In this document: one piece after another, positions 1-64,000 of the stretch
Numbering within the stretch: the first letter of the stretch is position 1
Layout of the letters: each line of letters starts with the position of its first letter
NCBI RefSeq assembly: GCF_016863035.1
Contig: NZ_BOOC01000029.1
Span: 62,001-126,000, forward strand
Length of the DNA: 64,000 nt
Source: Microbispora corallina
GTDB lineage: Bacteria; Actinomycetota; Actinomycetes; Streptosporangiales; Streptosporangiaceae
Direction of reading: 5' to 3'
The notes under the pieces: generated by a model
Seen by the model: the letters and a program-made list of their open reading frames with translations, nothing else
Told to the model about the DNA's origin: nothing
Database searches by the model: none
Program-made: the position numbers and the translations under genes

Positions 1-988
1 GGTGCTGACCCTCGCCGGCGAAGGCGACCGACAGCGTCTCGCCCTTGGCGTGCTCGCCCATCAGGTAGACGGCCGGGTACTTCATCGTGACCTTGGAGCC
101 GATGTTGCCGTCGATCCACTCCATGGTCGCGCCCTCGTACGCCACGGCGCGCTTGGTGACCAGGTTGTAGACGTTGTTCGACCAGTTCTGGATGGTCGTG
201 TACCGGCAGCGGGCGCCCTTCTTCACGATGATCTCGACGACCGCCGAGTGCAGCGAGTCGGACGAGTAGATCGGCGCGGTGCAGCCCTCGACGTAGTGGA
301 CGTAGGAGTTCTCGTCCACGATGATCAGGGTCCGCTCGAACTGGCCCATGTTCTCGGTGTTGATCCGGAAGTAGGCCTGCAGCGGGATCTCGACGTTCAC
401 GTTCGGCGGCACGTAGATGAACGACCCGCCCGACCATACGGCGGTGTTCAGCGCGGCGAACTTGTTGTCGCCCACCGGGATGACCGAGCCGAAGTACTCC
501 TTGAACAGGTCCTCGTGCTCGCGCAGGCCGGTGTCGGTGTCGACGAAGATGACGCCCTTCTCCTCGAGGTCCTCACGGATCTTGTGGTAGACGACCTCGG
601 ACTCGTACTGGGCGGCGACGCCGGCGATGAGGCGCTGCTTCTCCGCCTCCGGGATGCCGAGCTTGTCGTAGGTGTTCCTGATGTCGTCCGGCAGCTCGTC
701 CCAGGACGCGGCCTGCTTCTCCGTGGAGCGGACGAAGTACTTGATGTTGTCGAAGTCGATGGCGGTGAGGTCGGACCCCCAGGTCGGCAGGGGCTTCCTC
801 TCGAACAGCCGAAGGCCCTTCAGGCGCAGGTCGAGCATCCACTCCGGCTCGTTCTTGAGCGCGGAGATGTTGCGGACGACCTCGTCGGACAGCCCACGCC
901 GGGCCGCGGCCCCGGCCTCGTCCGAGTCGGCCCAGCCGAACTTGTAATTCCCGAGGCCTTCCAGCTCCGGGCGGTCGGTGACAGTCAC
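1..988 (-). CDS. sufB: Fe-S cluster assembly scaffold protein SufB (3' end cut by window)
   Basis: SufB is the scaffold subunit of the SufBCD complex that builds Fe-S clusters in the cytoplasm. About 329 N-terminal residues are visible; the family usually has about 470, so the C-terminus lies beyond position 1. Recognisable stretches are the N-terminal [12 protein letters not shown], the [15 protein letters not shown] segment that begins the beta-helix core, and HYVEGCTAP with its conserved cysteine. The start is GTG at 988-986, preceded by AAGGAG nine bases upstream. This GTG overlaps the TGA of sufR (GTGA), so the two genes are translationally coupled and form the start of a suf operon running leftwards. 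Identification is firm. Confidence 0.95.
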
Positions 989-1764
989 CTTCCGGTCTCC
1001 TTGCTCGTCGTTGTGCTCGATTCATGGGCACGCGCCTGCCGTCCGGCCAGCGCGTGTGAACTGACATGGGTCGTGCAGACCCCGTCGCCGTTGGCGATCG
1101 TGGCCAGCCGCTGGACGGGCGTGCCGAGCAGCCGGGCGAAGGCCTCCGTCTCGGCCTCGCACAGCTGCGGGAACGCCGCGGCGACGTGCGCGACGGGGCA
1201 GTGGTGCTGGCACAGCTGCTCGCCGCCCTTGCCCGTCTTGGTCGCCGAGGCAGCGTAGCCCTCTGCCGACAGCGCCTCGGCCAGCACGCGCACCCGCTGG
1301 TCGGCGGGGACCTCGCGCATCAGTGTCTCCAGCCTGCTGACCAGGCCGGACACCTGTGCCCTGGCGAACTCCGACACCGCCTCGCCGCCCATCCGCTCGG
1401 CCAGGAAGCGCAGGGCGCTGCCGGCCAGGTCGTCGTAGGCGTGGACGAAGGCGCTGCGGCCCGCGTCGGTGATCGCGAACATCTTCGCCGGCCGGCCGCG
1501 CCCCCGCTGGCCGCGCGGCCGGGCCGTGCGGGGCTCGATCATCCCGTCGGCGAGCAGCGCGTCGAGGTGACGGCGCACCGCGGCGGGGGTCAGGCCCAGC
1601 CGCTCCCCGAGCGCGGCCGCGGTGACCGGGCCGTGCTCCAGGATGAGCCGGGCCACCCGCGCCCGGGTGCCGCGCTCGGCGGAGATCTGCGCCGACGCGG
1701 TGCCGGCGAGGTGGGGGGCGGGGGCGTCGGGGCGCTCGGGAGGCACGCCGGCGGACCGCGTCAC
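985..1764 (-). CDS. sufR: SufR-type Fe-S-sensing transcriptional regulator
   Basis: This is a winged-helix regulator of about 259 residues that in actinobacteria represses the suf operon when it carries a Fe-S cluster. The N-terminal half contains an ArsR/DeoR-type helix-turn-helix ([19 protein letters not shown]). The C-terminal half has the cluster-binding cysteine pattern CQHHCP...QLCEAET...DGVCTTHV. The open frame extends upstream to 1878, but I prefer GTG at 1764-1762 because AGGAG lies six to seven bases before it; the extra upstream residues cover the operator region. The gene overlaps sufB by four bases. Autoregulation is likely, because an ACACT-N5-TGTGA site lies 39-53 bases upstream of the start. 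The family call is strong; the exact start is inferred. Confidence 0.9.
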
Positions 1765-1802
1765 CGCGGTCTCCTGCGCGTTCGTCTTCCCGGGCACGTA
1801 TT

Positions 1803-1817
1803 TCACAACATCAGTGT
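1803..1817 (-). promoter_or_regulatory. Probable SufR operator
   Basis: On the minus strand the sequence reads ACACT-GATGT-TGTGA. It fits the ACACT-N5-TGTGA inverted-repeat type that I recall for mycobacterial SufR. It sits 39-53 bases upstream of the chosen sufR start, a good place for autorepression of the suf operon. Binding is inferred from the motif. Confidence 0.7.
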
Positions 1818-1883
1818 GCCGTAATTCCTTCCCGCACGACAAACCCAAGGCCATGTCCACAGGAATGCAATTTCTCACGCAGG

Positions 1884-1902
1884 GAAGGCTTACCTAACCT
1901 GC
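1884..1902. promoter_or_regulatory. DtxR/IdeR/DmdR-type iron box (candidate)
   Basis: GAAGGCTTACCTAACCTGC matches about 13 of 19 positions of the degenerate iron-box consensus TWAGGTTAGSCTAACCTWA, with one half (CTAACCT) complete. It lies between the SufR-type site and the divergent ABC genes. An iron repressor acting here would be consistent with iron demand for Fe-S assembly. The second half is degenerate, so confidence is moderate. Confidence 0.5.
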
Positions 1903-2140
1903 GGATACGCCGCTCACGGACGCCCGGGCACGCGCCCGGGCGGGGCTCTCGCGGGACGGCGCCACCACCCCCTGCCGGAAACGTACCAAGGCTTTACCCG
2001 CTCCCCGCCCCCATGTGCGGCATCCGCCGACGAGACCTGGCGATTGCGTCCCTAGACTCGATTCAATCGACGACCAACAGGGCGACCCGGTCCCCGGCCC
2101 GTTCCTGGCGGTCCCGCACAGGCGAGGGGAGGCCGGTGAC

Positions 2141-3073
2141 GTGCGCGGGGTTGGCAGCGCCTCCGGCGGCGGTCCCGCCGTCGAGATCCGCGGTCTGGTC
2201 AAGAGGTACGGGCGCGCCACGGCCGTCGACGGGCTGACCCTGACCTGCGCCAGGGGCGAGGTCACGGCGATACTCGGGCCCAACGGCGCCGGCAAGACCA
2301 CCACCGTCGAGATCTGCGAGGGCTTCCGCAGGCCGGACGGCGGGACCGTGCGCGTGCTCGGCCTCGACCCGGCCGACCGGGCGCTGCGGCCGCGTCTCGG
2401 GGTCATGCTCCAGGCGGGCGGCGTCCCCCCTGCCGTACGGGCCGGGGAGTGGCTGCGCGTGGTGGCCCGCTTCCACGCCGACCCCCTCGACCCCGCGGCG
2501 CTGCTCGACCTGCTCGGGCTGACCGGGCACGCCCGCACGCCGTACCGGCGCCTGTCGGGCGGCCAGCAGCAGCGGCTGTCGCTCGCGGCGGCCGTCATCG
2601 GACGGCCGGAGCTGGTCTTCCTCGACGAACCGACCGCGGGCCTCGACCCGCAGGCCCGGCACGCCTGCTGGGACGTGGTGACCGCGCTGCGCGACGCCGG
2701 GGTGTCGGTCGTGCTGACCACCCACCAGATGGACGAGGCGGAGAAGCTGTCCGACCAGGTCGTCGTCATCGACCACGGCCGGGTGGTGGCCGAGGGCACC
2801 CCGGAGGCTCTCACGGGGGCCGAGCGGCAGCTGCGCTTCCGCGCCCGCCCCGGCCTCAACCTCGACGAGCTGCTGTGCGCGCTTCCCCCGGGGAGCGCCG
2901 CCAAGGAGTCCCCGTCGGGGCACTACATCATCGAGGGTCAGGTCGGCCCCCAGCTGCTGGCCACGGTCACCGCGTGGTGCGCCACCGAAGGCGTCACGAC
3001 GGAGGACCTGCGCATCGAGCGCCGCACGCTGGAGGACGTCTTCCTCGAGCTCACCGGGCGGGAGCTGCGATGA
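2141..3073 (+). CDS. ABC-2 type transporter ATP-binding protein
   Basis: This cytoplasmic ATPase subunit of about 310 residues shows a complete nucleotide-binding domain: Walker A GPNGAGKTT, signature LSGGQQQR, Walker B LVFLDEPTAGLD and the switch histidine in LTTHQMDEAE. The length and C-terminal extension (VTTEDLRIERRTLEDVFLEL) are those of the DrrA/CcmA-like subfamily that powers two-component ABC-2 exporters. The start is GTG 2141 with GGGAGG nine bases upstream; an in-frame ATG at 2015 exists but encodes non-conserved sequence. It overlaps the permease gene by four bases (ATGA), so the two proteins form one transporter. The substrate cannot be read from sequence. Location beside suf and heme genes hints at a redox or metal role but does not prove it. 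Confidence 0.93.
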   Translation: MRGVGSASGGGPAVEIRGLVKRYGRATAVDGLTLTCARGEVTAILGPNGAGKTTTVEICEGFRRPDGGTVRVLGLDPADRALRPRLGVMLQAGGVPPAVRAGEWLRVVARFHADPLDPAALLDLLGLTGHARTPYRRLSGGQQQRLSLAAAVIGRPELVFLDEPTAGLDPQARHACWDVVTALRDAGVSVVLTTHQMDEAEKLSDQVVVIDHGRVVAEGTPEALTGAERQLRFRARPGLNLDELLCALPPGSAAKESPSGHYIIEGQVGPQLLATVTAWCATEGVTTEDLRIERRTLEDVFLELTGRELR

Positions 3074-3837
3074 CGACACTCGACTTCACCCCGAGGCCGG
3101 GAGCCGCGCCGCTCCCCCGCATGGTGCTCGCCCAGGCGGGCGCCGAGGCGCGCGCCACGCTGCGCAACGGCGAGCAGCTCCTGCTCACCATGATCATTCC
3201 GATCCTGCTGCTGGTCGGCTTCTCCGTCGCGCCTCTGGTGGACGTCGGCGGCGGGCCGCGGGTCGACTTCGTGACGCCCGGCATCCTCGCGCTGGCCGTG
3301 ATGTCCACCGCGTTCACCGGCCAGGCGATCGCCACCGGCTTCGAGCGGCGGTACGGCGTGCTCAAGCGCCTCGGGGCGACCCCGCTCTCGCGCGCCGGGC
3401 TGCTGCTGGCAAAGACGGTCGCGGTCGTCGGGGTCGAGGTGCTCCAGGTCGTCGTGATCGCCGTCGTGGCGCTCGCGCTGAGCTGGTCGCCTCACGGCAA
3501 CCCGCTGTGGGTGGCGGCGCTGATCCTGCTCGGCACGGCCGCGTTCAGCGGGCTCGCCCTCCTCATGGCCGGCACGCTGCGCGCCGAGGCCACGCTGGCG
3601 GCGGCCAACCTCGTCTACCTGGTCCTGCTCGGGCTCGGCGGGGTGCTGTTCCCGCTGGACAGGTTCCCCGCGGGCGTGCGGCCCGTGCTGGACGCGCTGC
3701 CGATCACGGCGCTCACGGACGGCATGCGGTCCGTCCTCGCCGGGGGCGGCGGCTTCCCCGGCGGGCCGTTGCTGGTGCTCGCCTGCTGGGCCGCGGTCAC
3801 CCTGGCCCTCGCCGCCCGCACCTTCCGCTGGGAATAG
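3070..3837 (+). CDS. ABC-2 type transporter permease
   Basis: This membrane subunit of about 255 residues partners the ATPase encoded immediately upstream. About six hydrophobic segments are visible, from LLTMIIPILLLVGFSV near the N-terminus to LLVLACWAAVTLALAA at the C-terminus. The central block FERRYGVLKRLGATPLSR is typical of ABC-2 permeases of the DrrB type. The ATG overlaps the ATPase stop as ATGA, so translation is coupled. Whether it exports a drug, lipid or peptide is unknown. The gene ends well before the EamA gene; a small inverted repeat (CGCATC/GATGCG, 3864-3879) follows it. Confidence 0.92.
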   Translation: MTTLDFTPRPGAAPLPRMVLAQAGAEARATLRNGEQLLLTMIIPILLLVGFSVAPLVDVGGGPRVDFVTPGILALAVMSTAFTGQAIATGFERRYGVLKRLGATPLSRAGLLLAKTVAVVGVEVLQVVVIAVVALALSWSPHGNPLWVAALILLGTAAFSGLALLMAGTLRAEATLAAANLVYLVLLGLGGVLFPLDRFPAGVRPVLDALPITALTDGMRSVLAGGGGFPGGPLLVLACWAAVTLALAARTFRWE

Positions 3838-3958
3838 GCGGCCGCCGCGGGTGGTTTTGGGGGCGCATCGGAGGATGCGGCATAGTGCTGCGTGTCCCGG
3901 TGACCCGTTCCCCCTCGATCGCGTCCCCCGTGATCACCTCGTTCCAGGAGCCGTCCGC

Positions 3959-4864
3959 ATGACCGCTGAGTCGTTGTCCGGGGCCGCCGAGCCGTACCGG
4001 TTCGGGCCGGCGAAGGCGTTGCGGGCCGCGTCGGACGCGGTGCCGCCGTCCGGGCTGGTGCTGCTCGCGATCCTGTCGGTGCAGGTGGGCGCCGGTCTGG
4101 CGAAGAACCTGTTCGCCGAGCTCCCGCCGACCGCGGTCGTCTTCCTGCGGATCGCGACGGGGGCCCTCATGCTGCTCGTCGTCGTCCGTCCCCGGGTGCG
4201 CGGGCTGTCGCGGCGCGACCTCGCGGTCGGGGTGGCGTTCGGGGTGAGCCTCGGGCTGATGAACCTGTCGTTCTACGAGGCCCTGGCGCGGCTGCCCATC
4301 GGGATCGCGGTGGCGATCGAGTTCACCGGGCCGCTCACGCTGGCGGTGGTCTCCTCGCGGCGGCGGCTCGACCTCCTGTGGGTCCTGCTGGCCGCGGCCG
4401 GGGTCCTGCTCCTCGCGCCCTGGGACGGCGCGGGCGCCGCGAGCTGGGCCGGAATCGGGTTCGCCGCGCTGGCCGGGGCGTTCTGGGCGGCCTACATCGT
4501 CTTCGCCGCGGCCACCGGGGCGCGCTTCCCGGGGGCGAGCGGGCTGTCGTTCGCCATGATCGTGTCCACGATCGTCGTCACCCCGGTCGGAATCGCGACC
4601 GGCGGCGCCGGCCTGCTGCGCCCGGAGATCCTGCTGCTGGGCGCCGGCGTCGGCCTGCTGTCGTCGGTGATCCCGTACTCGCTGGAGCTGCAGGCGCTGC
4701 GCCGGATGCCCAAGCGGGTCTTCGGGATCCTGATGAGCCTCGAACCCGCCGTCGCCGCCCTCGTCGGCCTGTTCGTGCTGGGTGAGGTGCTGGGCGTGCG
4801 GGAGTGGGCGGCCGTCGGCTGCGTCGTCGTCGCCTCCATCGGCGCCACCCGGTCCGGCGGCTGA
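3959..4864 (+). CDS. EamA/DMT family exporter (RhtA-like)
   Basis: This integral membrane protein of about 301 residues has roughly ten hydrophobic helices arranged as two EamA repeats. The motif EALARLPIGIAVAIEFTGPL ends the first repeat and YSLELQALRRMPKRVF, followed by LEPAVAALVGLFVLGE, marks the second. These are typical of the RhtA/YdcZ-like subgroup that exports amino acids such as threonine and homoserine or other small metabolites. The start is ATG 3959 with AGGAG eight bases upstream. It stands alone, 122 bases after the ABC permease and convergent with the AraC gene. Substrate is not predictable. Confidence 0.9.
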   Translation: MTAESLSGAAEPYRFGPAKALRAASDAVPPSGLVLLAILSVQVGAGLAKNLFAELPPTAVVFLRIATGALMLLVVVRPRVRGLSRRDLAVGVAFGVSLGLMNLSFYEALARLPIGIAVAIEFTGPLTLAVVSSRRRLDLLWVLLAAAGVLLLAPWDGAGAASWAGIGFAALAGAFWAAYIVFAAATGARFPGASGLSFAMIVSTIVVTPVGIATGGAGLLRPEILLLGAGVGLLSSVIPYSLELQALRRMPKRVFGILMSLEPAVAALVGLFVLGEVLGVREWAAVGCVVVASIGATRSGG

Positions 4865-4890
4865 CACGCCCGACGGTCTCGGAGTCCCCG

Positions 4891-5826
4891 TCAGCTGGTA
4901 GGCGCTTGACGGTGACGGCCCTCTCGGCGGTACGCGCCCGGGGGCCGGCCGTAGGCGCGCTTGAAGGCGTGGGCGAACGCGTATTCAGAGGTGTAGCCCA
5001 CCTTGCCGGCCACCGCGTTCGCGGGCACGTCGGAGGCACGCAGGAGCCTGGCGGCGACGGTCATGCGCCACCAGGTGAGGTAGGCCAGCGGCGGCTGCCC
5101 GACCAGCGTGGTGAACCGCCGGGCGAAGGCCGCCCGGGACAGCCCCGCGTGCCCGGCCAGCTCCTGGACGCTCCACTGCCGTTGCGGCTCGCCGTGCATG
5201 GCGCGCAGGGCGGCCGCGACGGGCGGATCGTTCAAGGCGGCGGTCCAGCCGGTGGGGGCGTCCTCGCGCTCCTCGAACCAGGCGCGAAGGATGTGGAGCA
5301 GGAGCACGTCCAGCAGTGCGGGCACCATGGCGTCGCAGCCCGGACGTACGCCTTCCAGCTCTCCGCCGAGGAGATCGAGTGCCGCGCGCAGGTGCGGGCG
5401 GCGGCCGGCCCGGGCCGGCAGATGGACGACGTCGGGCAACTCCCGCAGGAGTGGATGCGTGCGTGAGCGGTCGAGCAGGTAGGCCCCGCACAGCATGACC
5501 GTGACCGGGGCGGCGCCCGGCACTGGGGTCTCCTGCGAACCGGACCGCGGTTGCGCCGACGACGCCGGCCCGTCGGCAAGCGGGGTGGAGGGGCTGTCGG
5601 CCAGTCCGTGCCCGGCACCACGGGGCAGGAACACCACATCTCCCGGCCCGAGGGAGACGGGATCACCGTTGTCCGGGATCAGCCAGGCGGTGCCCTGCAG
5701 GACCACGTGAAATCCCGCCGCGTCGCCGGAGGGGAACCTGCGGCCGAACGGGGCGCCGCGGTCGACGCGGGCCGAGTGGGGCAGGCCGGTGCGCATAGTG
5801 GTGATCACGTCGGACAGGACGTCCAT
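4891..5826 (-). CDS. AraC family transcriptional regulator with N-terminal cupin
   Basis: This regulator has about 311 residues. The N-terminal half is a cupin-like effector domain (FHVVLQGTAWLIPD, then LGPGDVVFLPRGAGHGL, the typical cupin turn). The C-terminal ~100 residues are a double helix-turn-helix of the AraC type: WSVQELAGHAGLSRAAFARR and VGYTSEYAFAHAFKRAYGRP. The frame is open far upstream, but ATG 5826 is chosen because homologous cupin sequence starts just after it; no strong ribosome binding site is seen. It is divergently transcribed from the oxidoreductase at 5935 with a 108-base gap, so it probably controls that gene and itself. Confidence 0.9.
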   Translation of the reverse strand: MDVLSDVITTMRTGLPHSARVDRGAPFGRRFPSGDAAGFHVVLQGTAWLIPDNGDPVSLGPGDVVFLPRGAGHGLADSPSTPLADGPASSAQPRSGSQETPVPGAAPVTVMLCGAYLLDRSRTHPLLRELPDVVHLPARAGRRPHLRAALDLLGGELEGVRPGCDAMVPALLDVLLLHILRAWFEEREDAPTGWTAALNDPPVAAALRAMHGEPQRQWSVQELAGHAGLSRAAFARRFTTLVGQPPLAYLTWWRMTVAARLLRASDVPANAVAGKVGYTSEYAFAHAFKRAYGRPPGAYRREGRHRQAPTS

Positions 5827-5934
5827 GCGTGAAGACGATAAAGCAAACAACTGAGCTTTCGGCGTATTGGGCGTCTTGATCGCGCTGTCTACGGTGGGTC
5901 GAACCAGCACTGATCCTGCACAGGGGAGATTCAG

Positions 5935-6996
5935 GTGAAGATCGCCGTCTATGGCGCGAGTGGGTACCAAGGCAGGCTTGTCCTGGCCGAGGCCGTCCGG
6001 CGCGGCCTGAGCGTGGTGCTCGTCGGCCGCGACGCCGTGCGCCTGCGGCACGCCGCCGCGGTCGACCTGTCCAGCCCCGACATACGCCTTGCCCGTGCCG
6101 ACGACCACGACGCCCTGGTCGCCGCCTTCAGTGCGGCCGACGCGGTCGTCAACTGCGCCGGCCCCTTCACCCCGACCGGGGCCGCGGTGGTCCGGGCGGC
6201 GATCGCCGCGAGCCGCCACTACGTCGACACCGCCGGCGAGCAGCCCTATGTCAAGGCCGTCTTCGACACCTTCGGGGCACAGGCGCGGGCCGCCGGGGTC
6301 ACCGTGCTGCCCGCCGCGAACGACGGCTGCGTTCCGGGAGATCTGGTCGCGGCCCTTCTCGCCGAGCGCCTGGGACCGCTGAAGGAGATCATCGGCGTCC
6401 ACCTCATCGCCGGCGGCGGCGGACCATCCCGTGGATCACTCCGCTCAGTGATCGAAAGCATCGACATCATCAGGGCCGGCGGCCTGGTCTATCACGACGG
6501 CGACTGGCGGGTCGGCCTCCCCGCGCGGACGACCTCGATCATTGCGCCCAGGAGCGCGCAGGCGGTTCCGGTGGCGAGGTTCCCCCTGCCGGAGGTCGTG
6601 ACCATCCCCCGCCACGTCCAGGTCCGGCATGTCGAAGGGCTGGCCGAGGCCGCGCTTGCCGCCCGGCTGAGCGTTCCCGTCGACCCGTCGATCATCGTCG
6701 GCCTGCCCGAGGGGCCCGCCGGGCAGGCCCGTGCCACCCAACGCTTCACCTGCGTGATCGACGCCGTCGCGCTCGACGGCCGCCGGGCCCGCGGCGTGGT
6801 GGAAGGCCGGGACACCTACGGCACCACCGCGGTGATCGCCGTCGAGAGCGTCCGCCGCCTGGTCGCCGACTCGGCCGAGCCGGGGGTGCTCGCTCCGGCC
6901 CAGGCCTACGAGCCCGCCGCCTTCCTGCACTCCCTCCTGCCCCACGACGTGCACTGGACCGTCCAGGAAGGCGAGGAGCGCACGCCAGGCGACTGA
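5935..6996 (+). CDS. Saccharopine dehydrogenase-like NAD(P)-binding oxidoreductase
   Basis: This protein of about 353 residues opens with a Rossmann nucleotide-binding motif (VYGASGYQGRLVLAEAVRRG). It continues with ADAVVNCAGPFTPTG and HYVDTAGEQPYV, as in the saccharopine-dehydrogenase/trans-acting-enoyl-reductase superfamily. The substrate is not known; relatives range from lysine metabolism to reduction of lipid or polyketide intermediates. The start is GTG 5935 with AGGGGAG upstream. It is a single gene divergent from the AraC regulator, which is the most likely controller. It converges on the GntR gene with a 76-base gap lacking a clear terminator. Confidence 0.85.
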   Translation: MKIAVYGASGYQGRLVLAEAVRRGLSVVLVGRDAVRLRHAAAVDLSSPDIRLARADDHDALVAAFSAADAVVNCAGPFTPTGAAVVRAAIAASRHYVDTAGEQPYVKAVFDTFGAQARAAGVTVLPAANDGCVPGDLVAALLAERLGPLKEIIGVHLIAGGGGPSRGSLRSVIESIDIIRAGGLVYHDGDWRVGLPARTTSIIAPRSAQAVPVARFPLPEVVTIPRHVQVRHVEGLAEAALAARLSVPVDPSIIVGLPEGPAGQARATQRFTCVIDAVALDGRRARGVVEGRDTYGTTAVIAVESVRRLVADSAEPGVLAPAQAYEPAAFLHSLLPHDVHWTVQEGEERTPGD

Positions 6997-7072
6997 TCCC
7001 TCTCCACCACCCGCCTGCGGGGAAGGACCACGAAGCCGCTGACATCCCCACTGCGCCACAGGGCCGCGCCGG

Positions 7073-7753
7073 TCAGGGGCGGCGGAGGAGGAGTTCCATG
7101 ATGCGGCCCGCGGCGTCCGCGTCGCCGCGGGCGAGGGCGTCGAGGAGGTCGAGGTGCTCGCGGTCGGCGCCGGCTGGCGGCGCTCCGCCGCGCGCGCCGA
7201 ACAACCGTGTGCGGCCGCGCAGGTCGCGGACGATCTCGACGAGCCGGGCGTTGCCCGCCATCTCCAGCAGCGCCAGGTGAAACCGCTGGTCGGCGGCGGC
7301 GTAGGCGAGCGGGTCGCCGTCGCGGGCGGCCGCCGCTGCCTCCTCGGCCAGGGCCCTGAGCTCCTCGACCTCCTCGCGGCGCAGGCGCCCGGCCAGCCCG
7401 GCCACCGCCGGCACCTCCAGCAGCCGCCGGATCTCCATGACCTCGCCGACGTCGCGCTCGGACAGCTCCACGACCCGGAAGCCCTTGTTGCGCACGGCCT
7501 CGACGAGGCCCTCCTTGGCCAGGTCGAGCATCGCCTCCCGGACCGGGGTGGCCGACACGCCGAACCTGGCGGCCAGCGCGGGCGCCGAGTACACCACGCC
7601 GGGACGCATCTCCCCCGCCGTCAGGGCGTCCCTGATGCCCTCGGCGACCCGCTCGCGCAGGCTCCGGCGCTCGCCGCCGGGCGGCAGGCCGGGACGCCCG
7701 GAAGGCAGACCGGGACGCCCGGGACGCTGCGCCCGGTAAGGTCCGCCGCCCAT
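7073..7753 (-). CDS. GntR family transcriptional regulator (FCD subfamily)
   Basis: This is a regulator of about 226 residues. The N-terminal winged helix is clear: LRERVAEGIRDALTAGEM, then LAARFGVSATPVREAMLDLA and GLVEAVRNKGFRVV. The C-terminal all-helical FCD effector domain carries RRLLEVPAVAGLAG and the metal/ligand-type ADQRFHLALLEMAGN. The start is ATG 7753 with GAGGA four bases upstream. A Gly/Pro/Arg-rich N-terminal tail precedes the HTH. It is divergent from ctaA (105-base gap). The gap contains GATCGT and ACGATC half-sites that could be its operator, but this is speculative. Target and ligand are unknown. Confidence 0.88.
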   Translation of the reverse strand: MGGGPYRAQRPGRPGLPSGRPGLPPGGERRSLRERVAEGIRDALTAGEMRPGVVYSAPALAARFGVSATPVREAMLDLAKEGLVEAVRNKGFRVVELSERDVGEVMEIRRLLEVPAVAGLAGRLRREEVEELRALAEEAAAAARDGDPLAYAAADQRFHLALLEMAGNARLVEIVRDLRGRTRLFGARGGAPPAGADREHLDLLDALARGDADAAGRIMELLLRRP

Positions 7754-7858
7754 CGTCCTCCTCGGCCCCGCCCGTGCTGCGATCGTACCTTCCGGCCCCG
7801 ACAAACGATCACCGCTCCCCGCGGCCCGGCGGCGGGACCACGGCCCCCGCCGCCTAGC

Positions 7859-8872
7859 ATGAATGCCGTGAACCAGCACGCCGACCGACTCCGCACACTC
7901 GCGATCGCCTTCTACCGCTCGTTCGCGTTCCCGACGGGCGAGACGCTGCGGCGGTGGGCGGTGGCCGCGGTCGTCGTCAACGCGGGGATCACGGTGACCG
8001 GCGCCGCCGTACGGCTCACCGGTTCGGGGCTCGGCTGCCCGACCTGGCCGCGGTGCACGCCGACGAGCTTCGTCCCGGCCCGCAACGACCTGCACTCCCC
8101 GCTGAACATGTCGATCGAGTTCGGCAACCGGCTGCTGTCGTTCCTCGTGCTGGCCGTCGCGGCCGCCTGCGTGATCGCCGCCGTACGGCTCGGCCGTCCC
8201 GGGTACGACCGGCCCCGCCCGGTGCTCGTGCGGCTGGCCGCGCTGCAGCCGGCCGGCGTCGTCCTGCAGGCCCTGTGGGGCGGTCTCGTCGTGCGGACCA
8301 TGCTGAACCCGGTCACGGTCAGCGTCCACTTCCTGCTGTCGATCGGCATGATGGCCGCGGCCTGCGCGCTGCTGGCCCGCTCGGGCGAGGGCGACGGCCC
8401 GCCGCGGCGGCTGGTCCATCGCGACATCCGCACGCTCGGGTTCGTGCTGACGGCGGCCGTGTTCGTGCTGCTGATCGCCGGCGTCGTGGTCACCGGCACC
8501 GGGCCCCACTCGGGCGACCAGGCGGCCTCCCGGTTCGGCTTCGACATCCAGAGCGTGGTGCGCCTGCACACCGACGTGGCGTACGTCGTGGTCGGGCTGA
8601 CGTTCGCCCTGCTGTTCGCGCTGCACGTGACCGACTCCCCCGGCCGGGCGCGGCGGGCCGCGCTGGTGCTGCTCGGCGTGGAGCTGGCCCAGGGCGTGAT
8701 CGGCTACGTCCAGTACTTCCTGGCCGTCCCGGCGCTGCTGGTCGGCTTCCACGTCCTGGGCTCGACCCTCGTCTGGATCGCCACGCTCCGGGTGGTGTTC
8801 CTGCTGCGCTCCCGCGGCCCGGCGGAGGCCCCGGCCTCCGAGCGGCCCGAGCTGCACCACGCCGCGGCCTGA
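7859..8872 (+). CDS. ctaA: Heme A synthase CtaA (COX15 type)
   Basis: CtaA oxidises the heme O methyl group to the formyl group of heme A, needed for the aa3 cytochrome c oxidase. The membrane protein of about 337 residues shows eight hydrophobic helices and conserved heme-ligand context: GAAVRLTGSGLGCPTWPRC with its cysteine, LHSPLNMSIEFGNRLLSF, VSVHFLLSIGMMAAA, GTGPHSGD and RLHTDVAYV. ATG 7859 gives the longest plausible start. GTG 7868 is an alternative that could be leaderless, because a TAGCAT -10-like hexamer (7855-7860) lies seven bases before it. ctaB lies about 7 kb away on the other strand. Confidence 0.93.
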   Translation: MNAVNQHADRLRTLAIAFYRSFAFPTGETLRRWAVAAVVVNAGITVTGAAVRLTGSGLGCPTWPRCTPTSFVPARNDLHSPLNMSIEFGNRLLSFLVLAVAAACVIAAVRLGRPGYDRPRPVLVRLAALQPAGVVLQALWGGLVVRTMLNPVTVSVHFLLSIGMMAAACALLARSGEGDGPPRRLVHRDIRTLGFVLTAAVFVLLIAGVVVTGTGPHSGDQAASRFGFDIQSVVRLHTDVAYVVVGLTFALLFALHVTDSPGRARRAALVLLGVELAQGVIGYVQYFLAVPALLVGFHVLGSTLVWIATLRVVFLLRSRGPAEAPASERPELHHAAA

Positions 8873-8877
8873 CCACC

Positions 8878-9579
8878 GTGCGGCCGCCTCGCCGGCTGCG
8901 GGGGCTGTCCCGCACGACCCTGCGACGGGGCTTCCAGGGGCTCGTCGCGCTGAGCGTCCTGCCGATCGCGTCCATGACCTGGGCCTGGCTGGCGAGCTCC
9001 GGCCATCGGGTGGTGGCCGAGCCCGACGGCCGCTGGACCGCCCAGGTCCCCGTGATGCCCGCGGCCCTGGTGCTCGGCGCCGGACTGACGGGCGACCGGC
9101 CGAGCGCGCTGCTGCGCGGCCGGCTCGACCTCGCGGTCGGGCTTTACCGGGCCGGCCGGGTCCGCGCGCTGCTGCTGTCGGGCGACAACAGCCGGTCGCA
9201 GTACGACGAGCCCACGGCCATGCGCGACTACCTCGTCGCACGCGGCGTCCCCGCCGGGAGGATCGCGCTCGACTACGCCGGATTCGACACCTGGGACTCC
9301 TGCGTCCGGGCGCGGCAGATCTTCGGCGCCTCCCGGCTGGTCGTCGTGACGCAGGCGTTCCACCTGCCCCGGGCGGTCGCGCTGTGCCGCGCGGCCGGCA
9401 TCGACGCGTACGGCGTGGGCGACGACTCCAGCCGCTACTGGCCGTTCGAGACCCTCGTCTTCGGGGCGCGGGAGCTGCCCGCGGCGGCCAAGGGTGTGCT
9501 CGACGCCCTGGTGCTGCGCTCCGGCCCGCGGTTCCTCGGCCCCCGCGAGACGACGCTCGACCGCGCCCTCGCCTCCTGA
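8878..9579 (+). CDS. SanA/YdcF-family DUF218 membrane-anchored protein
   Basis: This protein of about 233 residues has one N-terminal membrane segment (LVALSVLPIASMTWAWLAS) followed by a DUF218/SanA domain. Typical motifs are ALVLGAGLTGDRPSALLRGR, ALLLSGDNSR, the YDEPTAMRDYLVARGVP block and VVVTQAFHLPRA. SanA relatives affect envelope permeability and vancomycin sensitivity; the biochemical activity is uncertain. GTG 8878 begins five bases after the ctaA stop, so the two are probably cotranscribed, though no strong ribosome binding site is seen. A strong bidirectional hairpin lies downstream at 9797-9838. Confidence 0.88.
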   Translation: MRPPRRLRGLSRTTLRRGFQGLVALSVLPIASMTWAWLASSGHRVVAEPDGRWTAQVPVMPAALVLGAGLTGDRPSALLRGRLDLAVGLYRAGRVRALLLSGDNSRSQYDEPTAMRDYLVARGVPAGRIALDYAGFDTWDSCVRARQIFGASRLVVVTQAFHLPRAVALCRAAGIDAYGVGDDSSRYWPFETLVFGARELPAAAKGVLDALVLRSGPRFLGPRETTLDRALAS

Positions 9580-9694
9580 GTCAGCCGAAACTTTCATCGG
9601 GCCGCCGTCCCTGAGCTGCGTGGACGGCTCCCGTACGGCTCCGCGGCCTGGCCTGGCGCGCGACGCGGCGGTTAGGGTTCCGGCGACCAGCCGA

Positions 9695-9708
9695 TGGGAG
9701 CGCTCCCA
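9695..9708. promoter_or_regulatory. CebR/CelR-type cellulose-utilisation operator (orphan)
   Basis: TGGGAGCGCTCCCA is a perfect 14-bp palindrome identical to the operator bound by the LacI-family repressors CebR (Streptomyces) and CelR (Thermobifida) in front of cellulase and cellobiose genes. A TAGGGT hexamer lies at 9673-9678, like a rightward -10. Yet the site sits between the ends of two convergent genes, the SanA-like gene and the LPMO. No gene start follows it. Confidence 0.75.
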
Positions 9709-9796
9709 AGACTCGTGCGGGAGGTGAGGCCCTCTCCCAGTGGCCAATCGCACCGCGGGTACGCGGCGGAACCTCCTCCGCCCGCCCATCGCGCAG

Positions 9797-9838
9797 GACG
9801 CCCGGGGCCGGCCGCCGTCACGGCCGGCCCCGGGCGTC
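9797..9838. terminator. Bidirectional Rho-independent-like hairpin
   Basis: An 18-bp perfect stem (GACGCCCGGGGCCGGCCG at 9797-9814 and its complement at 9821-9838) encloses a 6-base loop. It lies ten bases past the LPMO stop and downstream of the SanA-like gene, so it can end transcription from both sides. Confidence 0.85.
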
Positions 9839-9848
9839 TCCTTTGGTG

Positions 9849-10919
9849 TCAGCCGCAGGAGATGTCGGTGAACGTCGGCGGCGTGGTCGCGGTCGTGCCG
9901 GCGAGGAACCCGGCCGTGGCCGAGGCGCCCGGCGCCAGCGTGGCGTTCCACGAGGGCGCGTGGATCATGGCGAACGGGCCGCTCTGCATGGAGGTGCCGT
10001 TCCACGCCTGGGTCAGGGTGGCGCCCGCCGGCAGCTGCCACTGGACGTACCAGTCGTTCATCGGCGCGGATCCGGTGTTCTTGATCGTCACCTCGCCCTG
10101 GAAGCCGCCCTGCCACGAGTTGGTCACGCGCACGGTCGCGCTGCACGACGTCGGCACGATGGTCGGGCTCGCCGACGGGGAGGCGCTCGGCGAGACGGGC
10201 GGGGTGGGCGTGCGGCTGGGCGACGGGCTCGGCGAGGGGCTGGGAGAGGGGCTCTGCGTGCCGCCGTCGACGAAGTTCACGTCGGAGCAGCCGTAGAACG
10301 TCTCCTGGCTGTCGGAGCGGTACCAGACCGCGTAGATGATGTGCCGTCCGTGCTTGTTCGGCAGCCGGCCGGAGAACCGGTAGGCGCCGTTGCTCACCGC
10401 GGGCTCGGGGTCGACGGTGAGGAACGGCTGCTCCTCCATGTCGGCCCAGGTGAGCGGCTTGGTCGGATCGTAGCCGTCCTTGGTGACGTAGAGCTTGAAG
10501 CCGCCGGGGTGCGGGACCCACGCGCCGTAGACGAAGTCGTAGGACGCGCCGGCCTTGAGCGTGGTGGTCGGCCAGTCGGTCCGCGGCGCGTCGTAGGCCG
10601 CGTACTTGGCGAAGCCGCCGCTGCACAGCTGGCCGTCGGGGATGAAGCCGCGGGTGCGGCCGCCGCCGTCCGAGCGCAGCACGCCGTACCAGTCGTACAG
10701 CGGCTGGGTGCCGCCCTGGGCGACGGCCTGCTTGCAGGCGGGGTTGTTGGGGATGATCTGGCCGCCGGTCAGGCCGTCGACGTAGCAGGCGTAGGTGCGG
10801 CTGGCGGGCGCCTGCAGGGCGCCGTGGGCGTCGGCCGCGCGCTGGAACAGGACGGCGGTGACGCCGGTGAGCACCACCGTGATCGCGGTGAGGACGGCGA
10901 TTTTGCGCCTGGATCTCAC
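9849..10919 (-). CDS. Secreted AA10 lytic polysaccharide monooxygenase with CBM2
   Basis: This 356-residue exported enzyme oxidatively cleaves crystalline polysaccharide, probably cellulose. A signal peptide with an n-region SRRK and a hydrophobic core ends at AADA, leaving His32 as mature His1 (HGALQAPASR). The second histidine of the copper brace is near mature residue 106 (GAWVPHPGGF). FYGCSDVNF closes the catalytic domain. A Ser-Pro repeat linker leads to a C-terminal CBM2 with bracketing cysteines and tryptophans (NSWQGGF, NDWYVQW, TQAWNG). The start is GTG 10919 with GAGGAG eight bases upstream. No CebR box is seen upstream, only other inverted repeats; one lies beyond the 3' end. Cellulose rather than chitin is inferred from the CBM2 and domain type. 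Confidence 0.92.
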   Translation of the reverse strand: MRSRRKIAVLTAITVVLTGVTAVLFQRAADAHGALQAPASRTYACYVDGLTGGQIIPNNPACKQAVAQGGTQPLYDWYGVLRSDGGGRTRGFIPDGQLCSGGFAKYAAYDAPRTDWPTTTLKAGASYDFVYGAWVPHPGGFKLYVTKDGYDPTKPLTWADMEEQPFLTVDPEPAVSNGAYRFSGRLPNKHGRHIIYAVWYRSDSQETFYGCSDVNFVDGGTQSPSPSPSPSPSPSRTPTPPVSPSASPSASPTIVPTSCSATVRVTNSWQGGFQGEVTIKNTGSAPMNDWYVQWQLPAGATLTQAWNGTSMQSGPFAMIHAPSWNATLAPGASATAGFLAGTTATTPPTFTDISCG

Positions 10920-10987
10920 AGGGGGTTCTCCTCGTGATGGGCATGACGGAGGGCGCGCCGAAATCGGCTGTGGTACGGGCGAAAACC

Positions 10988-11008
10988 GCGTGCGGCATCG
11001 CCGCACGC
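10988..11008. repeat. 9-bp inverted repeat upstream of LPMO
   Basis: GCGTGCGGC and its complement GCCGCACGC are separated by ATC. The repeat lies 69-89 bases upstream of the LPMO start and is followed by a second, shorter one, CCACCC-ATC-GGGTGG, near 11018-11033. It may be an operator or a leader hairpin; no known regulator is recognised. Confidence 0.5.
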
Positions 11009-11109
11009 CCTCCTGAGCCCACCCATCGGGTGGCCATCGCGCACCGTGATTGAAACACGGACGCGGCCTTCCGGGCAAAGGCCCGGCGTGGGCGGTGCGG
11101 TGCCCCGGA

Positions 11110-11125
11110 TGTGACCCAGGTCACA
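11110..11125. promoter_or_regulatory. CRP/FNR-family consensus site
   Basis: TGTGACCCAGGTCACA is a 7-bp-arm inverted repeat matching TGTGA-N6-TCACA, the consensus of CRP and of the actinobacterial GlxR/Crp proteins. It lies 82 bases before the DJ-1/PfpI start and about 190 bases before the divergent LPMO start, so it could serve either gene. Binding is inferred. Confidence 0.65.
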
Positions 11126-11206
11126 CGGGACATAGGCTGGTGGGCGGGCCTGGACCGCGCCGGCCGCGCCGGCCGCGGCGGATGCGGGCGAGGAGGCGGT
11201 TGTCCG

Positions 11207-11899
11207 ATGGCGAAGCTGCTTTTCGTGATGACCGGGGCGTCCTACTGGACGCTCAAGGACGGCACCAGACACGCGACGGGGTACTGGGCCGAGGAGTTCG
11301 CGGCCCCGTACAGGGCGCTCACCGAGGCCGGCCACGAGATCGTGGTCGCCACCCCCGGCGGGGTGGTCCCCACCGTGGACATGATGAGCCTGCGCCCCGG
11401 CATGGCCGGCGGCGCGCGGATCGCCCTCGATCTTGAGGCGGTGATCCGCTCCGCGGAGGTGATGCGGCGGCCGATCCGGCTGGCGAACGCCCGCCTGGAG
11501 GACTACGACGCCGTCTACTTCCCCGGCGGCCACGGCCCCATGGAAGACCTGTGCGCCGACGCGGACGCCGGCCGGTTGCTGACCGCTGCGCTCGCCTCAG
11601 GCAAGCCCCTCGCCGTCGTCTGCCACGCCCCGGCCGCGATGCTGGCGACCAGGATCAACGGCGTGTCGCCCTTCGCCGGCCGCCGGATCACCGCGTTCAC
11701 CAACGAAGAGGAGAACGCGGTCGGGCTCGGCCCGAAGGCCCGGTGGCTGCTGGAGGACGAACTCGTCGACCTCGGCGCCGACTTCACCAAGGGCGAGATG
11801 TGGAAGCCCTACACGGTGGTCGACCGCACCCTGTTCACCGGGCAGAACCCCGCCTCGGCGGCCGTCCTGGCCGAACGGCTCCTCGAGGTCCTTCAGTAG
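11207..11899 (+). CDS. DJ-1/PfpI family protein (Hsp31/glyoxalase III-like)
   Basis: This cytoplasmic protein of about 230 residues belongs to the DJ-1/PfpI superfamily. The nucleophile elbow AVVCHAPAAML holds the catalytic cysteine, and the acidic partner lies in the YFPGGHGPMEDL loop. The length and the C-terminal WKPYTVVDRTLFTGQNPASA are typical of class-I single-domain members, many of which act as glutathione-independent glyoxalases or deglycase-like stress proteins. The start is ATG 11207 with AGGAGG ten bases upstream; an upstream in-frame ATG at 11111 overlaps the CRP-type site and is rejected. The stop overlaps the convergent PrsW gene by seven bases. Exact activity is unproven. Confidence 0.9.
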   Translation: MAKLLFVMTGASYWTLKDGTRHATGYWAEEFAAPYRALTEAGHEIVVATPGGVVPTVDMMSLRPGMAGGARIALDLEAVIRSAEVMRRPIRLANARLEDYDAVYFPGGHGPMEDLCADADAGRLLTAALASGKPLAVVCHAPAAMLATRINGVSPFAGRRITAFTNEEENAVGLGPKARWLLEDELVDLGADFTKGEMWKPYTVVDRTLFTGQNPASAAVLAERLLEVLQ

Positions 11900-13263
11900 C
11901 GCCGGTGCGGCGGGTCGGCGGGCGGGCCGCCGTAGGGCCCCCCGGGCCCCGGGGGGACGCCGTAGGGCCCCTGCGGCGGGCTTCCCGGCGGGCCGCCGTA
12001 CGGGCCGGGGTCGGGGAACCCGGGGTGGCCGGGGCCGAACCCGGGCGGCGCCGCTCCTGGCGCTCCCTGCTGGAAGGGGGGCGGGGCGCCCGGCGCGTAG
12101 CCCGGCGGCGGCACTCCCCGGGCGGCCCGGGCCCGGTGGTGCTCGGGCAGCGGGAACGACAGCCGGGCGTAGGCCATCAGGTCGGCCAGCGAGCGCTGGG
12201 TGGTCCGGAACGCGGGCTCGTCGACCCCGCCCCTGGCCGCCCGGGCGTGCAGCAGCCCCAGCTCGGTGGCGGCGAGCTGGTAGTCGCTCATCGCCCGGGC
12301 GCCGGCCCGGCCGCCGTGCGCCTTGGCCCACGCGCGCGCCTGCCGCCGGCGGCGCAGCGACGACAGCATGAAGATGTCGGCCTGGTTGACCAGCCCGTTC
12401 CGCTCGTACGGAGGCAGGTAGAAGTGGATGAGCCCCACGATCCGCTTCCTGTCCCTGAAGATCACCAGGAGCTCCACCACGAGCAGGATCATCAGCAGCA
12501 GGTAGGCGAGGGCCAGCCCGCCGAGCCCGCCGAAGGAGGCGAAGCCGTTCCAGATGCCGTGCAGGGCCATCGCGCCGATCCAGCCGACGACGATGACGAA
12601 CACGCCGGTCGCGCCCCGGCGCTGGGCGGCGTACGCCACGGAGATGCCGATCAGCGAGGTGAACAGCGGGTGGGCGAACGGCGAGAGCACGGCCCGGAGC
12701 ACGAGCGTGGCGGCCAGGCCCTGGGCGCCGTTCTGCTCCAGCGCGGCCAGGTAGTAGCTGACGTTCTCCGACATGGCGAAGCCGAGGCCGACCATGCTGG
12801 CGTAGATGATGCCGTCGGTGGGGCCGTCGAGCTCCTGGCGGCGGAACCACAGCAGCCCGAGCAGGACGAGGCCCTTCAGCGTCTCCTCCACGGGCGGCGC
12901 GCCGAACGTGGCGACCAGGTTGCGGGCGTTGGCCGCGTCCCCGAGCGTGTGGGCGACGTAGACGAGGTTGAGCGAGTTGAGGATGCCGGCGAGCAGGACG
13001 GCGATGCCCGCCCCCCAGGCGAAGGCGAACACGAGGTTGCCGCGTGGCTCGGGCTCCATCCGGTCGAGCGCGAGGACGCCCGCGAGCAGCAGCGGGACCG
13101 GCGCGACCGCGAGCCCGAGCGCGATGAAGAACTGCACGGGATCGCCGTTGAGGATGTCGAAGGAGAACGACACCAGCGCGCAGATCCCGGCGACGACCAG
13201 ACCGGCTATCAGGCCGACCGATGGGCGCTCCTTCAGCACCCCCCGCGGATCGAGGCTCGCCAT
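11893..13263 (-). CDS. PrsW-family intramembrane metalloprotease with Pro/Gly-rich tail
   Basis: PrsW proteases cut within membranes, classically removing anti-sigma factors. The protein has about 456 residues. All three expected motifs are visible: EExxK in PPVEETLKGL, FxxxE in GFAMSENVSYY and a histidine motif in ALHGIWNGF. About eight to nine membrane helices cover roughly residues 15-280. A soluble region follows, and the last ~70 residues are a low-complexity tail of GGPPG, GPYG and PPGY units. The start is ATG 13263; the frame is open upstream without a better ribosome binding site. The substrate is unknown and no anti-sigma factor is adjacent. It overlaps the end of the DJ-1 gene by seven bases tail-to-tail. 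Confidence 0.88.
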   Translation of the reverse strand: MASLDPRGVLKERPSVGLIAGLVVAGICALVSFSFDILNGDPVQFFIALGLAVAPVPLLLAGVLALDRMEPEPRGNLVFAFAWGAGIAVLLAGILNSLNLVYVAHTLGDAANARNLVATFGAPPVEETLKGLVLLGLLWFRRQELDGPTDGIIYASMVGLGFAMSENVSYYLAALEQNGAQGLAATLVLRAVLSPFAHPLFTSLIGISVAYAAQRRGATGVFVIVVGWIGAMALHGIWNGFASFGGLGGLALAYLLLMILLVVELLVIFRDRKRIVGLIHFYLPPYERNGLVNQADIFMLSSLRRRRQARAWAKAHGGRAGARAMSDYQLAATELGLLHARAARGGVDEPAFRTTQRSLADLMAYARLSFPLPEHHRARAARGVPPPGYAPGAPPPFQQGAPGAAPPGFGPGHPGFPDPGPYGGPPGSPPQGPYGVPPGPGGPYGGPPADPPHRRY

Positions 13264-13440
13264 TCCGCGACTGTAACCGACCACGGCCCCCCGGTCCCCT
13301 CCGACCCCGAAGATCCCCGTCTCCTGTGACGCTGCCCTCCCGAACGGTACGTAACCGCACGGCTTCCGTGAAGGGCGGCGGTGGGACACGGTACCGTCGC
13401 GATCACGACGGCACACGGCACGGGACGAGTGGGCGGGTTC

Positions 13441-15009
13441 ATGGCTGAGACATCGGGCGGCGGGCTGGGCCGGCGCCGCTTCCTCCGGGTGGCGGGGGCG
13501 GCCGCCGCCGGATCCGTGGCCGGCTGGGGGGCGCCCGCCGGCGGCACACCCGTCACGGCCTCCCCTCCCCCGTCCGCCGCCGCCGCGACCGCGCCCTCAC
13601 CCGCCCCCTCCCCGGCGCCGTCGGCCGTCCCCGAGCGGCTGCTGCCCGGCGACCCCGACTGGCGGCTGCGCCGGTACGGCCCCCAGGAGGCGATCGAGGG
13701 CTATTGCGACCGGGTGAGCGTGCTCCCCGGAGAGACGGCCGGCCTGCACGTGTCGACGACAGCCGGCCGGTTCCGCGTCACGGCGTACCGCATGGGCTGG
13801 TACGGCGGGGCGCTGGCCCGCGCCGTCTGGCGTTCCCCCTGGACGCCGGGGCTCCGGCAGGGCCCGGCCGCGTTCGCCGCCGGCACCCGGACGGTCACGG
13901 CCGGCTGGCGGCGCACCCTCGACGTGCCCACCGAGGGCTGGCCCGAGGGGGCCTACCTGCTGCGTCTGGACGCGGAGGGCGGCCCGCAGCGCTACGTGCC
14001 GCTGGTCGTGCGCTCGGCCTCGGGCGCGGGCAGGACCGTGCTCGTGCACGCGGCGCCCACCTGGCAGGCCTACAACCGGTGGGGCGGATACAGCCTCTAC
14101 TACGGGGAGAACGGCCAGTACTACAGCCGTTCGCTGGTGGTCAGCTTCGACCGGCCGTACGACAAGACGGGCATCAAGAAGTTCCTCGTCCACGAGCGGC
14201 CGGTGGTGGAGCTCGCCGAGCGGCTGGGGACGCCCGTGGCGTACACGACGAGCGTGGACCTCGACGCGGGGGGCGACGGCGTCCTCGACGGCGCGTCGGC
14301 CGTCGTCTTCCTGGGCCACGACGAGTACTGGACGCCGGAGACCCGCCGCCGCGTGACCGCCGCCCGGGACGCGGGGACCAACCTCGCCTTCCTCGGCGCC
14401 AACACCTGCTACCGCAGGATCCGGCTGGAGAAGGACGCCCGGGACGTCGTCTGCTACAAGACCGACGCGTCCGGCGACCCGATGTACGGCAGGCATCCCT
14501 CGCTCGTGACCACGGACTACCGGGCCGCCCCCGCGGCGGACCCGGAGTCGTCCCTGGTGGGCGTCTACTACGACGGGTTCCCCGCCGACGCCCCCTACGT
14601 CGTCCACGCGCCCCGCCACTGGCTGTTCGCCGGGACCGGGGTGGCCAAGGGGGACGCCTTCCCCCACCTCGTCGGGGTGGAGTACGACCGGGTGACCCCC
14701 GACGTGCCGACCCCGCGGCCGCTGGAGATCCTCGCCCACTCGCCGCTCACCTGCGTGGGCCGGCCGAGCTTCTCCGACTCGGCGTACTACACCGCCCCCT
14801 CGGGGGCCGGCGTCTTCGCCACGGGGACCATGCGGTGGGCCGAGGCCCTGATGGCCGGCACCCGCGACAGCCCGCAGGCGCACGGCATCGACGGCAGGAC
14901 GCGGCATTTCGTGACGGCGGTCACCGAGAACCTGCTGCGCGGCTTCGCCGAGGGCCCGGCCGCCGGCCGGCTGCCCGAGCCCGTGGACAACGTCGGGAAG
15001 GTCTACTGA
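13441..15009 (+). CDS. Tat-exported protein with N,N-dimethylformamidase-beta-like domain
   Basis: This is a protein of about 522 residues. A twin-arginine signal (LGRRRFLRVAGAAAAGSV) is followed by a Pro/Ala/Ser-rich spacer to about residue 60. The rest resembles the large-subunit C-terminal domain of N,N-dimethylformamidase found in many secreted actinobacterial proteins. Visible landmarks are AYRMGWYGG, the TWQAYNRWGGYSLYYG block, VVFLGHDEYWTPETR and LAFLGANTCYRRIRLE. The true activity of these secreted relatives is not known, so I do not assign one. ATG 13441 is preferred because the Tat n-region follows it directly; GTG 13381 is a longer alternative. It ends at a strong hairpin shared with ctaB. 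Confidence 0.8.
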   Translation: MAETSGGGLGRRRFLRVAGAAAAGSVAGWGAPAGGTPVTASPPPSAAAATAPSPAPSPAPSAVPERLLPGDPDWRLRRYGPQEAIEGYCDRVSVLPGETAGLHVSTTAGRFRVTAYRMGWYGGALARAVWRSPWTPGLRQGPAAFAAGTRTVTAGWRRTLDVPTEGWPEGAYLLRLDAEGGPQRYVPLVVRSASGAGRTVLVHAAPTWQAYNRWGGYSLYYGENGQYYSRSLVVSFDRPYDKTGIKKFLVHERPVVELAERLGTPVAYTTSVDLDAGGDGVLDGASAVVFLGHDEYWTPETRRRVTAARDAGTNLAFLGANTCYRRIRLEKDARDVVCYKTDASGDPMYGRHPSLVTTDYRAAPAADPESSLVGVYYDGFPADAPYVVHAPRHWLFAGTGVAKGDAFPHLVGVEYDRVTPDVPTPRPLEILAHSPLTCVGRPSFSDSAYYTAPSGAGVFATGTMRWAEALMAGTRDSPQAHGIDGRTRHFVTAVTENLLRGFAEGPAAGRLPEPVDNVGKVY

Positions 15010-15014
15010 GCCCG

Positions 15015-15040
15015 CCCGCGGCGGCTCCGGCCGCCGCGGG
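15015..15040. terminator. Hairpin terminator between convergent genes
   Basis: An 11-bp stem CCCGCGGCGGC / GCCGCCGCGGG with a TCCG loop lies between the stop of the Tat-exported protein and the stop of ctaB. It can serve both strands. Confidence 0.8.
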
Positions 15041-15043
15041 GGC

Positions 15044-15997
15044 TCAGGCGAACAGCGAGTCGAGCGCGACGGCGAGGAAGAGCAGGGCCAGGTAGACGTT
15101 CGACCAGTGGAAGAAGCGCATGGGCCGCAGGTCCACGCCCGTCTTGCCGGCCTTGACCCGGCCGAGCAGGCCGTAGACCTCGGCCAGGCAGACCGCGCCG
15201 AGCACCAGGGCGACGGCCGGGTAGAGCAGCGAGGTCCCCGCGACGGGCCACAGCAGCAGCGAGCACAGCACGGTGGCCCAGGTGTAGGCGACGACCTGCT
15301 GGACGACCCGGCGCTCGGTGGCCACCACGGGCAGCATCGGCACCGCGGCGGCGGCGTAGTCCTCGCGGTAGCGCATGGCGAGCGTCCACGTGTGCGGGGG
15401 CGTCCAGAAGAACACGACGCCGAACAGCACGACCGGCGCCCACGACACGCTCCCGGTGATGCCCGCCCAGCCGATCAGCACCGGCATGCAGCCCGCGATG
15501 CCGCCCCAGACGATGTTCTGGGAGGTGCGCCGCTTGAGGACCAGCGAGTACACGAACACGTAGAAGAGGATCGCGCCGAGCGACAGCCCGGCCGCCAGCA
15601 CGTTGACCGTGAGCGCCAGGCCGAGCGTGGACAGCACCCCGAGGACCACGCCGAAGACCAGCGCGCCCGTGGGCGACACGTCGTGCTTGGCCAGCGGGCG
15701 CCGCCGGGTGCGCCGCATCGTCCGGTCGATGTCCCGGTCGATGTAGCAGTTCAGCACGTTCGCGCTGCCTGCGGACAACGTGCCGAAGAGCATCGTCGCC
15801 CCGGCGGTCCAGAGGTCGGGGAGCCCGTGCGCCGCGAGGAACATGACCGGAAGGGTCGTGATCAGCAGCAACTCGATGATCCGGGGCTTGGTGAGCGCCA
15901 CGTACGCCTTCACGAGCGCCCCGGCGGAGCGGGGGGCCGTGGCCGTCGCGGGGGTCCCGAGCGGGGCCATCGTCTGCTTGTTCGTCAGGACCGTCAA
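15044..15997 (-). CDS. ctaB: Protoheme IX farnesyltransferase (heme O synthase) CtaB
   Basis: CtaB attaches a farnesyl chain to heme B to make heme O, the substrate of CtaA. This UbiA-superfamily membrane protein of about 317 residues shows the prenyl-diphosphate binding motif [20 protein letters not shown] (N-x3-D-x3-D). The second polar loop [20 protein letters not shown] is also present, with about eight or nine helices. The start is taken as TTG 15997 with GGAAG upstream; ATG 15970 is an alternative nine codons in. It is divergent from tkt, the standard actinobacterial arrangement, with a 258-base shared promoter region. Confidence 0.95.
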
Positions 15998-16255
15998 GGC
16001 ACTTCCAACACGTGCGGGGTCAACGCGTAACCTCTGATAGGAGCGGATCTCCGGGCAGCTGCCGGCACTTGCGCAAACACTGTAGTCGGCGCGGCAGGTG
16101 GTCCAGGAATCGGGGCCGAATGGGCGGCGTTGAGGGGCCTGGGCAGGGTAGCCGTACCGCGGTGCCTACCGGACGGTATGAGAGCCGACCCGTTAGGGTC
16201 CCCTATGGGCGGGAACTGCCACAACCAGCGCTAAAACCAGAGGAGATCGAGCATT
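15998..16255. promoter_or_regulatory. Divergent ctaB / tkt promoter region
   Basis: These 258 bases contain the start signals for ctaB (left) and the tkt operon (right). A TAGGGT -10-like hexamer at about 16193-16198 faces tkt, roughly 60 bases upstream of its TTG. No convincing -35 or known operator is seen. Confidence 0.45.
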
Positions 16256-18358
16256 TTGAGCAGCGCAAGCCTTGATTGGACTGATCTCGATCGACAGGCC
16301 GTCGACGTCGTGCGCGCCCTGGCGATGGACGCCGTGGAGAAGGCGGGCTCGGGACACCCGGGCACCGCGATGAGCCTCGCCCCGGCCGCCTACCTTCTGT
16401 TCCAGCGGGTCCTTCGCCACGACCCGTCGGACCCGAAGTGGGTGGGACGGGACCGGTTCGTGCTCTCCGCCGGGCACAGCAGCCTCACTCTTTACATCCA
16501 GCTGTACCTGTCCGGCTACGGCCTGACCCTCGACGACCTGAAGGGGCTGCGGCAGTGGGGCAGCCTCACCCCCGGCCACCCGGAGTACGGCCACACGGTC
16601 GGCGTGGAGACCACCACCGGGCCGCTGGGCCAGGGCCTCGGCAACGCGGTGGGCATGGCCATGGCCGCCCGGCGCGAGCGCGGCCTGTTCGACCCGGACG
16701 CCGCCGCCGGCTCCTCGCCGTTCGACCACATGATCTGGGTCATCGCCTCTGAGGGCGACATCGAAGAAGGCATCAGCCACGAGGTCAGCTCCATCGCGGG
16801 CCACCAGAAGCTCGGCAACCTCTGCGTGATCTTCGACTCCAACCAGATCTCCATCGAGGACGACACCCAGATCGCCCTCTCCGAGGACATCGCCAAGCGG
16901 TACGAGGCGTACGGCTGGCAGGTCCTGGAGGTCGACTGGCGCAGCGACGGGGAGTACAAGGAGGACGTCCACGCGCTGTACGAGGCGCTGGAGGCGGCCC
17001 GCGCGGAGACCGAGCGTCCGACGTTCATCAAGCTGCGCACGATCATCGCCTGGCCGGCCCCCAACAAGCAGAACACGGGCAAGGCCCACGGCTCGGCGCT
17101 CGGCGCCGACGAGGTGGCCGCCACCAAGCGGATCATGGGCATGGACCCGGAGAAGAGCTTCCAGGTGCCGGACGAGGTCCTCGCGCACACCCGGAAGGTC
17201 GTGGAGCGCGGCCGTGCCCTGCGCGCGGAGTGGGAGGAGGGCTACCGCGCCTGGCGGGAGGCCAACGCCGAGCGGGTCGAGCTGTTCGACCGGATGCGGC
17301 ACCGCCGGCTCCCGGACGGCTGGGACAAGGCGCTGCCGTCGTTCGACGCCGGCACCTCGATCGCCACCCGCAAGGCGTCCAACGAGGTGCTGAACGCGCT
17401 CGCGCCGGTGCTGCCCGAGCTGTGGGGCGGCTCGGCCGACCTCGCCGAGTCCAACAACACGACCATGAAGGGCGAGCCGTCCTTCATCCCGGACGAGTAC
17501 CAGACCAAGGAGTTCCCCGGGAACAAGTACGGCCGGACGCTGCACTTCGGCATCCGCGAGCACGGCATGGGCGCCATCCTGAACGGCATCGCGCTGCACG
17601 ACGGCACCCGCCCGTACGGCGGCACGTTCCTGGTGTTCAGCGACTACATGCGCCCGTCGGTGCGGCTGGCCGCGCTGATGAAGCTCCCGGTCACCTACGT
17701 CTGGACCCACGACTCCATCGGCCTCGGCGAGGACGGCCCGACCCACCAGCCGGTCGAGCACCTGTGGGCGCTGCGCGCGATCCCCGGCCTCGACGTGGTC
17801 CGCCCGGCCGACGCCAACGAGACGGCCGCCGCCTGGAAGACGGTGCTGGAGCACAACGACCGGCCCGCCGGTCTCGCCCTCACCCGCCAGAACGTCCCGA
17901 CCTATGCCGGCACGGCCGACCCGGACAAGGTCGCCAAGGGCGGCTACGTCCTGGAGGACGCGTCCGACGGCCAGCCGCAGGTGGTACTGATCGGCACCGG
18001 CAGCGAGGTCCAGCTCGCCGTCGAGGCCCGCGAGATCCTGGAGGCCGAGGGCATCACGGCGCGCGTCGTGTCGATGCCGTGCGTCGAGTGGTTCCGGGAC
18101 CAGGACGCGGCGTACCGGCAGACGGTGCTGCCCCCGGCCGTCCGCGCCCGCGTCGCCGTCGAGGCGGGAATCGGCCTCGGCTGGCGGGAGTTCGTGGGGG
18201 ATGAGGGCGAGATCCTGAGCCTGGAGCACTTCGGGGCCTCCGCCCCCTACAAGACGATTTTCGAGCAGTTCGGCCTCACGGCCGAGCGGGTCGTGGCCGC
18301 CGCCAAGGCGACGCTGGCGAAGACCGGCGCCGACAAGGGCGAGACGACCGGAAACTGA
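16256..18358 (+). CDS. tkt: Transketolase
   Basis: This is the thiamine-diphosphate enzyme of the non-oxidative pentose phosphate pathway. It moves two-carbon units between xylulose-5-P and ribose-5-P or erythrose-4-P. The 700-residue length is normal. Motifs are [13 protein letters not shown] near the N-terminus, [16 protein letters not shown], the diphosphate/metal loop [11 protein letters not shown], and [11 protein letters not shown] with [19 protein letters not shown] in the pyrimidine domain. The start is TTG 16256, preceded by AGAGGAG about ten bases upstream. It heads a six-gene operon whose members are separated by 5-55 bases. Confidence 0.97.
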
Positions 18359-18367
18359 GGGATGACG

Positions 18368-19471
18368 ATGAGTGAGAATCTGAAGCGGCTGACCGACGCC
18401 GGGGTCTCCATCTGGCTCGACGACATCAGCCGGGAGCGCCTGCGCACCGGCAATCTGGCCACCCTGATCCGCGAGAAGTACGTGTCGGGCGTCACGTCCA
18501 ACCCGACGATCTTCGCTTCGGCGCTGAGCAAGGGCGACGCCTACGACGCCCAGATCCGCGACCTCGCGGTGCGCGGCGTCACGGTCGAGGAGGCCGTACG
18601 GGCGATCACGACGTTCGACATCCGGTGGGCCGCCGACGTGCTGCGGCCCGTCTACGACTCGACGCAGGGCGTCGACGGCCGCGTGTCGATCGAGGTGGAC
18701 CCGCGGCTGGCCCGCCGGACCGACGCCACGATCGCCGAGGCCCGTGCCCTGTGGTGGCTCGTCGACCGGCCCAACCTGCACGTCAAGATCCCGGCGACGG
18801 TGGAGGGCCTCCCCGCGATCACGCAGGCCCTGTCCGAGGGCATCAGCGTGAACGTCACGCTGATCTTCTCGCTGGAGCGGTACCGCCAGGTGATGGACGC
18901 GTGGCTGGCCGGCCTCGAGCAGGCCAAGGCGAACGGCCTCAACCTGTCCGGCATCGAGTCGGTGGCCTCGTTCTTCGTCAGCCGGGTGGACACCGAGATC
19001 GACGCCCGACTCGACAAGATCGGCACGCCGGAGGCGCTGGAGCTGAAGGGCAAGGCCGGCGTGGCCAACGCCCGCCTCGCGTACGCCGCCTTCGAGGAGG
19101 TCGTGAGCTCGCCGCGCTGGCAGGCGCTGCGCGCGGCCGGCGCCCACCCGCAGCGGCCGCTGTGGGCCTCGACCGGCGTCAAGAACCCGGACTACCCCGA
19201 CACGCTGTACGTCGAGCAGCTCGTCACCGCCGGCGTCGTCAACACGATGCCGGAGAAGACGCTCGACTCGGCGGCCGACCACGCGAAGATCTCCGGCGAC
19301 ACGATCCGGCCGTTCTACCAGCAGGCCTGGGACGTGATGGCCTCGCTCAAGCAGACCGGCATCGACTACGACGACGTCGTCCGGGTGCTGGAGGAGGAGG
19401 GCGTCCAGAAGTTCGAGACGTCCTGGAACGAGCTGCTCGAGACCGTCGACGCCGAGCTGCGGAAGGCCTGA
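18368..19471 (+). CDS. tal: Transaldolase
   Basis: Transaldolase transfers dihydroxyacetone units in the non-oxidative pentose phosphate pathway. The protein has about 367 residues, the size of the actinobacterial/cyanobacterial class. Visible features are [14 protein letters not shown] near the N-terminus, the Schiff-base lysine in [32 protein letters not shown] and [19 protein letters not shown] 18368 is chosen over ATG 18362 because GAGGG lies six bases before it but directly abuts the other. The gene follows tkt by nine bases. Confidence 0.96.
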
Positions 19472-19476
19472 GCGCG

Positions 19477-21102
19477 ATGACTGTAGAGGTGACCCTCGGC
19501 GACGAGGTGGACTCGGTCGAGGCGGTCAGGGACAAGCTCGTGGCGGAGGGGGTGCCCGCGGCGCTCGCCGCGGGCGATCCCTCGCTGTGGGGTCCGCAGG
19601 CGCAGCCGGAGGCGACGATCCGCCTCGGCTGGCTGAACCTCCCCCAGAGCAGCCGCGAACTGCTGCCCGAGATCGACAAGCTGGTCGAGCGGGCCCGCGC
19701 GGAGGGCCTCGACCACGTGGTGCTGGCGGGGATGGGCGGCTCGTCGCTCGCCCCCGAGGTGATCTGCGCCACCTACGACGTGCCGCTGACCGTCCTCGAC
19801 ACGACCGACCCGCACCAGGTGCGGCGGGCCCTGACGGACCGGCTGGAGCGCACGCTCGTGGTCGTCGCCAGCAAGAGCGGCGGCACGATCGAGACCGACA
19901 GCCACCGCAGGATCTACGAGAAGGCCTTCCGGGACGCCGGGATCGACCCCGCCACCCGCATCGTGGTCGTGACCGACCCCGGCTCGCCCCTGGAGCAGTC
20001 GGCCAACGAGGCCGGCTACCCGGTCGTGCTCGCCGACCCCAACGTCGGCGGCCGCTACAGCGCCCTCACGGCGTTCGGGCTGGTGCCGAGCGCCCTCGCC
20101 GGGGCCGACGTGCGCCGCCTCCTTGACGAGGCCGAGGCCGTCCGGGCGCTGCTGGCCCAGGACGCCGGCAACCCCGGTCTCGACCTCGGCGCCGTGCTCG
20201 GCGCCGAGGCGCTGCGCGGGCGCGACAAGCTGATCCTGCGGGACGGCATGTCCGACATCACGGGCCTGCCCGACTGGATCGAGCAGCTCATCGCCGAGTC
20301 GACCGGCAAGGAGGGCAAGGGCATCCTCCCGGTCGTCGGCGCGGAGGCGGCCGAGGACGACGACCAGTACGTGGTGTCCATCGGCCCCGACGGCGGCACC
20401 GCCGTCGACGGCCCGCTGGGCGCGCAGTTCCTCGTCTGGGAGTACGCCACGGCGATCGCCGGCCGCGTCATCGGCATCAACCCCTTCGACCAGCCGAACG
20501 TGGCCGAGTCGAAGGAGAACACCACGAGGATCCTGCAGGAGGCCGGGGACGGGCCGCTGCCCGCCGGCACGCCGCTCCTCACGGACGGCCCGGTCGAGGT
20601 CTACGGCGACGTGCCGGGCGACCCGAAGAACCTGGCCGACGTGCTGACGTGGCTGCTGCGGGCCGTGCCCGAGCGGGGCTACCTGGCGATCATGGCGTAC
20701 CTGGACCGGGAGGCCGCCTTCGACGCGGCGACGGTCGGGGACGCCTCGTTCGAGGAGATGACGGAGACCTGGGCGGGCGCGGACGTCGCGACGCTCCGCG
20801 CGCTGCTCGACTACCGGACCGACCGGCCCGTGACCTTCGGGTGGGGTCCCCGGTTCCTGCACTCGACCGGCCAGTACCACAAGGGCGGCCCGCAGAACGG
20901 GGTGTTCCTGCAGATCACCGGCGCCGTCACCGACGACGTCGAGGTGCCGGGCAAGCCGTACACGCTGGGCAGGCTGCAGCTCGCCCAGGCGCTCGGCGAC
21001 CTCGGCGCGCTGACCTCGCGGGGCAGGCCGGCGGTCCGCCTCCACCTGACCGACCGCGTCGCCGGCGTCCGGCACCTGCTCTCCGTGGCGGAGGAGCTCT
21101 GA
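19477..21102 (+). CDS. pgi: Glucose-6-phosphate isomerase
   Basis: PGI interconverts glucose-6-P and fructose-6-P, linking glycolysis to the pentose phosphate genes around it. The protein has about 541 residues with SIS-type sugar-phosphate motifs: VLAGMGGSSLAPEV, VVASKSGGTIETDS and VVTDPGSPLEQSA. The IGINPFDQPNVAESKENT segment and the catalytic histidine in FLHSTGQYHKGGPQNGVFL are also present. The fold is the short GPI form common in actinobacterial operons that also carry tal. The start is ATG 19477 with GGAAGG about ten bases upstream, five bases after tal. Confidence 0.95.
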   Translation: MTVEVTLGDEVDSVEAVRDKLVAEGVPAALAAGDPSLWGPQAQPEATIRLGWLNLPQSSRELLPEIDKLVERARAEGLDHVVLAGMGGSSLAPEVICATYDVPLTVLDTTDPHQVRRALTDRLERTLVVVASKSGGTIETDSHRRIYEKAFRDAGIDPATRIVVVTDPGSPLEQSANEAGYPVVLADPNVGGRYSALTAFGLVPSALAGADVRRLLDEAEAVRALLAQDAGNPGLDLGAVLGAEALRGRDKLILRDGMSDITGLPDWIEQLIAESTGKEGKGILPVVGAEAAEDDDQYVVSIGPDGGTAVDGPLGAQFLVWEYATAIAGRVIGINPFDQPNVAESKENTTRILQEAGDGPLPAGTPLLTDGPVEVYGDVPGDPKNLADVLTWLLRAVPERGYLAIMAYLDREAAFDAATVGDASFEEMTETWAGADVATLRALLDYRTDRPVTFGWGPRFLHSTGQYHKGGPQNGVFLQITGAVTDDVEVPGKPYTLGRLQLAQALGDLGALTSRGRPAVRLHLTDRVAGVRHLLSVAEEL

Positions 21103-21148
21103 CCATGCGATGCGTAACTGGCTACGGGGGCGCCGGCAGGAGGGACCG

Positions 21149-22795
21149 ATGAGCGAGACTGACGCCCCGCAGGTCGAGGAGACCGAACAGGCGGCGGCCA
21201 CCCCGGGGGTGCACGCGGAGACCGCCGTCCTGGCGGCCGCCCAGGCGGCCACCACCGCGACGACCGCGACGACGGTCGAGGCGAATCCCCTGCGCGACCC
21301 GCGCGACAAGCGACTGCCGCGGGTGGCGGGGCCGTGCGTGCTCGTGCTCTTCGGCGTGACGGGGGACCTGGCGAAGCGCAAGCTGCTGCCGGCGATCTAC
21401 GACCTGGGCAACCGGGGGCTGCTGCCCCCGGGCTTCTCCCTCGTCGGCTTCGCCCGGCGCGACTGGGCCCACGAGGACTTCGCCCAGGTCACATACGAGG
21501 CGGTCAAGGAGCACGCGCGGACGCCGTTCCGCGAGGAGGTCTGGAAGCAGCTCAGCGAGGGCATCCACTTCTGCCCCGGCGAGTTCAACGACGACGGCGC
21601 GTTCGACGTCCTGTCGATGATGCTGAAGGAGATCGACGAGACCCGGGGAACCGGCGGCAACTACGCCTTCTACCTCGCCGTCCCGCCGAAGTTCTTCCCG
21701 ACCGTCATCGAGCAGCTCAAGCGGACCGGCCTGGCCCAGGCGCCCGACGGCTCCTGGCGGCGGGTGGTCATCGAGAAGCCGTTCGGGCACGACCTGCAGA
21801 GCGCGCGCGAGCTGAACGAGGTGACCAGCGCGGTCTTCCCGGAGAAGTCGGTCTTCCGGATCGACCACTACCTGGGCAAGGAGACCGTCCAGAACATCCT
21901 GGCCCTGCGGTTCGCCAACACGCTGTACGAGCCGATCTGGAACCGCGGGTACGTCGACCACGTCCAGATCACGATGGCCGAGGACATCGGCGTCGGCGGC
22001 CGGGCCGGCTACTACGACGGCATCGGCGCGGCCCGCGACGTCATCCAGAACCACCTGCTCCAGCTGCTCGCCCTGGTCGCGATGGAGGACCCCACGTCCT
22101 TCGACGCCGACTCGCTGCGGCGCGAGAAGGAGAAGGTGCTGCGGGCCGTCAAGCTGCCCACGGACCTGGCCACCGGCACGGCCCGCGGCCAGTACGCTCG
22201 CGGCTGGCAGGGCGGCGAGCCGGTCGTCGGCTACCTGGAGGAGCAGGGCATCTCGCCCGACTCCGCCACGGAGACCTACGCCGCGGTGCGGCTGGAGGTG
22301 GCCAACCGCCGCTGGGCGGGCGTCCCGTTCTACCTGCGCACCGGCAAGCGCCTCAGCCGCCGGATGACGGAGGTCGCGATCGTCTTCCAGCGGGCGCCCC
22401 ACCTGCCGTTCAGCAAGGACGACACCGAGATCCTCGGGCAGAACGCGCTGGTCATCCGGGTCCAGCCGGACGAGGGCATCACCGTGCGGTTCGGCTCCAA
22501 GGTGCCCGGAAGCGCCATGGAGGTCAGGGACGTCAACATGGACTTCGCCTACGGCGAGTCGTTCATGGAGTCGTCTCCGGAGGCGTACGAGCGGCTGCTG
22601 CTCGACGTCCTCATCGGCGACCCTCCGCTGTTCCCGCACCAGCGGGAGGTGGAGCTGTCGTGGATGATCCTCGACCCGATCGAGGAGTTCTGGGCCGATC
22701 ACGGCAAGCCCGAGGAGTACCCGTCGGGCACCTGGGGGCCCGCCTCCGCCGACGCGATGCTGGCCAGGGACGGGCGCGCCTGGAGGCGGCTGTGA
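21149..22795 (+). CDS. zwf: Glucose-6-phosphate 1-dehydrogenase
   Basis: Zwf catalyses the first step of the oxidative pentose phosphate pathway, giving 6-phosphogluconolactone and NADPH. The NADP-binding motif VLFGVTGDLAKRKLLPAIYDL and the substrate/catalytic segment FRIDHYLGKETVQNILALRF are intact, as is FYLRTGKRLSRR. The protein has about 548 residues; the first ~60 form an Ala/Thr-rich extension (ATTATTATT) before conserved sequence begins. ATG 21149 has AGGAGGG four bases upstream and is secure. It is followed by its partner opcA after a 55-base gap. Confidence 0.97.
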   Translation: MSETDAPQVEETEQAAATPGVHAETAVLAAAQAATTATTATTVEANPLRDPRDKRLPRVAGPCVLVLFGVTGDLAKRKLLPAIYDLGNRGLLPPGFSLVGFARRDWAHEDFAQVTYEAVKEHARTPFREEVWKQLSEGIHFCPGEFNDDGAFDVLSMMLKEIDETRGTGGNYAFYLAVPPKFFPTVIEQLKRTGLAQAPDGSWRRVVIEKPFGHDLQSARELNEVTSAVFPEKSVFRIDHYLGKETVQNILALRFANTLYEPIWNRGYVDHVQITMAEDIGVGGRAGYYDGIGAARDVIQNHLLQLLALVAMEDPTSFDADSLRREKEKVLRAVKLPTDLATGTARGQYARGWQGGEPVVGYLEEQGISPDSATETYAAVRLEVANRRWAGVPFYLRTGKRLSRRMTEVAIVFQRAPHLPFSKDDTEILGQNALVIRVQPDEGITVRFGSKVPGSAMEVRDVNMDFAYGESFMESSPEAYERLLLDVLIGDPPLFPHQREVELSWMILDPIEEFWADHGKPEEYPSGTWGPASADAMLARDGRAWRRL

Positions 22796-22850
22796 GCGGG
22801 CAGCGGGCCGCCGCCCGCCGCCGCCCGGCGCGGAGCGAGCGGAGGACCCG

Positions 22851-23774
22851 GTGACGACCTTCAACCTGACCGAGACGACGGCGTCGAAGATCTCCTCGAC
22901 GCTCACCCGGCTGCGCCACCAGATGGGCGCCCCCGCCGTCGGCATGGTGCTGACGCTGGTCACCGTCGTCGACGAGGCCGGCCAGTACGACGCGCTGCGG
23001 GCGGCCACCGACGCGGCGCGCGAGCACCCCTCGCGCATCCTCGTGGTCATCAAGCGGGACGCCGCCGAGCCGGACCGGCTCGACGCGGAGATCCGGGTCG
23101 GCGAGTCGTCGCCCGGCGAGGTCGTGCTGCTGCGCCTGTACGGCGAGCTGACCGGCCACGCCGACTCGGTGATCATGCCGCTGCTGCTGACCGACACCCC
23201 CGTGGTCGCGTGGTGGCCGGGCGAGTGCCCGGAGATCCCCGCCAAGGACCCGATCGGCGCGCTGGCCGGCCGCCGCATCACCGACGCCCGGTCCGCCAGG
23301 GACGGGGTCGCCGCGATCACCGGCAGGGCGTCGTCGTACCTTCCGGGCGACACCGACTTCGCCTGGACGCGGCTGACCCCGTGGCGCAGCCTGCTGGCGG
23401 CCGCGTTCGACCAGCCCGTGGGCAAGGTCGTCCGGGGTGTCGTCGAGGGCGCCGCGGGCAACCCGAGCGCGCCGCTGCTCGCGGCCTGGCTGTGCGAGCG
23501 GTTCGACGTGCCGATGGAGGTCGCCGAGTCCGGCGGCCCGGGGCTCACCCGGGTGCGGCTGGAGGTGGAGGGCTCGGGCGAGCTCGTCGTGAGCCGGGGC
23601 GACGCCCGGCTGGCCACGCTGTCCCGGCCCGGGCAGCCCGACCGCCGGGTGGCGCTGGCCCGGCGGCCGACCTCGGAGCTGCTCGCCGAGGAGCTGCGCA
23701 GGCTCGACCCCGACGAGGTGTACGCGACGGCCATCCGCCGCCTCGCCGCGATGGCGGAGCAGGGACGGCTGTGA
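22851..23774 (+). CDS. opcA: Glucose-6-phosphate dehydrogenase assembly protein OpcA
   Basis: OpcA is an actinobacterial/cyanobacterial factor that promotes assembly or activity of G6PDH. The protein has about 307 residues. It shows conserved segments ILVVIKRDAAEPDRLDAEI, VVAWWPGECPEIPAKDP, and YLPGDTDFAWTRLTPWRSLL. The start is GTG 22851 with GGAGG six to ten bases upstream. Its place between zwf and pgl is the usual one and supports the call. Confidence 0.95.
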   Translation: MTTFNLTETTASKISSTLTRLRHQMGAPAVGMVLTLVTVVDEAGQYDALRAATDAAREHPSRILVVIKRDAAEPDRLDAEIRVGESSPGEVVLLRLYGELTGHADSVIMPLLLTDTPVVAWWPGECPEIPAKDPIGALAGRRITDARSARDGVAAITGRASSYLPGDTDFAWTRLTPWRSLLAAAFDQPVGKVVRGVVEGAAGNPSAPLLAAWLCERFDVPMEVAESGGPGLTRVRLEVEGSGELVVSRGDARLATLSRPGQPDRRVALARRPTSELLAEELRRLDPDEVYATAIRRLAAMAEQGRL

Positions 23775-23805
23775 GCGGCCCGAGGAGCATGCGCGAGGGG
23801 GCGTC

Positions 23806-24582
23806 GTGAGCGTCCCGACCGTCATCGTCCACCGGGACGCCGAGGTGCTCGCCCAGGCCGTCGCCGCGCGGCTCATCACGCGGCTGGTCGACACCCAGGC
23901 GGCCCGCGGCTCGGCCCACCTCGTGCTGACCGGCGGCACGATCGGCATCGCCACACTCGCCGCGCTGGCGGGCACGCCGGCGCACGACGCGATCGACTGG
24001 CGGGCGCTGGACGTCTGGTGGGGCGACGAGCGGTTCCTGCCGTCCGGGCACCCGGAGCGCAACGAGACCGGGGCCCGCCAGGCCCTGCTCGACCACGTCG
24101 ACGTGGACCCGGCCCGGGTGCACCCGATGCCGGCCGCCGACTCCGGGCTGACGGCCGAGGAGGCCGCCGAGGCGTACGCGCAGGAGCTGCGCAAGGCGTC
24201 CCGTCCGGAGGACCACGGGCCGGTGCCGTCGTTCGACGTGCTCCTGCTCGGGATGGGGCCGGACGGCCACGTCGCCTCGCTGTTCCCCGGCCAGCCGGCC
24301 CTCTACGAGGAGGAACGGCCGGTCGTGGCGGTGCACGGCTCGCCCAAGCCGCCGCCGACGCGGATCTCGCTGACGTTCCCGGCCATCCGGGCCGCCCGCG
24401 AGGTCTGGATCGTGGCGGCGGGGGCCGAGAAGGCGCAGGTCGTGCACCTCGCCCTCTCGGACGCGGGGCCGTTCCAGATCCCGGCCGCGGGGGCGCGGGG
24501 ACGGCGCACGACGCTGTTCCTGCTCGACCGGGCGGCCGCCACCAAGATCCCGCCCACGATGGGCCGCCTCGCGTCGCCCTGA
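23806..24582 (+). CDS. pgl: 6-phosphogluconolactonase
   Basis: Pgl hydrolyses 6-phosphogluconolactone to 6-phosphogluconate, the second oxidative pentose phosphate step. The protein has about 258 residues. It shows LVLTGGTIGIATLAAL, VWWGDERFLPSGHPERNE, LLLGMGPDGHVASLFPG and SLTFPAIRAAREVWIVAAG, all typical. The start is GTG 23806, 31 bases after opcA. It is the last gene of the tkt operon; gnd is not present here. A hairpin follows at 24594-24629. Confidence 0.96.
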   Translation: MSVPTVIVHRDAEVLAQAVAARLITRLVDTQAARGSAHLVLTGGTIGIATLAALAGTPAHDAIDWRALDVWWGDERFLPSGHPERNETGARQALLDHVDVDPARVHPMPAADSGLTAEEAAEAYAQELRKASRPEDHGPVPSFDVLLLGMGPDGHVASLFPGQPALYEEERPVVAVHGSPKPPPTRISLTFPAIRAAREVWIVAAGAEKAQVVHLALSDAGPFQIPAAGARGRRTTLFLLDRAAATKIPPTMGRLASP

Positions 24583-24593
24583 CGAGCCGCGGG

Positions 24594-24629
24594 CCCCGGA
24601 GGCCCCGCCGGGGACGGCCGCCTCCGGGG
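24594..24629 (+). terminator. Hairpin at the end of the tkt-pgl operon
   Basis: CCCCGGAGGC (24594-24603) pairs with GCCTCCGGGG (24620-24629) around a 16-base loop, twelve bases after the pgl stop. No U-tract follows, as is common in actinomycetes. Confidence 0.65.
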
Positions 24630-24716
24630 GCTCCGCCGCACGATCGGACGCGGCGGAGGCCCAACGGAACGCGGCCGCCATGACCGGACGTCGCAGAGGG
24701 CCCGCGCGGCCGGTCC

Positions 24717-25580
24717 TCAGGATCGGGCGTCGTGGAGGGCCTGCGCGGCGCGGTCGGCGCGGGCCCGGGCGGAACGGGCGGTCCGGCCGGCGGCGGCCTC
24801 CTCGCGGCGGGCGACCTCCAGCCGGTGCCCGGCCGTCGCCAGCTCCTCCTTGGCCGCGGCGAGGGCGTCCGACAGCTCCCGTACCTTGGCCGACCTGCCG
24901 TCGTGCTCGCGCGCGGCGTCGGCCAGCTCGGCCTCCCAGGCCGTCCGCGCCTCCTCCGCCTCGGCCGCGGCCCGCTCCGCCTCCTCCAGCGCGCGTTCGA
25001 GCTCCGCGGCCCTGCGCTCCCGCTCGGCCGCGGCGGCCTCGCGGTCTTCCTTGCCGGGGTGGGCCGGCGCCGCCGTCCGCCGTTCCCTGGGCTCGCGGAC
25101 GACGGGAGCGGGCGCGAAGCCGCTGTAGCTCAGCGGACGCACGAGGCGGCCCTCGCGCACCTGCCCGGCCGCGTCCTCGTCCACCACGGCGGCGTCGAGC
25201 GTCTGCTCCACCTCCACCTCTCCGGACGACGAGAGCGGCCGTCCGTCCGCCTCGGCGTCGTCGCGAACGGCCCGGGTGAGCCGGGCCGTCGCCGCCGAGC
25301 GTTCACGGCCCAGCTCGGCGAGCGCGTCGGCGTCCTGGGTCTGCCAGGCCGCGCGGAGCCGCCGTCCCACGTCGAGCAGGGCGTCCAGCTCCTCCGCATG
25401 CCGCCGGGACGCCTGGTTGACGGCCCAGGCGACCACGGTCGGCCGCCGCAGCGCGCGGATCCCCTTGGCGAGCGCCGCGTCGCCCGCGGCCTTCGCCTCC
25501 TTCGCCAGGGCGTCCCTGGCCGCCGTGAACTCATCGGGCGTCAGCCCGTACAGGCGGCCGGCCGCCTCGTCGAGGTCCAC
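24717..25580 (-). CDS. Conserved hypothetical coiled-coil protein
   Basis: I do not recognise a function. The 287-residue protein begins with a small conserved-looking block (LYGLTPDEFTAARDALAKEA, then RRPTVVAWAVNQASRR) of the kind seen in many actinobacterial hypothetical proteins. Residues about 175-285 are a long Ala/Glu/Arg heptad region predicted to be a coiled coil. No membrane segment or signal peptide is seen. The start is GTG 25580 with AGGTGA six to eleven bases upstream. It converges on the tkt operon and may be cotranscribed with the sigma factor upstream (51-base gap). The codon pattern is that of the neighbours, so it is a real gene. Confidence 0.8.
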   Translation of the reverse strand: MDLDEAAGRLYGLTPDEFTAARDALAKEAKAAGDAALAKGIRALRRPTVVAWAVNQASRRHAEELDALLDVGRRLRAAWQTQDADALAELGRERSAATARLTRAVRDDAEADGRPLSSSGEVEVEQTLDAAVVDEDAAGQVREGRLVRPLSYSGFAPAPVVREPRERRTAAPAHPGKEDREAAAAERERRAAELERALEEAERAAAEAEEARTAWEAELADAAREHDGRSAKVRELSDALAAAKEELATAGHRLEVARREEAAAGRTARSARARADRAAQALHDARS

Positions 25581-25631
25581 AGATCACCTGTACCCCGCCC
25601 GCCGCCTCCCGTCCACCGCCGCTCGTACGGC

Positions 25632-26735
25632 TCAGGGCAGGCGGTCGGGCAGCCCGAACGGCGCGACGTAGCCGGGCCCGACGAACGAGGTCAGCCGCTC
25701 GATCCGCGTCCCGCGCAGGGTCAGCACGGTCACCGACCAGGCGAGGTGCGGGCCGGCGTCGCCGCGCCTGAGGTAGCAGCCCACGGCGGGCTGGCCGTTC
25801 GCGCTCGTGGCCAGGTGCCGCCAGGAGCCGCAGCTCGTGAGGGGCAGCCGTACGGCGAAGTCGGTGACGGCCTCGATCCCCCGGTACCAGTGGGGCATCG
25901 GCGGCATGGACCAGGTGACGTCCTCGGTGAGGAGGGCCACGAGGGCGTCCGCGTCGCCGCGTTCCAGCGCCGCGGCGTAGCCGGCGACGATCTCCCGCAC
26001 GCGGGTGTCGCCGATCGCCCGCAGCGCGCGCTGCTGGCTGGGGGACGGAACCCGCTCGGCGAGCACCCTGCGGGCCCGGGCGAGGGCGGAGTTGACCGAC
26101 GCGGCCGAGGTGTCGAGCGCGGCCGCGATCTCGGCGGCGGAGAAGCCGAGGACCTCGAAGAGCAGCAGGGCCGCCCGCTGGTTTCCCGGCAGGTGCTGGA
26201 GGGCGGCCACGAAGGCGAGCTCGACCGCCTCGCGCTGCTCGTAGCGGGCGTGGGGCGCGGCCGGGCCGTCCGCGAGACCGGCGTCGGGGTACGGGCCCAG
26301 CCAGGCGACGCCGGGCGCCGGGGCCGCGTCGAGCACCGCACGGGGGCTCGACGGGCCGAGGTCGACGGGCATGGCCCGCCGGCCGCGCGCCTCGGCGAGG
26401 TCGAGGCAGGTGCGGGTGGCGACGGTGTGGAGCCAGGAGCGCAGCGAGCCGCGGCTCTCGAAGCGGCCGAGCCCCCGCCAGGCCCGGAGCAGGGCGTCCT
26501 GGAGGGCGTCGTCGGCGTCGTGCGTGGAGCCGAGCATGCGGTAGCAGTGGGCGTGCAGCTCACGGCGCAACGGCGCCACGAGGCGGCCGAACGCGGCGCC
26601 GTCGCCGTCGCGGGCCAGGCCGAGGTCGCGATCGGGGTCGTGACCAGAGCCGTCGTCCGAGCCGCGGTCCGCGTCATGGCCACGGGCCGGGCCCGCGTCG
26701 TGGTCCGGCGGCGCTTCGGGGAGGACGTCGCTCAC
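25632..26735 (-). CDS. ECF sigma factor with SnoaL-like C-terminal domain (SigG/TIGR02960-like)
   Basis: This is a group-4 sigma factor of about 367 residues. Region 2 reads ELHAHCYRMLGSTHDADDAL followed by RAWRGLGRFESRGSLRSWLH. Region 4 carries the helix-turn-helix GFSAAEIAAALDTSAASVNS. The PVDLGPSSP linker and AWLGPYPDA are hallmarks of the TIGR02960 / mycobacterial SigG-like group. A C-terminal SnoaL-like domain (IVAGYAAALERGDADALVAL, VTWSMPPMPHWYRG) probably tunes its activity in place of a classical anti-sigma factor. The first ~40 residues are an Asp/Gly/His-rich tail. GTG 26735 is the best start but lacks a strong ribosome binding site. Confidence 0.88.
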   Translation of the reverse strand: MSDVLPEAPPDHDAGPARGHDADRGSDDGSGHDPDRDLGLARDGDGAAFGRLVAPLRRELHAHCYRMLGSTHDADDALQDALLRAWRGLGRFESRGSLRSWLHTVATRTCLDLAEARGRRAMPVDLGPSSPRAVLDAAPAPGVAWLGPYPDAGLADGPAAPHARYEQREAVELAFVAALQHLPGNQRAALLLFEVLGFSAAEIAAALDTSAASVNSALARARRVLAERVPSPSQQRALRAIGDTRVREIVAGYAAALERGDADALVALLTEDVTWSMPPMPHWYRGIEAVTDFAVRLPLTSCGSWRHLATSANGQPAVGCYLRRGDAGPHLAWSVTVLTLRGTRIERLTSFVGPGYVAPFGLPDRLP

Positions 26736-26796
26736 GAGGCACGATTCTGCCCCACGCGCGACCGCCGGGGGCGGAAGCCGTACGGGGTGAAGGATC

Positions 26797-26834
26797 GTCC
26801 CGGCCCGGTGCCCTGAGCAACACCGGACCGGGAC
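26797..26834 (-). terminator. Hairpin downstream of the ACT-GNAT gene
   Basis: GTCCCGGCCCGGTG (26797-26810) pairs with CACCGGACCGGGAC (26821-26834) with one mismatch and a 10-base loop. It lies just past the stop of the acetyltransferase gene and upstream of the sigma factor. Confidence 0.75.
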
Positions 26835-26848
26835 GCTCACGGATGGCG

Positions 26849-27988
26849 TCAGCTCGGGGAAGCCGCCGCCATCACGCCCACGGCCAGCCGCGCCTCCATC
26901 ACACCGGGATCCTCGGTGTGGGTCAGCGTGGCGCCGAGGGAGCCGAGAAGCCTGCGCATGCGCGTGTTGTCGTACAGCAGGGTGGCCCGCACCTCCGCGA
27001 AGCCGAGGTCCCTCGCCTGCCGCAGGATCATGCGGGCCATGGCCGTGCCCAGCCCGCGGCCCTGCCACCGGTCCTCGATGAGGAAGGCGATCTCCGCGAT
27101 GCCGGGGTCGGCGGTGAACATCAGCGACGCCACGCCCACCACCTGACCGTCGTGGCCGGCGACGAGCGACTGGCCCTTGGCGCGGTCGCACATCCGGTCG
27201 AAGACCCGCGGCGGCAGCGAGGGGCTGGCGGTGAAGTAGCGGAACCTGCGGCTCTCGGGCGAGCAGCGCTCGTGCAGGTCGCGCAGCGCCTCCCGGTAGA
27301 GCGACGTCAGCGGCTTGACCTGCACCTCCGCGCCGTCGGCCAGCCGCACCGGGCCGTCCGGGGAGGTCGTCTCGGCGGGCGGCTGGGCCAGCCGCACCAT
27401 CGCGGCGGCGCGGGCCGCCTCGGTCAGCGTGAACGGCAGCCCGGCGCGGCGCAGGCGGATGGCGCGGCGGGGCGCCACCGGCACCACGAGCAGCGTGGGG
27501 TCGGGCAGCTCCACCCCCCGGTCGTCCGGTTCGTCGCGCGCGGCCGCCGCCCCTGACGAGGCGGCCGCGCCCGCCGGTGCGGAGCCGTCCCCGGAGGACA
27601 CCGCGGCGGCCTGCCGGCGCGGCGGGAGCGCGCCGTACACCCATCGGGCGTCGTCGGCCCGCAGCAGCTCGGCGAGGATCTCCGGCAGCCGCCAGGGCGC
27701 CGAGCGCAGCCGGGCGGCCAGCAGCAGCGCCCGGGTCGGCTCGTCGGTCAGCTCGTGGGCGGTGGCGGGGACGATCTGCACCCGGCGGCCGCCCGCGGCC
27801 TCCAGGGCCTCGCGCACCACGGCGGGGGACGCGGGGATGTCGGTGACGAACTCGTCCACGGTCCCGTCGGTGTCGGGCTGCACGGACAGGCCGAGGATGT
27901 TCCCGCCCTTGTCCGCGAGGGCCGTCGCGAGCGACGCGAGCCGCCCCGGACGCTCGTCGACCGTGGTCCGGATCCGGAAGAACCCCAT
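26849..27988 (-). CDS. GNAT acetyltransferase with N-terminal ACT domain
   Basis: This 379-residue fusion has an N-terminal ACT-like ligand-binding domain (FRIRTTVDERPGRLASLATA, then GGNILGLSVQ) and a C-terminal GNAT domain. The acetyl-CoA loop is VEDRWQG-like here: LIEDRWQGRGLGTAMARMIL. Between them is a partly conserved, partly Ala-rich linker. ACT-GNAT proteins of Micromonospora and Streptomyces have been described as amino-acid-regulated protein lysine acetyltransferases (established knowledge, from memory). That role is plausible here. The start is ATG 27988 with GGAGGGAG about nine bases upstream. It is divergent from the FAD oxidoreductase and ends at its own hairpin. Confidence 0.87.
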   Translation of the reverse strand: MGFFRIRTTVDERPGRLASLATALADKGGNILGLSVQPDTDGTVDEFVTDIPASPAVVREALEAAGGRRVQIVPATAHELTDEPTRALLLAARLRSAPWRLPEILAELLRADDARWVYGALPPRRQAAAVSSGDGSAPAGAAASSGAAAARDEPDDRGVELPDPTLLVVPVAPRRAIRLRRAGLPFTLTEAARAAAMVRLAQPPAETTSPDGPVRLADGAEVQVKPLTSLYREALRDLHERCSPESRRFRYFTASPSLPPRVFDRMCDRAKGQSLVAGHDGQVVGVASLMFTADPGIAEIAFLIEDRWQGRGLGTAMARMILRQARDLGFAEVRATLLYDNTRMRRLLGSLGATLTHTEDPGVMEARLAVGVMAAASPS

Positions 27989-28184
27989 CGGTTATCGCTC
28001 CCTCCGTTGTGCCGGGCTTCAGCATGCCGGAGGGCTGTTACACGTTTGCTACAGAGCAGTGAGCCGACCGTTTCTTTCCGGTCTGCCACGTTACGACTAC
28101 TGTTATCCGCATGCCTGTCGCGGTTCTTCGACGAGTTTCGTCGCCTGATGTCGCCAACAGCACGGATATAGCAGGATGTGCACC

Positions 28185-29582
28185 ATGAGCGCTCCCCTGT
28201 CGCCGGACTTCCGCAACGGCGAGGTGTCCTTCTGGTATCGGTCCCTCGGCGTCCCCCGCCCCGGTGAGCCCCTTAAGGGCGACGTGCAGGCCGACGTCGC
28301 GGTCGTCGGAGCCGGCTACACCGGCCTGTGGACGGCCTACTACCTGAAGAAGGCCGACCCCTCCCTGCGGATCGTGGTCCTGGAGAAGGAGTTCGCGGGG
28401 TTCGGGGCGTCCGGGCGCAACGGCGGCTGGCTCACCGGCGCGCTCGCCGGCTCGGCCGACCGGTACGCGAAGACGCACGGACCGGAGGCCGCCCGGCGTT
28501 TCCAGCGGTCGATGTTCGAGGCGATCGACGAGGTCGTCGCGGTCGCCGCCGAGGAGGGCATCGACGCCGACATCGTGAAGGGCGGGCTGCTCACCGTGGC
28601 CCGGGGCCCGGCGCAGGCGGCCCGGCTGCGGGAGGAGCTGGCCGGCCAGCGCCAATGGGGCTGGGACGAGGACGACGTCCGCCTGCTGTCGCGCGACGAG
28701 ATGGACGGGCGGTTGCAGGTGGCGGGCGCCCTCAGCGCGACGTGGAGCCCCCACTGCGCGCGCATCCAGCCGGCGAAGCTGGTCCGCGGCCTGGTCGAGG
28801 CCGTCCGGCGCCTGGGCGTGGAGGTCGCCGAGGGGACGCCCGTGACGGAGATCGCCCCCGGCCGGGCGGTCACGCCGTACGGCACGGTGACGGCGGCCCA
28901 CGTGCTGCGCTGCACCGAGGGGTTCACCGCGACCATCCCCGGCCACCACCGCGACTGGCTCCCCATGAACAGCTCGATGATCGTGACCGAGCCCCTGCCC
29001 GCGGACGTGTGGGCGTCGATCGGCTGGGACGGCCGCGAGCTGCTCGGGGACATGGCGCACTACTACATGTACGCCCAGCGGACGGCCGACGACCGCATCG
29101 CCTTCGGCGGCCGGGGCAGGCCCTACCTGTACGGCTCCCGCGTCGACGACCGCGGGCACACGCACGGCTGGACGGTCGACGCGCTGTGGGAGCTGCTGAC
29201 CTCGTTCTTCCCGGCGGTCGCCGCCTCGCGGGTGGCCCACGCCTGGTCGGGCGTGCTCGGCGTGCCCCGCGACTGGTGCTCCACCGTCCACGTGGACCCG
29301 GCGACCGGCCTCGGCTGGGCCGGCGGGTACACCGGCCACGGCGTCACGACGGCCAACCTGGCCGGCCGCACCCTGCGGGACCTCGTCCTGCGGCGGGACA
29401 CCGACCTCAGCCGCCTGCCCTGGGTGGACCGGCGGGTGCGCTCGTGGGAACCCGAGCCGCTGCGGTGGCTCGGCGTCCACTCCATGTACCGCCTCTACCG
29501 CATCGCCGACGCGCGCGAGAGCAGGGGCGGGACGAGGACGTCCGCGCTGGCGAAGATCGCCGATATGATCACCGGTCACTGA
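28185..29582 (+). CDS. FAD-dependent amine/amino-acid oxidoreductase (DAO family)
   Basis: This flavoenzyme of about 465 residues belongs to the DAO/glycine-oxidase-like family. The dinucleotide fold ADVAVVGAGYTGLWTAYYLK and the second FAD motif FGASGRNGGWLTGALAG are clear. A C-terminal GYTGHGVTTANLAGRTLRDL completes the FAD site. It is related to PuuB-type gamma-glutamylputrescine oxidoreductases, so an amine or amino acid is the likely substrate. ATG 28185 has AGGA nine bases upstream; ATG 28176 is an alternative. It is followed after 22 bases by an amidohydrolase gene and probably forms a two-gene operon with it. Confidence 0.88.
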   Translation: MSAPLSPDFRNGEVSFWYRSLGVPRPGEPLKGDVQADVAVVGAGYTGLWTAYYLKKADPSLRIVVLEKEFAGFGASGRNGGWLTGALAGSADRYAKTHGPEAARRFQRSMFEAIDEVVAVAAEEGIDADIVKGGLLTVARGPAQAARLREELAGQRQWGWDEDDVRLLSRDEMDGRLQVAGALSATWSPHCARIQPAKLVRGLVEAVRRLGVEVAEGTPVTEIAPGRAVTPYGTVTAAHVLRCTEGFTATIPGHHRDWLPMNSSMIVTEPLPADVWASIGWDGRELLGDMAHYYMYAQRTADDRIAFGGRGRPYLYGSRVDDRGHTHGWTVDALWELLTSFFPAVAASRVAHAWSGVLGVPRDWCSTVHVDPATGLGWAGGYTGHGVTTANLAGRTLRDLVLRRDTDLSRLPWVDRRVRSWEPEPLRWLGVHSMYRLYRIADARESRGGTRTSALAKIADMITGH

Positions 29583-29604
29583 TCCGAGAAGGGCCTCACC
29601 CGTT

Positions 29605-31209
29605 TTGACCTCGCACATCCTGTTCCGCGGCGGCCGCGCCCTCGTCCCCGGCGGATTCGCGGAGGCGGTCCTCGTCTCCGGCGGCGTCATCGCCGCGGCC
29701 GGCCCCGAGTCCGACCTCGCCCGGCTCGCGCCCGGGGCCGAGCCGGTCGACCTCGACGGGGGCCTGCTCGTCCCCGGCTTCACCGACGCGCACATCCACC
29801 CCGTCCAGGCGGGGCTGGAGCGGGCCAAGTGCGACCTGTCGGAGGTGTACGGCCTCGACGACTACCTGGCGCGGATCGCGTCCTACGCCGAGGCCCACCC
29901 TGACCGGGAGTGGGTCGACGGCGGCGGCTGGGACATGTCGGCCTTCCCCGGCGGCCTGCCCCACCGGTCGCAGCTCGACTTCCTCGACCGTCCGGCGTAC
30001 CTGATCCAGCGCGACCACCACGCGGCCTGGGTCAACACCCGGGCGCTGGAGCTGGCCGGCATTACCCGCGACACCCCTGACCCGGCCGACGGGCGCATCG
30101 AGCGCGACCCGGACGGCACGCCGAGCGGCGTGCTCCACGAGGGCGCGATGGACCTGGTCGGCCTGCTCACCCCCCGTCCCACGGCCGGCGACCTCCTGGA
30201 CGCCCTCCTGGACGCGCAGCAGTACCTCTTCTCGCTCGGCATCACCGGCTGGCAGGACGCGATCGTCGGCTCGTACGCGGGGTCGGACGACCAGTTGCCC
30301 GCGTACCTGTCGGCCGCGTCCTCGGGCCGGCTGCGGGCGAGGGTGGTCGGCGCGCTGTGGTGGGACCGCACGCGCGGGGCCGAGCAGATCCCCGGCCTGG
30401 TCGAGCGCCGGGCCATGGCCGAGGGACTCGACCGCTTCCGCGCCACGTCCGTCAAGATCATGCAGGACGGCATCGCGGAGAACTTCACGGCCGCCGTGAT
30501 CGAGCCCTACTGCCGCTGCGGCGGCACCGGCCTGTCGTACGTCGAGCCCGCGCTGCTCGACCGGTACGTCAAGGAGCTGGACGCGCTGGGGTTCCAGGTG
30601 CACTTCCACGCCATCGGCGAGCGGGCGGTGCGGGAGGCGCTGGACGCCCTGTCGGGGACGGACCCGGACAACCGGCACCACATCGCTCACCTGCAGATCA
30701 TCACGCCGGAGGACGTGCCGCGCTTCGCCGCGCTGGGGGTGACCGCGAACCTGCAGCCGCTGTGGGCGACCCACCACGCCCAGATGGACGAGCTGTGCAT
30801 CCCCTACCTTGGCGAGGAGCGTTCGTCCTGGCAGTACCCCTTCGCCGACCTGGTGCGGCACGGCACCCGGCTGGCCGGTGGCTCCGACTGGCCCGTGTCC
30901 TCGGCCGACCCGTTGCAGGCCATGCACGTAGCCGTCAACCGCACCGAGCCCGGCGGCTCGGTCCACGTGTCGTACCCGACGGCCCTCACGCCGTTCCTGC
31001 CTCAGCAGAGCCTGGACCTGCGCACCGTCATGACGGCCTACACGGCGGGCTCCGCCTGGCTCAACCGCTCCCCCGCGGGCGTGATCGAGGAGGGCCGCCC
31101 GGCCGACCTCGCCGTCCTCGACCGCGACCCGTTCGCGCTCGAGCCCGGCGAGATCTGGACCACCGGGGTGCGGATGACGTTCGTGGACGGCGTCCCCGTG
31201 CACGGCTGA
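29605..31209 (+). CDS. YtcJ-like metal-dependent amidohydrolase
   Basis: This protein of about 534 residues is an amidohydrolase-superfamily TIM barrel (Amidohydro_3, YtcJ group). The metal site begins with PGFTDAHIHPVQAGL; later ligands are in VHFHAIGERAV, HHIAHLQIITPED and LAGGSDWPVSSADPL. The C-terminal small domain carries GVIEEGRPADLAVLDRDPF. Such enzymes hydrolyse amides or N-acyl amines of varied kinds; the exact substrate is unknown. TTG 29605 starts 22 bases after the oxidoreductase, suggesting a catabolic pair in which one enzyme frees an amine and the other oxidises it (inference). Confidence 0.87.
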   Translation: MTSHILFRGGRALVPGGFAEAVLVSGGVIAAAGPESDLARLAPGAEPVDLDGGLLVPGFTDAHIHPVQAGLERAKCDLSEVYGLDDYLARIASYAEAHPDREWVDGGGWDMSAFPGGLPHRSQLDFLDRPAYLIQRDHHAAWVNTRALELAGITRDTPDPADGRIERDPDGTPSGVLHEGAMDLVGLLTPRPTAGDLLDALLDAQQYLFSLGITGWQDAIVGSYAGSDDQLPAYLSAASSGRLRARVVGALWWDRTRGAEQIPGLVERRAMAEGLDRFRATSVKIMQDGIAENFTAAVIEPYCRCGGTGLSYVEPALLDRYVKELDALGFQVHFHAIGERAVREALDALSGTDPDNRHHIAHLQIITPEDVPRFAALGVTANLQPLWATHHAQMDELCIPYLGEERSSWQYPFADLVRHGTRLAGGSDWPVSSADPLQAMHVAVNRTEPGGSVHVSYPTALTPFLPQQSLDLRTVMTAYTAGSAWLNRSPAGVIEEGRPADLAVLDRDPFALEPGEIWTTGVRMTFVDGVPVHG

Positions 31210-31299
31210 CCCAGCCCCCTCGCCATCATCCCGCTTCTTCGGTATATGTCAGGACCGGGGAGTCGTTGGCGTGGCCGATGAGGCGACCGGGGGTGCGGC

Positions 31300-32010
31300 G
31301 TGGACAAGCGGGTGGTCGTCGTGGACGACGACGACATCAGCCGCAACGGCGTCGCCGTGATCCTCACCGGTGTGCCGGGGCTGCGCCTGGTCGCGGCTCT
31401 CACCCACGAGGACGCGGCCGGGTGGGGCGGGCGCTGGCGCGACGCCGACGTGGTGCTGGTCGACGCGGCCGACGAGCGGCGTGAGGGGGACCAGTTCCCC
31501 GGCGTCGCCGTCGTCGAGCAGGTGCGGCGGCACCGCCCCCAGGCGCTGGTGATCGTCTTCACCGGCCACTTCTTCGACGGCGCCGTACGGCGGCGCATGC
31601 GGGAGGCCGGGGCCGACCTGTTCTTCCACCGCGGCGAGCTGGCCGAGGCCGCCACGCTCCGCGCCGTCGTGCTGGGCGGCACGGGCCGCCCGGTCCCCGG
31701 TCCGGAGGACCCCGAGGAGGAGATCCGGCACGGCGTGTCCCGGCGGAGCACGGTGAACGCCGCCGTGTCGCACGCGATGGCCGCGGACCTCCCCGGACGG
31801 CTGGCCGAGCGGCGCAACCCCCGGTCACGGGCCTGGGAGCGGCTGCGGCGGGAGTTCAACCGGCATGCCGGGCTGCACGCGATGACCTGCGACGGCCGCG
31901 CGCCCGACCGGGAGCAGGACCTGCCCTCACTCCCGCAGATCGCCCGCTTCCTGCGCTGGGCGACCCGGGTGAAGTCGCCCTACCCCGGCCGCCTCGACGG
32001 CCGCGGCTGA
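31300..32010 (+). CDS. Atypical response-regulator-like protein
   Basis: This 236-residue protein has an N-terminal receiver domain: acidic pocket VVVVDDDDIS (residues 5-14), phospho-acceptor Asp55 in VVLVDAADE and Thr88 in VIVFTGHFF. The usual switch lysine is replaced by His110/Arg111 (FFHRGEL). The C-terminal ~90 residues (AWERLRREFNRHAGLHAM, then PSLPQIARFLRWATRVKSPY) do not match a standard LuxR or OmpR DNA-binding domain that I can recognise. The start is GTG 31300. It is followed after 18 bases by a large membrane protein, probably its partner. Gene reality is clear; DNA binding is uncertain. Confidence 0.75.
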   Translation: MDKRVVVVDDDDISRNGVAVILTGVPGLRLVAALTHEDAAGWGGRWRDADVVLVDAADERREGDQFPGVAVVEQVRRHRPQALVIVFTGHFFDGAVRRRMREAGADLFFHRGELAEAATLRAVVLGGTGRPVPGPEDPEEEIRHGVSRRSTVNAAVSHAMAADLPGRLAERRNPRSRAWERLRREFNRHAGLHAMTCDGRAPDREQDLPSLPQIARFLRWATRVKSPYPGRLDGRG

Positions 32011-32028
32011 TCCCGGGCCGGGTCGCCG

Positions 32029-33804
32029 ATGGCGGGGCTTCCGGCGTTCACCGAGGTCGCGGCGCGCTCGGCCACCTTCGCCTCGCACCGGTTCCTGCTG
32101 AACCTGCGGATCTCGTCCCGGCTGACGTGCACGACGGCGCTCCTGCTGCGCAGGCCGGCCGCGCCGCACGTCGTGATCGCCGCCGCCGCCCTCTTCGTCG
32201 CCTACGACGTGGCCCTGTTCTGCGTCCTGCGCCGGGGCGTGCCGGTGCCGCACCGCCTGCGGCTCGCGGCGGACGCCGCCGACGCCGCCGGCTGGTCCGC
32301 CGCGCTCGTGTCCCCGCTCGCGCCCGCGGCGCTGATCGTGGCGCCCCTCGCGATGGAGGCCGCCCTGTGGCGGGGGTGGCGGGCCCTCGCCGTACCGGCC
32401 CTGTCCGGTTCGGCGACCGTGGCGGCGCTGCTGGCCCTCCAAGGCCGGACCGGCGGACCGCTCACCGTGCTCCCCGCCTTCGCCCTGCCCGCGTTGGGGA
32501 TGCTCGGCGGGCTGCTGCTCAGCCGGTACCTGCAGGGCCGGGTGCACGAGCGGCTGCGGCAGGCGGAGGCGGAGCGGCAGGCCGCCGCCGGACGGGCCGA
32601 GCTGGCCGGACGGCACAGCGTCGCGGTGGGCGCGGACACCGCGCTCGACGTGCTGACCCGGACCTGGCCGCTGCTGGCCGTGCCGGGCGAGCCGATCGGC
32701 TTCCCCCTGGCGGCGTGGCGGCACGCGCTGGCCGAGCGGACCGCGGACCAGGCCGACTACCTGGGCACCGCGCTGCTGCGCTGGGAGCAGCGGCACAACA
32801 TGGCCCACGCGGAGCTGCGCCGGGACGTGGAGTTCGCGGTCGCCCGGGAGGCGGCTCCGCTGCTGATCTCGCCCTCGCAGCTGGCCGCGCTGGACGGGGC
32901 GCTGGCCGGTCTGGGGCTGCGCGGACGGGTGCCGGTGTCCGTCCGGACACCGCGGCCCCTCGGGCATCCGCAGGTGCTGGCCGTCGGGCCCCACCGGGTG
33001 GAACTGCCCCAGGACCCCCTGTCGCGGGTGCCGCCGTTCGACCCGGGGCCGATGGTGATCGCGATCGGCGGGATCGGGTCGCTCACCCACGCGCTGCGCG
33101 AGATGGACGGCGTGCCGCTGCCCGTCGCCGCCTGCCTGACGGCGGTGGCCCTGCTGGTGAGCCTCTGGGCGCACCGGCAGATCGCCGCGCGCGGCAGCGC
33201 CGCCCGGCCCCGGGTCCTCGCCGCCTGCCTCGCCTTCGGCGCGCTCGACGCCGTGGTATCCACGGCCACGATGACGACGCTCCGCGCGGGCGGCATCACC
33301 CGGCAGCCGTACCTGCACTTCCTGCTGTTCGCCGGGCCGACGGCGACGATGTACCTGCGGGACCTGTCGTGGCGGTGGCGAACCGGGGCGCTGTCGGCCG
33401 CCGGCGCAGTCCTGGCCGTGTCGGTCGCGCTGCTGTCCGTCCCGTTGTCGCCGGCGGACGCGCTGGGCCTGCTGTGGCCGCTGGCGTTCACCGTCGGCGC
33501 CTCCAGCCTGCGCGACCTGCTCGACGAGGAGAACCTCGCGTTCGGCGACGTCATCGAGCGGGAGCACGACAGGGCGGTGGCCGAGGGGTTCCGGCGGGGG
33601 CGGGAGGAGGTGCTCCGGCTGGTGGAGTCCTCGGCGGCGCAGGCGCGGGACCGGCTGCGCCGCCGCCGGGACCTCATCGACCCGGTGTTCCTGCCGGAGA
33701 TCGAGCGCCGCCTCGACCATGTCGGGCGCTGCCTCGCCGACCTGCGGTCGCGGTCACAGGGAGGCGGGCGCTCGCCGGGCTCACGGACTCCCCCGCCACG
33801 GTGA
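32029..33804 (+). CDS. Large membrane protein, putative sensor partner of the response regulator
   Basis: I do not recognise the family. The 591-residue protein has two membrane blocks. The first, about residues 45-165, has four to five helices; the second, about residues 360-500, has about five. Between them lies a cytoplasmic coiled region (RVHERLRQAEAERQAAAGRA) and a mixed domain. A C-terminal helical tail with GFRRGREEVLRLVESSAAQA follows. I see no HATPase N or G boxes and no clear DHp histidine. So if it signals to the adjacent receiver protein, it does so unconventionally or as a pseudokinase. ATG 32029 lies 18 bases after the regulator. Its last 131 bases overlap the end of the convergent mauE-like gene. 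Confidence 0.65.
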   Translation: MAGLPAFTEVAARSATFASHRFLLNLRISSRLTCTTALLLRRPAAPHVVIAAAALFVAYDVALFCVLRRGVPVPHRLRLAADAADAAGWSAALVSPLAPAALIVAPLAMEAALWRGWRALAVPALSGSATVAALLALQGRTGGPLTVLPAFALPALGMLGGLLLSRYLQGRVHERLRQAEAERQAAAGRAELAGRHSVAVGADTALDVLTRTWPLLAVPGEPIGFPLAAWRHALAERTADQADYLGTALLRWEQRHNMAHAELRRDVEFAVAREAAPLLISPSQLAALDGALAGLGLRGRVPVSVRTPRPLGHPQVLAVGPHRVELPQDPLSRVPPFDPGPMVIAIGGIGSLTHALREMDGVPLPVAACLTAVALLVSLWAHRQIAARGSAARPRVLAACLAFGALDAVVSTATMTTLRAGGITRQPYLHFLLFAGPTATMYLRDLSWRWRTGALSAAGAVLAVSVALLSVPLSPADALGLLWPLAFTVGASSLRDLLDEENLAFGDVIEREHDRAVAEGFRRGREEVLRLVESSAAQARDRLRRRRDLIDPVFLPEIERRLDHVGRCLADLRSRSQGGGRSPGSRTPPPR

Positions 33805-34312
33805 GCCCGGCGAGCACGGCCAGGAGGCGCTCCCCGCCCACCAGCAGGGCCGCCGCCGCCGCGCCGGCCAGGCCGCAGGCCGCCACCTCCCCGGCGTCAC
33901 GGGGCGCGGCCGCGCCGCCCGCCGCGGCCGCCACGCCCACGGCCAGCAGCAGGACGCCGTTGCGGACCAGGTGCCACGGGCCGACCGGTGACCGCGCGCC
34001 GCCGAAGCAGGCGCAGCCCCGGCGGGTGCCTCGCCGTACGGCCAGGGCCAGGGCCGGGGTGAACGCGGCCAGCAGCGCTCCGGCCGCCGCGAGCCCGTAG
34101 GGCGCGGTCCCGCCGGACGGCAGCGCCAGGGCCGTCGCGGCCTCCGCCGCCGCGATGAGCGCGGCCGCCGCAGAGGAGAGCCGGGTGCCGGGGACCCGCC
34201 CGATCTCCCGGACGGCGGCGGCGAACGCCGAGGGGTGTCGTGCCTTGCCCGCCACGGCCGCCGCGAAGACCAGCGACAGGGCGATCCTCAGCGACAGCGC
34301 CAGGTATCCCAT
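33674..34312 (-). CDS. MauE/DoxX-type redox-associated membrane protein
   Basis: This membrane protein of about 212 residues has four to five helices and belongs to the MauE/DoxX group. MauE assists disulfide formation in methylamine dehydrogenase. The signature is YLALSLRIALSLVFAAAVAG followed by GKARHPSAFAAAVREIG, and the CxC of RRGCACFGG (Cys100, Cys102). ATG 34312 has AGGAGG five bases upstream; GTG 34315 is possible. It overlaps the S26 peptidase stop by one base. It is the last gene of the peptide operon. Its job is probably to pass electrons or disulfides to the six-cysteine peptide together with the MauD-like protein. The C-terminal 130 bases overlap the opposite-strand sensor gene. 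Confidence 0.82.
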   Translation of the reverse strand: MGYLALSLRIALSLVFAAAVAGKARHPSAFAAAVREIGRVPGTRLSSAAAALIAAAEAATALALPSGGTAPYGLAAAGALLAAFTPALALAVRRGTRRGCACFGGARSPVGPWHLVRNGVLLLAVGVAAAAGGAAAPRDAGEVAACGLAGAAAAALLVGGERLLAVLAGLTVAGESVSPASARLPVTATAGRRGSARHGRGGARSPAGTPGR

Positions 34313-34860
34313 CACGGCCTCCTTCCCGCCGTCCCGGCTCGCCGCACGAGCACGCCGACGACCACGCCGGCCACAGCCGACACGGGCACCAGCCCCCAGG
34401 TCCGGGAGTCGGCGCTCGACTCCGCGTCCCCGAACACCACGAGGCGGCCGGGAGGCACCCGCCCGGCGCCCACCGCGGCCCGTGCGGCCTCCGGGACGGG
34501 GTCCCCGCCGACTGCCACGACCCTCTTCACCAGGTACGGCCTGACCTGCGGCGGCGCGATCGCCCAGCCCGGCGGGGGCAGGAACACCACGGCGCGTCCC
34601 CGTACGGGCGGCAGCCGGGCCGCGAGCAGGCGGTCGCCGTCGCGGTAGGCGGGGGCCATGCTGCTGCCCCGCACGGTGACGACCACAAGGAGCCGGCGCG
34701 CGAGTGCGGCCGTGAGCACGAGGGCAAGCACGACGGCGGGCACGAGGATGGGCGCGGCGGCGGGCACGAGAGTCGGCCCCAGAGTGGGCACGACGGCGAG
34801 CACGACGATGGGCACGACGATGGGCGCCGTCGCGGCGAGGGCCGCGGGCAGAGCGGTCAC
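34312..34860 (-). CDS. S26 family signal peptidase
   Basis: This membrane-bound type I signal peptidase homologue has about 182 residues. An extended hydrophobic Val/Pro/Ala-rich N-terminus (about residues 10-60, two helices) anchors it. The catalytic serine lies in VRGSSMAPAY (Ser67) and the lysine in YLVKRVVAVGGD (Lys112), followed by FGDAESSADSRTWG, all canonical. The start is GTG 34860 with GAGGAGG five bases upstream. It lies directly after the small peptide gene, so it is the likely protease that removes the peptide's leader. It is small and separate from housekeeping lepB genes, which fits a dedicated role. Confidence 0.88.
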   Translation of the reverse strand: MTALPAALAATAPIVVPIVVLAVVPTLGPTLVPAAAPILVPAVVLALVLTAALARRLLVVVTVRGSSMAPAYRDGDRLLAARLPPVRGRAVVFLPPPGWAIAPPQVRPYLVKRVVAVGGDPVPEAARAAVGAGRVPPGRLVVFGDAESSADSRTWGLVPVSAVAGVVVGVLVRRAGTAGRRP

Positions 34861-34882
34861 GACGTCCTCCTCTCCCCCGGTT

Positions 34883-34910
34883 CCGGCCGGAGGCAGGGGC
34901 CTCCGGCCGG
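34883..34910 (-). terminator. Hairpin between precursor peptide and peptidase genes
   Basis: CCGGCCGGAGGC (34883-34894) pairs perfectly with GCCTCCGGCCGG (34899-34910) around an AGGG loop. It lies 16 bases past the peptide stop and 22 bases before the peptidase start. It could be a partial terminator or RNA-stabilising end that raises precursor mRNA over downstream genes. Confidence 0.75.
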
Positions 34911-34925
34911 GCGGGGACGGCCGGT

Positions 34926-35111
34926 CTACTGGCAGTAGTGACTGACGGAGACCCAGTCGCCGGAGCAGGCGTGCCCGCACCAGGTGGTGAAGCACGAGCG
35001 GCCGGGAGCGATGACGTTCTGCTCGGTGTAGCAGTAGTAGTCGCCGCAGTGGTAGGCGCGGGCCTCCACGGACGGCAGGACGCGGGTCAGCAGTGCGCGC
35101 AGGGCGGACAT
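34926..35111 (-). CDS. Six-cysteine precursor peptide (candidate new secreted peptide)
   Basis: This 61-residue peptide is the likely product of the operon. Residues 1-19 form a short, weakly amphipathic leader (MSALRALLTRVLPSVEARA) ending in Ala17-Arg18-Ala19, a type I signal peptidase A-x-A site. The predicted core of 42 residues has six cysteines at 22, 27, 40, 45, 49 and 60, enough for three disulfides. It is rich in Tyr, His, Trp, Ser and Thr, with the block SCFTTWCGHACSG. The leader lacks the long hydrophobic core of a Sec signal, so the ABC exporter is the likely route. The start is ATG 35111 with AAGGAGG four bases upstream, the strongest ribosome binding site here. I know no matching family. 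Confidence 0.8.
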   Translation of the reverse strand: MSALRALLTRVLPSVEARAYHCGDYYCYTEQNVIAPGRSCFTTWCGHACSGDWVSVSHYCQ

Positions 35112-35169
35112 GGTTCCTCCTTCGGGTTGCGGATGTGTTCTGCGGTCTCGGTGCCTAGGACTGGCGGGC

Positions 35170-37032
35170 TCACCTCCCTCCGGCGGCCGACGGCACCTGG
35201 CGGTCCCGGTAGCCGCCCGCCTGCAGCGCGAACAGGCGGGCGTAGACGCCGCCGAGATCGATCAGGGCGGCGTGGGTGCCGCGTTCGGCGACCCGGCCGC
35301 CGTCCAGGACGACGATCTCGTCGGCGTCCCGGAGCGCGTTGAGGCGGTGCGAGACGAGCAGCGCCGCCCGGCCGCGGCTCAGCTCCATCAGCCGCTCGTG
35401 CAGGGCGTGCTCGGCCTCGGGGTCGAGGCCGGCGCTGGGCTCGTCGAGGATCATGAGGTCGGCGCCGGACCGCAGGAACGCCCGGGCGACCGCCACCCGC
35501 TGCCACTGACCTCCCGACAGCTGGGCGGCGTCGCGGTCGTCCATCCCGGCGAAGACCCTGCTCAGCAGCGTGTCGTAGCCGCGCGGCAGGGCCGCCAGCG
35601 CCTCGTCGATCCCCGCCGCGCGGGCCGCGCGGCGGACCGCCTCGAGGTCGTCCAGGGCGTCGAGCCGGCCGGCCCCGACGTTCTCCCGGGCCGTCAGGTC
35701 GTAGGCCACGAAGTCCTGGAAGACGGCCGTCACCCGGGACCGCAGATCGGCGGCGTGGGCCTCCCTGACGTCCCGGCCGTCCCACAGGACGGCGCCGCGC
35801 TCCGGCTCGTACATCCGGCACAGCAGCTTGACCAGCGTGCTCTTGCCCGCCCCGTTCACACCGACGAGGCCGATCCGCGCGCCGCGCGGGATGACGAGGT
35901 CGACGCCGCGCAGCACCCAGGGCGCGCCCTCGCCGTACCGGAACCACACGTCCCGCAGTTCGACGGCGCGGCGCAGGGGCGCGAGGGGGGCGGAACCGGC
36001 CGGCGGGCCGGCGGGCGGCTCCTCGATGATCTCGCGGTACGCGCCGAAGAGCAGCAGCGCCTTGTACGCCCCCGCGACCCCGTCGGTCGCCGTCGTCGCC
36101 GCTCCATAGACACCCGTCAGGGCGGCGAGGAACAGCGCCACGTCGCCGAGCGTGATCCGCCCGGCCGCCGCCTGGGCGGCCGCGGTGACAACGCCCGCGA
36201 CCGTGACGGCCCCGGCCAGCAGCTCAAGGCCGGTGTGGGTGCGGGTCAGCCGCCGTTCCAGGCGACCCTCGGCGTCGCTCGCCGCCCGGGCCTCGGCCAG
36301 CATCCGCTCACGCAGGAAGTGCCCAAGGCCGAACAGCCTGATCTCCTTGGCCGCGCCGACGTCGGTCAGCAGCATCTGGTACGTCACCTCGCGCCGGACC
36401 AGCGGCGACAGCCGTACGGTGAGGGCGGCCCTGCGCCGGCCGGCCCCGGTCTGCAGAATCGCGGCGGGCACGGCCCCGGCGAGGACCACGAGCACGCTCG
36501 GCGGCCAGACCATCACGAGCGTGGCGAGGAATCCGGTTCCCTGGACGGCCGCGCGGATCAGCCCGACGGCCGAGCGGGTGAGCTCTCCGGGCGCCTGGCC
36601 GCCCGCCTGGGTGGCCAGGCGGAGCCGGTCGAGGTACGCGGGACTCTCCAGCCGGTCGAGCCCGACGTGCTCGTTGATCCTGCGGAACAGCCGGTCCGCC
36701 GCGACGAGCCTGGCCGACCGGGCCAGCGTCCCGGACAGGTAGGACGCGACCCCGCGGTGCGCCCCGGACAGCAGGCCGGCGGCCGCGAGACCTGCGGCGG
36801 CGACCGCCACCCGGCCCGTGTTCCCGGCCGGGCCGCCGGCCAGCGCGTCGATGAGCCGCTTGGTGAACCAGGCGGACACCGGCGGGAGCAGCCCCTCCAG
36901 CACCGCCAGCGCGAGGACGACCAGAGCCGGGCCGCGCCCGGCGGCGAGCCCCAGGCGGGCGGCGGCCGCGGCGGCGCGCGCCAGATCGCGCGGGGTCCCC
37001 GCCGTCCGGCCGTCCCGGCGGACGGCCCTCAC
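35170..37032 (-). CDS. ABC exporter, fused membrane and ATPase domains
   Basis: This 620-residue type I ABC half-exporter has a membrane domain of about six helices to residue ~330 and a nucleotide-binding domain thereafter. The latter has Walker A VGVNGAGKSTLVKLL, signature LSGGQWQRVAVA, Walker B LMILDEPSAGLDPEAE and switch LLVSHRLNALRDAD. There is no N-terminal C39 peptidase domain, so leader removal needs a separate protease, which the operon supplies (S26). GTG 37032 overlaps the stop of the thioredoxin-like gene (GTGA). It lies 58 bases upstream of the peptide gene and is its likely exporter. Confidence 0.92.
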   Translation of the reverse strand: MRAVRRDGRTAGTPRDLARAAAAAARLGLAAGRGPALVVLALAVLEGLLPPVSAWFTKRLIDALAGGPAGNTGRVAVAAAGLAAAGLLSGAHRGVASYLSGTLARSARLVAADRLFRRINEHVGLDRLESPAYLDRLRLATQAGGQAPGELTRSAVGLIRAAVQGTGFLATLVMVWPPSVLVVLAGAVPAAILQTGAGRRRAALTVRLSPLVRREVTYQMLLTDVGAAKEIRLFGLGHFLRERMLAEARAASDAEGRLERRLTRTHTGLELLAGAVTVAGVVTAAAQAAAGRITLGDVALFLAALTGVYGAATTATDGVAGAYKALLLFGAYREIIEEPPAGPPAGSAPLAPLRRAVELRDVWFRYGEGAPWVLRGVDLVIPRGARIGLVGVNGAGKSTLVKLLCRMYEPERGAVLWDGRDVREAHAADLRSRVTAVFQDFVAYDLTARENVGAGRLDALDDLEAVRRAARAAGIDEALAALPRGYDTLLSRVFAGMDDRDAAQLSGGQWQRVAVARAFLRSGADLMILDEPSAGLDPEAEHALHERLMELSRGRAALLVSHRLNALRDADEIVVLDGGRVAERGTHAALIDLGGVYARLFALQAGGYRDRQVPSAAGGR

Positions 37033-37568
37033 CGCACCGCCTCCAGGCCGGCCTGGGCGAGGCCGTGACCGGCGCGCCGGACCCGGCCCTCCGACACGAC
37101 CAGGACGGTGGGGAAGGCCGTGACGCCGAGGGCGTCCGCGAGCGGATGCCTCCCGTCGGCGTCCGCTACGTGCGCGACCGGGGCGAAGTCCCGCACGTGT
37201 ACGGCACGCCCGGCCGCGCCGCCGGAGACGACCACGAGCGGCCTCGGCGCGCCGGCCGGCAGGGCGGCGAGCGCGCGGCGCAGCCCGCCGGCGAGCTCCT
37301 CGCAGGCGGGGCAGTCGGTGGTGAGGAAGGCGAGGACGCGCTCGTCCTCGCCCCGCTCCGCCAGGTCGACGACGGCGCCGTCGACTGTGACCACCCGTGT
37401 CGGCGGCACCGGTGTGCCGGCCTCGGGCAGGACGGGGCCGCGGGCGGTGCGGCGGGAGACCACCTCGTACAGGTCCCGGCAGCGCCGGACGGCCAGCAGG
37501 GCGACGGCGAGGGCGGCGAGCGCGAGGAGGGCGCCCAGCACCGTGACGGTCCACAGCAGCGCGTTCAT
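37029..37568 (-). CDS. MauD/TlpA-type membrane-anchored thioredoxin-like protein
   Basis: This 179-residue protein has one N-terminal membrane anchor (about residues 5-27) and an extracytoplasmic thioredoxin fold. The active site is FLTTDCPACEELAGGL with Cys86 and Cys89 (CPAC), and the cis-proline lies in LGVTAFPTVLVVSEG. MauD, its nearest named relative, works with MauE in disulfide formation of a cysteine-rich enzyme subunit. Here the target is likely the six-cysteine peptide. ATG 37568 has GAGGA seven bases upstream; the frame is open further up without conserved sequence. It is the first gene of the leftward operon. Confidence 0.87.
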   Translation of the reverse strand: MNALLWTVTVLGALLALAALAVALLAVRRCRDLYEVVSRRTARGPVLPEAGTPVPPTRVVTVDGAVVDLAERGEDERVLAFLTTDCPACEELAGGLRRALAALPAGAPRPLVVVSGGAAGRAVHVRDFAPVAHVADADGRHPLADALGVTAFPTVLVVSEGRVRRAGHGLAQAGLEAVR

Positions 37569-37760
37569 GCCGGCATCCTCGGCCGGCGGGCCGCGTGAAA
37601 CGGCGACCCGGAACGCGCGGCCGGCCGGGCTAGCGTGGCCGGTTAAGCGTGATCCCGGTCCGTCCACGTCCGCGCAGGCCGGCGGCCTGCGGCCCGCTGA
37701 CGGCCGCCTCCTCAGACCTGCACCTTTCACCCACGCTCAGCCCGGACCTCGGAACGGGGC

Positions 37761-37825
37761 CGGGGAAGCACGGAGCACCGGAAACACGGAGCCCGGGAAA
37801 CATTCAGCCCGGGAAGCACGGAAGG
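37761..37825. repeat. Four tandem imperfect 16-bp repeats
   Basis: Four head-to-tail units of 16-17 bases begin at 37761, 37778, 37794 and 37810, with approximate consensus CCGGGAAACACGGAGC. They lie about 190-255 bases upstream of the first gene of the peptide operon and just beyond rbpA. They resemble iteron-like protein binding sites, but no binding factor is known. Confidence 0.7.
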
Positions 37826-37854
37826 CCCTCCCCGGAGATCCGGGAAGGGCCTTC
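37821..37854 (-). terminator. rbpA terminator hairpin
   Basis: GAAGGCCCT (37821-37829) pairs with AGGGCCTTC (37846-37854), extended by an inner CCCGG/CCGGG stem, 28 bases past the rbpA stop. Confidence 0.7.
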
Positions 37855-37882
37855 GCGACGCCTGCCGTACGGCCTGGGCGAC

Positions 37883-38230
37883 CTAGTAGATCGGGCGGGA
37901 GGAGGAGCGCAGCCGCTCCAGCGCCTCGGCGAGGATCTGCGCGCCGTCCTTGTCGCTGCGACGCTCCTTCACGTACGCGAGGTGCGTCTTGTACGGCTCG
38001 TTGCGCGGCGGAGCCGGCGGGCTGGACTGGTCCTGCCCCGCCGGCAGACCGCACCGCGGGCAGTCCCAGAACTCCGGGACGGGCGCGTCGCTGGCGAAGC
38101 TCGGGCGCGTCTCGTGCATGTTGGCGCACCAGAACGAGACCCGCACGCGGGGGGCTGCCTCGCCTCGCTCGGCCTCCCCCATGGGGCCCGCGCCGACTCG
38201 GCTGCCACGGATCGCGTTGCCACTACCCAC
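37883..38230 (-). CDS. rbpA: RNA polymerase-binding protein RbpA
   Basis: RbpA is an actinobacteria-specific factor that binds RNA polymerase and the principal sigma factor and stabilises open complexes. The 115-residue protein shows the conserved N-terminal GSGNAIRGSRVGAGPMGE, a zinc-type core with VSFWCANMH and FWDCPRCGLPAG, and the sigma-interaction C-terminus (THLAYVKERRSDKDGAQIL). The start is GTG 38230 with AAGGAG seven bases upstream. It lies downstream of secG in the same direction, as in Streptomyces. Confidence 0.97.
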   Translation of the reverse strand: MGSGNAIRGSRVGAGPMGEAERGEAAPRVRVSFWCANMHETRPSFASDAPVPEFWDCPRCGLPAGQDQSSPPAPPRNEPYKTHLAYVKERRSDKDGAQILAEALERLRSSSRPIY

Positions 38231-38305
38231 CGAAGAACTCCTTGCTCGATCGCCCCGCGGACGGGGGGAGGTGAATCTCTGTCACGCGTTGCCGGGCGGC
38301 GCTCG

Positions 38306-38536
38306 CTACGGCTTGAGCAGCAGACCCAGCGCGATGATGCAGACGAACCAGACGACACCCGTGATGATGGTCAGCCGGTCCAGATTACGCTCCACCACCG
38401 ACGAACCGCCGAAGGACGACGAGAAACCGCCGCCGAACAGGTCCGACAGGCCGCCGCCCTTGCCCTTGTGGAGCAGGACGAGCAGGACCATCAGGACGCT
38501 CGACAGGATGAGGGCGATGGAGATTCCGATTGTCAC
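38306..38536 (-). CDS. secG: Preprotein translocase subunit SecG
   Basis: SecG is a small membrane subunit of SecYEG. The 76-residue form has two hydrophobic helices: VTIGISIALILSSVLMVLL and IITGVVWFVCIIALGLLL. Between them is the typical HKGKGGGLSDLFGGG loop. GTG 38536 gives the normal family length; the upstream in-frame start at 38584 would add a non-conserved basic tail. A TTGACA promoter (38605-38632) lies upstream, so secG has its own start besides read-through from gap-pgk-tpiA. Confidence 0.93.
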   Translation of the reverse strand: MTIGISIALILSSVLMVLLVLLHKGKGGGLSDLFGGGFSSSFGGSSVVERNLDRLTIITGVVWFVCIIALGLLLKP

Positions 38537-38604
38537 CGTAGACCTGTTCCTATGTCCGGGCGCGCGCGTCTCGCGCGATGCCATCGGCGTGACGATTCAA
38601 TCTT

Positions 38605-38632
38605 GCTCTATGAGGGTACGACCTGTTGTCAA
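38605..38632 (-). promoter_or_regulatory. Probable secG promoter
   Basis: On the minus strand TTGACA (38632-38627) is followed after 16 bases by TAGAGC (38610-38605), placing the transcript start near 38598, about 60 bases before the secG GTG. Confidence 0.55.
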
Positions 38633-38655
38633 GTCGCACCCCCCAAACGGCCCAG

Positions 38656-39435
38656 CTAGCCGGAGATCTCGCCAAAGCGGCATATCTTGACGAACTCGCC
38701 CTGGTCGAGGCTGGCCCCTCCCACGAGAGCGCCGTCGATGTCGGGCTGCGCCATGATGCCGGCGATGTTGTCCGACTTCACCGAGCCTCCGTAAAGGATA
38801 CGGATCGCGGCGGCCACCTCGCCGTCGTACAGCTCGGCGAGTCGCGTCCGGATCGCGCCGCACACCTCCTGGGCGTCCTTCGGCGTCGCGACCTCGCCGG
38901 TGCCGATCGCCCACACCGGCTCGTATGCGATCACGATCGTCTTGGCCTGGTCGGCCGGGACCCCGTCGAGGGCGCCGTCGAGCTGCGCCAGCGTGTGCTC
39001 GACGTGGCGGCTCTCCTGCCGCACCGGCAGGCCCTCGCCCACGCACAGGATGGGCGTGAGCGAGTGCCGGTAGGCCGCCTTGACCTTGGCGTTGCAGACC
39101 GCCTCGTCCTCGTGGTGGTACTGGCGGCGCTCCGAGTGCCCGACCAGCGTGTACGTGCAGCCCAGCTTCGCCAGCATCGCCCCGGAGATCTCCCCGGTGT
39201 AGGCCCCGGCGTCGTGGCGCGACAGGTCCTGCGCGCCGTACACGATGCGGAGCTTGTCGGCGTCGATGAGCGTCTGGACGCTGCGCAGGTCGGTGTACGG
39301 CGGGAGCACCGCCACCTCGACCGCGTCGTGGTCGCGGTCGGTGAGCGAGAACGCCAGCTTCTGCACCAGGTTGATGGCCTCGAGGTGGTTGAGGTTCATC
39401 TTCCAGTTGCCGGCGATCAGCGGCTTGCGGGCCAT
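38656..39435 (-). CDS. tpiA: Triosephosphate isomerase
   Basis: TpiA interconverts dihydroxyacetone phosphate and glyceraldehyde-3-P. The 259-residue protein has [16 protein letters not shown] at the N-terminus, the catalytic histidine in [15 protein letters not shown] and the catalytic glutamate in [17 protein letters not shown]. The phosphate loop [16 protein letters not shown] is also intact. ATG 39435 follows the pgk stop with no gap. It is the third gene of the gap-pgk-tpiA operon. Confidence 0.97.
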
Positions 39436-40622
39436 CTACTCCTCCAGCGCGGCGAGTCCGGGCAGCGTCTTGCCCTCGAGGTACTCGAGGCTGGCGCCGC
39501 CGCCGGTGGAAATGTGCGAGAAACCGTCCTCGGGCAGGCCGAGCTGCCGCACGGCCGCGGCCGAGTCGCCGCCGCCGACCACGGTGAACGCGTCGGAGCG
39601 GACGAGGGCCTCGGCGACGGCGCGGGTGCCGCCGGAGAACGCCTCGAACTCGAACACGCCCATCGGGCCGTTCCAGAACACGGTCCGCGCGTCGGCCAGC
39701 TTGCCGGCGAACAGCTCGCGGGTCCGCGGGCCGATGTCCAGGCCCTCCCGGTCGGCCGGGATGGCGGTGGCGTCCACCACCTCGTGCGGCGCGTCGGCCG
39801 CGAAGTGGGTGGCGGCCAGCACGTCGACGGGGAGCACCAGGTCCACGCCCCGGGCGGCGGCCTCGTTCAGGAAGCCGCGGACCTGGTCGAGCTGGTCCTC
39901 CTGCAGCAGTGACTTACCGACCTCGTGGCCCTGGGCCTTGAGGAAGGTGTACGCCATGCCGCCGCCGATGAGCAGCCGGTCGACCTTGGACAGCAGGTTG
40001 GCGATGACGCCGAGCTTGTCGGAGACCTTCGCGCCGCCCAGGACCACGACGTACGGCCGGGCCGGGTCCTCGGTGAGCCGCTTGAGCACCTCGACCTCGG
40101 CCAGCACCAGGTCGCCCGCGGCGTGCGGGAGGCGCTTGGGCAGGTCGTAGACGCTCGCGTGCTTGCGGTGGACCGCGCCGAAGCCGTCGCCGACGTACAG
40201 CTCGGCCAGCGCGGCCAGCTTGTCGGCGAACTCGCCCCTGACGGCGTCGTCCTTGGACTCCTCGCCCGGCTCGAAGCGCAGGTTCTCCAGGAGGGCGACC
40301 TGCCCGTCCTGGAGGGCCTCGACCGTGCTCCTCGCCGAGTCGCCCACGACGTCGCTCGCGAACGCGACGTCCTCGCCGAGCAGCTCGGCCAGCCGCCGGG
40401 AGACCGGGGCGAGCGAGTACTTCGGCGTCGGGGACCCCTTCGGGCGGCCCAGGTGGGCGGCCACGACGACCTTGGCCCCCCGCTCGAGCAGCTTCTTGAT
40501 CGTCGGCACCGACGCGCGGATGCGGCCGTCGTCGGTGATCGTCTCCCCGTCCAGGGGGACGTTGAGGTCGGCGCGCACGAAGACGCGCCGGCCCTTCACG
40601 TCGAGCTCGTCGATCCCGATCA

Positions 40623-40623
<1 letters not shown>
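39436..40623 (-). CDS. pgk: Phosphoglycerate kinase
   Basis: Pgk makes ATP from 1,3-bisphosphoglycerate in lower glycolysis. The 395-residue protein carries [44 protein letters not shown] and the C-terminal [15 protein letters not shown] and [22 protein letters not shown] 40623 overlaps the gap stop by one base (TGATG). The frame is open upstream, but the Met-Ile-Gly-Ile start is conserved. Confidence 0.97.
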
Positions 40624-41727
<1,104 letters not shown>

Positions 41728-41890
41728 CGGGCCGCGCCTTCGCGGCGCGTCAGGTCAAACGGGGGCAACGCCCGCCCCGTGCTCCCCTCACGCCGGCCGC
41801 CGCCGGCCGCTCCCCCGGGATCCTCCGTACGGGGATCACGGCAGGCCGGCCGGGGCGACGTCAGCGCCGGCTCAGTGCGTCAGGACCGGT

Positions 41891-42871
41891 TCAGGGGGCC
41901 AGCATGTCGGCGGTGAGGTTGGCCTCGGTGTTCGCGATGCCGAGGTCCTGCGCGCGCTTGTCGGCCATGGCCAGCAGCCGCCGGATGCGCCCGGCGATCG
42001 CGTCCTTGGTGAGCGGCGGGTCGGCGATCTGGCCCAGCTCCTCCAGCGACGCCTGCTTGTGCTCCACCCGCAGCCGCCCGGCGACGACGAGGTGCTCGGG
42101 CGCCTCGTCGCCCAGGATCTCCAGCGCCCGCTGCACCCGGGCTCCGGCGGCCACGGCGGCGCGGGCCGACCTGCGCAGGTTGGCGTCGTCGAAGTTGGCC
42201 AGGCGGTTGGCCGTGGCCCGCACCTCGCGGCGCATGCGCCGCTCCTCCCAGGCGAGCACGCTGTCGTGGGCGCCCAGGCGGGTCAGCAGCGCGCTGATCG
42301 CGTCGCCGTCGCGGACCACGACCCGGTCGACGCCGCGCACCTCACGGGCCTTGGCGTGGATCTTGAGCCGCCGGGCCGAGCCGACCAGCGCCAGCGCCGC
42401 CTCCGGCCCCGGGCAGGTGACCTCCAGCGACATCGAGCGGCCGGGCTCGGTCAGCGAGCCGTGCGCGAGGAACGCCCCGCGCCAGGCCGCCTCCGCGTCG
42501 CACGTGGCGCCCGACACCACCTGGCGGGGCAGGCCGCGCACCGGCCGCCCGTGGTTGTCGATCAGGCCGGTCTGCCGGGCCAGCGCCTCGCCGTCCTTGT
42601 AGACCCGTACGACGTACCGGGAGCCCTTGCGCAGGCCGGCGGGGGCGAGCACCAGCACCTCGGCCTTGTGGCCGAACACCTCGCCGATGTCCCGGATCAG
42701 CCGCCGGGCGGTGACGTTGGTGTCGAGTTCGGCCTCGATCACAATCCGCCCGCCGACCAGGTGCAGGCCGCTGGCGAACCGCAGCAGCGTCGACACCTCC
42801 GCCTTGCGGCAGCAAGGCTTGAGCACCGATAGGCGGCTCAGCTCGTCCTTCACCACACCCGTCATGGCCAT
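41891..42871 (-). CDS. whiA: Sporulation/division transcriptional regulator WhiA
   Basis: WhiA is a homing-endonuclease-derived DNA-binding protein needed for sporulation septation in streptomycetes. The 326-residue protein has the N-terminal conserved [20 protein letters not shown], the LAGLIDADG-like core with [18 protein letters not shown], and a C-terminal helix-turn-helix ([20 protein letters not shown]). ATG 42871 has GGAGG about ten bases upstream. It follows yvcK by 63 bases in the conserved rapZ-yvcK-whiA order and lies just upstream of the gap operon. Confidence 0.96.
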
Positions 42872-42934
42872 CTGCGCGTGTCCTCCCCCAAACAGACTCT
42901 GCCCGCAAGTCTCTCGCACGTGGAGCGGGGGCAA

Positions 42935-43951
42935 TCACCGCTTCTCGCGGAAAATCTCGTCCAGGACCGCGGCAAGTCGTGGTCCGTCGTGGCGTGCAGA
43001 TCCGTCATAAGCGGCTACGTCCGCCACGACCAGACGCCCGCCGAGCGACCAGGCCGCCTTCTCCAGGGCCCTGAGGTCGCCCACCACGCTCGTGTCGGCG
43101 AGGACCACGTCGATCAGCAGGGACGGCGAGTGCTCCCGCAGCACCTCCAGGTGCTTCTCCGGCGAGAAGCCGTCGGTCTCCCCCGGCTGCGGGGCGAGGT
43201 TGAGGACCACCATCCGCCGGGCGCTGGTGGCGTGCAGCGCCTCGGCCAGCTCGGGCACCTTGAGGTGCGGCAGCACGCTGGTGAACCACGAGCCGGGCCC
43301 GAACACCACCCAGTCGGCCTCCTCGACGGCCTCCACCGCCTCCCGGCAGGCCGGCGGGTCGGGCGGGAGCAGTGAGATCGACCGCACCCGGCCGGGGGTC
43401 AGCGCGCAGGCGACCTGGCCGCGCACGGTCGTGACGACGCCGTCCAGCTCGACCTCCGCCTGGAGGTCGAGGGGTACCGACGCCATCGGCAGGACCCGGC
43501 CGTGGGCGCCCAGCAGGCGGCCCACCCAGTCGAGGCCCGCCACGGGGTCGTCGAGCAGCTCCCACAGCGCGACGATGAGGAGGTTGCCCACGGCGTGGCC
43601 GTGCAGCTCCCCCTCGCTGCGGAAGCGGTGCTGGACCACCTCGCTCCACGTGGTGCCCCACTCGTCGTCGCCGCACAGCGCGGCGAGGGCCATCCGCAGG
43701 TCGCCGGGCGGCAGGACGCCCAGCTCACGCCTGAGGCGGCCGCTGGAGCCCCCGTCGTCGGCCACCGTGACGACGGCCGTGAGGTCGGTCGTGACGTTGC
43801 GCAGGGCCGACAGGGAGGCGTACAGGCCGTGGCCGCCGCCCAGCGCGACGACCTTGGGGGCGCGGCCGGCGTGAAGGGAGTTGCGCGGCGGCGCCGCGCC
43901 TCGGGGAGCCGGGGGGTGGTGGGGGGCCGGGGGCTCGGCGGGCTCCTTCAT
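42935..43951 (-). CDS. yvcK: Gluconeogenesis factor YvcK/CofD-like protein
   Basis: YvcK-family proteins are CofD-like, bind UDP-sugars in relatives, and influence carbon flux, cell shape and peptidoglycan. The 338-residue protein shows VVALGGGHGLYASLSALR, VTVADDGGSSGRLRRELG, GDLRMALAALCGD and VVFGPGSWFTSVLPHL, all typical. The start is ATG 43951 with GAGGAGG about three bases upstream; a 25-residue Pro-rich tail precedes the fold. The 435-base gap to rapZ is unusual for this normally tight cluster and contains 39-bp repeats, so a longer N-terminus cannot be excluded. Confidence 0.93.
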   Translation of the reverse strand: MKEPAEPPAPHHPPAPRGAAPPRNSLHAGRAPKVVALGGGHGLYASLSALRNVTTDLTAVVTVADDGGSSGRLRRELGVLPPGDLRMALAALCGDDEWGTTWSEVVQHRFRSEGELHGHAVGNLLIVALWELLDDPVAGLDWVGRLLGAHGRVLPMASVPLDLQAEVELDGVVTTVRGQVACALTPGRVRSISLLPPDPPACREAVEAVEEADWVVFGPGSWFTSVLPHLKVPELAEALHATSARRMVVLNLAPQPGETDGFSPEKHLEVLREHSPSLLIDVVLADTSVVGDLRALEKAAWSLGGRLVVADVAAYDGSARHDGPRLAAVLDEIFREKR

Positions 43952-44386
43952 CGTCCTCCTCGCCTCGCCGCGAGCCCCGCGCCGCGGGGCCCCGACGGGC
44001 CGTGTCGTCCTGATCGAGTACGGCGAGGACGGCGGGCTGGGGCGCCCCCGTCGTCGTCTGGCGGCCCGGGGAACCGGGCCGGGGGCGCCCCTCGGAAGGG
44101 GAGACGCCCGCATGGGAACCGGCCGGGGGACGGCTCCGACACCACGAGGCGCCGGAACCCGCCCGGGCGGCCTCGGACATGTTCCCGGCGCCACCGGGCC
44201 GCCGCCGGCCGTATGCGGAGGCGTCCCCGTCGCCGGCCCTCGCACGGGCGGAACCGGAGGCGTCCCCGAGGCCGGCCCTCACGCGGGCGGATCCGGGACC
44301 GTTCCCGAGGCCGGGGCGAACCGGGAGCGAGCCGCAGGGATGCCCGCCCGTACCGCCGCCCGCGGGACGGCCGCCGGTCGCGGGCG
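43952..44386. other. Unusually long yvcK-rapZ spacer with repeats
   Basis: These 435 bases separate two genes that are usually nearly adjacent. They hold 39-bp imperfect repeats (44217-44333). In one minus-strand frame a GTG at 44390 overlaps the rapZ stop (GTGA) and stays open through the whole spacer, giving 13-residue repeats such as GSARVRAGLGDAS. That frame differs from yvcK. I cannot tell whether it is coding. Confidence 0.5.
44217..44333. repeat. Three imperfect 39-bp tandem repeats
   Basis: Units at 44217-44255, 44256-44294 and 44295-44333 share a core like GGAGGCGTCCCCGAGGCCGG; a degenerate 42-base unit precedes them. The 39-bp length is a multiple of three, so each frame encodes 13-residue repeats. 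The first two units agree well; the third has diverged at its end. Confidence 0.75.
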
Positions 44387-45256
44387 TCACTCGCGGCCCA
44401 CGTCCCGGTGGCTGACCTGGACGTCCATGCCGCGTTCGCGCAGGCGGGCGCCGAGTTGCTCGGCCATGGCGACGCTGCGGTGCTTGCCGCCGGTGCAGCC
44501 GACGGCGAGGGTGGCGTACCCCTTGCCCTCGCGGGCGTAGCCGGCGGCGACCACGCCGAAGACGTCCTCGTACCCGTCGAGGAACTCCTTGGCGCCCGGC
44601 TGCCCGAGCACGTAGTCGCGGACCGGGGCGTCGAGGCCGTTCATCGGGCGCAGCTCCGGCACCCAGTGGGGGTTAGGCAGGAACCGGCAGTCCACCACCA
44701 TGTCGGCGTCGACCGGCAGGCCGTACTTGTAGCCGAACGACACCACGTTGACCTTGAGCCCGGGGCGGTCGTCGCCGCCGAAGAACGAGACGATCTTCTT
44801 GCGGAGCTCGTGCACGTTGAGCAGGGACGTGTCGATGACGAGGTCGGCGTTGGCCCGGATCTCCCGCAGGATGCCCCGCTCGCGGTCGATGCCGTCCACG
44901 AGACGCCCGTCGCCCTGCAGCGGGTGGGGGCGGCGCACGTTCTCGAACCTGCGGACCAGCTCCTCGTCGCTGGCCTCAAGGAACACCACCCGGACGCCGA
45001 CGCCGCGGGCGACCAGCTCCTCGATCGCGGCGTTGAGGTCGGTCGTGAACGCGAGGCTGCGCACGTCGACCACGGCCGCCACCTGGTCGGTGGCCATGTT
45101 GACCCGGCCGGCCTCCTCGGCGAGCGAGGACAGCAGCCCGGGCGGCAGGTTGTCGATGACGAACCAGCCGAGATCCTCCAGGGCCTTCGCGGCCGTGCTG
45201 CGCCCGGCCCCCGACATGCCCGTGACAACAACGAACGCCGGCTCGTTGGTGCTCAT
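44387..45256 (-). CDS. rapZ: RapZ/YvcJ-family nucleotide-binding protein
   Basis: RapZ-family proteins are P-loop proteins; in E. coli RapZ is an RNA adaptor controlling glucosamine-6-P synthase, while the actinobacterial role is less clear. The 289-residue protein has Walker A VVTGMSGAGRSTAAKALED, FVIDNLPPGLLSSLAEE, the segment VVFLEASDEELVRRF and the C-terminal LAVGCTGGKHRSVAMAEQL. The start is ATG 45256 with only a weak ribosome binding site. It lies between uvrC and yvcK, as in other actinomycetes. Confidence 0.95.
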   Translation of the reverse strand: MSTNEPAFVVVTGMSGAGRSTAAKALEDLGWFVIDNLPPGLLSSLAEEAGRVNMATDQVAAVVDVRSLAFTTDLNAAIEELVARGVGVRVVFLEASDEELVRRFENVRRPHPLQGDGRLVDGIDRERGILREIRANADLVIDTSLLNVHELRKKIVSFFGGDDRPGLKVNVVSFGYKYGLPVDADMVVDCRFLPNPHWVPELRPMNGLDAPVRDYVLGQPGAKEFLDGYEDVFGVVAAGYAREGKGYATLAVGCTGGKHRSVAMAEQLGARLRERGMDVQVSHRDVGRE

Positions 45257-45425
45257 CGCCCGCTCACCGCCCTGCTCGACATCGGCGACATCGGCGGCAC
45301 CGCCACGCCCGCGGGCGGCGCGCTCCCATCCGTATGCGGCGCGCTCCGTCCCGGAGCAGCGCCTACGTGCCGGAGCATGTCATCTGTGCGCTGCTCCCCG
45401 CCACCGGCACGCCGCATCGTAAGGG

Positions 45426-47447
45426 TCATGACCCCTGCCCGGCGGGGGAGGGACTCTCGCCGCGAAGGGCGGCCACGATGGCCTCGGCGGTCGACGGGCC
45501 GATGCCGGGCACCGCGCAGATCTCCTCGGCCGTCGCCTCGCGGAGCCGCTTCACCGACCCGAAGTGGCGCAGCAGCGCCTGGCGGCGGGCCGGTCCGAGC
45601 CCGGGAACCTGGTCGAGCGCGCTCTCCTTGAGGCTCTTCGACCGCTTCGCCCGGTGGAAGTTGATCGCGAACCGGTGGGCCTCGTCGCGGACGCGCTGTA
45701 AGAGATAGAGGCCCTCGCTCGCGCGGGGCAGGATGACCGGCTGGTCGTCGCCGGGGAGCCAGACCTCCTCCAGCCGCTTGGCCAGCCCGCACACGGCGAC
45801 GTCGTCGATGCCGAGCTCGTCGAGGGCGCGCTGCGCGGCCGCCGCCTGCGCGGGTCCGCCGTCCACCACGACGAGATTGGGCGGATACGCGAACTTGCGC
45901 GGCCGGCCCGTCTCCGGGTCGATCGGCATGCCCGCGCCGGGGTCGGCCTGCGAGGCGCCGTTCACGCCGCCGCCCGCCCCCGCGTCGTTCATGCCGCCCG
46001 GCCCGTCGCCGTTCTCGCCCAGGTCGCCGGTGACGGACTCGCCGTCGAGCTCCCCGGTGGCCACGCGCTCCTCGAGGTAGCGCTTGAAGCGGCGGCAGAT
46101 CACCTCGTAGATCGACGCGACGTCGCCGTCGCCGCTCCTGATGGAGAACCGGCGGTACTCGCTCTTGCGGGCGAGGCCGTCCTCGAAGACGACCATGGAC
46201 GCCACCACGTTGGAGCCCTGGATGTGCGAGACGTCGTAGCACTCGATGCGGAGCGGGGCCTGGTCGAGGTCGAGGGCGTCGGCGATCTCCTGGAGGGCGC
46301 GGCTGCGGGTGGTGAGGTCGCTCGCGCGGCGCAGCTTGTGCTGGGCCAGGGACTCCTTCGCGTTGCGCTCGACCGTCTCCATCAGGCTCTTCTTGTCCCC
46401 GCGCTGCGGGACGCGCAGGTCGACGCGGGCGCCGCGCTGCTCGCTCAGCAGCTCGATCACCGCGTCCGTCTCCGGGGGCAGGGCCGGGACGAGGATCTCC
46501 CTGGGGATGGAGGCCTCGCCGTACATCTGGAGCAGGAAGTGCTCGACGAGCTCGCCGGTGGCGGCCTCCTCGACCTTGTCGACCACCCAGCCGCGCTGCC
46601 CGCGGATGCGCCCGCCGCGCACGTAGAAGACCTGGACGGCCGCCTCCAGCGGGTCCTCCGCGAGGGCGATCACGTCGCAGTCGGTGCCGTCGCCGAGGAC
46701 GACCGTCTGCTTCTCCAGCGCCCGCTGCAGGGCCTGGACGTCGTCGCGCAGCCGGGCTGCCCGCTCGTACTCCTCGACGGCCGCCGCCTCGCGCATCTCA
46801 CGCTCGAGCCGTTTGATGAACCGGCCGGTGTTGCCGGACATGAAGTCGCAGAAGTCCTCGGCGAGGGCCCGGTGCTGCTCCGGGCTGACACGGCCGACGC
46901 AGGGCGCCGAGCACTTGTCGATGTAGCCGAGCAGGCAGGGCCGGCCGATCTGCCCGGCCCGCTTGAACACCCCGGCCGAGCAGGTGCGCACGGGGAACAC
47001 GCGCAGGAGCAGGTCGACCGTCTCCCTGATGGCCCAGGCGTGGGAGTACGGGCCGAAGTAGCGGGTGCCCTTGCGCTTGGCGCCCCGCAGCACCTGGACC
47101 CGGGGGAAGTCGTCCCCCATCGTCACGGCCAGGAAGGGGTACGACTTGTCGTCCCGGTACTTCACGTTGAACCGGGGGTCGAACTCCTTGATCCACGAGT
47201 ACTCGAGCTGGAGCGCCTCGACCTCGGTGTTGACCACCGTCCAGTCGACGGAGGCGGCGCTCGTCAGCATCGTCTGGGTCCGCGGGTGCAGCCCGGCGAA
47301 GTCGGCGAAGTAGGAGTTCAGCCGCTGGCGCAGGCTCTTCGCCTTGCCCACGTAGATCACCCGGCCGCCCGGGTCGCGGAAGCGATAGACGCCTGGCGAT
47401 TCGGGAATCGATCCGGGCGCCGGTCGGTAGGTTGCCGGATCCGCCAC
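45426..47447 (-). CDS. uvrC: Excinuclease ABC subunit C
   Basis: UvrC makes both incisions in nucleotide excision repair. The 673-residue protein shows the GIY-YIG domain ([20 protein letters not shown]), the UvrB-binding helix pair ([20 protein letters not shown]) and the RNase-H-like second nuclease ([20 protein letters not shown]). C-terminal helix-hairpin-helices ([35 protein letters not shown]) follow. A Gly/Asp/Asn-rich insertion of about 50 residues ([17 protein letters not shown] region) interrupts the nuclease domain before [13 protein letters not shown]. The start is GTG 47447. It is not beside uvrA, but only the Rieske gene separates them. Confidence 0.96.
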
Positions 47448-47531
47448 AACTGCAAGCCTACTTGGCCCGACCGACAGTCCGGCCGCCGACGATCACGATC
47501 CGGCGGTGACCGGTCGTGCCGGGGAGACGCG

Positions 47532-47568
47532 GACGCCCCCGGCCGCCGATCGAGGGGCTGGGGGCGTC
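47532..47568 (-). terminator. Terminator of the Rieske protein gene
   Basis: GACGCCCCC (47532-47540) pairs with GGGGGCGTC (47560-47568) around a 19-base loop, about 65 bases past the Rieske stop and upstream of uvrC. Confidence 0.65.
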
Positions 47569-47633
47569 ACCGCGTGGGTCGCGTCCCGTGGATCCGCCGG
47601 AGTCGCGTCGCGACGGCGGAGTCCGCGGCGCGC

Positions 47634-48092
47634 CTACGCCAGGCTGATGCTGTCGCCGTTCACCGTGATCTTCTTCTCGGCGAGCGGCTGCGTGGCCGGG
47701 CCGTTGGCGACCGAGCCGTCCTTGGCGCTGAACTTGCTGCCGTGGCAGGGGCAGTTGATCGTGCCGTTGGAGACGCTGCCGACCGTGCAGCCCTGGTGGG
47801 TGCAGACGGCGCTGAACGCCTTGAAGTCGCCGGCCGTGGGCTGCACGATGACGATCTTCTGGTCCTCCAGCACCTTGCCGCCGCCGACGGGCACGTCCGA
47901 CGTCTTGGCGATCGCGTCGCCGCCGCCACCGCCGCCCTCCGCCGTGGTGGCGGTGGAGTCCGCGGTGCCCTGGTCGGCCGCGGGCACCGCCTGGGAATCG
48001 CCGGAGCTGTATCCGGCGCAGGCCGTCAGCGCCACGGCCAGGCCGGCCCCTCCCGCACCGAAGATCACAGCGCGGCGTGTCGTATCCGTCAT
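47634..48092 (-). CDS. Tat-type lipoprotein with Rieske [2Fe-2S] domain
   Basis: This 152-residue exported redox protein has an N-terminal twin-arginine signal (DTTRRAVIFGAGGAGLAVAL) running into a lipobox LTACAG, so it is probably lipidated at Cys25-26. A Ser/Thr/Gly-rich linker follows. The Rieske cluster motifs CTHQGC and CPCHGS (ligands Cys-x-His and Cys-x-x-His) are intact. Such small Rieske lipoproteins are common in actinomycetes; the electron partner is not known. ATG 48092 has GGAAGG seven bases upstream. It is monocistronic between uvrA and uvrC. Confidence 0.93.
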   Translation of the reverse strand: MTDTTRRAVIFGAGGAGLAVALTACAGYSSGDSQAVPAADQGTADSTATTAEGGGGGGDAIAKTSDVPVGGGKVLEDQKIVIVQPTAGDFKAFSAVCTHQGCTVGSVSNGTINCPCHGSKFSAKDGSVANGPATQPLAEKKITVNGDSISLA

Positions 48093-48183
48093 GCTCGTCC
48101 TTCCCTCCACGGCCGGCCCGGGCGTCTGCGCCCGATCCGCACCGCTATGCGTCACCTATGTCGTTAGGTACGGCTCTCGCCGC

Positions 48184-48200
48184 CATGCTGGTTCAGCATG
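48184..48200. repeat. 7-bp inverted repeat between uvrA and the Rieske gene
   Basis: CATGCTG and CAGCATG are separated by GTT. It lies 51-67 bases past the uvrA stop and about 92-108 bases upstream of the Rieske start. It may be a weak uvrA terminator or an operator. Confidence 0.5.
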
Positions 48201-48250
48201 ATGCAGGGAAGGCCATAAAACTGCGGATAAATACGCACTGGACGCCCAGG

Positions 48251-51091
<2,841 letters not shown>

Positions 51092-51357
51092 GGTGGTCCC
51101 GATAGGTCGATGGTGTGAATGGAGGTGCTTGGGCAGGCTATCCAGAGCCACCGACAATTCCGGGGGCATCGTCCGGCGGCCGGGGCGGGGCCGGGTGTCT
51201 CGACCCGTCTCGACGGTCACGCCCCCGCTCTTTCAGGGTATGGCTTCCGTCAAACCCGCGCCCGCCGTCCGGTGGAAACCCCTGCTTGTAGAACCGCCCG
51301 CCGCTGCGCGGTCTTCCCGGTGGCCGCGCGCCGGAGCCGCTGGTCCATGATTGCCTC

Positions 51358-52149
51358 ATGTCGGTGATGGAGGACTACCGCGCCGAGCTGGCCGCGTCCA
51401 CCGAGCGGCTGCTGGAGACGGCGGCCGGGCTCGACGACGAAGACGTGCGCGCGCCGTCGCTGCTGCCCGGGTGGACCATCGGGCACGTGCTCGCCCACGT
51501 CGCCCGGAACGGGGACAGCTACGTCAACCTGCTCACGTGGGCGAGGACCGGCGTGCGCACGCCGCAGTACCCGACGCTCGACGCGCGTGAGGCCGCGATC
51601 GCGGCGGGAGCCGTACGGCCGGTCCGGGAACTGGTGGACGACCTGCGGATGAGCGCCGAGCGGCTCGAGCGGGCGATCGAGAGCACGCCTCCCTCGGCCT
51701 GGCGGGCGACCGTGAGCGCGATGCGCCCGCCCCCGCACCCGGCCTGGTACGTCCCGATGCGGCGGCTGCGGGAGGTGGAGGTGCACCACTCCGACCTCGG
51801 CACGGGGTACGGCTGGCGCGACTGGCCGGACGCGTACGTCCGCTGGGACCTGTACGACAGCATGCTCTCCTGGCCGTACGGCCGGGGCCCGGTGAGCGAG
51901 ATCGTCGCCCGGGAGCCGGCGCCGCCGGGCTCGCCCGTGGGCTCCTCCAGAGTCCGGGTGTGGCGCGGCCTCGGCGACGGCCCCTCCGTGGAGGGGGCGC
52001 CGCGGGAGCTGCTCGCCTGGCTGACCGGCCGCTCGGCGGGCCAGGGCCTCAGCATCCGGCCGCCCGAGCCGCCGCCGTGGCTGGCGCTGCCGGCGCCACC
52101 CGGCCTGCCGGCCGAGCCCCCGCCGTCCTGGCCCCCGGCCGATGACTAG
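51358..52149 (+). CDS. Maleylpyruvate isomerase family mycothiol-dependent enzyme
   Basis: This 263-residue protein has the DinB-like MDMPI N-terminal four-helix domain. Metal-ligand histidines appear in GWTIGHVLAHVARNGDSY and in REVEVHHSDLGTGYGW. A C-terminal domain ends with SVEGAPRELLAWLTGRSAGQ, typical of the mycothiol-dependent maleylpyruvate isomerase family. Most members have unknown substrates and act as thiol-S-transferases. ATG 51358 has no strong ribosome binding site; ATG 51367 is an alternative. It probably forms an operon with the MBL-fold gene 30 bases downstream. Confidence 0.87.
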   Translation: MSVMEDYRAELAASTERLLETAAGLDDEDVRAPSLLPGWTIGHVLAHVARNGDSYVNLLTWARTGVRTPQYPTLDAREAAIAAGAVRPVRELVDDLRMSAERLERAIESTPPSAWRATVSAMRPPPHPAWYVPMRRLREVEVHHSDLGTGYGWRDWPDAYVRWDLYDSMLSWPYGRGPVSEIVAREPAPPGSPVGSSRVRVWRGLGDGPSVEGAPRELLAWLTGRSAGQGLSIRPPEPPPWLALPAPPGLPAEPPPSWPPADD

Positions 52150-52179
52150 CGTTACCCCTTGAGAGAGATGGGGAGGACC

Positions 52180-52824
52180 ATGAGCTACACCGGAGACGTC
52201 ACGAGGGGCGGCCCCGCCGACGTCCGGGAGCTTCCCGGGCTGACGATCTCGAAGATCGAGGTCGGCGACTTCGCCAACAACGCCTACCTGCTGCGCTGCA
52301 CCGAGACCGGCGACGGCCTGCTGATCGACGCGGCCGCCGAGCCGGACCGGCTGCTGGAGCTGATCGGCGACATGCCGATCAGCTCGATCGTCACCACCCA
52401 CCGGCACCTCGACCACTGGGGCGCCCTGAAGGACGTCGCCCAGGCGACCGGCGCCCAGGTGGTGGCCCATCCGCTGGACGCCCCGGAGCTGCCGGTCCCG
52501 GTCACCCTGGAGGTCGGGCACGGCGACCGGGTCACGGTGGGCGTCGTCACGCTCGATGTCATCCACCTGCGCGGCCACACGCCGGGGTCGATCGCGCTGC
52601 TCTACCAGGACCGCCACCTGTTCACCGGGGACTCCCTGTTCCCCGGCGGCGTGGGGAACACCGAGAAGGACCCGGCCCGGTTCGAGCAGCTCTACACCGA
52701 CGTCGTGGAACGGATCTTCGACCGGCTGCCCGACGAGACGTGGGTGTACCCCGGCCACGGCCGCGACACCACGCTGGGCGCCGAGCGCCCGTCCCTGCCG
52801 GAGTGGAAGGCCCGCGGGTGGTGA
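52180..52824 (+). CDS. MBL-fold metallohydrolase (glyoxalase II-like)
   Basis: This 214-residue metallo-beta-lactamase-fold enzyme has the metal motif VTTHRHLDHWGALKDV (HxHxDH), with later ligands in LRGHTPGSIALLY, HLFTGDSLFPGGVGNTE and VYPGHGRDTTLG. The pattern matches small hydroxyacylglutathione-hydrolase-like proteins; in a mycothiol organism the thiol is unlikely to be glutathione. ATG 52180 has GGGGAGG three bases upstream. Its location after the mycothiol-type enzyme suggests a joint thiol-dependent detoxification function (inference). Confidence 0.9.
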   Translation: MSYTGDVTRGGPADVRELPGLTISKIEVGDFANNAYLLRCTETGDGLLIDAAAEPDRLLELIGDMPISSIVTTHRHLDHWGALKDVAQATGAQVVAHPLDAPELPVPVTLEVGHGDRVTVGVVTLDVIHLRGHTPGSIALLYQDRHLFTGDSLFPGGVGNTEKDPARFEQLYTDVVERIFDRLPDETWVYPGHGRDTTLGAERPSLPEWKARGW

Positions 52825-52998
52825 ACGGCCCCACCCGGTGAGCACGCCCGCGGCCGGCGGGCGGGGACACAGCCGGCCGGCCGCACGGCGGGAGGGCGGG
52901 CCGGGACGGCCGGCGACGCAGACGCGGGCGCACATCTGGTGATTTAACGTGTTTTCCGGGCAGCGGCACCGGCACGGATTCGTCGGAGGAGCCCCCGG

Positions 52999-54372
52999 AT
53001 GACCCCCCTCGCGAGCGCGGCCGCCGCCTGGAGCGGCCACGACACCCGGCTGATCGTGGCCGCCCTTGCGGGCATCGCCGTCATCGTGGTGCTGATCACC
53101 AAGCTGAAGGTCCACCCGTTCCTCGCGCTCGCGCTGGGCTCGGGCGTGCTCGGCCTGGCGGCCGGCATGCCGTTCGCCAAGCTGATCGACGGCTTCTCGA
53201 CCGGCCTCGGCACGACCGTCGCCGGCGTCGGCGTGCTGATCGCGCTCGGCGCCATGCTGGGCAAGCTGCTCGCGGACTCGGGCGGGGCGGACGAGATCGT
53301 GGACGGCATTCTGCGCCGCAGCGGCGAGCGGGCGCTGCCGTGGGCGATGACGCTCATCGCCGTGCTGATCGGCCTGCCGATGTTCTTCGAGATCGGGCTG
53401 GTCCTGCTGATCCCGGTCGTGCTGCTGGTGGCCCGCCGCGGTTCCCGGCCGCTGATGCTGGTGGCCGTGCCCGCCCTGGCCGGCCTGTCGGTGCTGCACG
53501 GCCTCGTCCCCCCGCATCCGGGTCCGCTGGTCGCGATCAGCACGCTCAAGGCCGACCTCGGCATCACGCTTGGCCTGGGTCTGCTGGTCGCCGTCCCCAC
53601 CGTGATCGTGGCGGGGCCGCTGTTCGGCCGGTTCGCCGCCCGCTGGGTGGACGCCGTGCCGCCCGAGCGCCTCGTCCCCGAGGCGAGGGACGGTGCGACC
53701 GAGCGGCGGCCGGGGTTCGGCGTGACGCTGGCCACGATCCTGCTGCCGGTGGTGCTCATGCTGGGCCGGGCCGTGGCCGAGATCGCGCTGCCGGACGGCA
53801 ACGGCGTCCGGGCCGTGCTCGACGTGCTCGGCACACCGCTGCTCGCGCTGCTGGTCGCGGTGGTCGTGGCGATGTTCACGCTCGGACGGGCCGCCGGGTT
53901 CGGCCGCGACCGGATCTCCTCCGTGATCGCGGACGCGCTGCCGCCGATCGCCGGGATCCTGCTCATCGTCGGAGCGGGCGGCGGTTTCAAGCAGACGCTC
54001 GTGGACTCGGGCGTCGGCAAGGTGATCAGCCAGGCGGCTCAGGGCGCCCACGTGCCGGTGCTGGTGCTGGGATGGCTGATCGCCGTCGGCATCCGGCTGG
54101 CCACCGGCTCGGCCACCGTCGCGACGATCTCCGCGGCCGGCATCGCCGCTCCGCTGGCGGCCGGGCTGAGCCCCGCGCACCTCGCCCTGCTCGTGCTGGC
54201 GATCGGCTCGGGCTCGCTGTTCTTCTCCCACGTGAACGACGCGGGGTTCTGGCTGGTCAAGGAGTATCTGGGGATGACCGTCGGGCAGACCATCCGGAGC
54301 TGGTCGGTCATGGAGACGATCATCTCTGTGGTGTCGTTCGCCTGCGTGCTCCTGCTCGGCCTGGTCGTCTGA
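52999..54372 (+). CDS. GntP family gluconate/organic acid permease
   Basis: This integral membrane protein of about 457 residues has about 12-13 helices. GntP hallmarks are FLALALGSGVLGLAAGMPF, LADSGGADEIVDGILRRSG, the loop GLSVLHGLVPPHPGPLVAI and SLFFSHVNDAGFWLVKEYLG. The family imports gluconate or related sugar acids by proton symport. ATG 52999 has GGAGGAG seven bases upstream. No gluconate kinase is adjacent, so the substrate is open. It ends 27 bases from the convergent small gene. Confidence 0.93.
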   Translation: MTPLASAAAAWSGHDTRLIVAALAGIAVIVVLITKLKVHPFLALALGSGVLGLAAGMPFAKLIDGFSTGLGTTVAGVGVLIALGAMLGKLLADSGGADEIVDGILRRSGERALPWAMTLIAVLIGLPMFFEIGLVLLIPVVLLVARRGSRPLMLVAVPALAGLSVLHGLVPPHPGPLVAISTLKADLGITLGLGLLVAVPTVIVAGPLFGRFAARWVDAVPPERLVPEARDGATERRPGFGVTLATILLPVVLMLGRAVAEIALPDGNGVRAVLDVLGTPLLALLVAVVVAMFTLGRAAGFGRDRISSVIADALPPIAGILLIVGAGGGFKQTLVDSGVGKVISQAAQGAHVPVLVLGWLIAVGIRLATGSATVATISAAGIAAPLAAGLSPAHLALLVLAIGSGSLFFSHVNDAGFWLVKEYLGMTVGQTIRSWSVMETIISVVSFACVLLLGLVV

Positions 54373-54399
54373 CCCGACCGGCTCCGAGCGGACGCGGGA

Positions 54400-54696
54400 T
54401 CAGGCCTCGCCGAGGCTGGGATGCGGCCGGGGGTCGCCCGTGGTGAAGACCTTCACGATGCGGTCGGCCGCGGCGGCCGGCTCGTCGGCGCTCTCCACCA
54501 CGTCGCCCCAGGACCAGCGGTAGAACCAGCCGTCCGACATGGCCACGCAGTCGACCGTCTCGCTGAACAGCGCCGCGTCGGGATCGCGCACCTTGAGTGA
54601 GGGCGGGTCGGGGCGCAGCGACGCCTCCAGCCCGCGGATCTCCAGCTCGCGTGCGAGCTTGCCGAGGAAATACGTCCGGGTGTGCTCACGAGGCAT
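54400..54696 (-). CDS. Small conserved hypothetical protein
   Basis: I do not recognise this 98-residue protein. It begins with a helical, basic segment (REHTRTYFLGKLARELEIRG) and contains an aromatic run, SDGWFYRWSWGDVVE, of the kind seen in small actinobacterial proteins of unknown function. No signal peptide or membrane segment is visible. ATG 54696 has only a loose GGAG upstream. Codon third positions are strongly GC, so it is likely coding. It lies between the convergent gntP gene and pssA. Confidence 0.65.
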   Translation of the reverse strand: MPREHTRTYFLGKLARELEIRGLEASLRPDPPSLKVRDPDAALFSETVDCVAMSDGWFYRWSWGDVVESADEPAAAADRIVKVFTTGDPRPHPSLGEA

Positions 54697-54760
54697 GTCG
54701 ACCAGGGCTCCGTCTTTGGACTAGGCGTTGTCTCCAGATGAGGTGGCCGGGCCCAAGACT

Positions 54761-54785
54761 AGGGGCCCCGCCGATCGGGGCCCCT
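54761..54785 (-). terminator. Terminator of the psd-pssA operon
   Basis: AGGGGCCCCG (54761-54770) pairs perfectly with CGGGGCCCCT (54776-54785) around a 5-base loop, 16 bases past the pssA stop. Confidence 0.85.
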
Positions 54786-54800
54786 GTCCGCTCACCGACG

Positions 54801-55637
54801 TCAGCCCACGTTCATCGAGCGTCGTTCCCTGCGCTGCTGCTTTTTGAACATGAGAACGCGCAACGGGATGGCAGAGACGATGGCGATCTGCATGGTCGCG
54901 CCCACGGTGATCAGCTGGTCGCCCCCGGCGAGACGGGCCGCCCAGATCGTCAGGCAGGCCACGTTGATCATCATCCAGGCGAGCACGACGGCGGCCAGGT
55001 TGCCCTTCGGCTTCGGGTACTCGATGCGGCTCACCATCAGCCACGCCACCGCGACGATGCCCGCGATGGTGAAGTAGCTCGGCTGGAAGAGCAGCACGAT
55101 CGACACGACGGTCATGGCGCCCATCGGGATCGGCAGGCCCATGAAGTCGCCGCTCTTCGTCTTCACACAGGCGAAGCGGGCCAGCCGCACGACGCCGGCG
55201 AGCAGGATCGACCCGGCCGCGAACAGCACGAGCAGCAGCGGGAGCCGTCCGGAGAACCCGCCCCACACCACCACCATGAACGCCGGGGCGAAGCCGAAGC
55301 TGATCACGTCGGCCAGGTTGTCGAGCTCGGCGCCCATCGCGGACGCGCGGAACTTCCTGGCCACCAGGCCGTCGAACAGGTCGCAGGTCGCGCCGACGAG
55401 CAGCAGGACCACGGCCGTCCCGAAGAAGCGGGGGTCGGGCTCGAACTTGTGGCTCGACTGGAGGTCGGTGATCGCCGACCAGGCGAGCACGCAGACCGCG
55501 AGGAAGCCGCTGAGCGCGTTGCCGAGCGACAGGGAGTCGGCGGCCGACAGGCGGAACGCCTTGCCGACCGGGCCGCGCGGCTCGTCCGACTCCTCCACGG
55601 GCCAGACGGCGTCGGCGCCGAGATCAGATGTGGTCAA
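54801..55637 (-). CDS. pssA: CDP-diacylglycerol-serine O-phosphatidyltransferase
   Basis: PssA makes phosphatidylserine from CDP-diacylglycerol and serine in the membrane. The 278-residue protein has about seven to eight helices and the CDP-alcohol phosphotransferase motif D-x2-D-G-x2-A-R-x8-G-x3-D-x3-D, seen here as CDLFDGLVARKFRASAMG followed by AELDNLADV. TTG 55637 begins inside the end of psd (14-base overlap), so translation is coupled. Product and order (psd then pssA) fit phosphatidylethanolamine synthesis. Confidence 0.95.
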   Translation of the reverse strand: MTTSDLGADAVWPVEESDEPRGPVGKAFRLSAADSLSLGNALSGFLAVCVLAWSAITDLQSSHKFEPDPRFFGTAVVLLLVGATCDLFDGLVARKFRASAMGAELDNLADVISFGFAPAFMVVVWGGFSGRLPLLLVLFAAGSILLAGVVRLARFACVKTKSGDFMGLPIPMGAMTVVSIVLLFQPSYFTIAGIVAVAWLMVSRIEYPKPKGNLAAVVLAWMMINVACLTIWAARLAGGDQLITVGATMQIAIVSAIPLRVLMFKKQQRRERRSMNVG

Positions 55638-56298
55638 GGCGTGTCACCCCCGCGGTCGTGCGCTGGCCGACGGTGACCGCGGGGGCCACCCCTTCGGGCA
55701 GGTAGACGTCCACCCGGGAACCGAGCCGGATCAGGCCGATCCGCTCGCCCTGCCACACCTTCGCTCCCGCCGCGAGGTACGGCACGATGCGGCGGGCGAC
55801 GGCGCCCGCGATCTGCACGAGTTCGATGTCGCCGAGAGCCGTGTCGAAGTGCCAGACCACACGCTCGTTCTTGTCGCTGTCCTTGTTGAACGCCGGTGCG
55901 AAGCCTCCAGCCACGTGCTCCACGGAGGTCACCGCGCCGGCCGCCGGAGCCCGGTTGACGTGGACGTTCAGGGGGCTCATGAAGATCGCCACCCTCGTCC
56001 GGCCGTCCGGCCACGGGTCGATGCTCTGCACCACGCCGTCCGCCGGCGAGATGAGCCGGCCCTCGCCGGGCACGCGCTCGGGGTCGCGGAAGAACCAGAG
56101 CATCCCCCCGGTGAGCGCGGTGAGCGGCACCGCCGCCAGCGCCCAGCGGGACGACCTGCGCGTGAGGAGCGTGGTCACGGCCGCGGCAGCGGCGGCCGGG
56201 GCCAGCCACGGCGAGACCCCCCGCGCGAGCCGGATGCGGCCCCGGGAACTTGCCGCGTACCCGGAGCCGGGGTCGCGGGGCAACGAATCGTTGGACAC
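55624..56298 (-). CDS. psd: Phosphatidylserine decarboxylase
   Basis: Psd decarboxylates phosphatidylserine to phosphatidylethanolamine using a pyruvoyl group made by self-cleavage. The 224-residue protein is the short form: two N-terminal membrane helices, then WFFRDPERVPGEGRLISPADG, FMSPLNVHVNRAPAAG and the maturation site RLGSRVDVYLPEG, in which Gly-Ser is the cleavage pair. The start is GTG 56298 with AAAGG eight to nine bases upstream. It forms an operon with pssA. Confidence 0.95.
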   Translation of the reverse strand: MSNDSLPRDPGSGYAASSRGRIRLARGVSPWLAPAAAAAAVTTLLTRRSSRWALAAVPLTALTGGMLWFFRDPERVPGEGRLISPADGVVQSIDPWPDGRTRVAIFMSPLNVHVNRAPAAGAVTSVEHVAGGFAPAFNKDSDKNERVVWHFDTALGDIELVQIAGAVARRIVPYLAAGAKVWQGERIGLIRLGSRVDVYLPEGVAPAVTVGQRTTAGVTRLDHI

Positions 56299-56421
56299 AG
56301 GGAACCTTTGTACTCGGAAGGCGACTATGGACCGGAATGCGCGTTAGCGATCGATGTTACCGATTCCACGGTCATCGCACGGCACAAACGAGACAAGCAA
56401 ACAGGGTCATTGCCCGTTTCG

Positions 56422-57402
56422 CTAGCCCTGCGAGGCTTCCGCCGGAGCGACCACCTCGTCACGGCTGCGGGCTTTGAGCAGGCTCGCGATGGTCGTCACG
56501 GTCATCGTGGCGCCGATGACCGTCAGCGAGACCCAGATGGGAATCTGGGGAGCCCATGACACGTGGCTGTCGTGCAACTGCTCAACAATGAGCTTAACCC
56601 CGATGAAACCGAGGATGAACGCGAGCCCGTAGCTGATGTAGACCAGGCGCTGCAGCAGGCCGCCCAGCAGGAAGTAGAGCTGACGCAGTCCCATCAGGGC
56701 GAACGCGTTGGCGGAGAAGACGATGAACGCGTCTTTCGTGAGCCCGAAGATGGCCGGGATCGAGTCGAGCGCGAACAGCAGGTCGGTGGTCCCGATGGCG
56801 ATCATCACGATGAGCATCGGGGTGACCATGCGCCTGCCGTCGACCCGTACCGTGACCCGTGAGCCGACGTAGTCGGAGGTGGTCGGGAACAGCCGGCGCG
56901 CCCAGCGCAGCAGCAGGTTCTCGGTGAACTCCTCCTCGCCCTTGCCGTGGTCGCGGATCAGCGTGTACGCGGTGTAGACGAGGAAGACGCCGAAGACGTA
57001 GAACAGCCAGCTGAAGCGGGTGAGCGCGGCGGCGCCGATGGCGATGAAGACGCCGCGCATGACGAGCGCGAGCACGATGCCCACCAGCAGGACCTTGTGC
57101 TGGTAGATCCGCGGCACCCCGAACCGCGACATGATGATGAAGAAGACGAACAAGTTGTCGATACTGAGGCTGTACTCGGTCAGATAGCCGCCGAAGAACT
57201 CCCCTCCAGCCTGGCCACCCGCCCAGATGCTCAAGACCACGCCGAACAGCACGGCGAGGCAGACGTAGAAGCCGACCCAGATGCCCGCCTGCCGCACGGA
57301 GAACTCCCGTGGCTCACCACGGTCCACGATCCACAGGTCGACGGCGACCACGACCATCAGTCCCAGGATGACGGCCAGCCAGACCCACAGGGGAAAATTC
57401 AT
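56422..57402 (-). CDS. TerC family metal-transport membrane protein
   Basis: TerC proteins are seven-to-nine-helix membrane proteins; relatives export manganese or supply metals to secreted enzymes, and some are tied to tellurite resistance. The 326-residue protein shows the acidic membrane motifs LTEYSLSIDNLFVFFIIMS and TDLLFALDSIPAIFGLT, typical of the family. ATG 57402 has GGAGG eight to nine bases upstream. The 135-base leader contains a manganese-type riboswitch and the promoter carries a DtxR-type box, so it is likely part of metal homeostasis rather than tellurite resistance. No ter operon genes are near. Confidence 0.93.
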   Translation of the reverse strand: MNFPLWVWLAVILGLMVVVAVDLWIVDRGEPREFSVRQAGIWVGFYVCLAVLFGVVLSIWAGGQAGGEFFGGYLTEYSLSIDNLFVFFIIMSRFGVPRIYQHKVLLVGIVLALVMRGVFIAIGAAALTRFSWLFYVFGVFLVYTAYTLIRDHGKGEEEFTENLLLRWARRLFPTTSDYVGSRVTVRVDGRRMVTPMLIVMIAIGTTDLLFALDSIPAIFGLTKDAFIVFSANAFALMGLRQLYFLLGGLLQRLVYISYGLAFILGFIGVKLIVEQLHDSHVSWAPQIPIWVSLTVIGATMTVTTIASLLKARSRDEVVAPAEASQG

Positions 57403-57439
57403 GTCCAAACCCTCCGGCACGCGCGTCGAACACACTGCC

Positions 57440-57533
57440 GGAGGTCTCTCCCGCCCGCACACGCCGTGGCGGACCGCCAGCCCCGGGCGCAACGCCGTGA
57501 TGACGGGACTGTCGCGAAGGGATACTCCCCCCC
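57440..57533 (-). promoter_or_regulatory. yybP-ykoY (Mn2+) riboswitch in the TerC leader
   Basis: Read on the minus strand, the leader begins GGGGGGGAGTATCCC, which contains the conserved GGAGTA of the first internal loop. It contains CCCGTCATCACGGCG as the second docking loop, and closes with GAGACCTCC, whose CCTCC pairs with the 5' G-run to form P1. The L. lactis riboswitch has the same layout (AAAGG-GGAGUA ... GAGACCUUU). TerC genes are classic yybP-ykoY targets. It ends about 38 bases before the ATG, so it may act on translation or early termination. Identification is by pattern, not by covariance model. Confidence 0.75.
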
Positions 57534-57542
57534 AACTCGTCC

Positions 57543-57572
57543 AGTATATGGATCAGGGTTAGCCTCACCTAA
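57543..57572 (-). promoter_or_regulatory. TerC promoter with overlapping DtxR/IdeR-type box
   Basis: CAGGGTTAGCCTCACCTAA (57554-57572) matches 15 of 19 positions of the iron-box form TTAGGTTAGGCTCACCTAA. On the minus strand a TATACT -10 (57548-57543) lies 17-18 bases past a TAGGTG -35-like element inside the box. The predicted transcript start is near 57536, exactly at the 5' edge of the riboswitch. The layout is that of a repressor site over the -35. Confidence 0.75.
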
Positions 57573-57761
57573 TCCCTGGCAGAAATCCGTCGACCGGCCC
57601 GGCCGGCTTCGCGATCACCCAGGCGCCCAACACGGAGATGTATCCCATTGGCGGCTCAACTGTCACTCTCAGGACAGGCTGCTGGGACCGGCCGGCCAGG
57701 AGATTCGGTCCTCGGTCCCGGCACGCCGGCCCGACCGTTATGTCCCGTTCAGACACGCGTC

Positions 57762-57784
57762 CCCGGGCCGCCGAAGGGCCCGGG
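57762..57784 (-). terminator. Terminator of the steA-murJ operon
   Basis: CCCGGGCC (57762-57769) pairs with GGCCCGGG (57777-57784) around a 7-base loop, just past the stop of the GT4 gene. Confidence 0.65.
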
Positions 57785-57796
57785 AACCGCGGAGCG

Positions 57797-58903
57797 TCAG
57801 GCCGCGCCGTCGCCCGCCGGCAGGCCGTACGCGTCGAGCACCGCGGCGACCGCCTCGGCCTCGCCCGCGAGCCCGGCCCCGCGCCGGGCGGCGGCGTCGG
57901 CGAGCCGGGCCGCCAGCGCGGGGTCGCCGAGCAGGCGGCCGATCTCGCGGGCCAGCGCGCCCGGATCCTCAGGCGGGACGAGCAGGCCGGCGTCGCCGAC
58001 CATGCCGGGGATGCCTCCGACGCGGGTGGCGATGATCGGCCGGCCCGCGCGCAGCGACTCCTGCACGCTCAGCGGCTGCCCCTCCCACCTGCTGGGCACG
58101 ATCACGGCGTGGGCCACCTGCAGCAGGTCGGGCGTGCGGGCCCAGCCGTAGAGGATCACCGGCAGCCGTTCGGCGTCGATCCTGGCCTGCAGCCGCGGCC
58201 GCAGCGGCCCGTCGCCGGCGATCATGAACAGCGGGTCGCCCTTGTACGGCCCGGCCGCCGCGTCGAGCAGGGTCTCCAGGCCCTTCTGCTGCGCGAGCCG
58301 GGCCACGGTCAGCAGGATCGGGCGATCCGCCCCTGCTCCGGGGAGCAGCCGTTCCAGGTCGGCCCGCACCTGCTCCGGGCCGCGCTCGGGCGCGCCCAGC
58401 GGCGGGGCCGGGACCACGGCGGACGACACCCGGCGCGCGCCAAGTGCCCGCATGCGCGCGCCGAGGTCGGGCGAGACCACGAGCACGTGACCGGCCCGCC
58501 GCGCGACGATGCGTTCGAGGACCCGGTAGACCACGCCGACCACGCCTGCGGCGGTGACCGCGTTGTGCAGGGTGACGACGAGCCGGGGGCGGCGGCGCGC
58601 GCCGAGCAGGGCGAGTGACGCGAGGGCCCCGGCGCGCAGGCCGTGCGCGTGGACGGCGCCGGCCCCGCGCGCGGCCCGCCGCAGCCGCACGATGGAGCGC
58701 AGGTCCGCCGCTGAGGGCCGGTCCGCGATCGGCACCTCGGCGAATTCGGCGCCCGCGCCGGTGAAGCCGAATGCCTCCTCCGTGTCGCGCGGCCCCGCGA
58801 CGACGACCTCGTGGCCGCGCGCGGCCAGCCCCTCGGCCAGCATCCGCACGTGGCGTCCCACGCCGCCCGCGCTCGTCCCGAGCGCCAGCACCAGCCGCGT
58901 CAC
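57797..58903 (-). CDS. Glycosyltransferase family 4 protein
   Basis: This 368-residue enzyme has the GT-B fold of GT4. The acceptor domain starts [20 protein letters not shown]; the donor domain carries ILLTVARLAQQKGLETLLDA, FMIAGDGPLRPRLQARI and the nucleotide-sugar motif VPSRWEGQPLSVQESLRAGR with VGGIPGMVGDAGLLVPPED. The start is GTG 58903, overlapping the murJ stop (GTGA). It is the last gene of a coupled operon with steA, steB, a MraY/WecA-like gene and murJ, so it probably glycosylates an envelope precursor. The actual acceptor is unknown. Confidence 0.9.
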   Translation of the reverse strand: MTRLVLALGTSAGGVGRHVRMLAEGLAARGHEVVVAGPRDTEEAFGFTGAGAEFAEVPIADRPSAADLRSIVRLRRAARGAGAVHAHGLRAGALASLALLGARRRPRLVVTLHNAVTAAGVVGVVYRVLERIVARRAGHVLVVSPDLGARMRALGARRVSSAVVPAPPLGAPERGPEQVRADLERLLPGAGADRPILLTVARLAQQKGLETLLDAAAGPYKGDPLFMIAGDGPLRPRLQARIDAERLPVILYGWARTPDLLQVAHAVIVPSRWEGQPLSVQESLRAGRPIIATRVGGIPGMVGDAGLLVPPEDPGALAREIGRLLGDPALAARLADAAARRGAGLAGEAEAVAAVLDAYGLPAGDGAA

Positions 58904-60582
58904 GCGGCCCCTCCCCTCGTCCGGAACCTGGTCAGGACGGCCCCCAGGGCCTCCCGGTCGGCCGCCGCCGTGACGGCGGCCCCGGCGGCCAGGGCCACGA
59001 CCGCGGCCAGCGCGGCGGTCGCCAGGGCCGTCCAGGGGCCCTCCCCGCCGGTCAGCCGCACGGCCGCCGCGCCCGCGAGGAATCCGGCCCCGCCGCCGAG
59101 CACGGCCGCCGCCACCGCCCGAGGCACCCCCTGCACGGCGTCCGCGCCGCGGGCCGCCGCCACGGAGGCCAGGAGCAGCGCGCCGCCCACCGTCATTCCC
59201 ACGGCCTGACCGGCGGCCAGCCCGCCGAGCCGCCACTCGCCCGGCAGCAGCAGCGCGAAGGCCACCTGCGCCGCGCCCGCGGTGAGCCAGCCGATCACCA
59301 TGCCCCGGGCGGCCGCCCTCCCCCGCCCGGCCGCGTACAGGACGCGGCTGAGGTGGGCCGTCAGCCCGTAGCCGACCAGGCCCGGGGCGAACAGCGCGAT
59401 CGCCCGGGCGAACGCCTCCGGCGCGACCCGCGTGTCCGCCTGGCTCAGGAAGACGTGCGCGACCGGCCCGGCCGCGGCGGCCAGCGCTCCGGCGGCCAGC
59501 CCGCAGACGAGCACCACGGCGCGGGTCGTGCGGGCCGACAGCGCGGCGAACCCCTCGCCGTCCCCGCCCTCGGCCCGGGCCGCGAGCACCGGGAACGCGC
59601 TGGTCGCGATCGGCACGGCCAGCACGGCGTACGGGACCTGGTAGACGGCCCAGGCGTAGTTGTAGGCCGCGAGGGCGCCGCCGCCCACCTCGCGGTTGGC
59701 CAGCGGGATCACCAGCGCCATCGCCGCCTGCTGGGCCAGCAGCCCGCTCAGCCCCGCCAGCGCCAGCCGCCGCACCTGCACGGCCACGCCGTCCGGGAAG
59801 CGCAGGACCGGCCGCCACCGCAGCCGGAGCACGGCGGCGGGCCCGGCGACGGTCACGACCAGGGCGAGCACGCCGAGCGTGGTGCCCGCGGACAGGGCGT
59901 ACTCGGCCGGCCCGGGGACCGAGGCGGGGTCCCGGTCGCCGCCGCTGAGCGGGACGAAGGCGAGGTACGCGACGATCACGACGACGCTCGACACGAGCGG
60001 CGCGAGCGCCGGTCCCGCGAAGCGCCGGTGGGCCTGGAGCACGCCGTACAGGACGACGGCCATGCCGTACAGCGGGATCTGGGGCGCGAAGACGACGAGC
60101 ATCCGGGTCGCGACGGCGGCCACCTGGGCCGGATCGCAGCCCGGGACGGCGGCGCCGAGCAGCAGCCGCGTCACCGGACCGGCGACGAGCGCGGTGATCA
60201 CGGTCAGCGGGACGAGCAGGACCACCACCCACGTCATCAGCGCCGACGCGATGCGGCCCGCCTCGGCCCGCGCCTCCTCCGTGGACCGCCCCGCGGACCC
60301 GGCGAGGACCGGGACGACCATGCCGGCCAGCGCCCCGCCCGCCACGACCTCGAAGACGATGTTCGGCACCTGGTTGGCGGTGTAGTAGGCGGTGGCCAGG
60401 CAGTTCGTGCCGACCGCCCGGGCGAACGCGAGCTGCTTGGCGAAGCCGGTGACGCGGGCGAGGACCGTGATGGCCCCGATCAGGACCGCCGCCCCGGCGA
60501 CCCCCCGCGCGAGCCCGCCGTTCCCGCCCAGCCGTGCGGCGAGGCGGACGCGCGACGGCCCGGCGGCCCTGCCCGAGGTCAC
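58900..60582 (-). CDS. MurJ-like lipid flippase (MviN family)
   Basis: This 560-residue membrane protein has about 14 helices of the MOP exporter superfamily. MviN/MurJ features are VLARVTGFAKQLAFARAVG, TAYYTANQVPNIVFEVVAGG, VYQVPYAVLAVPIATSAFPV and LVGYGLTAHLSRVLYAAGR. MurJ flips lipid II; this paralogue lies in a divergent operon with a MraY/WecA-like transferase and a GT4 enzyme, so it may flip another polyprenyl-linked glycan. GTG 60582 overlaps the preceding stop (GTGA). Whether this is the main murJ cannot be told from the window, so I leave the symbol empty. Confidence 0.88.
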   Translation of the reverse strand: MTSGRAAGPSRVRLAARLGGNGGLARGVAGAAVLIGAITVLARVTGFAKQLAFARAVGTNCLATAYYTANQVPNIVFEVVAGGALAGMVVPVLAGSAGRSTEEARAEAGRIASALMTWVVVLLVPLTVITALVAGPVTRLLLGAAVPGCDPAQVAAVATRMLVVFAPQIPLYGMAVVLYGVLQAHRRFAGPALAPLVSSVVVIVAYLAFVPLSGGDRDPASVPGPAEYALSAGTTLGVLALVVTVAGPAAVLRLRWRPVLRFPDGVAVQVRRLALAGLSGLLAQQAAMALVIPLANREVGGGALAAYNYAWAVYQVPYAVLAVPIATSAFPVLAARAEGGDGEGFAALSARTTRAVVLVCGLAAGALAAAAGPVAHVFLSQADTRVAPEAFARAIALFAPGLVGYGLTAHLSRVLYAAGRGRAAARGMVIGWLTAGAAQVAFALLLPGEWRLGGLAAGQAVGMTVGGALLLASVAAARGADAVQGVPRAVAAAVLGGGAGFLAGAAAVRLTGGEGPWTALATAALAAVVALAAGAAVTAAADREALGAVLTRFRTRGGAA

Positions 60583-61514
60583 GCGGACGGCCGTGCCGTT
60601 CCGGCCGGGGACAGCGGAGGACGGCGGCCGAGCATGTCGATCCGGTTCAGCACCGGGTTGCCGGCGATGACCTTGGTGAAGCTGACCTTCTCCGACGCGG
60701 CGGTGAGCGCGGCGACCGCGCCGAGCGCGACGAGCCGCCCGGTCCGGCCGAGACGGGCGGTGGCGGCGAGGCCGAGGAGGGCGCCGAGCGCGTTGGCGCC
60801 GGCGTCGCCGAGCATCGCCCGCTCCCCCAGGTCCTCGGGCAGCAGCGCCGCCGCCGCGCCGAGCGTCACGCCCGTCAGCGCCGCGGTCTGCCGCGAGCGC
60901 GGGCCGCCGGGCCGGGCCAGCGACGCGGCGAGCAGCGGCGCGCCGGCGAGCGCGCCCGCCTTGATCGCCCGGCCGGGCCGCAGGTCGAAGAGGTTGGCGA
61001 GGTTGGCGGCGCCCGCGACGAGCGCCCCGTCCACGAGCGTGTCGACGGCCCTGACCGCCGGGGACGACGGCGGGCGCGGGGTGAGGGCGGCGGCCGCGAG
61101 CCCGGCCGCCCCGATGCCGAGGATCTTCACGGCGCCGCTGGTGACCTCGCCCCGCGCGAGCGCCGCGAGGTGGCCCTTGAAGCCCTTGGAGGAGGACGTC
61201 CCGGTCACGTCGTCGTACGCCCCGAGGACGCCGCTGCCCGCCCCGGCCAGCAGGGCCGCGGCGCGGGCGCGCAGGGGCAGCCCGGGGGTGAGCGCCACGG
61301 CGGCGGCCGTACCGGCGACGAAGGCCGGGCCCTCCAGCAGCGTGACCGGCTCGCCCCGGTGGTTGACCCGGGTCCAGTACTCGTCGGCGGTCTTCTCGTC
61401 GCCGAGCGGCGGGCGGCGGCGGAAGGCGGCGTAGGCCGCGCGGGCCGCGACGGCGCCGAGCGCGGCGCCGATCAGGGCCGCTGCGCGCGTCCCGGCCGGG
61501 GAGCGTGTGGCCAC
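60579..61514 (-). CDS. Divergent MraY/WecA-like polyprenyl-phosphate sugar-1-P transferase
   Basis: This 311-residue membrane protein has about eight to nine helices and a reduced set of the PNPT family motifs: the metal pair in SGVLGAYDDVTGTSSSKGFK, the substrate motif NLANLFDLRPGRAIKAG and ERAMLGDAGANALGALLG, equivalent to the MGDTGS region. These mark a phosphosugar transferase onto polyprenyl phosphate, though the sequence is clearly diverged from MraY. GTG 61514 has AAGGA eight bases upstream. It sits between steB and murJ with a GTGA overlap to murJ. The sugar substrate is unknown. Confidence 0.75.
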   Translation of the reverse strand: MATRSPAGTRAAALIGAALGAVAARAAYAAFRRRPPLGDEKTADEYWTRVNHRGEPVTLLEGPAFVAGTAAAVALTPGLPLRARAAALLAGAGSGVLGAYDDVTGTSSSKGFKGHLAALARGEVTSGAVKILGIGAAGLAAAALTPRPPSSPAVRAVDTLVDGALVAGAANLANLFDLRPGRAIKAGALAGAPLLAASLARPGGPRSRQTAALTGVTLGAAAALLPEDLGERAMLGDAGANALGALLGLAATARLGRTGRLVALGAVAALTAASEKVSFTKVIAGNPVLNRIDMLGRRPPLSPAGTARPSA

Positions 61515-61591
61515 GGCTGGTTCCTTCTCTCGGGGTCCCGCTGGTCGCGGGGACGTCTGGGTGGCTGCCGGGCGGGGCGGACGCGTGCCGT

Positions 61592-62566
61592 CTACCCTCG
61601 CGACGTCGCCGGGCTGGGAGTGGGGGTGGGGGCGACGGCCGGCTCGAAGGCCGTGGACCCGCTCCCGACGCCGTACGCTCCGGAACGCCCGGCCAGTTGC
61701 TCCCGCAGAGCGTAGACGACCACGACGCGGCCCGCGGGGATATCGACGGTGTCCACGGTGGAGACGTTCGAGGCGGCCTCGCCGGTGTCGTGGAGGACCC
61801 CGATGACCCCGGTCGCCGATGAGGCGGTCGTGGTGCCCGTCAGCACGGTCCCGAGGTCGGACGAGTCGAGCCCGGCCGCGACCGACACGATCGCTCCGGT
61901 CTGCTTGTCCGCGTCCTCCCCCTCGTACGGCTGGGCCGGGGCGAGCACGATCGCCATCGTCGCCCGCTGGTCGGGGTTGCCGCTCACGGTCAGGAAGTCG
62001 CCTGCCTGGAACGCCTCCAGGACGCCGGTCATCGAGGGGTTGGCGCGGCCGGCCTGGGTGCGGTCGCCCGTCACGATCGCGCCGGACAGGACCGCCGCCG
62101 CCTTGTCGTACGCCGTGGCGCCGTCGGCGAAGTGGAAGCCGGCGGGGGCGACGGTGGCGGCGAGGCTGTCGACCACGGACTCCTGGTCGCTCGCCGTGAA
62201 CTTGTCGGTCAGGCTGACCCGGCCGGTGTAGACGGCGCCGGCGCTGCTGATCAGCTTCTGGATCGGGTCGCGCATGCCGGCGGGCGCGCCGGGGGCCTCC
62301 ACGAGCACCACCCGCTCCCCGGCGAGCTGGCCGCGGACCAGCTCCGGGGTGTGGTTGGTGACGAAGGAGTCGCCGCCCTCCTCCCGGGTCTGCAGATCGG
62401 AGATCTGGGTGATGTAGCTCTCGTTCGCCTTCCGCAGCGAGGCGGTCATCTCCTCCGCCGACTTGAAGAAGGTGGGTTCGAGGACCGTGCTGCCCAGCAC
62501 GATGCCGACCGTGAGCGCCAGGAAGATCGCCACGATCGAGACGAGGTGATAACGGAAATCGATCAC
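61592..62566 (-). CDS. SteB/MctB-family protein
   Basis: This 324-residue protein has a single N-terminal membrane helix (FRYHLVSIVAIFLALTVGIV) followed by a coiled segment (SAEEMTASLRKANESYITQI) and an extracytoplasmic domain. A Thr/Pro/Ser-rich tail ends it. It matches the mycobacterial MctB/Rv1698 family, described as a copper-efflux channel in Mycobacterium and as SteB, a cell-separation factor acting with SteA, in Corynebacterium. GTG 62566 overlaps the steA stop (GTGA), arguing for the SteAB role here. Confidence 0.88.
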   Translation of the reverse strand: MIDFRYHLVSIVAIFLALTVGIVLGSTVLEPTFFKSAEEMTASLRKANESYITQISDLQTREEGGDSFVTNHTPELVRGQLAGERVVLVEAPGAPAGMRDPIQKLISSAGAVYTGRVSLTDKFTASDQESVVDSLAATVAPAGFHFADGATAYDKAAAVLSGAIVTGDRTQAGRANPSMTGVLEAFQAGDFLTVSGNPDQRATMAIVLAPAQPYEGEDADKQTGAIVSVAAGLDSSDLGTVLTGTTTASSATGVIGVLHDTGEAASNVSTVDTVDIPAGRVVVVYALREQLAGRSGAYGVGSGSTAFEPAVAPTPTPSPATSRG

Positions 62567-63762
62567 GAGAAGAGTCCGACCAGCCAGAAGACGAAGCCGT
62601 TCCAGGCGACGCGCAGGCCGTTCAGCCAGACCTGGCCGATCGGCGAGACCGACAGCACCACGCCGATGGTCACCATCGTCGTCGCCACGAGCAACAGCAG
62701 GGAGGGCGTGGAGATCCGGCTGCGGTAGAGCCTGCTGACGCCCTTGGCGTCCACGAGCTTGCTGCCCACGCGCAGCCGGGTGAGGAAGGTGCTCGCCATC
62801 CCGGACCTGCCCTTGTCCAGGAACTCGTCGAGCGTCCAGTGGGTGCCGACGGCGACGATCAGCGAGGCGCCCTTGTCGTCGGCCAGCAGCATCGCGATGT
62901 CCTCGCTCGTCCCGGTCGCGGGGAACACCACCGCCTCCTGGCCGAGCCGGTGCACGCGCTCGAGGCCGGGGGCCCGGCCGTCGCGGTAGGCGTGGACCAC
63001 GAGCTCGGCGCCGCAGCACAGGGCCTTCTCCGACACCGAGTCGAAGTCGCCCACGATGATGTCGGGGACGTAGCCGGCCTCCAGCAGCGCGTCGGCGCCG
63101 CCGTCCACGCCGATGAGCACCGGACGGTACTCCCGGATGTACGGCCGGAGCGTCGCGATGTCCTCCTTGTAGTGGTACCCACGGACCACGATGAGGACGT
63201 GCCGGTTGTCCAGGGACGTCCGGATGTCGGGCACGCCCACGCCGTCGATCAGCAGGTCACGCTCGCGGCGGACGTACTCCATGGTGTTGGCGACGAACGC
63301 CTCGATCTGGACGGCGAAGCCCGCGCGGGCCTCGGTCATCGCGGCGTCGATCGTCTCGGCCGTCTGGGCCTGGCCCTTGCCGACCAGCTCCTCGTCGAGG
63401 TAGATCATGCCGTCGTGGACGCGGACGACGTCGCCGTCCTTGATCCGTTCGAACAGCTCGGGGGAGGCGGCGTCGACGAGCGGGATTCCCGCGTCGAGGA
63501 GGATGCGCGGCCCGAGGTTGGGGTAGCGGCCGCTGATGCTGGCGGCGACGTTGATGACCGCCGCCACCCCGCACGCGACCAGAGCCTCCCCGCTGACCCG
63601 GTCGATGTCGACGTGATCGATAATCGCGATTTCCCCGGCCTGGAGGCGCTTGGTCAGCCTCTTGGTCCGTCTGTCGATTCTCGCCACTGCCGTCACCCCG
63701 GGAAGGTCGTCGACCTTCCTGCGGCGGAGGCCCGGAACATTCAAGCTCGGGACCTTCATCAT
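62563..63762 (-). CDS. steA: SteA-like cytokinetic protein
   Basis: SteA partners SteB in daughter-cell separation in corynebacteria. The 399-residue protein starts with a basic region and DLPGVTAVARIDRRTKRLTK. It has a central domain related to the thiamine-pyrophosphokinase catalytic fold (LIGVDGGADALLEAGYVPDI, IIVGDFDSVSEKAL). Two C-terminal membrane helices (LLLLVATTMVTIGVVLSVSP and a final Trp-rich helix) follow. Starts cluster at ATG 63768, 63762 and 63759; 63762 has AGGA five bases upstream and is chosen. recN, the usual upstream neighbour, is not visible before the window ends. Confidence 0.9.
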   Translation of the reverse strand: MMKVPSLNVPGLRRRKVDDLPGVTAVARIDRRTKRLTKRLQAGEIAIIDHVDIDRVSGEALVACGVAAVINVAASISGRYPNLGPRILLDAGIPLVDAASPELFERIKDGDVVRVHDGMIYLDEELVGKGQAQTAETIDAAMTEARAGFAVQIEAFVANTMEYVRRERDLLIDGVGVPDIRTSLDNRHVLIVVRGYHYKEDIATLRPYIREYRPVLIGVDGGADALLEAGYVPDIIVGDFDSVSEKALCCGAELVVHAYRDGRAPGLERVHRLGQEAVVFPATGTSEDIAMLLADDKGASLIVAVGTHWTLDEFLDKGRSGMASTFLTRLRVGSKLVDAKGVSRLYRSRISTPSLLLLVATTMVTIGVVLSVSPIGQVWLNGLRVAWNGFVFWLVGLFS

Positions 63763-64000
63763 GACCATCCTGCCAGAGGCGACGGCCGGCACGCTCCCGC
63801 ACCCCACGACCCGTCGGGTTTTGTTCGAGCAAGTCAGGGATGTCGTCACCCCGTCAGGACGGCCCTCGGGCGTTCGGACATCCCGGAAGGCCCACGTCTG
63901 CCCCGTTCCCGACGTCCCGCGCTCCACCATGCGGGCCCTCCGTTCCGGACGTCCCCTCTGCCCGCCGCCTTCCCTCCCAAACCACCCACGTGGGGAGCGT
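63763..64000. other. Region upstream of steA to window end
   Basis: These 238 bases contain no gene that I can support. The steA frame stays open to 63930, but the added residues do not look conserved. A very small ACCC-GTC-GGGT hairpin followed by TTTT occurs at 63809-63822. Confidence 0.4.

Follow-up and report, generated by a model that had tools for sequence, protein, structure and literature searches.

A recurrent actinomycete pair of an atypical response regulator and a membrane protein lacking kinase motifs, proposed to signal by direct contact

We describe a pair of genes, one encoding an atypical response regulator (REC) and the other a 591-residue membrane protein lacking histidine kinase motifs, which recurs in many actinomycetes under purifying selection and more often than chance would allow. 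The reading that we favor, at a probability of roughly one half (0.48), is that they constitute a pseudo-two-component pair in which a membrane receptor controls the response regulator by binding it. Signalling would probably proceed by direct contact rather than by phosphate, because recognizable kinase parts are absent and the switch of the regulator is altered. A more elaborate version is tentative at best: a duplicated adenylyl-cyclase-like receptor family with half of a kinase ATPase domain, which signals without phosphate to a cognate pseudo-receiver and has been borrowed by a peptide system in some strains. Were it true, the usual phosphotransfer chemistry would be performed by neither half of this two-component system.

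The pair lies in a 64,000-nucleotide stretch (the window) of the soil actinobacterium Microbispora corallina (GTDB: Actinomycetota; Streptosporangiales; Streptosporangiaceae), taken from positions 62,001-126,000 of the forward strand of NZ_BOOC01000029.1 (assembly GCF_016863035.1). Both open reading frames were found where an initial annotation, made from the sequence alone, had placed a receiver and its 591-residue partner (Table 1).

Table 1. Features of the locus, in window numbering (position 1 is the first letter)
Feature	Coordinates	Strand	Basis or remark
REC, atypical response regulator	31300..32010	+	GTG start, 236 aa
Pseudo-receiver domain, REC residues 1-130	31300..31689	+	AlphaFold, fold match, column counts
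C-terminal helical domain, REC residues 138-228	31711..31983	+	AlphaFold helices, charge
Membrane protein, 591 aa; proposed to be a receptor devoid of kinase activity, pseudo-dimeric within a single chain	32029..33804	+	ATG start
Membrane block 1, residues 7-172	32047..32544	+	AlphaFold helices; hydropathy peaks 58, 128, 155
Cytoplasmic signalling helix and hairpin, residues 175-262	32551..32814	+	Alignment, AlphaFold
Small alpha/beta domain, residues 265-330	32821..33018	+	AlphaFold: strand-helix-three strands; truncated
Membrane block 2, residues 339-497	33043..33519	+	Profile-profile alignment of halves
C-terminal cytoplasmic helices, membrane protein residues 498-577	33520..33759	+	Alignment, AlphaFold
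MauE-like membrane protein, tail-to-tail with the pair	33674..34315	-	PF07291, 83 bits
Rest of peptide operon	34312..37730	-	S26 peptidase, peptide, ABC exporter, thioredoxin-like protein
61-aa Cys-rich peptide	34926-35111	-	Within peptide operon

The case for a conserved module begins with its genomic distribution. A search of named genomes with the REC alignment recovered 25 REC loci, 22 of which have the membrane gene as a co-directional neighbor (12/15 once the 10 records already found via the membrane gene are excluded); the random association that the initial annotation named as its potential refutation is thus not what the genomes present. Either gene may come first, with REC leading in 11 of the 22 pairs and the membrane gene in the other 11. 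In 17 of the 22 the genes overlap or are separated by at most 20 bases, with gaps of 79 bases to about 0.8 kb in the remaining five (start codons were chosen manually). The distances among the REC proteins correlate with those among their membrane partners at r 0.90 over the 22 pairs, a value that stems partly from shared ancestry and is reached in none of 2000 permutations. Purifying selection acts on both genes (dN/dS 0.22-0.48 in eight comparisons for REC and 0.24-0.61 in nine for the membrane protein). The record of decay is mixed: two loci with only remnants of the membrane gene have no REC within 20 kb and another, whose REC is frame-broken, lacks the membrane gene, but in L026/L038 and L029/L037 the membrane gene is frame-broken while the REC frame stays intact, and in L027/L049 REC has an internal deletion and the membrane gene is intact. 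Taken together, REC and the membrane gene form a real, conserved module.

In the order-level search, strong REC matches occurred in 17 of 345 genomes, a count of REC and not of pairs. When the membrane protein was the sole query, the named genomes yielded 209 pattern stretches and no confirmed relative, and 12 weak membrane-profile matches among 394 class genomes were judged by eye to be unrelated membrane proteins or chance stretches. We saw no recurring target gene beside the pair outside the ancestral Streptosporangiaceae site, and inspection of the upstream stretches revealed no shared promoter motif.

The AlphaFold model of REC is confident over the whole protein (pLDDT 94.0), and its predicted receiver fold matches NarL-type receivers (Z about 16); the sole Pfam match is to PF00072, at 24.2 bits, under the cut-off of 30.2. 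We aligned 24 rows, namely the window sequence and 23 homologues, leaving out L049, whose internal deletion takes out the stretch around residue 111, and L059, where REC is split between frames. Asp55 and Thr88 are present in all 24 rows and Arg111 occupies the switch-lysine position in all 24, bearing out the earlier observation that the former two are kept and the lysine lost. The conservation of Thr88 is partly by construction, because it falls within one of the two search patterns; it is also invariant in the 11 rows retrieved via the membrane gene. The acid pair of REC is Asp9/Asp10, and of the 23 rows extending to this position, 21 have an acidic pair. The phospho-acceptor loop is enlarged (DAADERREGDQFPG, Asp55 to Gly68), with the stretch DAA...DQFPG ungapped in 24/24 rows. 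An atypical response regulator, as defined in a recent minireview, has a receiver fold in which one or more of five conserved residues are missing, and Lys to Arg is described there as a common replacement (PMC12632262). REC combines such a fold with such a loss and is an atypical response regulator with a pseudo-receiver. It may still be phosphorylated, since Asp55, Thr88 and, in most rows, the acidic pair are kept. A match of REC to SduA (PADLOC, 17.9 bits) spans the receiver part and was discounted.

The C-terminal part of REC is a compact domain with predicted helices at residues 152-161, 164-170, 177-190 and 211-222, and it is basic, with a net charge of +2 to +10 across the 24 rows. None of the Pfam output-domain families, GerE included, matches it, in keeping with the initial view that it is not a standard output domain. 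A LuxR helix-turn-helix profile scores 12.1 against 8.2 for the reversed control, which does not amount to a sequence-profile match, and the Foldseek alignment to full-length RcsB spans the domain with poor overall superposition. It is probably DNA-binding. Searching 346 genomes with this domain returned strong matches only in its own genome and in one other, where they lie in three places.

The membrane protein is matched by no Pfam or NCBIfam model (best Pfam E 0.64), and none of the 23 rows of its alignment has a kinase or HATPase Pfam match at E<=10 (HisKA, HisKA_3 and HATPase_c being absent). The scan is able to detect such domains, because a canonical kinase encoded near the M. siamensis pair scored 64.7 bits for HisKA_3 and 50.6 for HATPase_c; the M. 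corallina genome has 51 HisKA_3 sites, none of them within the membrane-protein gene. No histidine is invariant in the 23 rows, and no N, G1 or G2 box is conserved, with box-like patterns in the alpha/beta stretch of only three rows. The partner is therefore as first described, with two membrane blocks, helical cytoplasmic parts and no HATPase boxes. The signalling helix and hairpin hold the invariant residues G201, D203, D207 and N257, and the invariant polar residues of the protein are D203, D207, N257, D266 and Q284; His382, at the end of a helix in membrane block 2, is present in 21/23 rows and the hairpin His256 in 15/23. Position 202, the candidate H position, is Ala in 21 rows, His in one and Arg in one.

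Descent from histidine kinases found no support at the sequence level, with Pfam, PDB-sequence and profile-profile comparisons all within null, and is hinted at by the fold only. The profile scored 11.5 against 24 canonical kinase hairpins (60 shuffles, up to 17.3; reversed, 10.5) and E 0.19 against 24 kinase cores, a PDB sequence search gave nothing above null, and neither did a comparison with 29 kinase-locus ORFs, which were picked by motif and may in a few cases be in the wrong frame. One member of the family carries His at 202 and prompted the idea of superposing residue 202, D203 and D207 on the H-box of kinases. Because these tests stayed within null, we retain that overlay as no more than a lead; when 15 genomes were searched by pattern for kinases of a subfamily whose H-box is similar, none had one. 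Class III cyclase catalytic domains likewise have no Pfam match in the protein.

The predicted structure (pLDDT 87.5, a confident model) offers further clues. Its best ten structural rows are the membrane adenylyl cyclases AC5, AC8 and AC9 (Z 9.2-12.1), and its alpha/beta domain superposes on the PhoQ CA domain at Z 6.3 (2.9 A over 82 residues, tied by unrelated rows); by the tool's own warning, values such as the cyclase Z of 12 and the PhoQ Z of 6.3 can reflect a common arrangement. Foldseek found no match to the whole model at E<=0.001 and gave the PhoQ CA domain a probability of 0.82 but an E of 2.7. That entries for the CA domains of PhoQ (twice) and AdeS align to the same stretch, residues ~239-330, at Z 5.7-6.3 suggests, as a weak resemblance, that the alpha/beta domain is truncated and kinase-ATPase-like by fold only. 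The initial annotation would have been overturned by a clear HATPase fold; what the model holds is a faint half of a kinase-ATPase-like domain, devoid of nucleotide-binding boxes.

The two halves of the protein align collinearly, with a profile-profile score of 31.7 over 207 columns and an HHalign probability of only 23%. Controls from 40 shuffles (best 20.7), two reversals (13.0 and 12.0) and the 29 kinase-locus ORFs (best 27.4) fall below this score, but two related membrane proteins, chosen because the full profile matched them by chance, equal it against the second half (31.9 and 31.1). The homology of membrane block 2 with block 1 is suggestive, and the model suggests a single-chain pseudo-dimer with blocks arranged as in membrane adenylyl cyclases and with long helices in the cytoplasm.

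From these features we infer a mechanism, covering the pseudo-dimer, the docking, the DNA binding, the ligand, the direction of control and the target genes. Two related membrane blocks in one chain would give the receptor a built-in dimer, while its cytoplasmic helices and truncated kinase-like domain would serve as a docking platform on which phosphate is neither made nor passed. The altered active site of REC, with its Lys to Arg change and enlarged loop, would suit control by protein contact. The two blocks would be shifted by a ligand encountered within or at the membrane, perhaps the exported Cys-rich peptide in the peptide-bearing strains and something else elsewhere. The shift would change the register of the helices, so that REC is held, released or reshaped, which would allow its basic helical C-terminal domain to act on DNA.

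The relationship to the neighboring peptide operon bears on whether the pair could instead be a dedicated sensor, regulator or immunity device of that operon, which we regard as unlikely. The peptide occurs in three of 297 genomes of the family and adjoins the pair in all three, at two different genomic sites, a co-occurrence with a chance probability of 6.6e-5 if genomes are independent and both searches covered the same 297; two of the three genomes, however, are congeneric. Conversely, of the 13 genomes in the family that carry the membrane gene, 10 have no peptide match (two of the 10 carrying remnants only), and no peptide was seen in the available flanking sequence of the MAG loci. Scanning 32 loci for small Cys-rich peptides (at least six Cys or a leader-like motif, with a Shine-Dalgarno filter, judged by eye) gave convincing cases only in M. 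siamensis and a Streptosporangiaceae bacterium, each represented by two records. In M. siamensis a thioredoxin gene stands between the two genes of the pair. The co-occurrence check proposed at the outset thus holds from peptide to pair and fails from pair to peptide, and of the suggestion that the pair senses the peptide or controls its operon the constant proximity survives, but not the specificity. Given the 10 genomes without the peptide, the peptide system probably borrows the pair. The 131-base tail-to-tail overlap with the MauE-like frame (33674-33804) is real, but looks incidental, because the end of that frame is not conserved by eye and MauE and REC do not overlap in M. siamensis.

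Other readings retain phosphate or dispense with the kinase comparison altogether. Kinase-dead histidine kinases can serve as phosphatases or scaffolds, and in the HisKA_3 motif H-D-xxx-Q the Gln is the phosphatase residue. REC might accordingly be phosphorylated by another histidine kinase or a small phosphodonor, with the membrane protein as phosphatase or scaffold. The intact Asp55, Thr88 and acidic pair (21/23), the supply of 51 HisKA_3 sites in the genome, the possibility of superposing D203 and D207, both invariant and just following residue 202, on that motif and a canonical kinase gene close upstream at one locus (M. siamensis) speak for this; yet Arg replaces Lys in every REC row, the overlay lacks statistical support and puts Asp at the required Gln position, and no kinase was seen among recurring neighbors, leaving it rather unlikely. 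It is also improbable that the membrane protein, unrelated to histidine kinases, works as a channel, transporter or lipid binder and happens to recruit the receiver: every search made failed to find kinase sequence homology and the fold resembles that of kinases weakly and in part, but the PhoQ (twice) and AdeS CA entries converge on one stretch and the pairing with a receiver protein is near-constant. An undescribed kind of enzyme, which might be a novel REC kinase, would account for the unexplained D203, D207, N257, D266, Q284 and near-invariant His382; with known catalytic families unmatched and a small predicted soluble part, we consider it very improbable.

Among known systems, the contact signalling proposed for the pair recalls Caulobacter DivL, which is described as lacking kinase and phosphatase activities and as binding DivK~P through a regulator-docking interface, a kinase architecture repurposed to read a receiver (PMC4211667). 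DivL, however, keeps its histidine kinase region and binds a phosphorylated receiver, whereas here the kinase-like part is truncated with sequence homology undetected, and the receiver, encoded by the neighboring gene, is atypical as well. On the regulator side, REC shares its receiver fold with NarL, RcsB and DesR (Z about 16) and is aligned by Foldseek with full-length RcsB, but differs in lacking a LuxR helix-turn-helix sequence match, in the Lys to Arg change and in the loop insert. According to the 2025 minireview, 18 of 20 described pseudo-receiver examples are orphans and only two are not, and their switching is called a mystery (PMC12632262). In contrast, REC has a conserved and usually adjacent membrane partner, and with that partner supplied the switching of a pseudo-receiver becomes a two-gene question.

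The membrane adenylyl cyclases compared (AC5, AC8, AC9; Rv1625c) provide the other parallel, AC5, AC8 and AC9 having two membrane blocks per chain with helices running into the cytoplasm. Duplication and fusion are described as the origin of the eukaryotic cyclases, whose membrane domains are said to sense lipids (PMC9552081, PMC11606603, PMC12505454). Here, there is neither a cyclase domain nor a sequence match, and the output is a presumed transcription regulator; if the pseudo-dimer is true, it would add a further case of a dimeric receptor fused in one chain. Finally, in a ChrS variant of Corynebacterium glutamicum, CA-domain damage is reported to inactivate a membrane kinase that still shapes signalling, but that is a laboratory-evolved frameshift acting via a partner kinase, whereas in the present family all members lack the kinase parts (PMC9491836).

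The 236-residue receiver-like regulator (REC) and its 591-residue membrane partner, separated by 18 bases in the window, form a recurrent association; the initial annotation had described them as a receiver paired with a membrane protein devoid of kinase motifs. Searching named genomes with the REC alignment recovered 25 loci, 22 of which have a same-strand adjacent membrane gene; 10 of the 25 were records already reached via the membrane gene, and among the other 15 the adjacency holds in 12. Approached through the membrane protein, REC adjoins the membrane gene in 10 of 12 other fetched loci, the two lacking it being membrane-gene fragments only; the named-genome search with the membrane protein alone gave no relatives. 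REC comes first in 11 of the 22 paired loci and the membrane gene in 11, and, with start codons of our choosing, the two genes overlap or lie at most 20 bases apart in 17 and 79 bases to ~0.8 kb apart in five. In M. siamensis a thioredoxin gene on the opposite strand sits between them. The unpaired exceptions are locus L059, where REC is split over two frames and no membrane gene was found, and loci L060 (7968-8684) and L061 (8001-8723), where REC stands alone in the flanks examined and Asn replaces its second acidic residue.

Features of the pair and the adjoining peptide operon (nucleotide positions in the window; residues of the membrane protein)
Feature	Position	Strand	Basis
REC	31300-32010	+	ORF
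Membrane protein	32029-33804	+	ORF
Predicted helices, first part	residues 7-40, 46-68, 75-93, 105-141, 148-201		AlphaFold
Predicted shorter helices	up to residue 259		AlphaFold
Predicted strand-helix-strand-strand-strand	residues 267-326		AlphaFold
Predicted helices, second part	residues 339-355, 364-414, 427-445, 448-468, 475-545, 555-577		AlphaFold
Peptide operon (MauE-like, S26 peptidase, Cys-rich peptide, ABC exporter, thioredoxin-like)	33674-37730	-	
Cys-rich peptide, 61 aa, leader-like start	34926-35111	-	

Counting the window's own genome, the membrane protein is present in 3 of 15 genomes of the genus and 13 of 297 of the family. Its profile matched only 4 of 394 class genomes strongly, all four from the same family, and gave 12 weak hits that on inspection by eye resemble unrelated membrane proteins or chance stretches; the protein family is therefore sparse outside its home group. 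REC loci come from Microbispora, Nonomuraea, Microtetraspora, Thermocatellispora, Thermoactinospora, Actinomadura and Actinoallomurus, a Streptosporangiaceae bacterium, and MAGs labelled Acidimicrobiaceae, Actinomycetes and, in one case, Bacillota. In one Acidimicrobiaceae MAG (L053; 1152-2208, 6244-8690) the pair lies ~4 kb from TPI and SecG, neighbours as in Streptosporangiaceae. Downstream of the membrane gene, two genomes encode look-alike proteins that are probably secreted (L027, 8555-9142; L028, 10972-11586), the L028 copy giving a weak PA-IL lectin-like match (17.1 bits, under the cut-off).

REC matches the Pfam receiver domain at only 24.2 bits (cut-off 30.2), while its predicted fold (pLDDT 94.0) superposes in the receiver part on VraR, DesR and other NarL-type receivers with Z about 16, and the top three rows of a PDB sequence search are the NarL-family regulator spr1814. 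The reading of a receiver that keeps Asp55 and Thr88 without the switch lysine is upheld: Asp55, Thr88 and Arg111 are identical in 24 of 24 rows of the family alignment, from which L049 (residue-111 region deleted) and the split L059 are left out, the conservation of Thr88 being partly built in as part of one search pattern. Asp55 and Thr88 are likewise invariant in the 11 REC rows reached via the membrane gene. Within the loop DAADERREGDQFPG, Asp64 and Gly68 do not vary in the rows counted either, and Asp55 and Gly68 are 13 residues apart, against 8 for the corresponding spacing in CheY. One account defines a pseudo-receiver as missing any of five active residues, and names Lys to Arg as a common replacement (PMC12632262).

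The C-terminal domain of REC has predicted helices at residues 152-161, 164-170, 177-190 and 211-222. It is basic, its net charge being +2 to +10 in 24 of 24 rows (receiver part 0 to -14), with Arg175, Arg177 and Arg183 invariant. Foldseek aligned full-length RcsB across it, with poor overall superposition, and one NarL-family regulator to REC residues 2-225 at 7.8 A; yet when its profile was compared with those of LuxR HTH domains (nine, taken from the fetched loci), no relation emerged (score 12.1, reversed 8.2), so that DNA binding is a plausible but putative role. Three places in one distant genome of the phylum match this domain (L144, L148, L149).

The claim that the partner lacks HATPase boxes is borne out across the family: none of 23 rows, the window protein and 22 homologues, matches a kinase or HATPase family in Pfam at E<=10, under conditions in which the canonical kinase of the M. 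siamensis neighbourhood scored 64.7 bits for HisKA_3 and 50.6 bits for HATPase_c. The best Pfam match of the window protein has E 0.64, NCBIfam gave none, and 0 of the 51 HisKA_3 sites in its own genome lie within its gene. Sequence profile comparison with kinase hairpins detected no relation. There is no invariant His; the two commonest are His382 (21 of 23 rows), located where a helix of block 2, the second of the two membrane blocks, ends next to a loop of positive charge, and His256 (15 of 23). Position 202 can be overlaid on the kinase histidine and is Ala in 21 of 23 rows, His in L046 and Arg in L054, which is no more than a lead.

The predicted model of the membrane protein (pLDDT 87.5, pTM 0.78) has weakly hydrophobic helices, which leaves the transmembrane count uncertain. 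Foldseek returned nothing at E<=0.001; realigning its candidates structurally placed membrane adenylyl cyclases (AC5, AC8, mostly AC9) in the best ten rows, spanning both membrane blocks (289-397 residues, 5.6-8.4 A), with Z 9.2-12.1 ahead of an unrelated protein at 8.8. The short alpha/beta stretch aligned with the catalytic domains of AdeS (Z 5.7) and PhoQ, the latter at Z 6.3 over 82 residues (2.9 A), where Foldseek gave a probability of 0.82 and E 2.7; unrelated rows have similar Z. For both matches, Z values of this size in helical proteins can reflect a common arrangement only. Profile-profile alignment of residues 1-266 with 336-582 gave 31.7 (E 8.8e-4, probability 23%) over 207 collinear columns with the WP motif in register, above 40 column shuffles (<=20.7), two reversals (13.0, 12.0) and 29 ORFs from own-genome kinase loci (<=27.4). 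Yet two of six other membrane proteins, mutually related and selected since the profile had matched them by chance, scored 31.9 and 31.1 against the second half; an internal duplication is thus only suggested.

As the most likely mode of action we infer that the membrane protein would work as a dimer within one chain, sense some ligand in or at the membrane and control REC by contact, and that REC would then act on DNA. The genes, their pairing and the absence of kinase motifs are shown and the folds are predicted; docking, DNA binding, the ligand and the direction of control are inferred. The mixed decay of the pair genes and the widely kept His382, for which this reading does not account, weigh slightly against it. 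There are partial parallels: DivL is described as a kinase scaffold able to work through receiver binding (PMC4211667), cyclase membrane domains are reported to be lipid receptors (PMC11606603), and in one cyclase, swapping the anchor for the CqsS quorum-sensing receptor gave a ligand-regulated enzyme (PMC4821796). The two proteins belong to known exceptions, pseudo-receivers and pseudo-kinases; what is new is that they pair stably, together with the build proposed for the membrane protein as a single chain. An open-access search covering part of the literature found nothing on the family.

REC and membrane-protein distances correlate (r 0.90, 22 pairs; 0 of 2000 permutations as high), with a contribution from shared ancestry, and none of the 17 dN/dS values (8 for REC, 9 for the membrane protein) reached 0.62. 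Decay of the pair genes is mixed, joint and single: two remnant loci and L059 point to joint loss, whereas L026/L038 and L029/L037 keep the REC frame intact next to a membrane gene whose frame is broken, and in L027/L049 an intact membrane gene adjoins a REC that has an internal deletion. Assembly errors may lie behind some of these lesions.

The suggested link to the peptide operon, through sensing the peptide or controlling the operon, is supported in one direction only. The Cys-rich peptide, for which neither Pfam nor NCBIfam has a match at E<=1, occurs in 3 of 297 family genomes. One relative is encoded by M. siamensis (70%) and the other by a Streptosporangiaceae bacterium (31%) that has a further peptide gene, and the pair adjoins the peptide in all three genomes, as expected were the pair a dedicated regulator of the operon. 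That alternative has to accommodate the 10 of 13 membrane-gene genomes (two of them remnants only) in which a profile from the three sequences found no peptide. We favour an older sensing pair that may have been recruited by the peptide system. In M. siamensis the whole peptide-plus-pair set occupies a different genomic site, which lacks the flanking amidohydrolase and TPI genes and has a Tn3 transposase fragment within the same 20 kb; at this locus (L026; 2241-2888, 11368-12636) a canonical histidine kinase gene lies near the broken membrane gene. The Streptosporangiaceae bacterium (L025) carries, close together, two differing peptide genes (13126-13314 and 16059-16268, + strand) whose products of 62 and 69 aa have ten Cys apiece, accompanied by two S26 peptidase matches and with a LuxR-type regulator gene in front.

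Follow-up and report, generated by a model that had tools for sequence, protein, structure and literature searches.

A MauE-, MauD-, ABC- and S26-encoding cassette of Microbispora corallina that probably forms a disulfide-rich ribosomal peptide

Gene organization of the locus

The window, a stretch of 64,000 nucleotides from the genome of Microbispora corallina, carries on its minus strand five consecutive genes, which code for a thioredoxin, an ABC exporter, a 61-aa precursor peptide, an S26 signal-peptidase-like protein and MauE, in this order (Table 1). All five open reading frames named in the initial annotation were present, including the CPAC and CxC motifs, the six-cysteine peptide and an exporter without peptidase. 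The Pfam scan of the window yielded MauE (3e-23), Peptidase_S26 (4.5e-18) and ABC_tran (3e-29), and no C39 peptidase domain was found in the exporter. The match of the thioredoxin to Redoxin (1e-3) remained below the cut-off; a profile of the family thioredoxin scored the protein at 6e-45, with the window protein being part of the alignment from which the profile was built.

Table 1 Features of the cassette and its surroundings, in positions of the window
Feature	Position	Strand	Description
MauD/ResA-like membrane-anchored thioredoxin	37029..37568	-	179 aa with the active-site motif CPAC; proposed to oxidize or isomerize the core peptide
ABC exporter with its membrane domain fused to the ATPase domain, without C39 peptidase domain	35170..37032	-	620 aa; proposed precursor exporter
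Precursor peptide gene	34926..35111	-	61 aa, six Cys, Shine-Dalgarno sequence AAGGAGG
Leader of the precursor	35055..35111	-	19 aa, MSALRALLTRVLPSVEARA, C-terminal end AxA (A-R-A; ...VEARA)
Predicted mature core	34929..35054	-	42 aa with six Cys spaced as C-x4-C-x12-C-x4-C-x3-C-x10-C; three-stranded beta fold predicted
12-bp hairpin directly 3' of the precursor stop codon	34883..34910	-	folding of a 76-nt stretch, z -2.2
S26 signal-peptidase-like protein	34312..34860	-	182 aa with an intact Ser/Lys dyad (GSSM serine, KR lysine); proposed leader peptidase
MauE (MauE/DoxX) membrane redox protein	33674..34312	-	CxC; proposed electron acceptor of the thioredoxin
15-bp hairpin between rbpA and the operon	37821..37854	-	z -4.1; likely rbpA terminator
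Receiver-domain (response-regulator-like) protein	31300..32010	+	possible regulator, association only
591-aa protein, partner of the receiver protein	32029..33804	+	possible sensor, association only

The operon is flanked by rbpA-secG-tpiA-pgk-gap on one side and by a receiver/sensor-like gene pair and an amidohydrolase gene on the other. Stop/start overlaps, which had been taken as a sign of a single operon, exist at two of the four junctions (thioredoxin/ABC and S26/MauE), but not on either side of the precursor gene, which is set off by gaps of approximately 58 and 65 nt, the second of them containing a strong hairpin. The 15-bp hairpin parts the operon from rbpA, so that the five genes probably represent a transcription unit of their own.

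Across the family, hairpins with z<-2 were located downstream of 49% of 72 precursor genes, compared to 10% upstream. Hairpins following a precursor gene are a feature of operons in which the precursor is needed in excess, and the hairpin may possibly serve as an attenuator which raises the amount of precursor over that of the downstream gene products.

A receiver/sensor-like pair adjoins the cassette in the window and at two further loci, L062 and L068. Pairs of this kind were also encountered without a cassette, at L150-L152 beside rbpA and at L153. The pair was considered as a part of the system and discarded, given its occurrence beside rbpA in the absence of the cassette. Six of the 121 family genomes encode the 591-aa protein, which had no match in Pfam. 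Regulators of the BTAD/NB-ARC/TPR or HTH/NB-ARC type are encoded in many cassette loci from L063 to L142 (e.g. L063:9604-12762), with one regulator sequence cluster covering 37 loci.

The precursor peptide

By comparative evidence, the 61-aa precursor is a real gene, because it possesses the Shine-Dalgarno sequence AAGGAGG, a copy with 70% identity resides in the same operon of a genome of the same genus (G032, L062), nonsynonymous changes are less frequent than synonymous ones (dN 0.26 vs dS 0.53, dN/dS about 0.5) and relatives adjoin the same genes at more than 70 other loci. Apart from chance hits, the precursors were not recognized by any model of Pfam or NCBIfam, and a meaningful PDB sequence match was absent for the window precursor as well as for the core group with adjacent cysteines (CC-type). 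A search of the genome contigs with the 61-aa precursor as query returned nothing because the core is too variable, and MauE was therefore taken as bait.

The leaders of the family are free of cysteine and end with a proline and an AxA motif near the terminus; by the cut used they comprise 19-30 aa, mostly 19-26. In the leader alignment (A1), P13 and A19 were invariant. The alanine at position -1 is imposed by the cut, and most members of this alignment were found with a motif requiring P13/A19. The same leader ending was seen in members identified by eye or by profile in the set of loci anchored on the ABC exporter (see below). The window leader scored 27.6 with the leader profile, to whose training set it belongs.

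Downstream of the leader, the core is hypervariable across the family and contains 4-12 cysteines. All but two of the 49 non-redundant precursors have them in even number (47 of 49, p 4e-12). This parity points towards internal disulfides, since pairing fits an even count and metal binding does not require one; this inference is drawn from residue counts. In the CC-type group, the six cysteines are the sole invariant columns of the core. Mean identity was 26% in the core outside the paired cysteines, as opposed to 43% in the leader, and the cores are rich in aromatic residues (14%). For the window core, the predicted monoisotopic mass is 4789.87 Da with three disulfides and 4795.92 Da in the reduced state; for the same-genus strain G032, a mature mass of 4634.89 Da is predicted.

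For the window precursor, AlphaFold2 predicted a low-confidence helix in the leader and a three-stranded core. A CC-type core was likewise predicted with three strands, and the pLDDT values of the predicted cores were around 90. Fold searches with the predicted cores retrieved unrelated low-scoring matches only and no specific PDB match. The C-C-CC-C-C spacing of knottins is present in many relatives and not in the window (4-12-4-3-10, without CC). A relation to the knottins rests on the spacing pattern alone, and the fold searches were uninformative.

Distribution and co-occurrence of the cassette genes

Loci were collected by searching 299 genomes from the order for MauE and by scanning named genomes with a MauE pattern. 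This MauE-anchored set consisted of 82 loci and the window, 83 in total, and includes a few genomes that were reached by both routes. Genes for ABC exporter, S26 peptidase, thioredoxin, MauE and precursor were found together within 6.5 kb in 64 of the 83 loci. The small open reading frame is hence conserved beside this gene set, and the lack of conservation that the initial annotation had named as a refutation is not seen. The gene order of the window was confirmed as annotated, but differs from that of most relatives, in which the usual order is precursor-MauE-thioredoxin-ABC-S26. The window ABC exporter was 43-73% identical to the exporters of related cassettes. All co-occurrence tallies are unweighted for shared ancestry.

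Seventeen leaders served to build a leader profile, which was applied with a threshold score of 10. It gave 70 matches within 4.5 kb of MauE, of which 69 were cysteine-rich, and none farther away with a score of at least 10; the matches include some training sequences and near-identical copies of them. The cysteine-free match, at L110, is probably not a precursor. The family ABC exporter was present in 67 loci, and a precursor was recognized in all of these, in 65 by the profile and in the other two (L077, L109) by eye. Precursors were absent from eight of nine MauE loci that lacked both ABC exporter and S26 peptidase; the ninth, L091, has a precursor and lies on a contig that breaks off about 1 kb beyond MauE. 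Five loci (L083, L090, L098, L099 and L123) combine precursor, S26 and thioredoxin without a family ABC exporter within 6.5 kb. Among these, L099 stops near a contig end and the ABC gene of L123 is situated just beyond the 6.5-kb limit.

The cassette occurs in Actinomycetota and Myxococcota, with Microbispora, Nonomuraea, Actinomadura, Streptomyces, Embleya, Kribbella, Dactylosporangium, Nocardiopsis, Nocardia and Streptosporangium among the named hosts. The two Myxococcota assemblies (L109, L143) have short precursors with cores of 5-6 cysteines. Many genomes harbor several different cassettes, and that of the window holds two more with different precursors (contigs C20 and C32 of G000; L063 and L064). 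On the megaplasmid of Streptomyces clavuligerus (L160:6126-6618), two tandem precursors annotated as 'hypothetical protein' share closely similar 24-aa leaders and contain six cysteines each. Their mature forms, with three disulfides each, have predicted monoisotopic masses of 4913.22 and 4797.03 Da.

The catalytic and redox-active residues of the cassette proteins are conserved. Ser67 and Lys112 of the S26 protein (window numbering) were invariant in 44/44 family members, the CxxC motif and the cis-proline of the thioredoxin in 31/31 and the CxC motif of MauE in 62/62, together with the invariant MauE residues E57, R117 and N118. ResA-type thiol-disulfide proteins were the closest solved relatives of the family thioredoxin, with the member from L065 as query.

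The S26 peptidase and the AxA site

An independent set of loci was obtained with the window ABC exporter instead of MauE and scanned with the same leader profile. An AxA precursor was found in 15 of the 16 loci with S26 nearby and in none of the five without it (Fisher p 3e-4). The exception, L195, has ABC exporter, S26 and MauE and no recognized precursor. In three of the five S26-less loci (L188, L189, L192), a short open reading frame with eight cysteines adjoins the ABC and MauE genes, and its leader (...VFAP[VT][SI]A[VML]R[DE]C) is devoid of AxA; a thioredoxin-like match was observed at these loci as well. The S26 peptidase thus appears linked to the AxA site by correlation, because in these three loci the peptidase and its presumed site are absent together. 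All three belong to one genus, and the joint absence may go back to a single evolutionary event. An FtsX-type permease gene adjoins L188 and L189; at L192, a gene for a separate ABC ATPase lies alongside.

Proposed pathway and alternative explanations

We propose, with a probability of roughly 0.77, that the product of the operon is a ribosomal peptide, rich in disulfides and secreted, which is made by a route through the ABC exporter, the MauD-like thioredoxin, MauE and the S26 peptidase. The short amphipathic leader, which judged by hydropathy lacks the hydrophobic core of a Sec signal, would deliver the precursor to the ABC exporter. On the extracytoplasmic side of the membrane, the thioredoxin, itself membrane-anchored, would introduce three disulfides into the 42-aa core and hand the electrons to MauE, and the dedicated S26 peptidase would cleave after the leader-terminal A-R-A. 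This corresponds to the sequence of export, Mau-type oxidation and cleavage inferred in the initial annotation, which gains comparative support, and comparative support only, from co-occurrence, invariant residues, cysteine parity, the AxA leader end and the lack of AxA in three loci without S26.

The data show the gene set, its conservation and co-occurrence, the intact catalytic residues, the division into leader and core, the cysteine parity and the correlation of S26 with AxA. It is inferred in which direction electrons flow, in which order the steps take place and what the product does, and no step has been shown biochemically. Co-occurrence is no proof of step order, and MauE and MauD could reduce or isomerize disulfides instead of forming them. 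The five loci without a family ABC exporter within 6.5 kb and L195 without a recognized precursor also count against the model.

The mature peptide is probably either an antimicrobial directed at other organisms or a signal; this activity is inferred, and no product has been observed. An antibacterial role is weakened because no conserved immunity gene was found among the recurrent cassette neighbours. The same absence would suit a peptide that is matured along the identical route and addresses the kin of the producer rather than competitors, as would the receiver/sensor-like genes at three loci. We regard this as a real possibility, though the less likely one, in view of the hypervariable cores, the several different cassettes in many genomes, the existence of the receiver/sensor pair apart from the cassette and the nearby BTAD regulators, which are common in antibiotic clusters.

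Alternatively, the peptide might leave the cell through Sec by means of an ordinary signal peptide, with the S26 protein as its signal peptidase and the ABC exporter carrying other cargo. The AxA end of the leader matches the consensus of type I signal peptidases, and S26 is a signal peptidase family. The leader, however, has no long hydrophobic stretch and contains charged residues in its middle; its best 10-aa Kyte-Doolittle mean is 1.40 in the window, and the family median is 1.16. Such a weakly hydrophobic leader seems unsuited as a typical Sec signal, an assessment based on hydropathy alone without signal-peptide prediction. As a precursor is moreover encoded at nearly every locus with family ABC exporter and S26, Sec export is judged improbable.

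Slightly poorer still are the prospects of an explanation in which the cysteines bind metal or carry electrons, as in metallothioneins or redox carriers, and are kept reduced by MauD and MauE. Some cores are indeed very cysteine-rich, with up to 12 residues, and the thioredoxin resembles ResA, which acts as a reductant in cytochrome c maturation. Against this, the cysteine spacing differs between groups, even counts are favoured by disulfide pairing and unnecessary for metal binding, and the cores are hypervariable and aromatic-rich. A role of the genes in the maturation of methylamine dehydrogenase or of some other extracytoplasmic enzyme, with the short open reading frame unrelated, can be practically discounted despite the MauD and MauE homologues, as the short frame is conserved beside these genes with a shared leader; mauA and mauB queries had no match in the window genome, and since the control queries were silent too, the absence of these subunits is unproven.

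Relation to known systems

A cassette of this kind is only in part new. decRiPPter, whose filter required transporter, peptidase and regulator genes, reported from Streptomyces three candidate RiPP families that contain mauE, in one case together with mauD, and the authors proposed that the Mau proteins modify RiPP precursors (2020; PMC7794033). These families share with the window cassette MauE (in one case with MauD), a cysteine-rich predicted precursor, a transporter and a peptidase. They differ in their precursors, which have at least 8 cysteines and were confined to Streptomyces, whereas the window precursor has six and its relatives 4-12; the main text deals with them in a single paragraph and works out no pathway (PMC7794033). 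The initial description of the system as undescribed is hence too broad, but the present analysis contributes the leader, the link between S26 and AxA, the distribution and the cysteine parity. Searches of the literature on cystine knots, disulfide-rich RiPPs, MauE and fulvocin yielded no other precedent for RiPPs of the MauE type, and a 2023 review of RiPP leader proteases leaves signal peptidases unmentioned.

The TMcin bacteriocins of staphylococci are similar in having a ribosomal precursor, leader removal by a membrane protease, a dedicated oxidoreductase (TmcD, CPHC) and ABC secretion (PMC13252029). They are distinguished by a single disulfide, a product that forms a transmembrane helix, the S2P-type protease TmcP, separate ABC subunits, a DsbA-type oxidant and an escort protein (PMC13252029); no homology with the window cassette is claimed. 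With MauD and MauE of methylamine dehydrogenase maturation in Paracoccus, the cassette has in common the MauE family (Pfam PF07291) and a membrane-anchored thioredoxin partner. The presumed substrate in the window is instead a 61-aa precursor, accompanied by ABC exporter and S26 peptidase, and the cassette does not encode a structural subunit.

Double-glycine bacteriocins and lantibiotics with C39-type ABC exporters also combine a leader and core precursor with a dedicated ABC exporter, whereas the window cassette has no GG site, C39 domain or modifying enzyme and has an AxA leader and a separate S26 protein. Glycocins such as sublancin are disulfide-bonded ribosomal peptides with thiol oxidoreductases encoded in the cluster. 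The cassette differs from them in its oxidoreductases and leader and in the lack of a glycosyltransferase. Laterosporulin, a defensin-like bacteriocin, is likewise a small cysteine-rich peptide and appeared with Z 2.7 in a weak structural list; it is leaderless, and the structural resemblance lies within noise.

Implications

The cassette is unnamed but widespread among bacteria. It appears to serve the production of small cysteine-rich peptides, with their oxidation, trimming and export, and these may be antibiotics or signals. As a hypothesis on a defined family, the pathway is well supported by genome comparison, without biochemical demonstration. We incline, with some reserve, to the wider view of a large class with hypervariable core and constant leader, oxidative folding by MauD and MauE and an S26-type cut after Sec-free ABC export, in which some members may be cystine knots.

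A genome-mining lead that so far occupied one paragraph would thereby become a defined system whose leader, protease site and oxidation machinery are amenable to testing. The combination of a cysteine-free AxA leader and an even-cysteine core with MauE, MauD, ABC exporter and S26 offers a simple search rule which finds precursors labelled as hypothetical proteins, the tandem pair of Streptomyces clavuligerus among them. Bacterial disulfide-rich scaffolds from a dedicated folding line would also serve peptide engineering.

What the first reader, a model, noticed from the sequence alone, without database searches (positions are those of the whole stretch)
34926..35111. Six-cysteine precursor with an A-x-A cleavage site but no Sec-like hydrophobic core
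The leader of 19 residues ends Ala-Arg-Ala before a Tyr/His/Cys-rich core; type I signal peptidases prefer small residues at -3 and -1, and an S26 enzyme is encoded next door. Cysteines at 22, 27, 40, 45, 49 and 60 allow three disulfides. The gene has the best ribosome binding site of the operon. Antimicrobial, signalling or structural function is open.
Basis: partly seen in the sequence, partly recalled or inferred. Interest (0 to 1): 0.8.

Follow-up and report, generated by a model that had tools for sequence, protein, structure and literature searches.

The report
Exported disulfide peptide with dedicated cassette
The small gene encodes the precursor of a secreted, disulfide-stapled peptide made by a five-gene cassette that proves to be common in one group of soil actinobacteria, and the peptide is probably a chemical weapon or signal that nobody has yet characterised.

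Summary
The ORF at 34926-35111 (minus strand) is real: a 61-residue precursor with a 19-residue leader ending A-R-A and six cysteines, all in the core. It lies in an operon encoding a thioredoxin-like protein, an ABC exporter without a C39 protease domain, the precursor, an S26 signal peptidase and a MauE membrane protein. The same genome has two further copies of this cassette, carrying three more precursors. The cassette ABC clade occurs in 149 of 297 sampled genomes of the order but in only 2 of 396 across the phylum. Cassettes also occur in Micromonospora, Amycolatopsis, Streptomyces and a myxobacterium. A leader-only profile containing no cysteine found precursors in 73 of 80 cassette loci. 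Among 131 distinct precursors the leader and AxA are conserved and the core is hypervariable, yet every one has an even cysteine count (4-12) and no cysteine in the leader. About half of cassettes sit beside a SARP-type regulator. Best reading: a Sec-independent, ABC-exported, S26-cleaved, MauE/MauD-oxidised disulfide peptide, most likely antagonistic. The biogenesis is well supported by inference; the activity is untested. Prior art found: one passing note on mauE-containing RiPP candidates in Streptomyces (PMC7794033).

The parts
34926..35111 (-). precursor peptide gene, 61 aa; leader 1-19, core 20-61 with six Cys
35055..35111 (-). leader MSALRALLTRVLPSVEARA, non-Sec, predicted cut after Ala19
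   Evidence: AxA conservation in 131 relatives; cleavage itself inferred
34929..35054 (-). core YHCGDYYCYTEQNVIAPGRSCFTTWCGHACSGDWVSVSHYCQ, predicted mature peptide; Cys spacing 4-12-4-3-10
   Evidence: predicted monoisotopic mass 4789.87 with three disulfides
34312..34860 (-). S26 type I signal peptidase-like protein, proposed leader peptidase
   Evidence: Pfam PF10502 1e-17; SM.P Ser and Lys motifs
33674..34315 (-). MauE-family membrane protein with CxCFG, proposed disulfide generator
   Evidence: Pfam PF07291 3e-23; CxC[FL]G in 81 of 81 cassettes
35170..37032 (-). ABC exporter, TM plus ATPase, no C39 peptidase domain
   Evidence: 881 bits to the cassette clade against 418 for the next ABC in the genome
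37029..37568 (-). membrane-anchored thioredoxin-like/MauD-like protein, CPAC motif
   Evidence: weak Pfam Redoxin/Thioredoxin; CxxC in 99 of 99 cassettes
35116..35122 (-). ribosome binding site AAGGAGG upstream of the precursor ATG
31300..32010 (+). orphan response-regulator-like protein, possible cassette regulator
   Evidence: weak Pfam PF00072; also beside the orthologous cassette in L018, but present without a cassette in L179
32029..33804 (+). multi-pass membrane protein, possible sensor partner; no Pfam match

Best explanation
The gene makes the precursor of a small exported disulfide-rich peptide. The short non-Sec leader is recognised by the dedicated ABC exporter, which moves the reduced peptide across the membrane. 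The S26 peptidase cuts after Ala-x-Ala outside the membrane. The MauE membrane protein and the anchored thioredoxin-like protein act as an oxidising pair that closes the disulfides. The product is a 42-residue peptide with three disulfides. It belongs to a large, previously undefined family of such cassettes, and the peptides most likely act against competitors (bacteriocin- or defensin-like). Shown by sequence: the cassette, motif conservation, leader/core pattern and even cysteine counts. Inferred: ABC-mediated export, S26 cleavage, MauE/Trx oxidation, secretion (about 85% likely). Least certain: antagonistic activity (about 55%).
For: Co-occurrence: near 110 cassette-type exporters, S26 in 104, thioredoxin-like in 100, leader peptide in 99, MauE in 82, in many different gene orders. 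Unbiased search: a leader-only profile without any Cys finds precursors in 73 of 80 exporter-centred loci, 88 hits at 12 bits or more against 0 in reversed sequence; two more loci have one with a shorter leader. Cys counts are even in 131 of 131 distinct precursors (about 50 clusters), with none in any leader. Catalytic motifs are kept in all: CxC[FL]G 81/81, CxxC 99/99, S26 Ser/Lys 103/103. No C39 domain in 16 of 16 exporters tested. Natural-product-like traits: a SARP/BTAD regulator within 1.5 kb of 51 of 109 cassettes, about 3% expected; tandem variant precursors; hypervariable cores; patchy presence with empty sites at this very locus in sister species.
Against: No expression, mass-spectrometric or activity data. 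No recurrent immunity gene was found. The window core has net charge -2, unusual for a membrane-active peptide. The window cassette itself has no SARP; it has an orphan response-regulator-like gene instead. The structure model of the window core is poor (pLDDT 57). The window leader is short and not measurably amphipathic on its own.
Confidence: 0.72

Rival explanations
1. The peptide is a signal: exported and oxidised by the same machinery, then sensed by the producer's population through the adjacent response-regulator and membrane sensor-like pair.
For: The response-regulator plus membrane protein pair lies beside the cassette both here and in M. siamensis, at different genomic positions.
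Against: One sister species carries the pair without a cassette. No sensor kinase recurs beside other cassettes; instead SARP regulators do. Cores are too variable and too often tandem for one conserved receptor.
Confidence: 0.2
2. The peptide is a structural or developmental surface peptide of the hyphae or spores.
For: Found mainly in spore-forming filamentous actinobacteria and one myxobacterium; Tyr/Trp-rich cores.
Against: Patchy even within one genus: 2 of 15 Microbispora have this type, with empty sites. Hypervariable cores and SARP neighbours point to secondary metabolism.
Confidence: 0.1
3. It is a small cofactor-bearing enzyme subunit like the methylamine dehydrogenase small subunit, whose maturation needs MauE and MauD.
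For: MauE and a MauD-like protein are in the cassette; cores are rich in Trp and Tyr.
Against: No dehydrogenase large subunit or other enzyme recurs in 109 neighbourhoods; no Trp pair is conserved; core length is 21-53 aa with changing Cys frameworks.
Confidence: 0.03
4. It is an ordinary Sec-secreted small protein and the S26, ABC and MauE genes are coincidental neighbours.
For: AxA is also the Sec signal peptidase I site (general knowledge).
Against: No hydrophobic core in the leader; the linkage recurs in about 75 of 80 loci with shuffled gene order.
Confidence: 0.04

Closest known systems
decRiPPter mauE-containing RiPP candidate families of Streptomyces (PMC7794033)
   Same: Computational candidates with mauE, one also mauD, beside a Cys-rich precursor; authors suggest a role in precursor modification.
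   Different: Those precursors have at least 8 Cys, were three Streptomyces families only, and no shared leader, S26 link, even-Cys rule or wider distribution is described in the text read. Their precursor table is a supplement I could not read, so identity with some cassettes here is possible.
Class II bacteriocins with a C39 ABC exporter and dedicated thiol oxidoreductase (pediocin PA-1 with PedD/PedC; sublancin with Bdb proteins), from general knowledge
   Same: Short non-Sec leader, ABC export, disulfides closed by cassette-encoded oxidoreductases.
   Different: Those use a double-glycine leader cut by the C39 domain of the exporter; here AxA, no C39 domain, a separate S26 peptidase and MauE/MauD-type redox partners.
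TMcin of Staphylococcus (PMC13252029)
   Same: Cassette-encoded protease, oxidoreductase and ABC transporter mature a disulfide-bonded antimicrobial peptide.
   Different: Precursor is a transmembrane protein, the protease is an S2P-like metalloprotease, the oxidoreductase is DsbA-like.
Actinomycesin and other actinobacterial/myxobacterial defensins (PMC8819291)
   Same: Six-Cys antibacterial peptides of actinobacteria and myxobacteria, actinobacterial ones without a classical signal peptide and next to ABC transporter genes.
   Different: The defensin Cys motif is not present in the window core (spacing 4-12-4-3-10); maturation at acidic residues; no MauE or S26 partner described in the passages read.
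Methylamine dehydrogenase maturation proteins MauE and MauD
   Same: MauE family membrane protein plus thioredoxin-like partner.
   Different: No mau enzyme genes; the substrate here would be a small peptide.

Membership tests
Double-glycine/C39 class II bacteriocin | Leader ending Gly-Gly | tested here: not met
   Leaders end A-x-A in nearly all of 131 precursors.
Double-glycine/C39 class II bacteriocin | C39 peptidase domain on the ABC exporter | tested here: not met
   0 of 16 exporters match a C39 family in Pfam.
RiPP with enzyme-made modification (e.g. lanthipeptide) | Recurrent modifying enzyme in the cluster | tested here: not met
   No gene recurs widely in 109 neighbourhoods except the five cassette genes and SARP regulators.
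CS-alpha-beta defensin (actinomycesin) | CxxxC ... CxC cysteine motif | tested here: not met
   Window core lacks it; 2 of 131 cores match a loose pattern.
Inhibitor cystine knot (knottin) | C-C-CC-C-C order with ICK-like spacing | tested here: not met
   Not met by the window core (C-C-C-C-C-C); met by 53 of 131 family cores including two precursors of this genome.
Inhibitor cystine knot (knottin) | Knotted fold with 1-4, 2-5, 3-6 disulfides | tested here: inconclusive
   For C-C-CC-C-C relatives, a confident three-stranded model (pLDDT 93) but no significant PDB match; disulfide connectivity not visible to me.
Methylamine dehydrogenase small subunit | Partner large subunit and membership of the light-chain family | tested here: not met
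   No such neighbour recurs; no Pfam match of 33 precursors to it at E up to 0.1.
decRiPPter mauE candidate families | Precursor sequences of that paper | not testable with these tools
   Precursor table is a supplement; no supplement look-ups allowed.
Cassette family defined here | ABC clade, S26, MauE, thioredoxin-like protein, AxA leader, even Cys core | tested here: met
   All present in the window.

The most novel reading that the evidence does not exclude
A widespread, uncharacterised class of actinobacterial disulfide peptides, many with knottin-like cysteine order, matured by a Sec-independent route in which a C39-less ABC exporter and a separate S26 signal peptidase replace the double-glycine/C39 system and MauE/MauD closes the disulfides.
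Probability: 0.55. Interest if true: 0.85.

Novelty: new variant of a known kind. Interest (0 to 1): 0.72.

Why it matters
If right, about half of the sampled genomes of this actinobacterial order carry a peptide class whose precursors no family library searched here (Pfam, NCBIfam) recognises. It would offer a natural library of hypervariable, disulfide-stabilised scaffolds of 21-53 residues with a fixed export leader, and a testable function for MauE outside methylamine metabolism. It would also give signal peptidase-type enzymes a role in cutting leaders that Sec does not handle.

Tried and rejected
Weak protein hits L011 and L012 were rejected as readings antisense to real genes. Precursor search of Pfam, NCBIfam, PHROGs and PADLOC gave nothing usable; sequence search of solved structures gave only chance-level hits. 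No plasmid record has a similar MauE. The next-best ABC of the genome (418 bits, L176) has no leader peptide, MauE, S26 or thioredoxin-like gene beside it, a useful negative control. Fold comparison of the C-C-CC-C-C model listed a bacteriocin, laterosporulin 3 (6lwy), at Z 2.5 only, tied with unrelated proteins, so no weight is put on it; no knottin appeared, which does not exclude one. The precursor profile is a poor phylum-wide probe because few candidates are scored per genome, so the exporter profile was used for counts. Amphipathicity: leaders of the family have a higher helical moment than shuffles on average, but the window leader does not.

Full report
The observation. The ORF at 34926-35111 on the minus strand encodes MSALRALLTRVLPSVEARA / YHCGDYYCYTEQNVIAPGRSCFTTWCGHACSGDWVSVSHYCQ. 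All stated features are present: leader of 19 residues ending Ala-Arg-Ala, six cysteines at 22, 27, 40, 45, 49 and 60. The only wrong detail is the claim that its ribosome binding site is the best of the operon; AAGGAGG is strong, but S26 and MauE score higher in a crude anti-Shine-Dalgarno duplex test.

The operon. In transcription order on the minus strand: a membrane-anchored thioredoxin-like protein (37029-37568), an ABC exporter (35170-37032), the precursor, an S26 peptidase (34312-34860) and a MauE-family protein (33674-34315). The exporter has no C39 peptidase domain.

Relatives in the same genome. The genome has two more cassettes: on contig 20 (L016) with one precursor and on contig 32 (L017) with two. 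Their products share the leader pattern with A-x-A but have different cores. The sister species Microbispora siamensis (L018/L021) has an orthologous cassette whose precursor is 70% identical with all six cysteines kept.

The family. MauE-guided retrieval gave cassettes in Microbispora, Sphaerisporangium, Nonomuraea, Planomonospora, Microtetraspora, Actinomadura, Thermomonospora, Amycolatopsis, Micromonospora, Streptomyces and the myxobacterium Corallococcus. The cassette exporter clade is sharply separated from other ABC proteins (881-937 bits against 418 for the next in this genome). At E <= 1e-170 it is in 149 of 297 genomes sampled from the order (30 of 62 genera, the window's own genome included; all listed rows are of the window's own family), and in 2 of 396 across the phylum, the window's own genome being one of them. 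The precursor profile found the same two phylum genomes independently, with precursor and exporter adjacent in the second.

An unbiased test. From 80 exporter-centred loci a profile of the leader alone, with no cysteine in it, found leader peptides in 73, with 88 hits at 12 bits or more against none in reversed sequence; two more loci have a precursor with a shorter leader. Of the five remaining loci, four (L139, L164, L168, L172) have the exporter alone; L174 has MauE and thioredoxin-like genes but no recognised precursor. One hit in L167 is a fragment of an S26 gene and is a false positive; every other leader hit is followed by an even, non-zero number of cysteines. Over all 131 distinct precursors collected, cysteine counts are 4 (17), 6 (90), 8 (13), 10 (10) and 12 (1), never odd, and no leader has a cysteine. 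The sequences fall into about 50 loose clusters, so relatedness does not explain this. Part of the 131 were first found with a profile that includes cysteines; the leader-only subset is the clean test and gives the same answer.

What is conserved. Alanine is at -3 in 122 and at -1 in 125 of 131; the leader consensus is roughly RLGDRLLxRhhPxxxAxA. The window leader is a short, divergent example; a profile made without it and its orthologue still ranks it first of 402 ORFs and above all 20,000 shuffles. Redox and protease motifs are kept in all cassettes examined: CxC[FL]G in MauE 81/81, CxxC 99/99, S26 Ser/Lys 103/103. Gene order is variable while gene content is stable, which argues for functional linkage.

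Selection. Window against orthologue gives dN/dS 0.49, with nominal p about 0.05 from one pair; two better-sampled groups give leader/core ratios of 0.21/0.28 and 0.44/0.52. This is purifying selection on protein sequence within types, with very high divergence between types.

Regulation and mobility. Fifty-one of 109 cassettes have a SARP-type (BTAD) regulator within 1.5 kb of the cassette edge; 31 BTAD matches in the 8.36 Mb genome predict about 3% by a rough count. SARP proteins are classic activators of antibiotic clusters in actinomycetes (general knowledge). The window cassette is instead beside an orphan response-regulator-like gene and a membrane protein. The whole 6.7 kb block lies between rbpA and an amidohydrolase gene that are neighbours in all 15 sampled Microbispora; in four others the gap is only 136-242 bp, and in those of the rest that were read it holds other genes, one of them (L179) with the response-regulator and membrane protein pair but no cassette. 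So the cassette is accessory.

Structure. The window core model is unreliable (pLDDT 57, two sequences). A ten-sequence group of C-C-CC-C-C relatives gives a confident three-stranded model (pLDDT 93) with no significant match in the PDB. Fifty-three of 131 cores have the C-C-CC-C-C order within knottin-like spacing, but knotting is not shown.

Mechanism and status of each step. Shown by sequence: cassette, conserved leader and AxA, even cysteines, conserved catalytic motifs, non-Sec leader. Inferred from family knowledge: export of the reduced precursor by the ABC protein, cleavage outside the membrane by S26, oxidation by MauE with the thioredoxin-like protein. Proposed with less confidence: antagonistic activity, favoured over signalling because of SARP neighbours, tandem hypervariable cores, multiple cassettes per genome and patchy presence. 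There is no recurrent immunity gene, so self-protection, if needed, may lie in the exporter.

Comparison with what is known. In the papers I could search, only the decRiPPter study mentions mauE/mauD beside cysteine-rich candidate precursors, in three Streptomyces families with at least eight cysteines, without follow-up in the text (PMC7794033). The logic resembles pediocin-type and TMcin cassettes (PMC13252029), and the peptides resemble actinobacterial defensins in size and lack of signal peptide (PMC8819291), but the defining features of those families are not met. The library lacks most subscription papers, so an earlier description elsewhere cannot be excluded. I rate it a new variant of a known kind, a dedicated export and oxidation cassette for disulfide peptides.

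Noticed in passing
window 31210-37882: Hypervariable insertion hotspot between rbpA and an amidohydrolase gene: 6.7 kb here, 136-7002 bp with different contents in 14 other Microbispora genomes.
   Followed up: partly
L016 8776-8985 and L017 7540-8006: Two further cassettes of the same genome with three more precursors, two of them in tandem with C-C-CC-C-C cysteine order.
   Followed up: yes
L038 8095-8280: A complete cassette with an eight-Cys precursor in the myxobacterium Corallococcus sicarius, suggesting transfer between phyla.
   Followed up: partly
window 31300-33804: Response-regulator-like gene and a multi-pass membrane protein without Pfam match; the pair recurs beside the orthologous cassette in L018 and alone in L179.
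   Followed up: partly
L173 5245-6229 and 14899-15090: One locus with at least four variant precursors, one of them about 9 kb from the others; a possible array for studying diversification.
   Followed up: no
L139, L164, L168, L172: Cassette-type exporters standing alone without precursor or partner genes in the stretch read.
   Followed up: no
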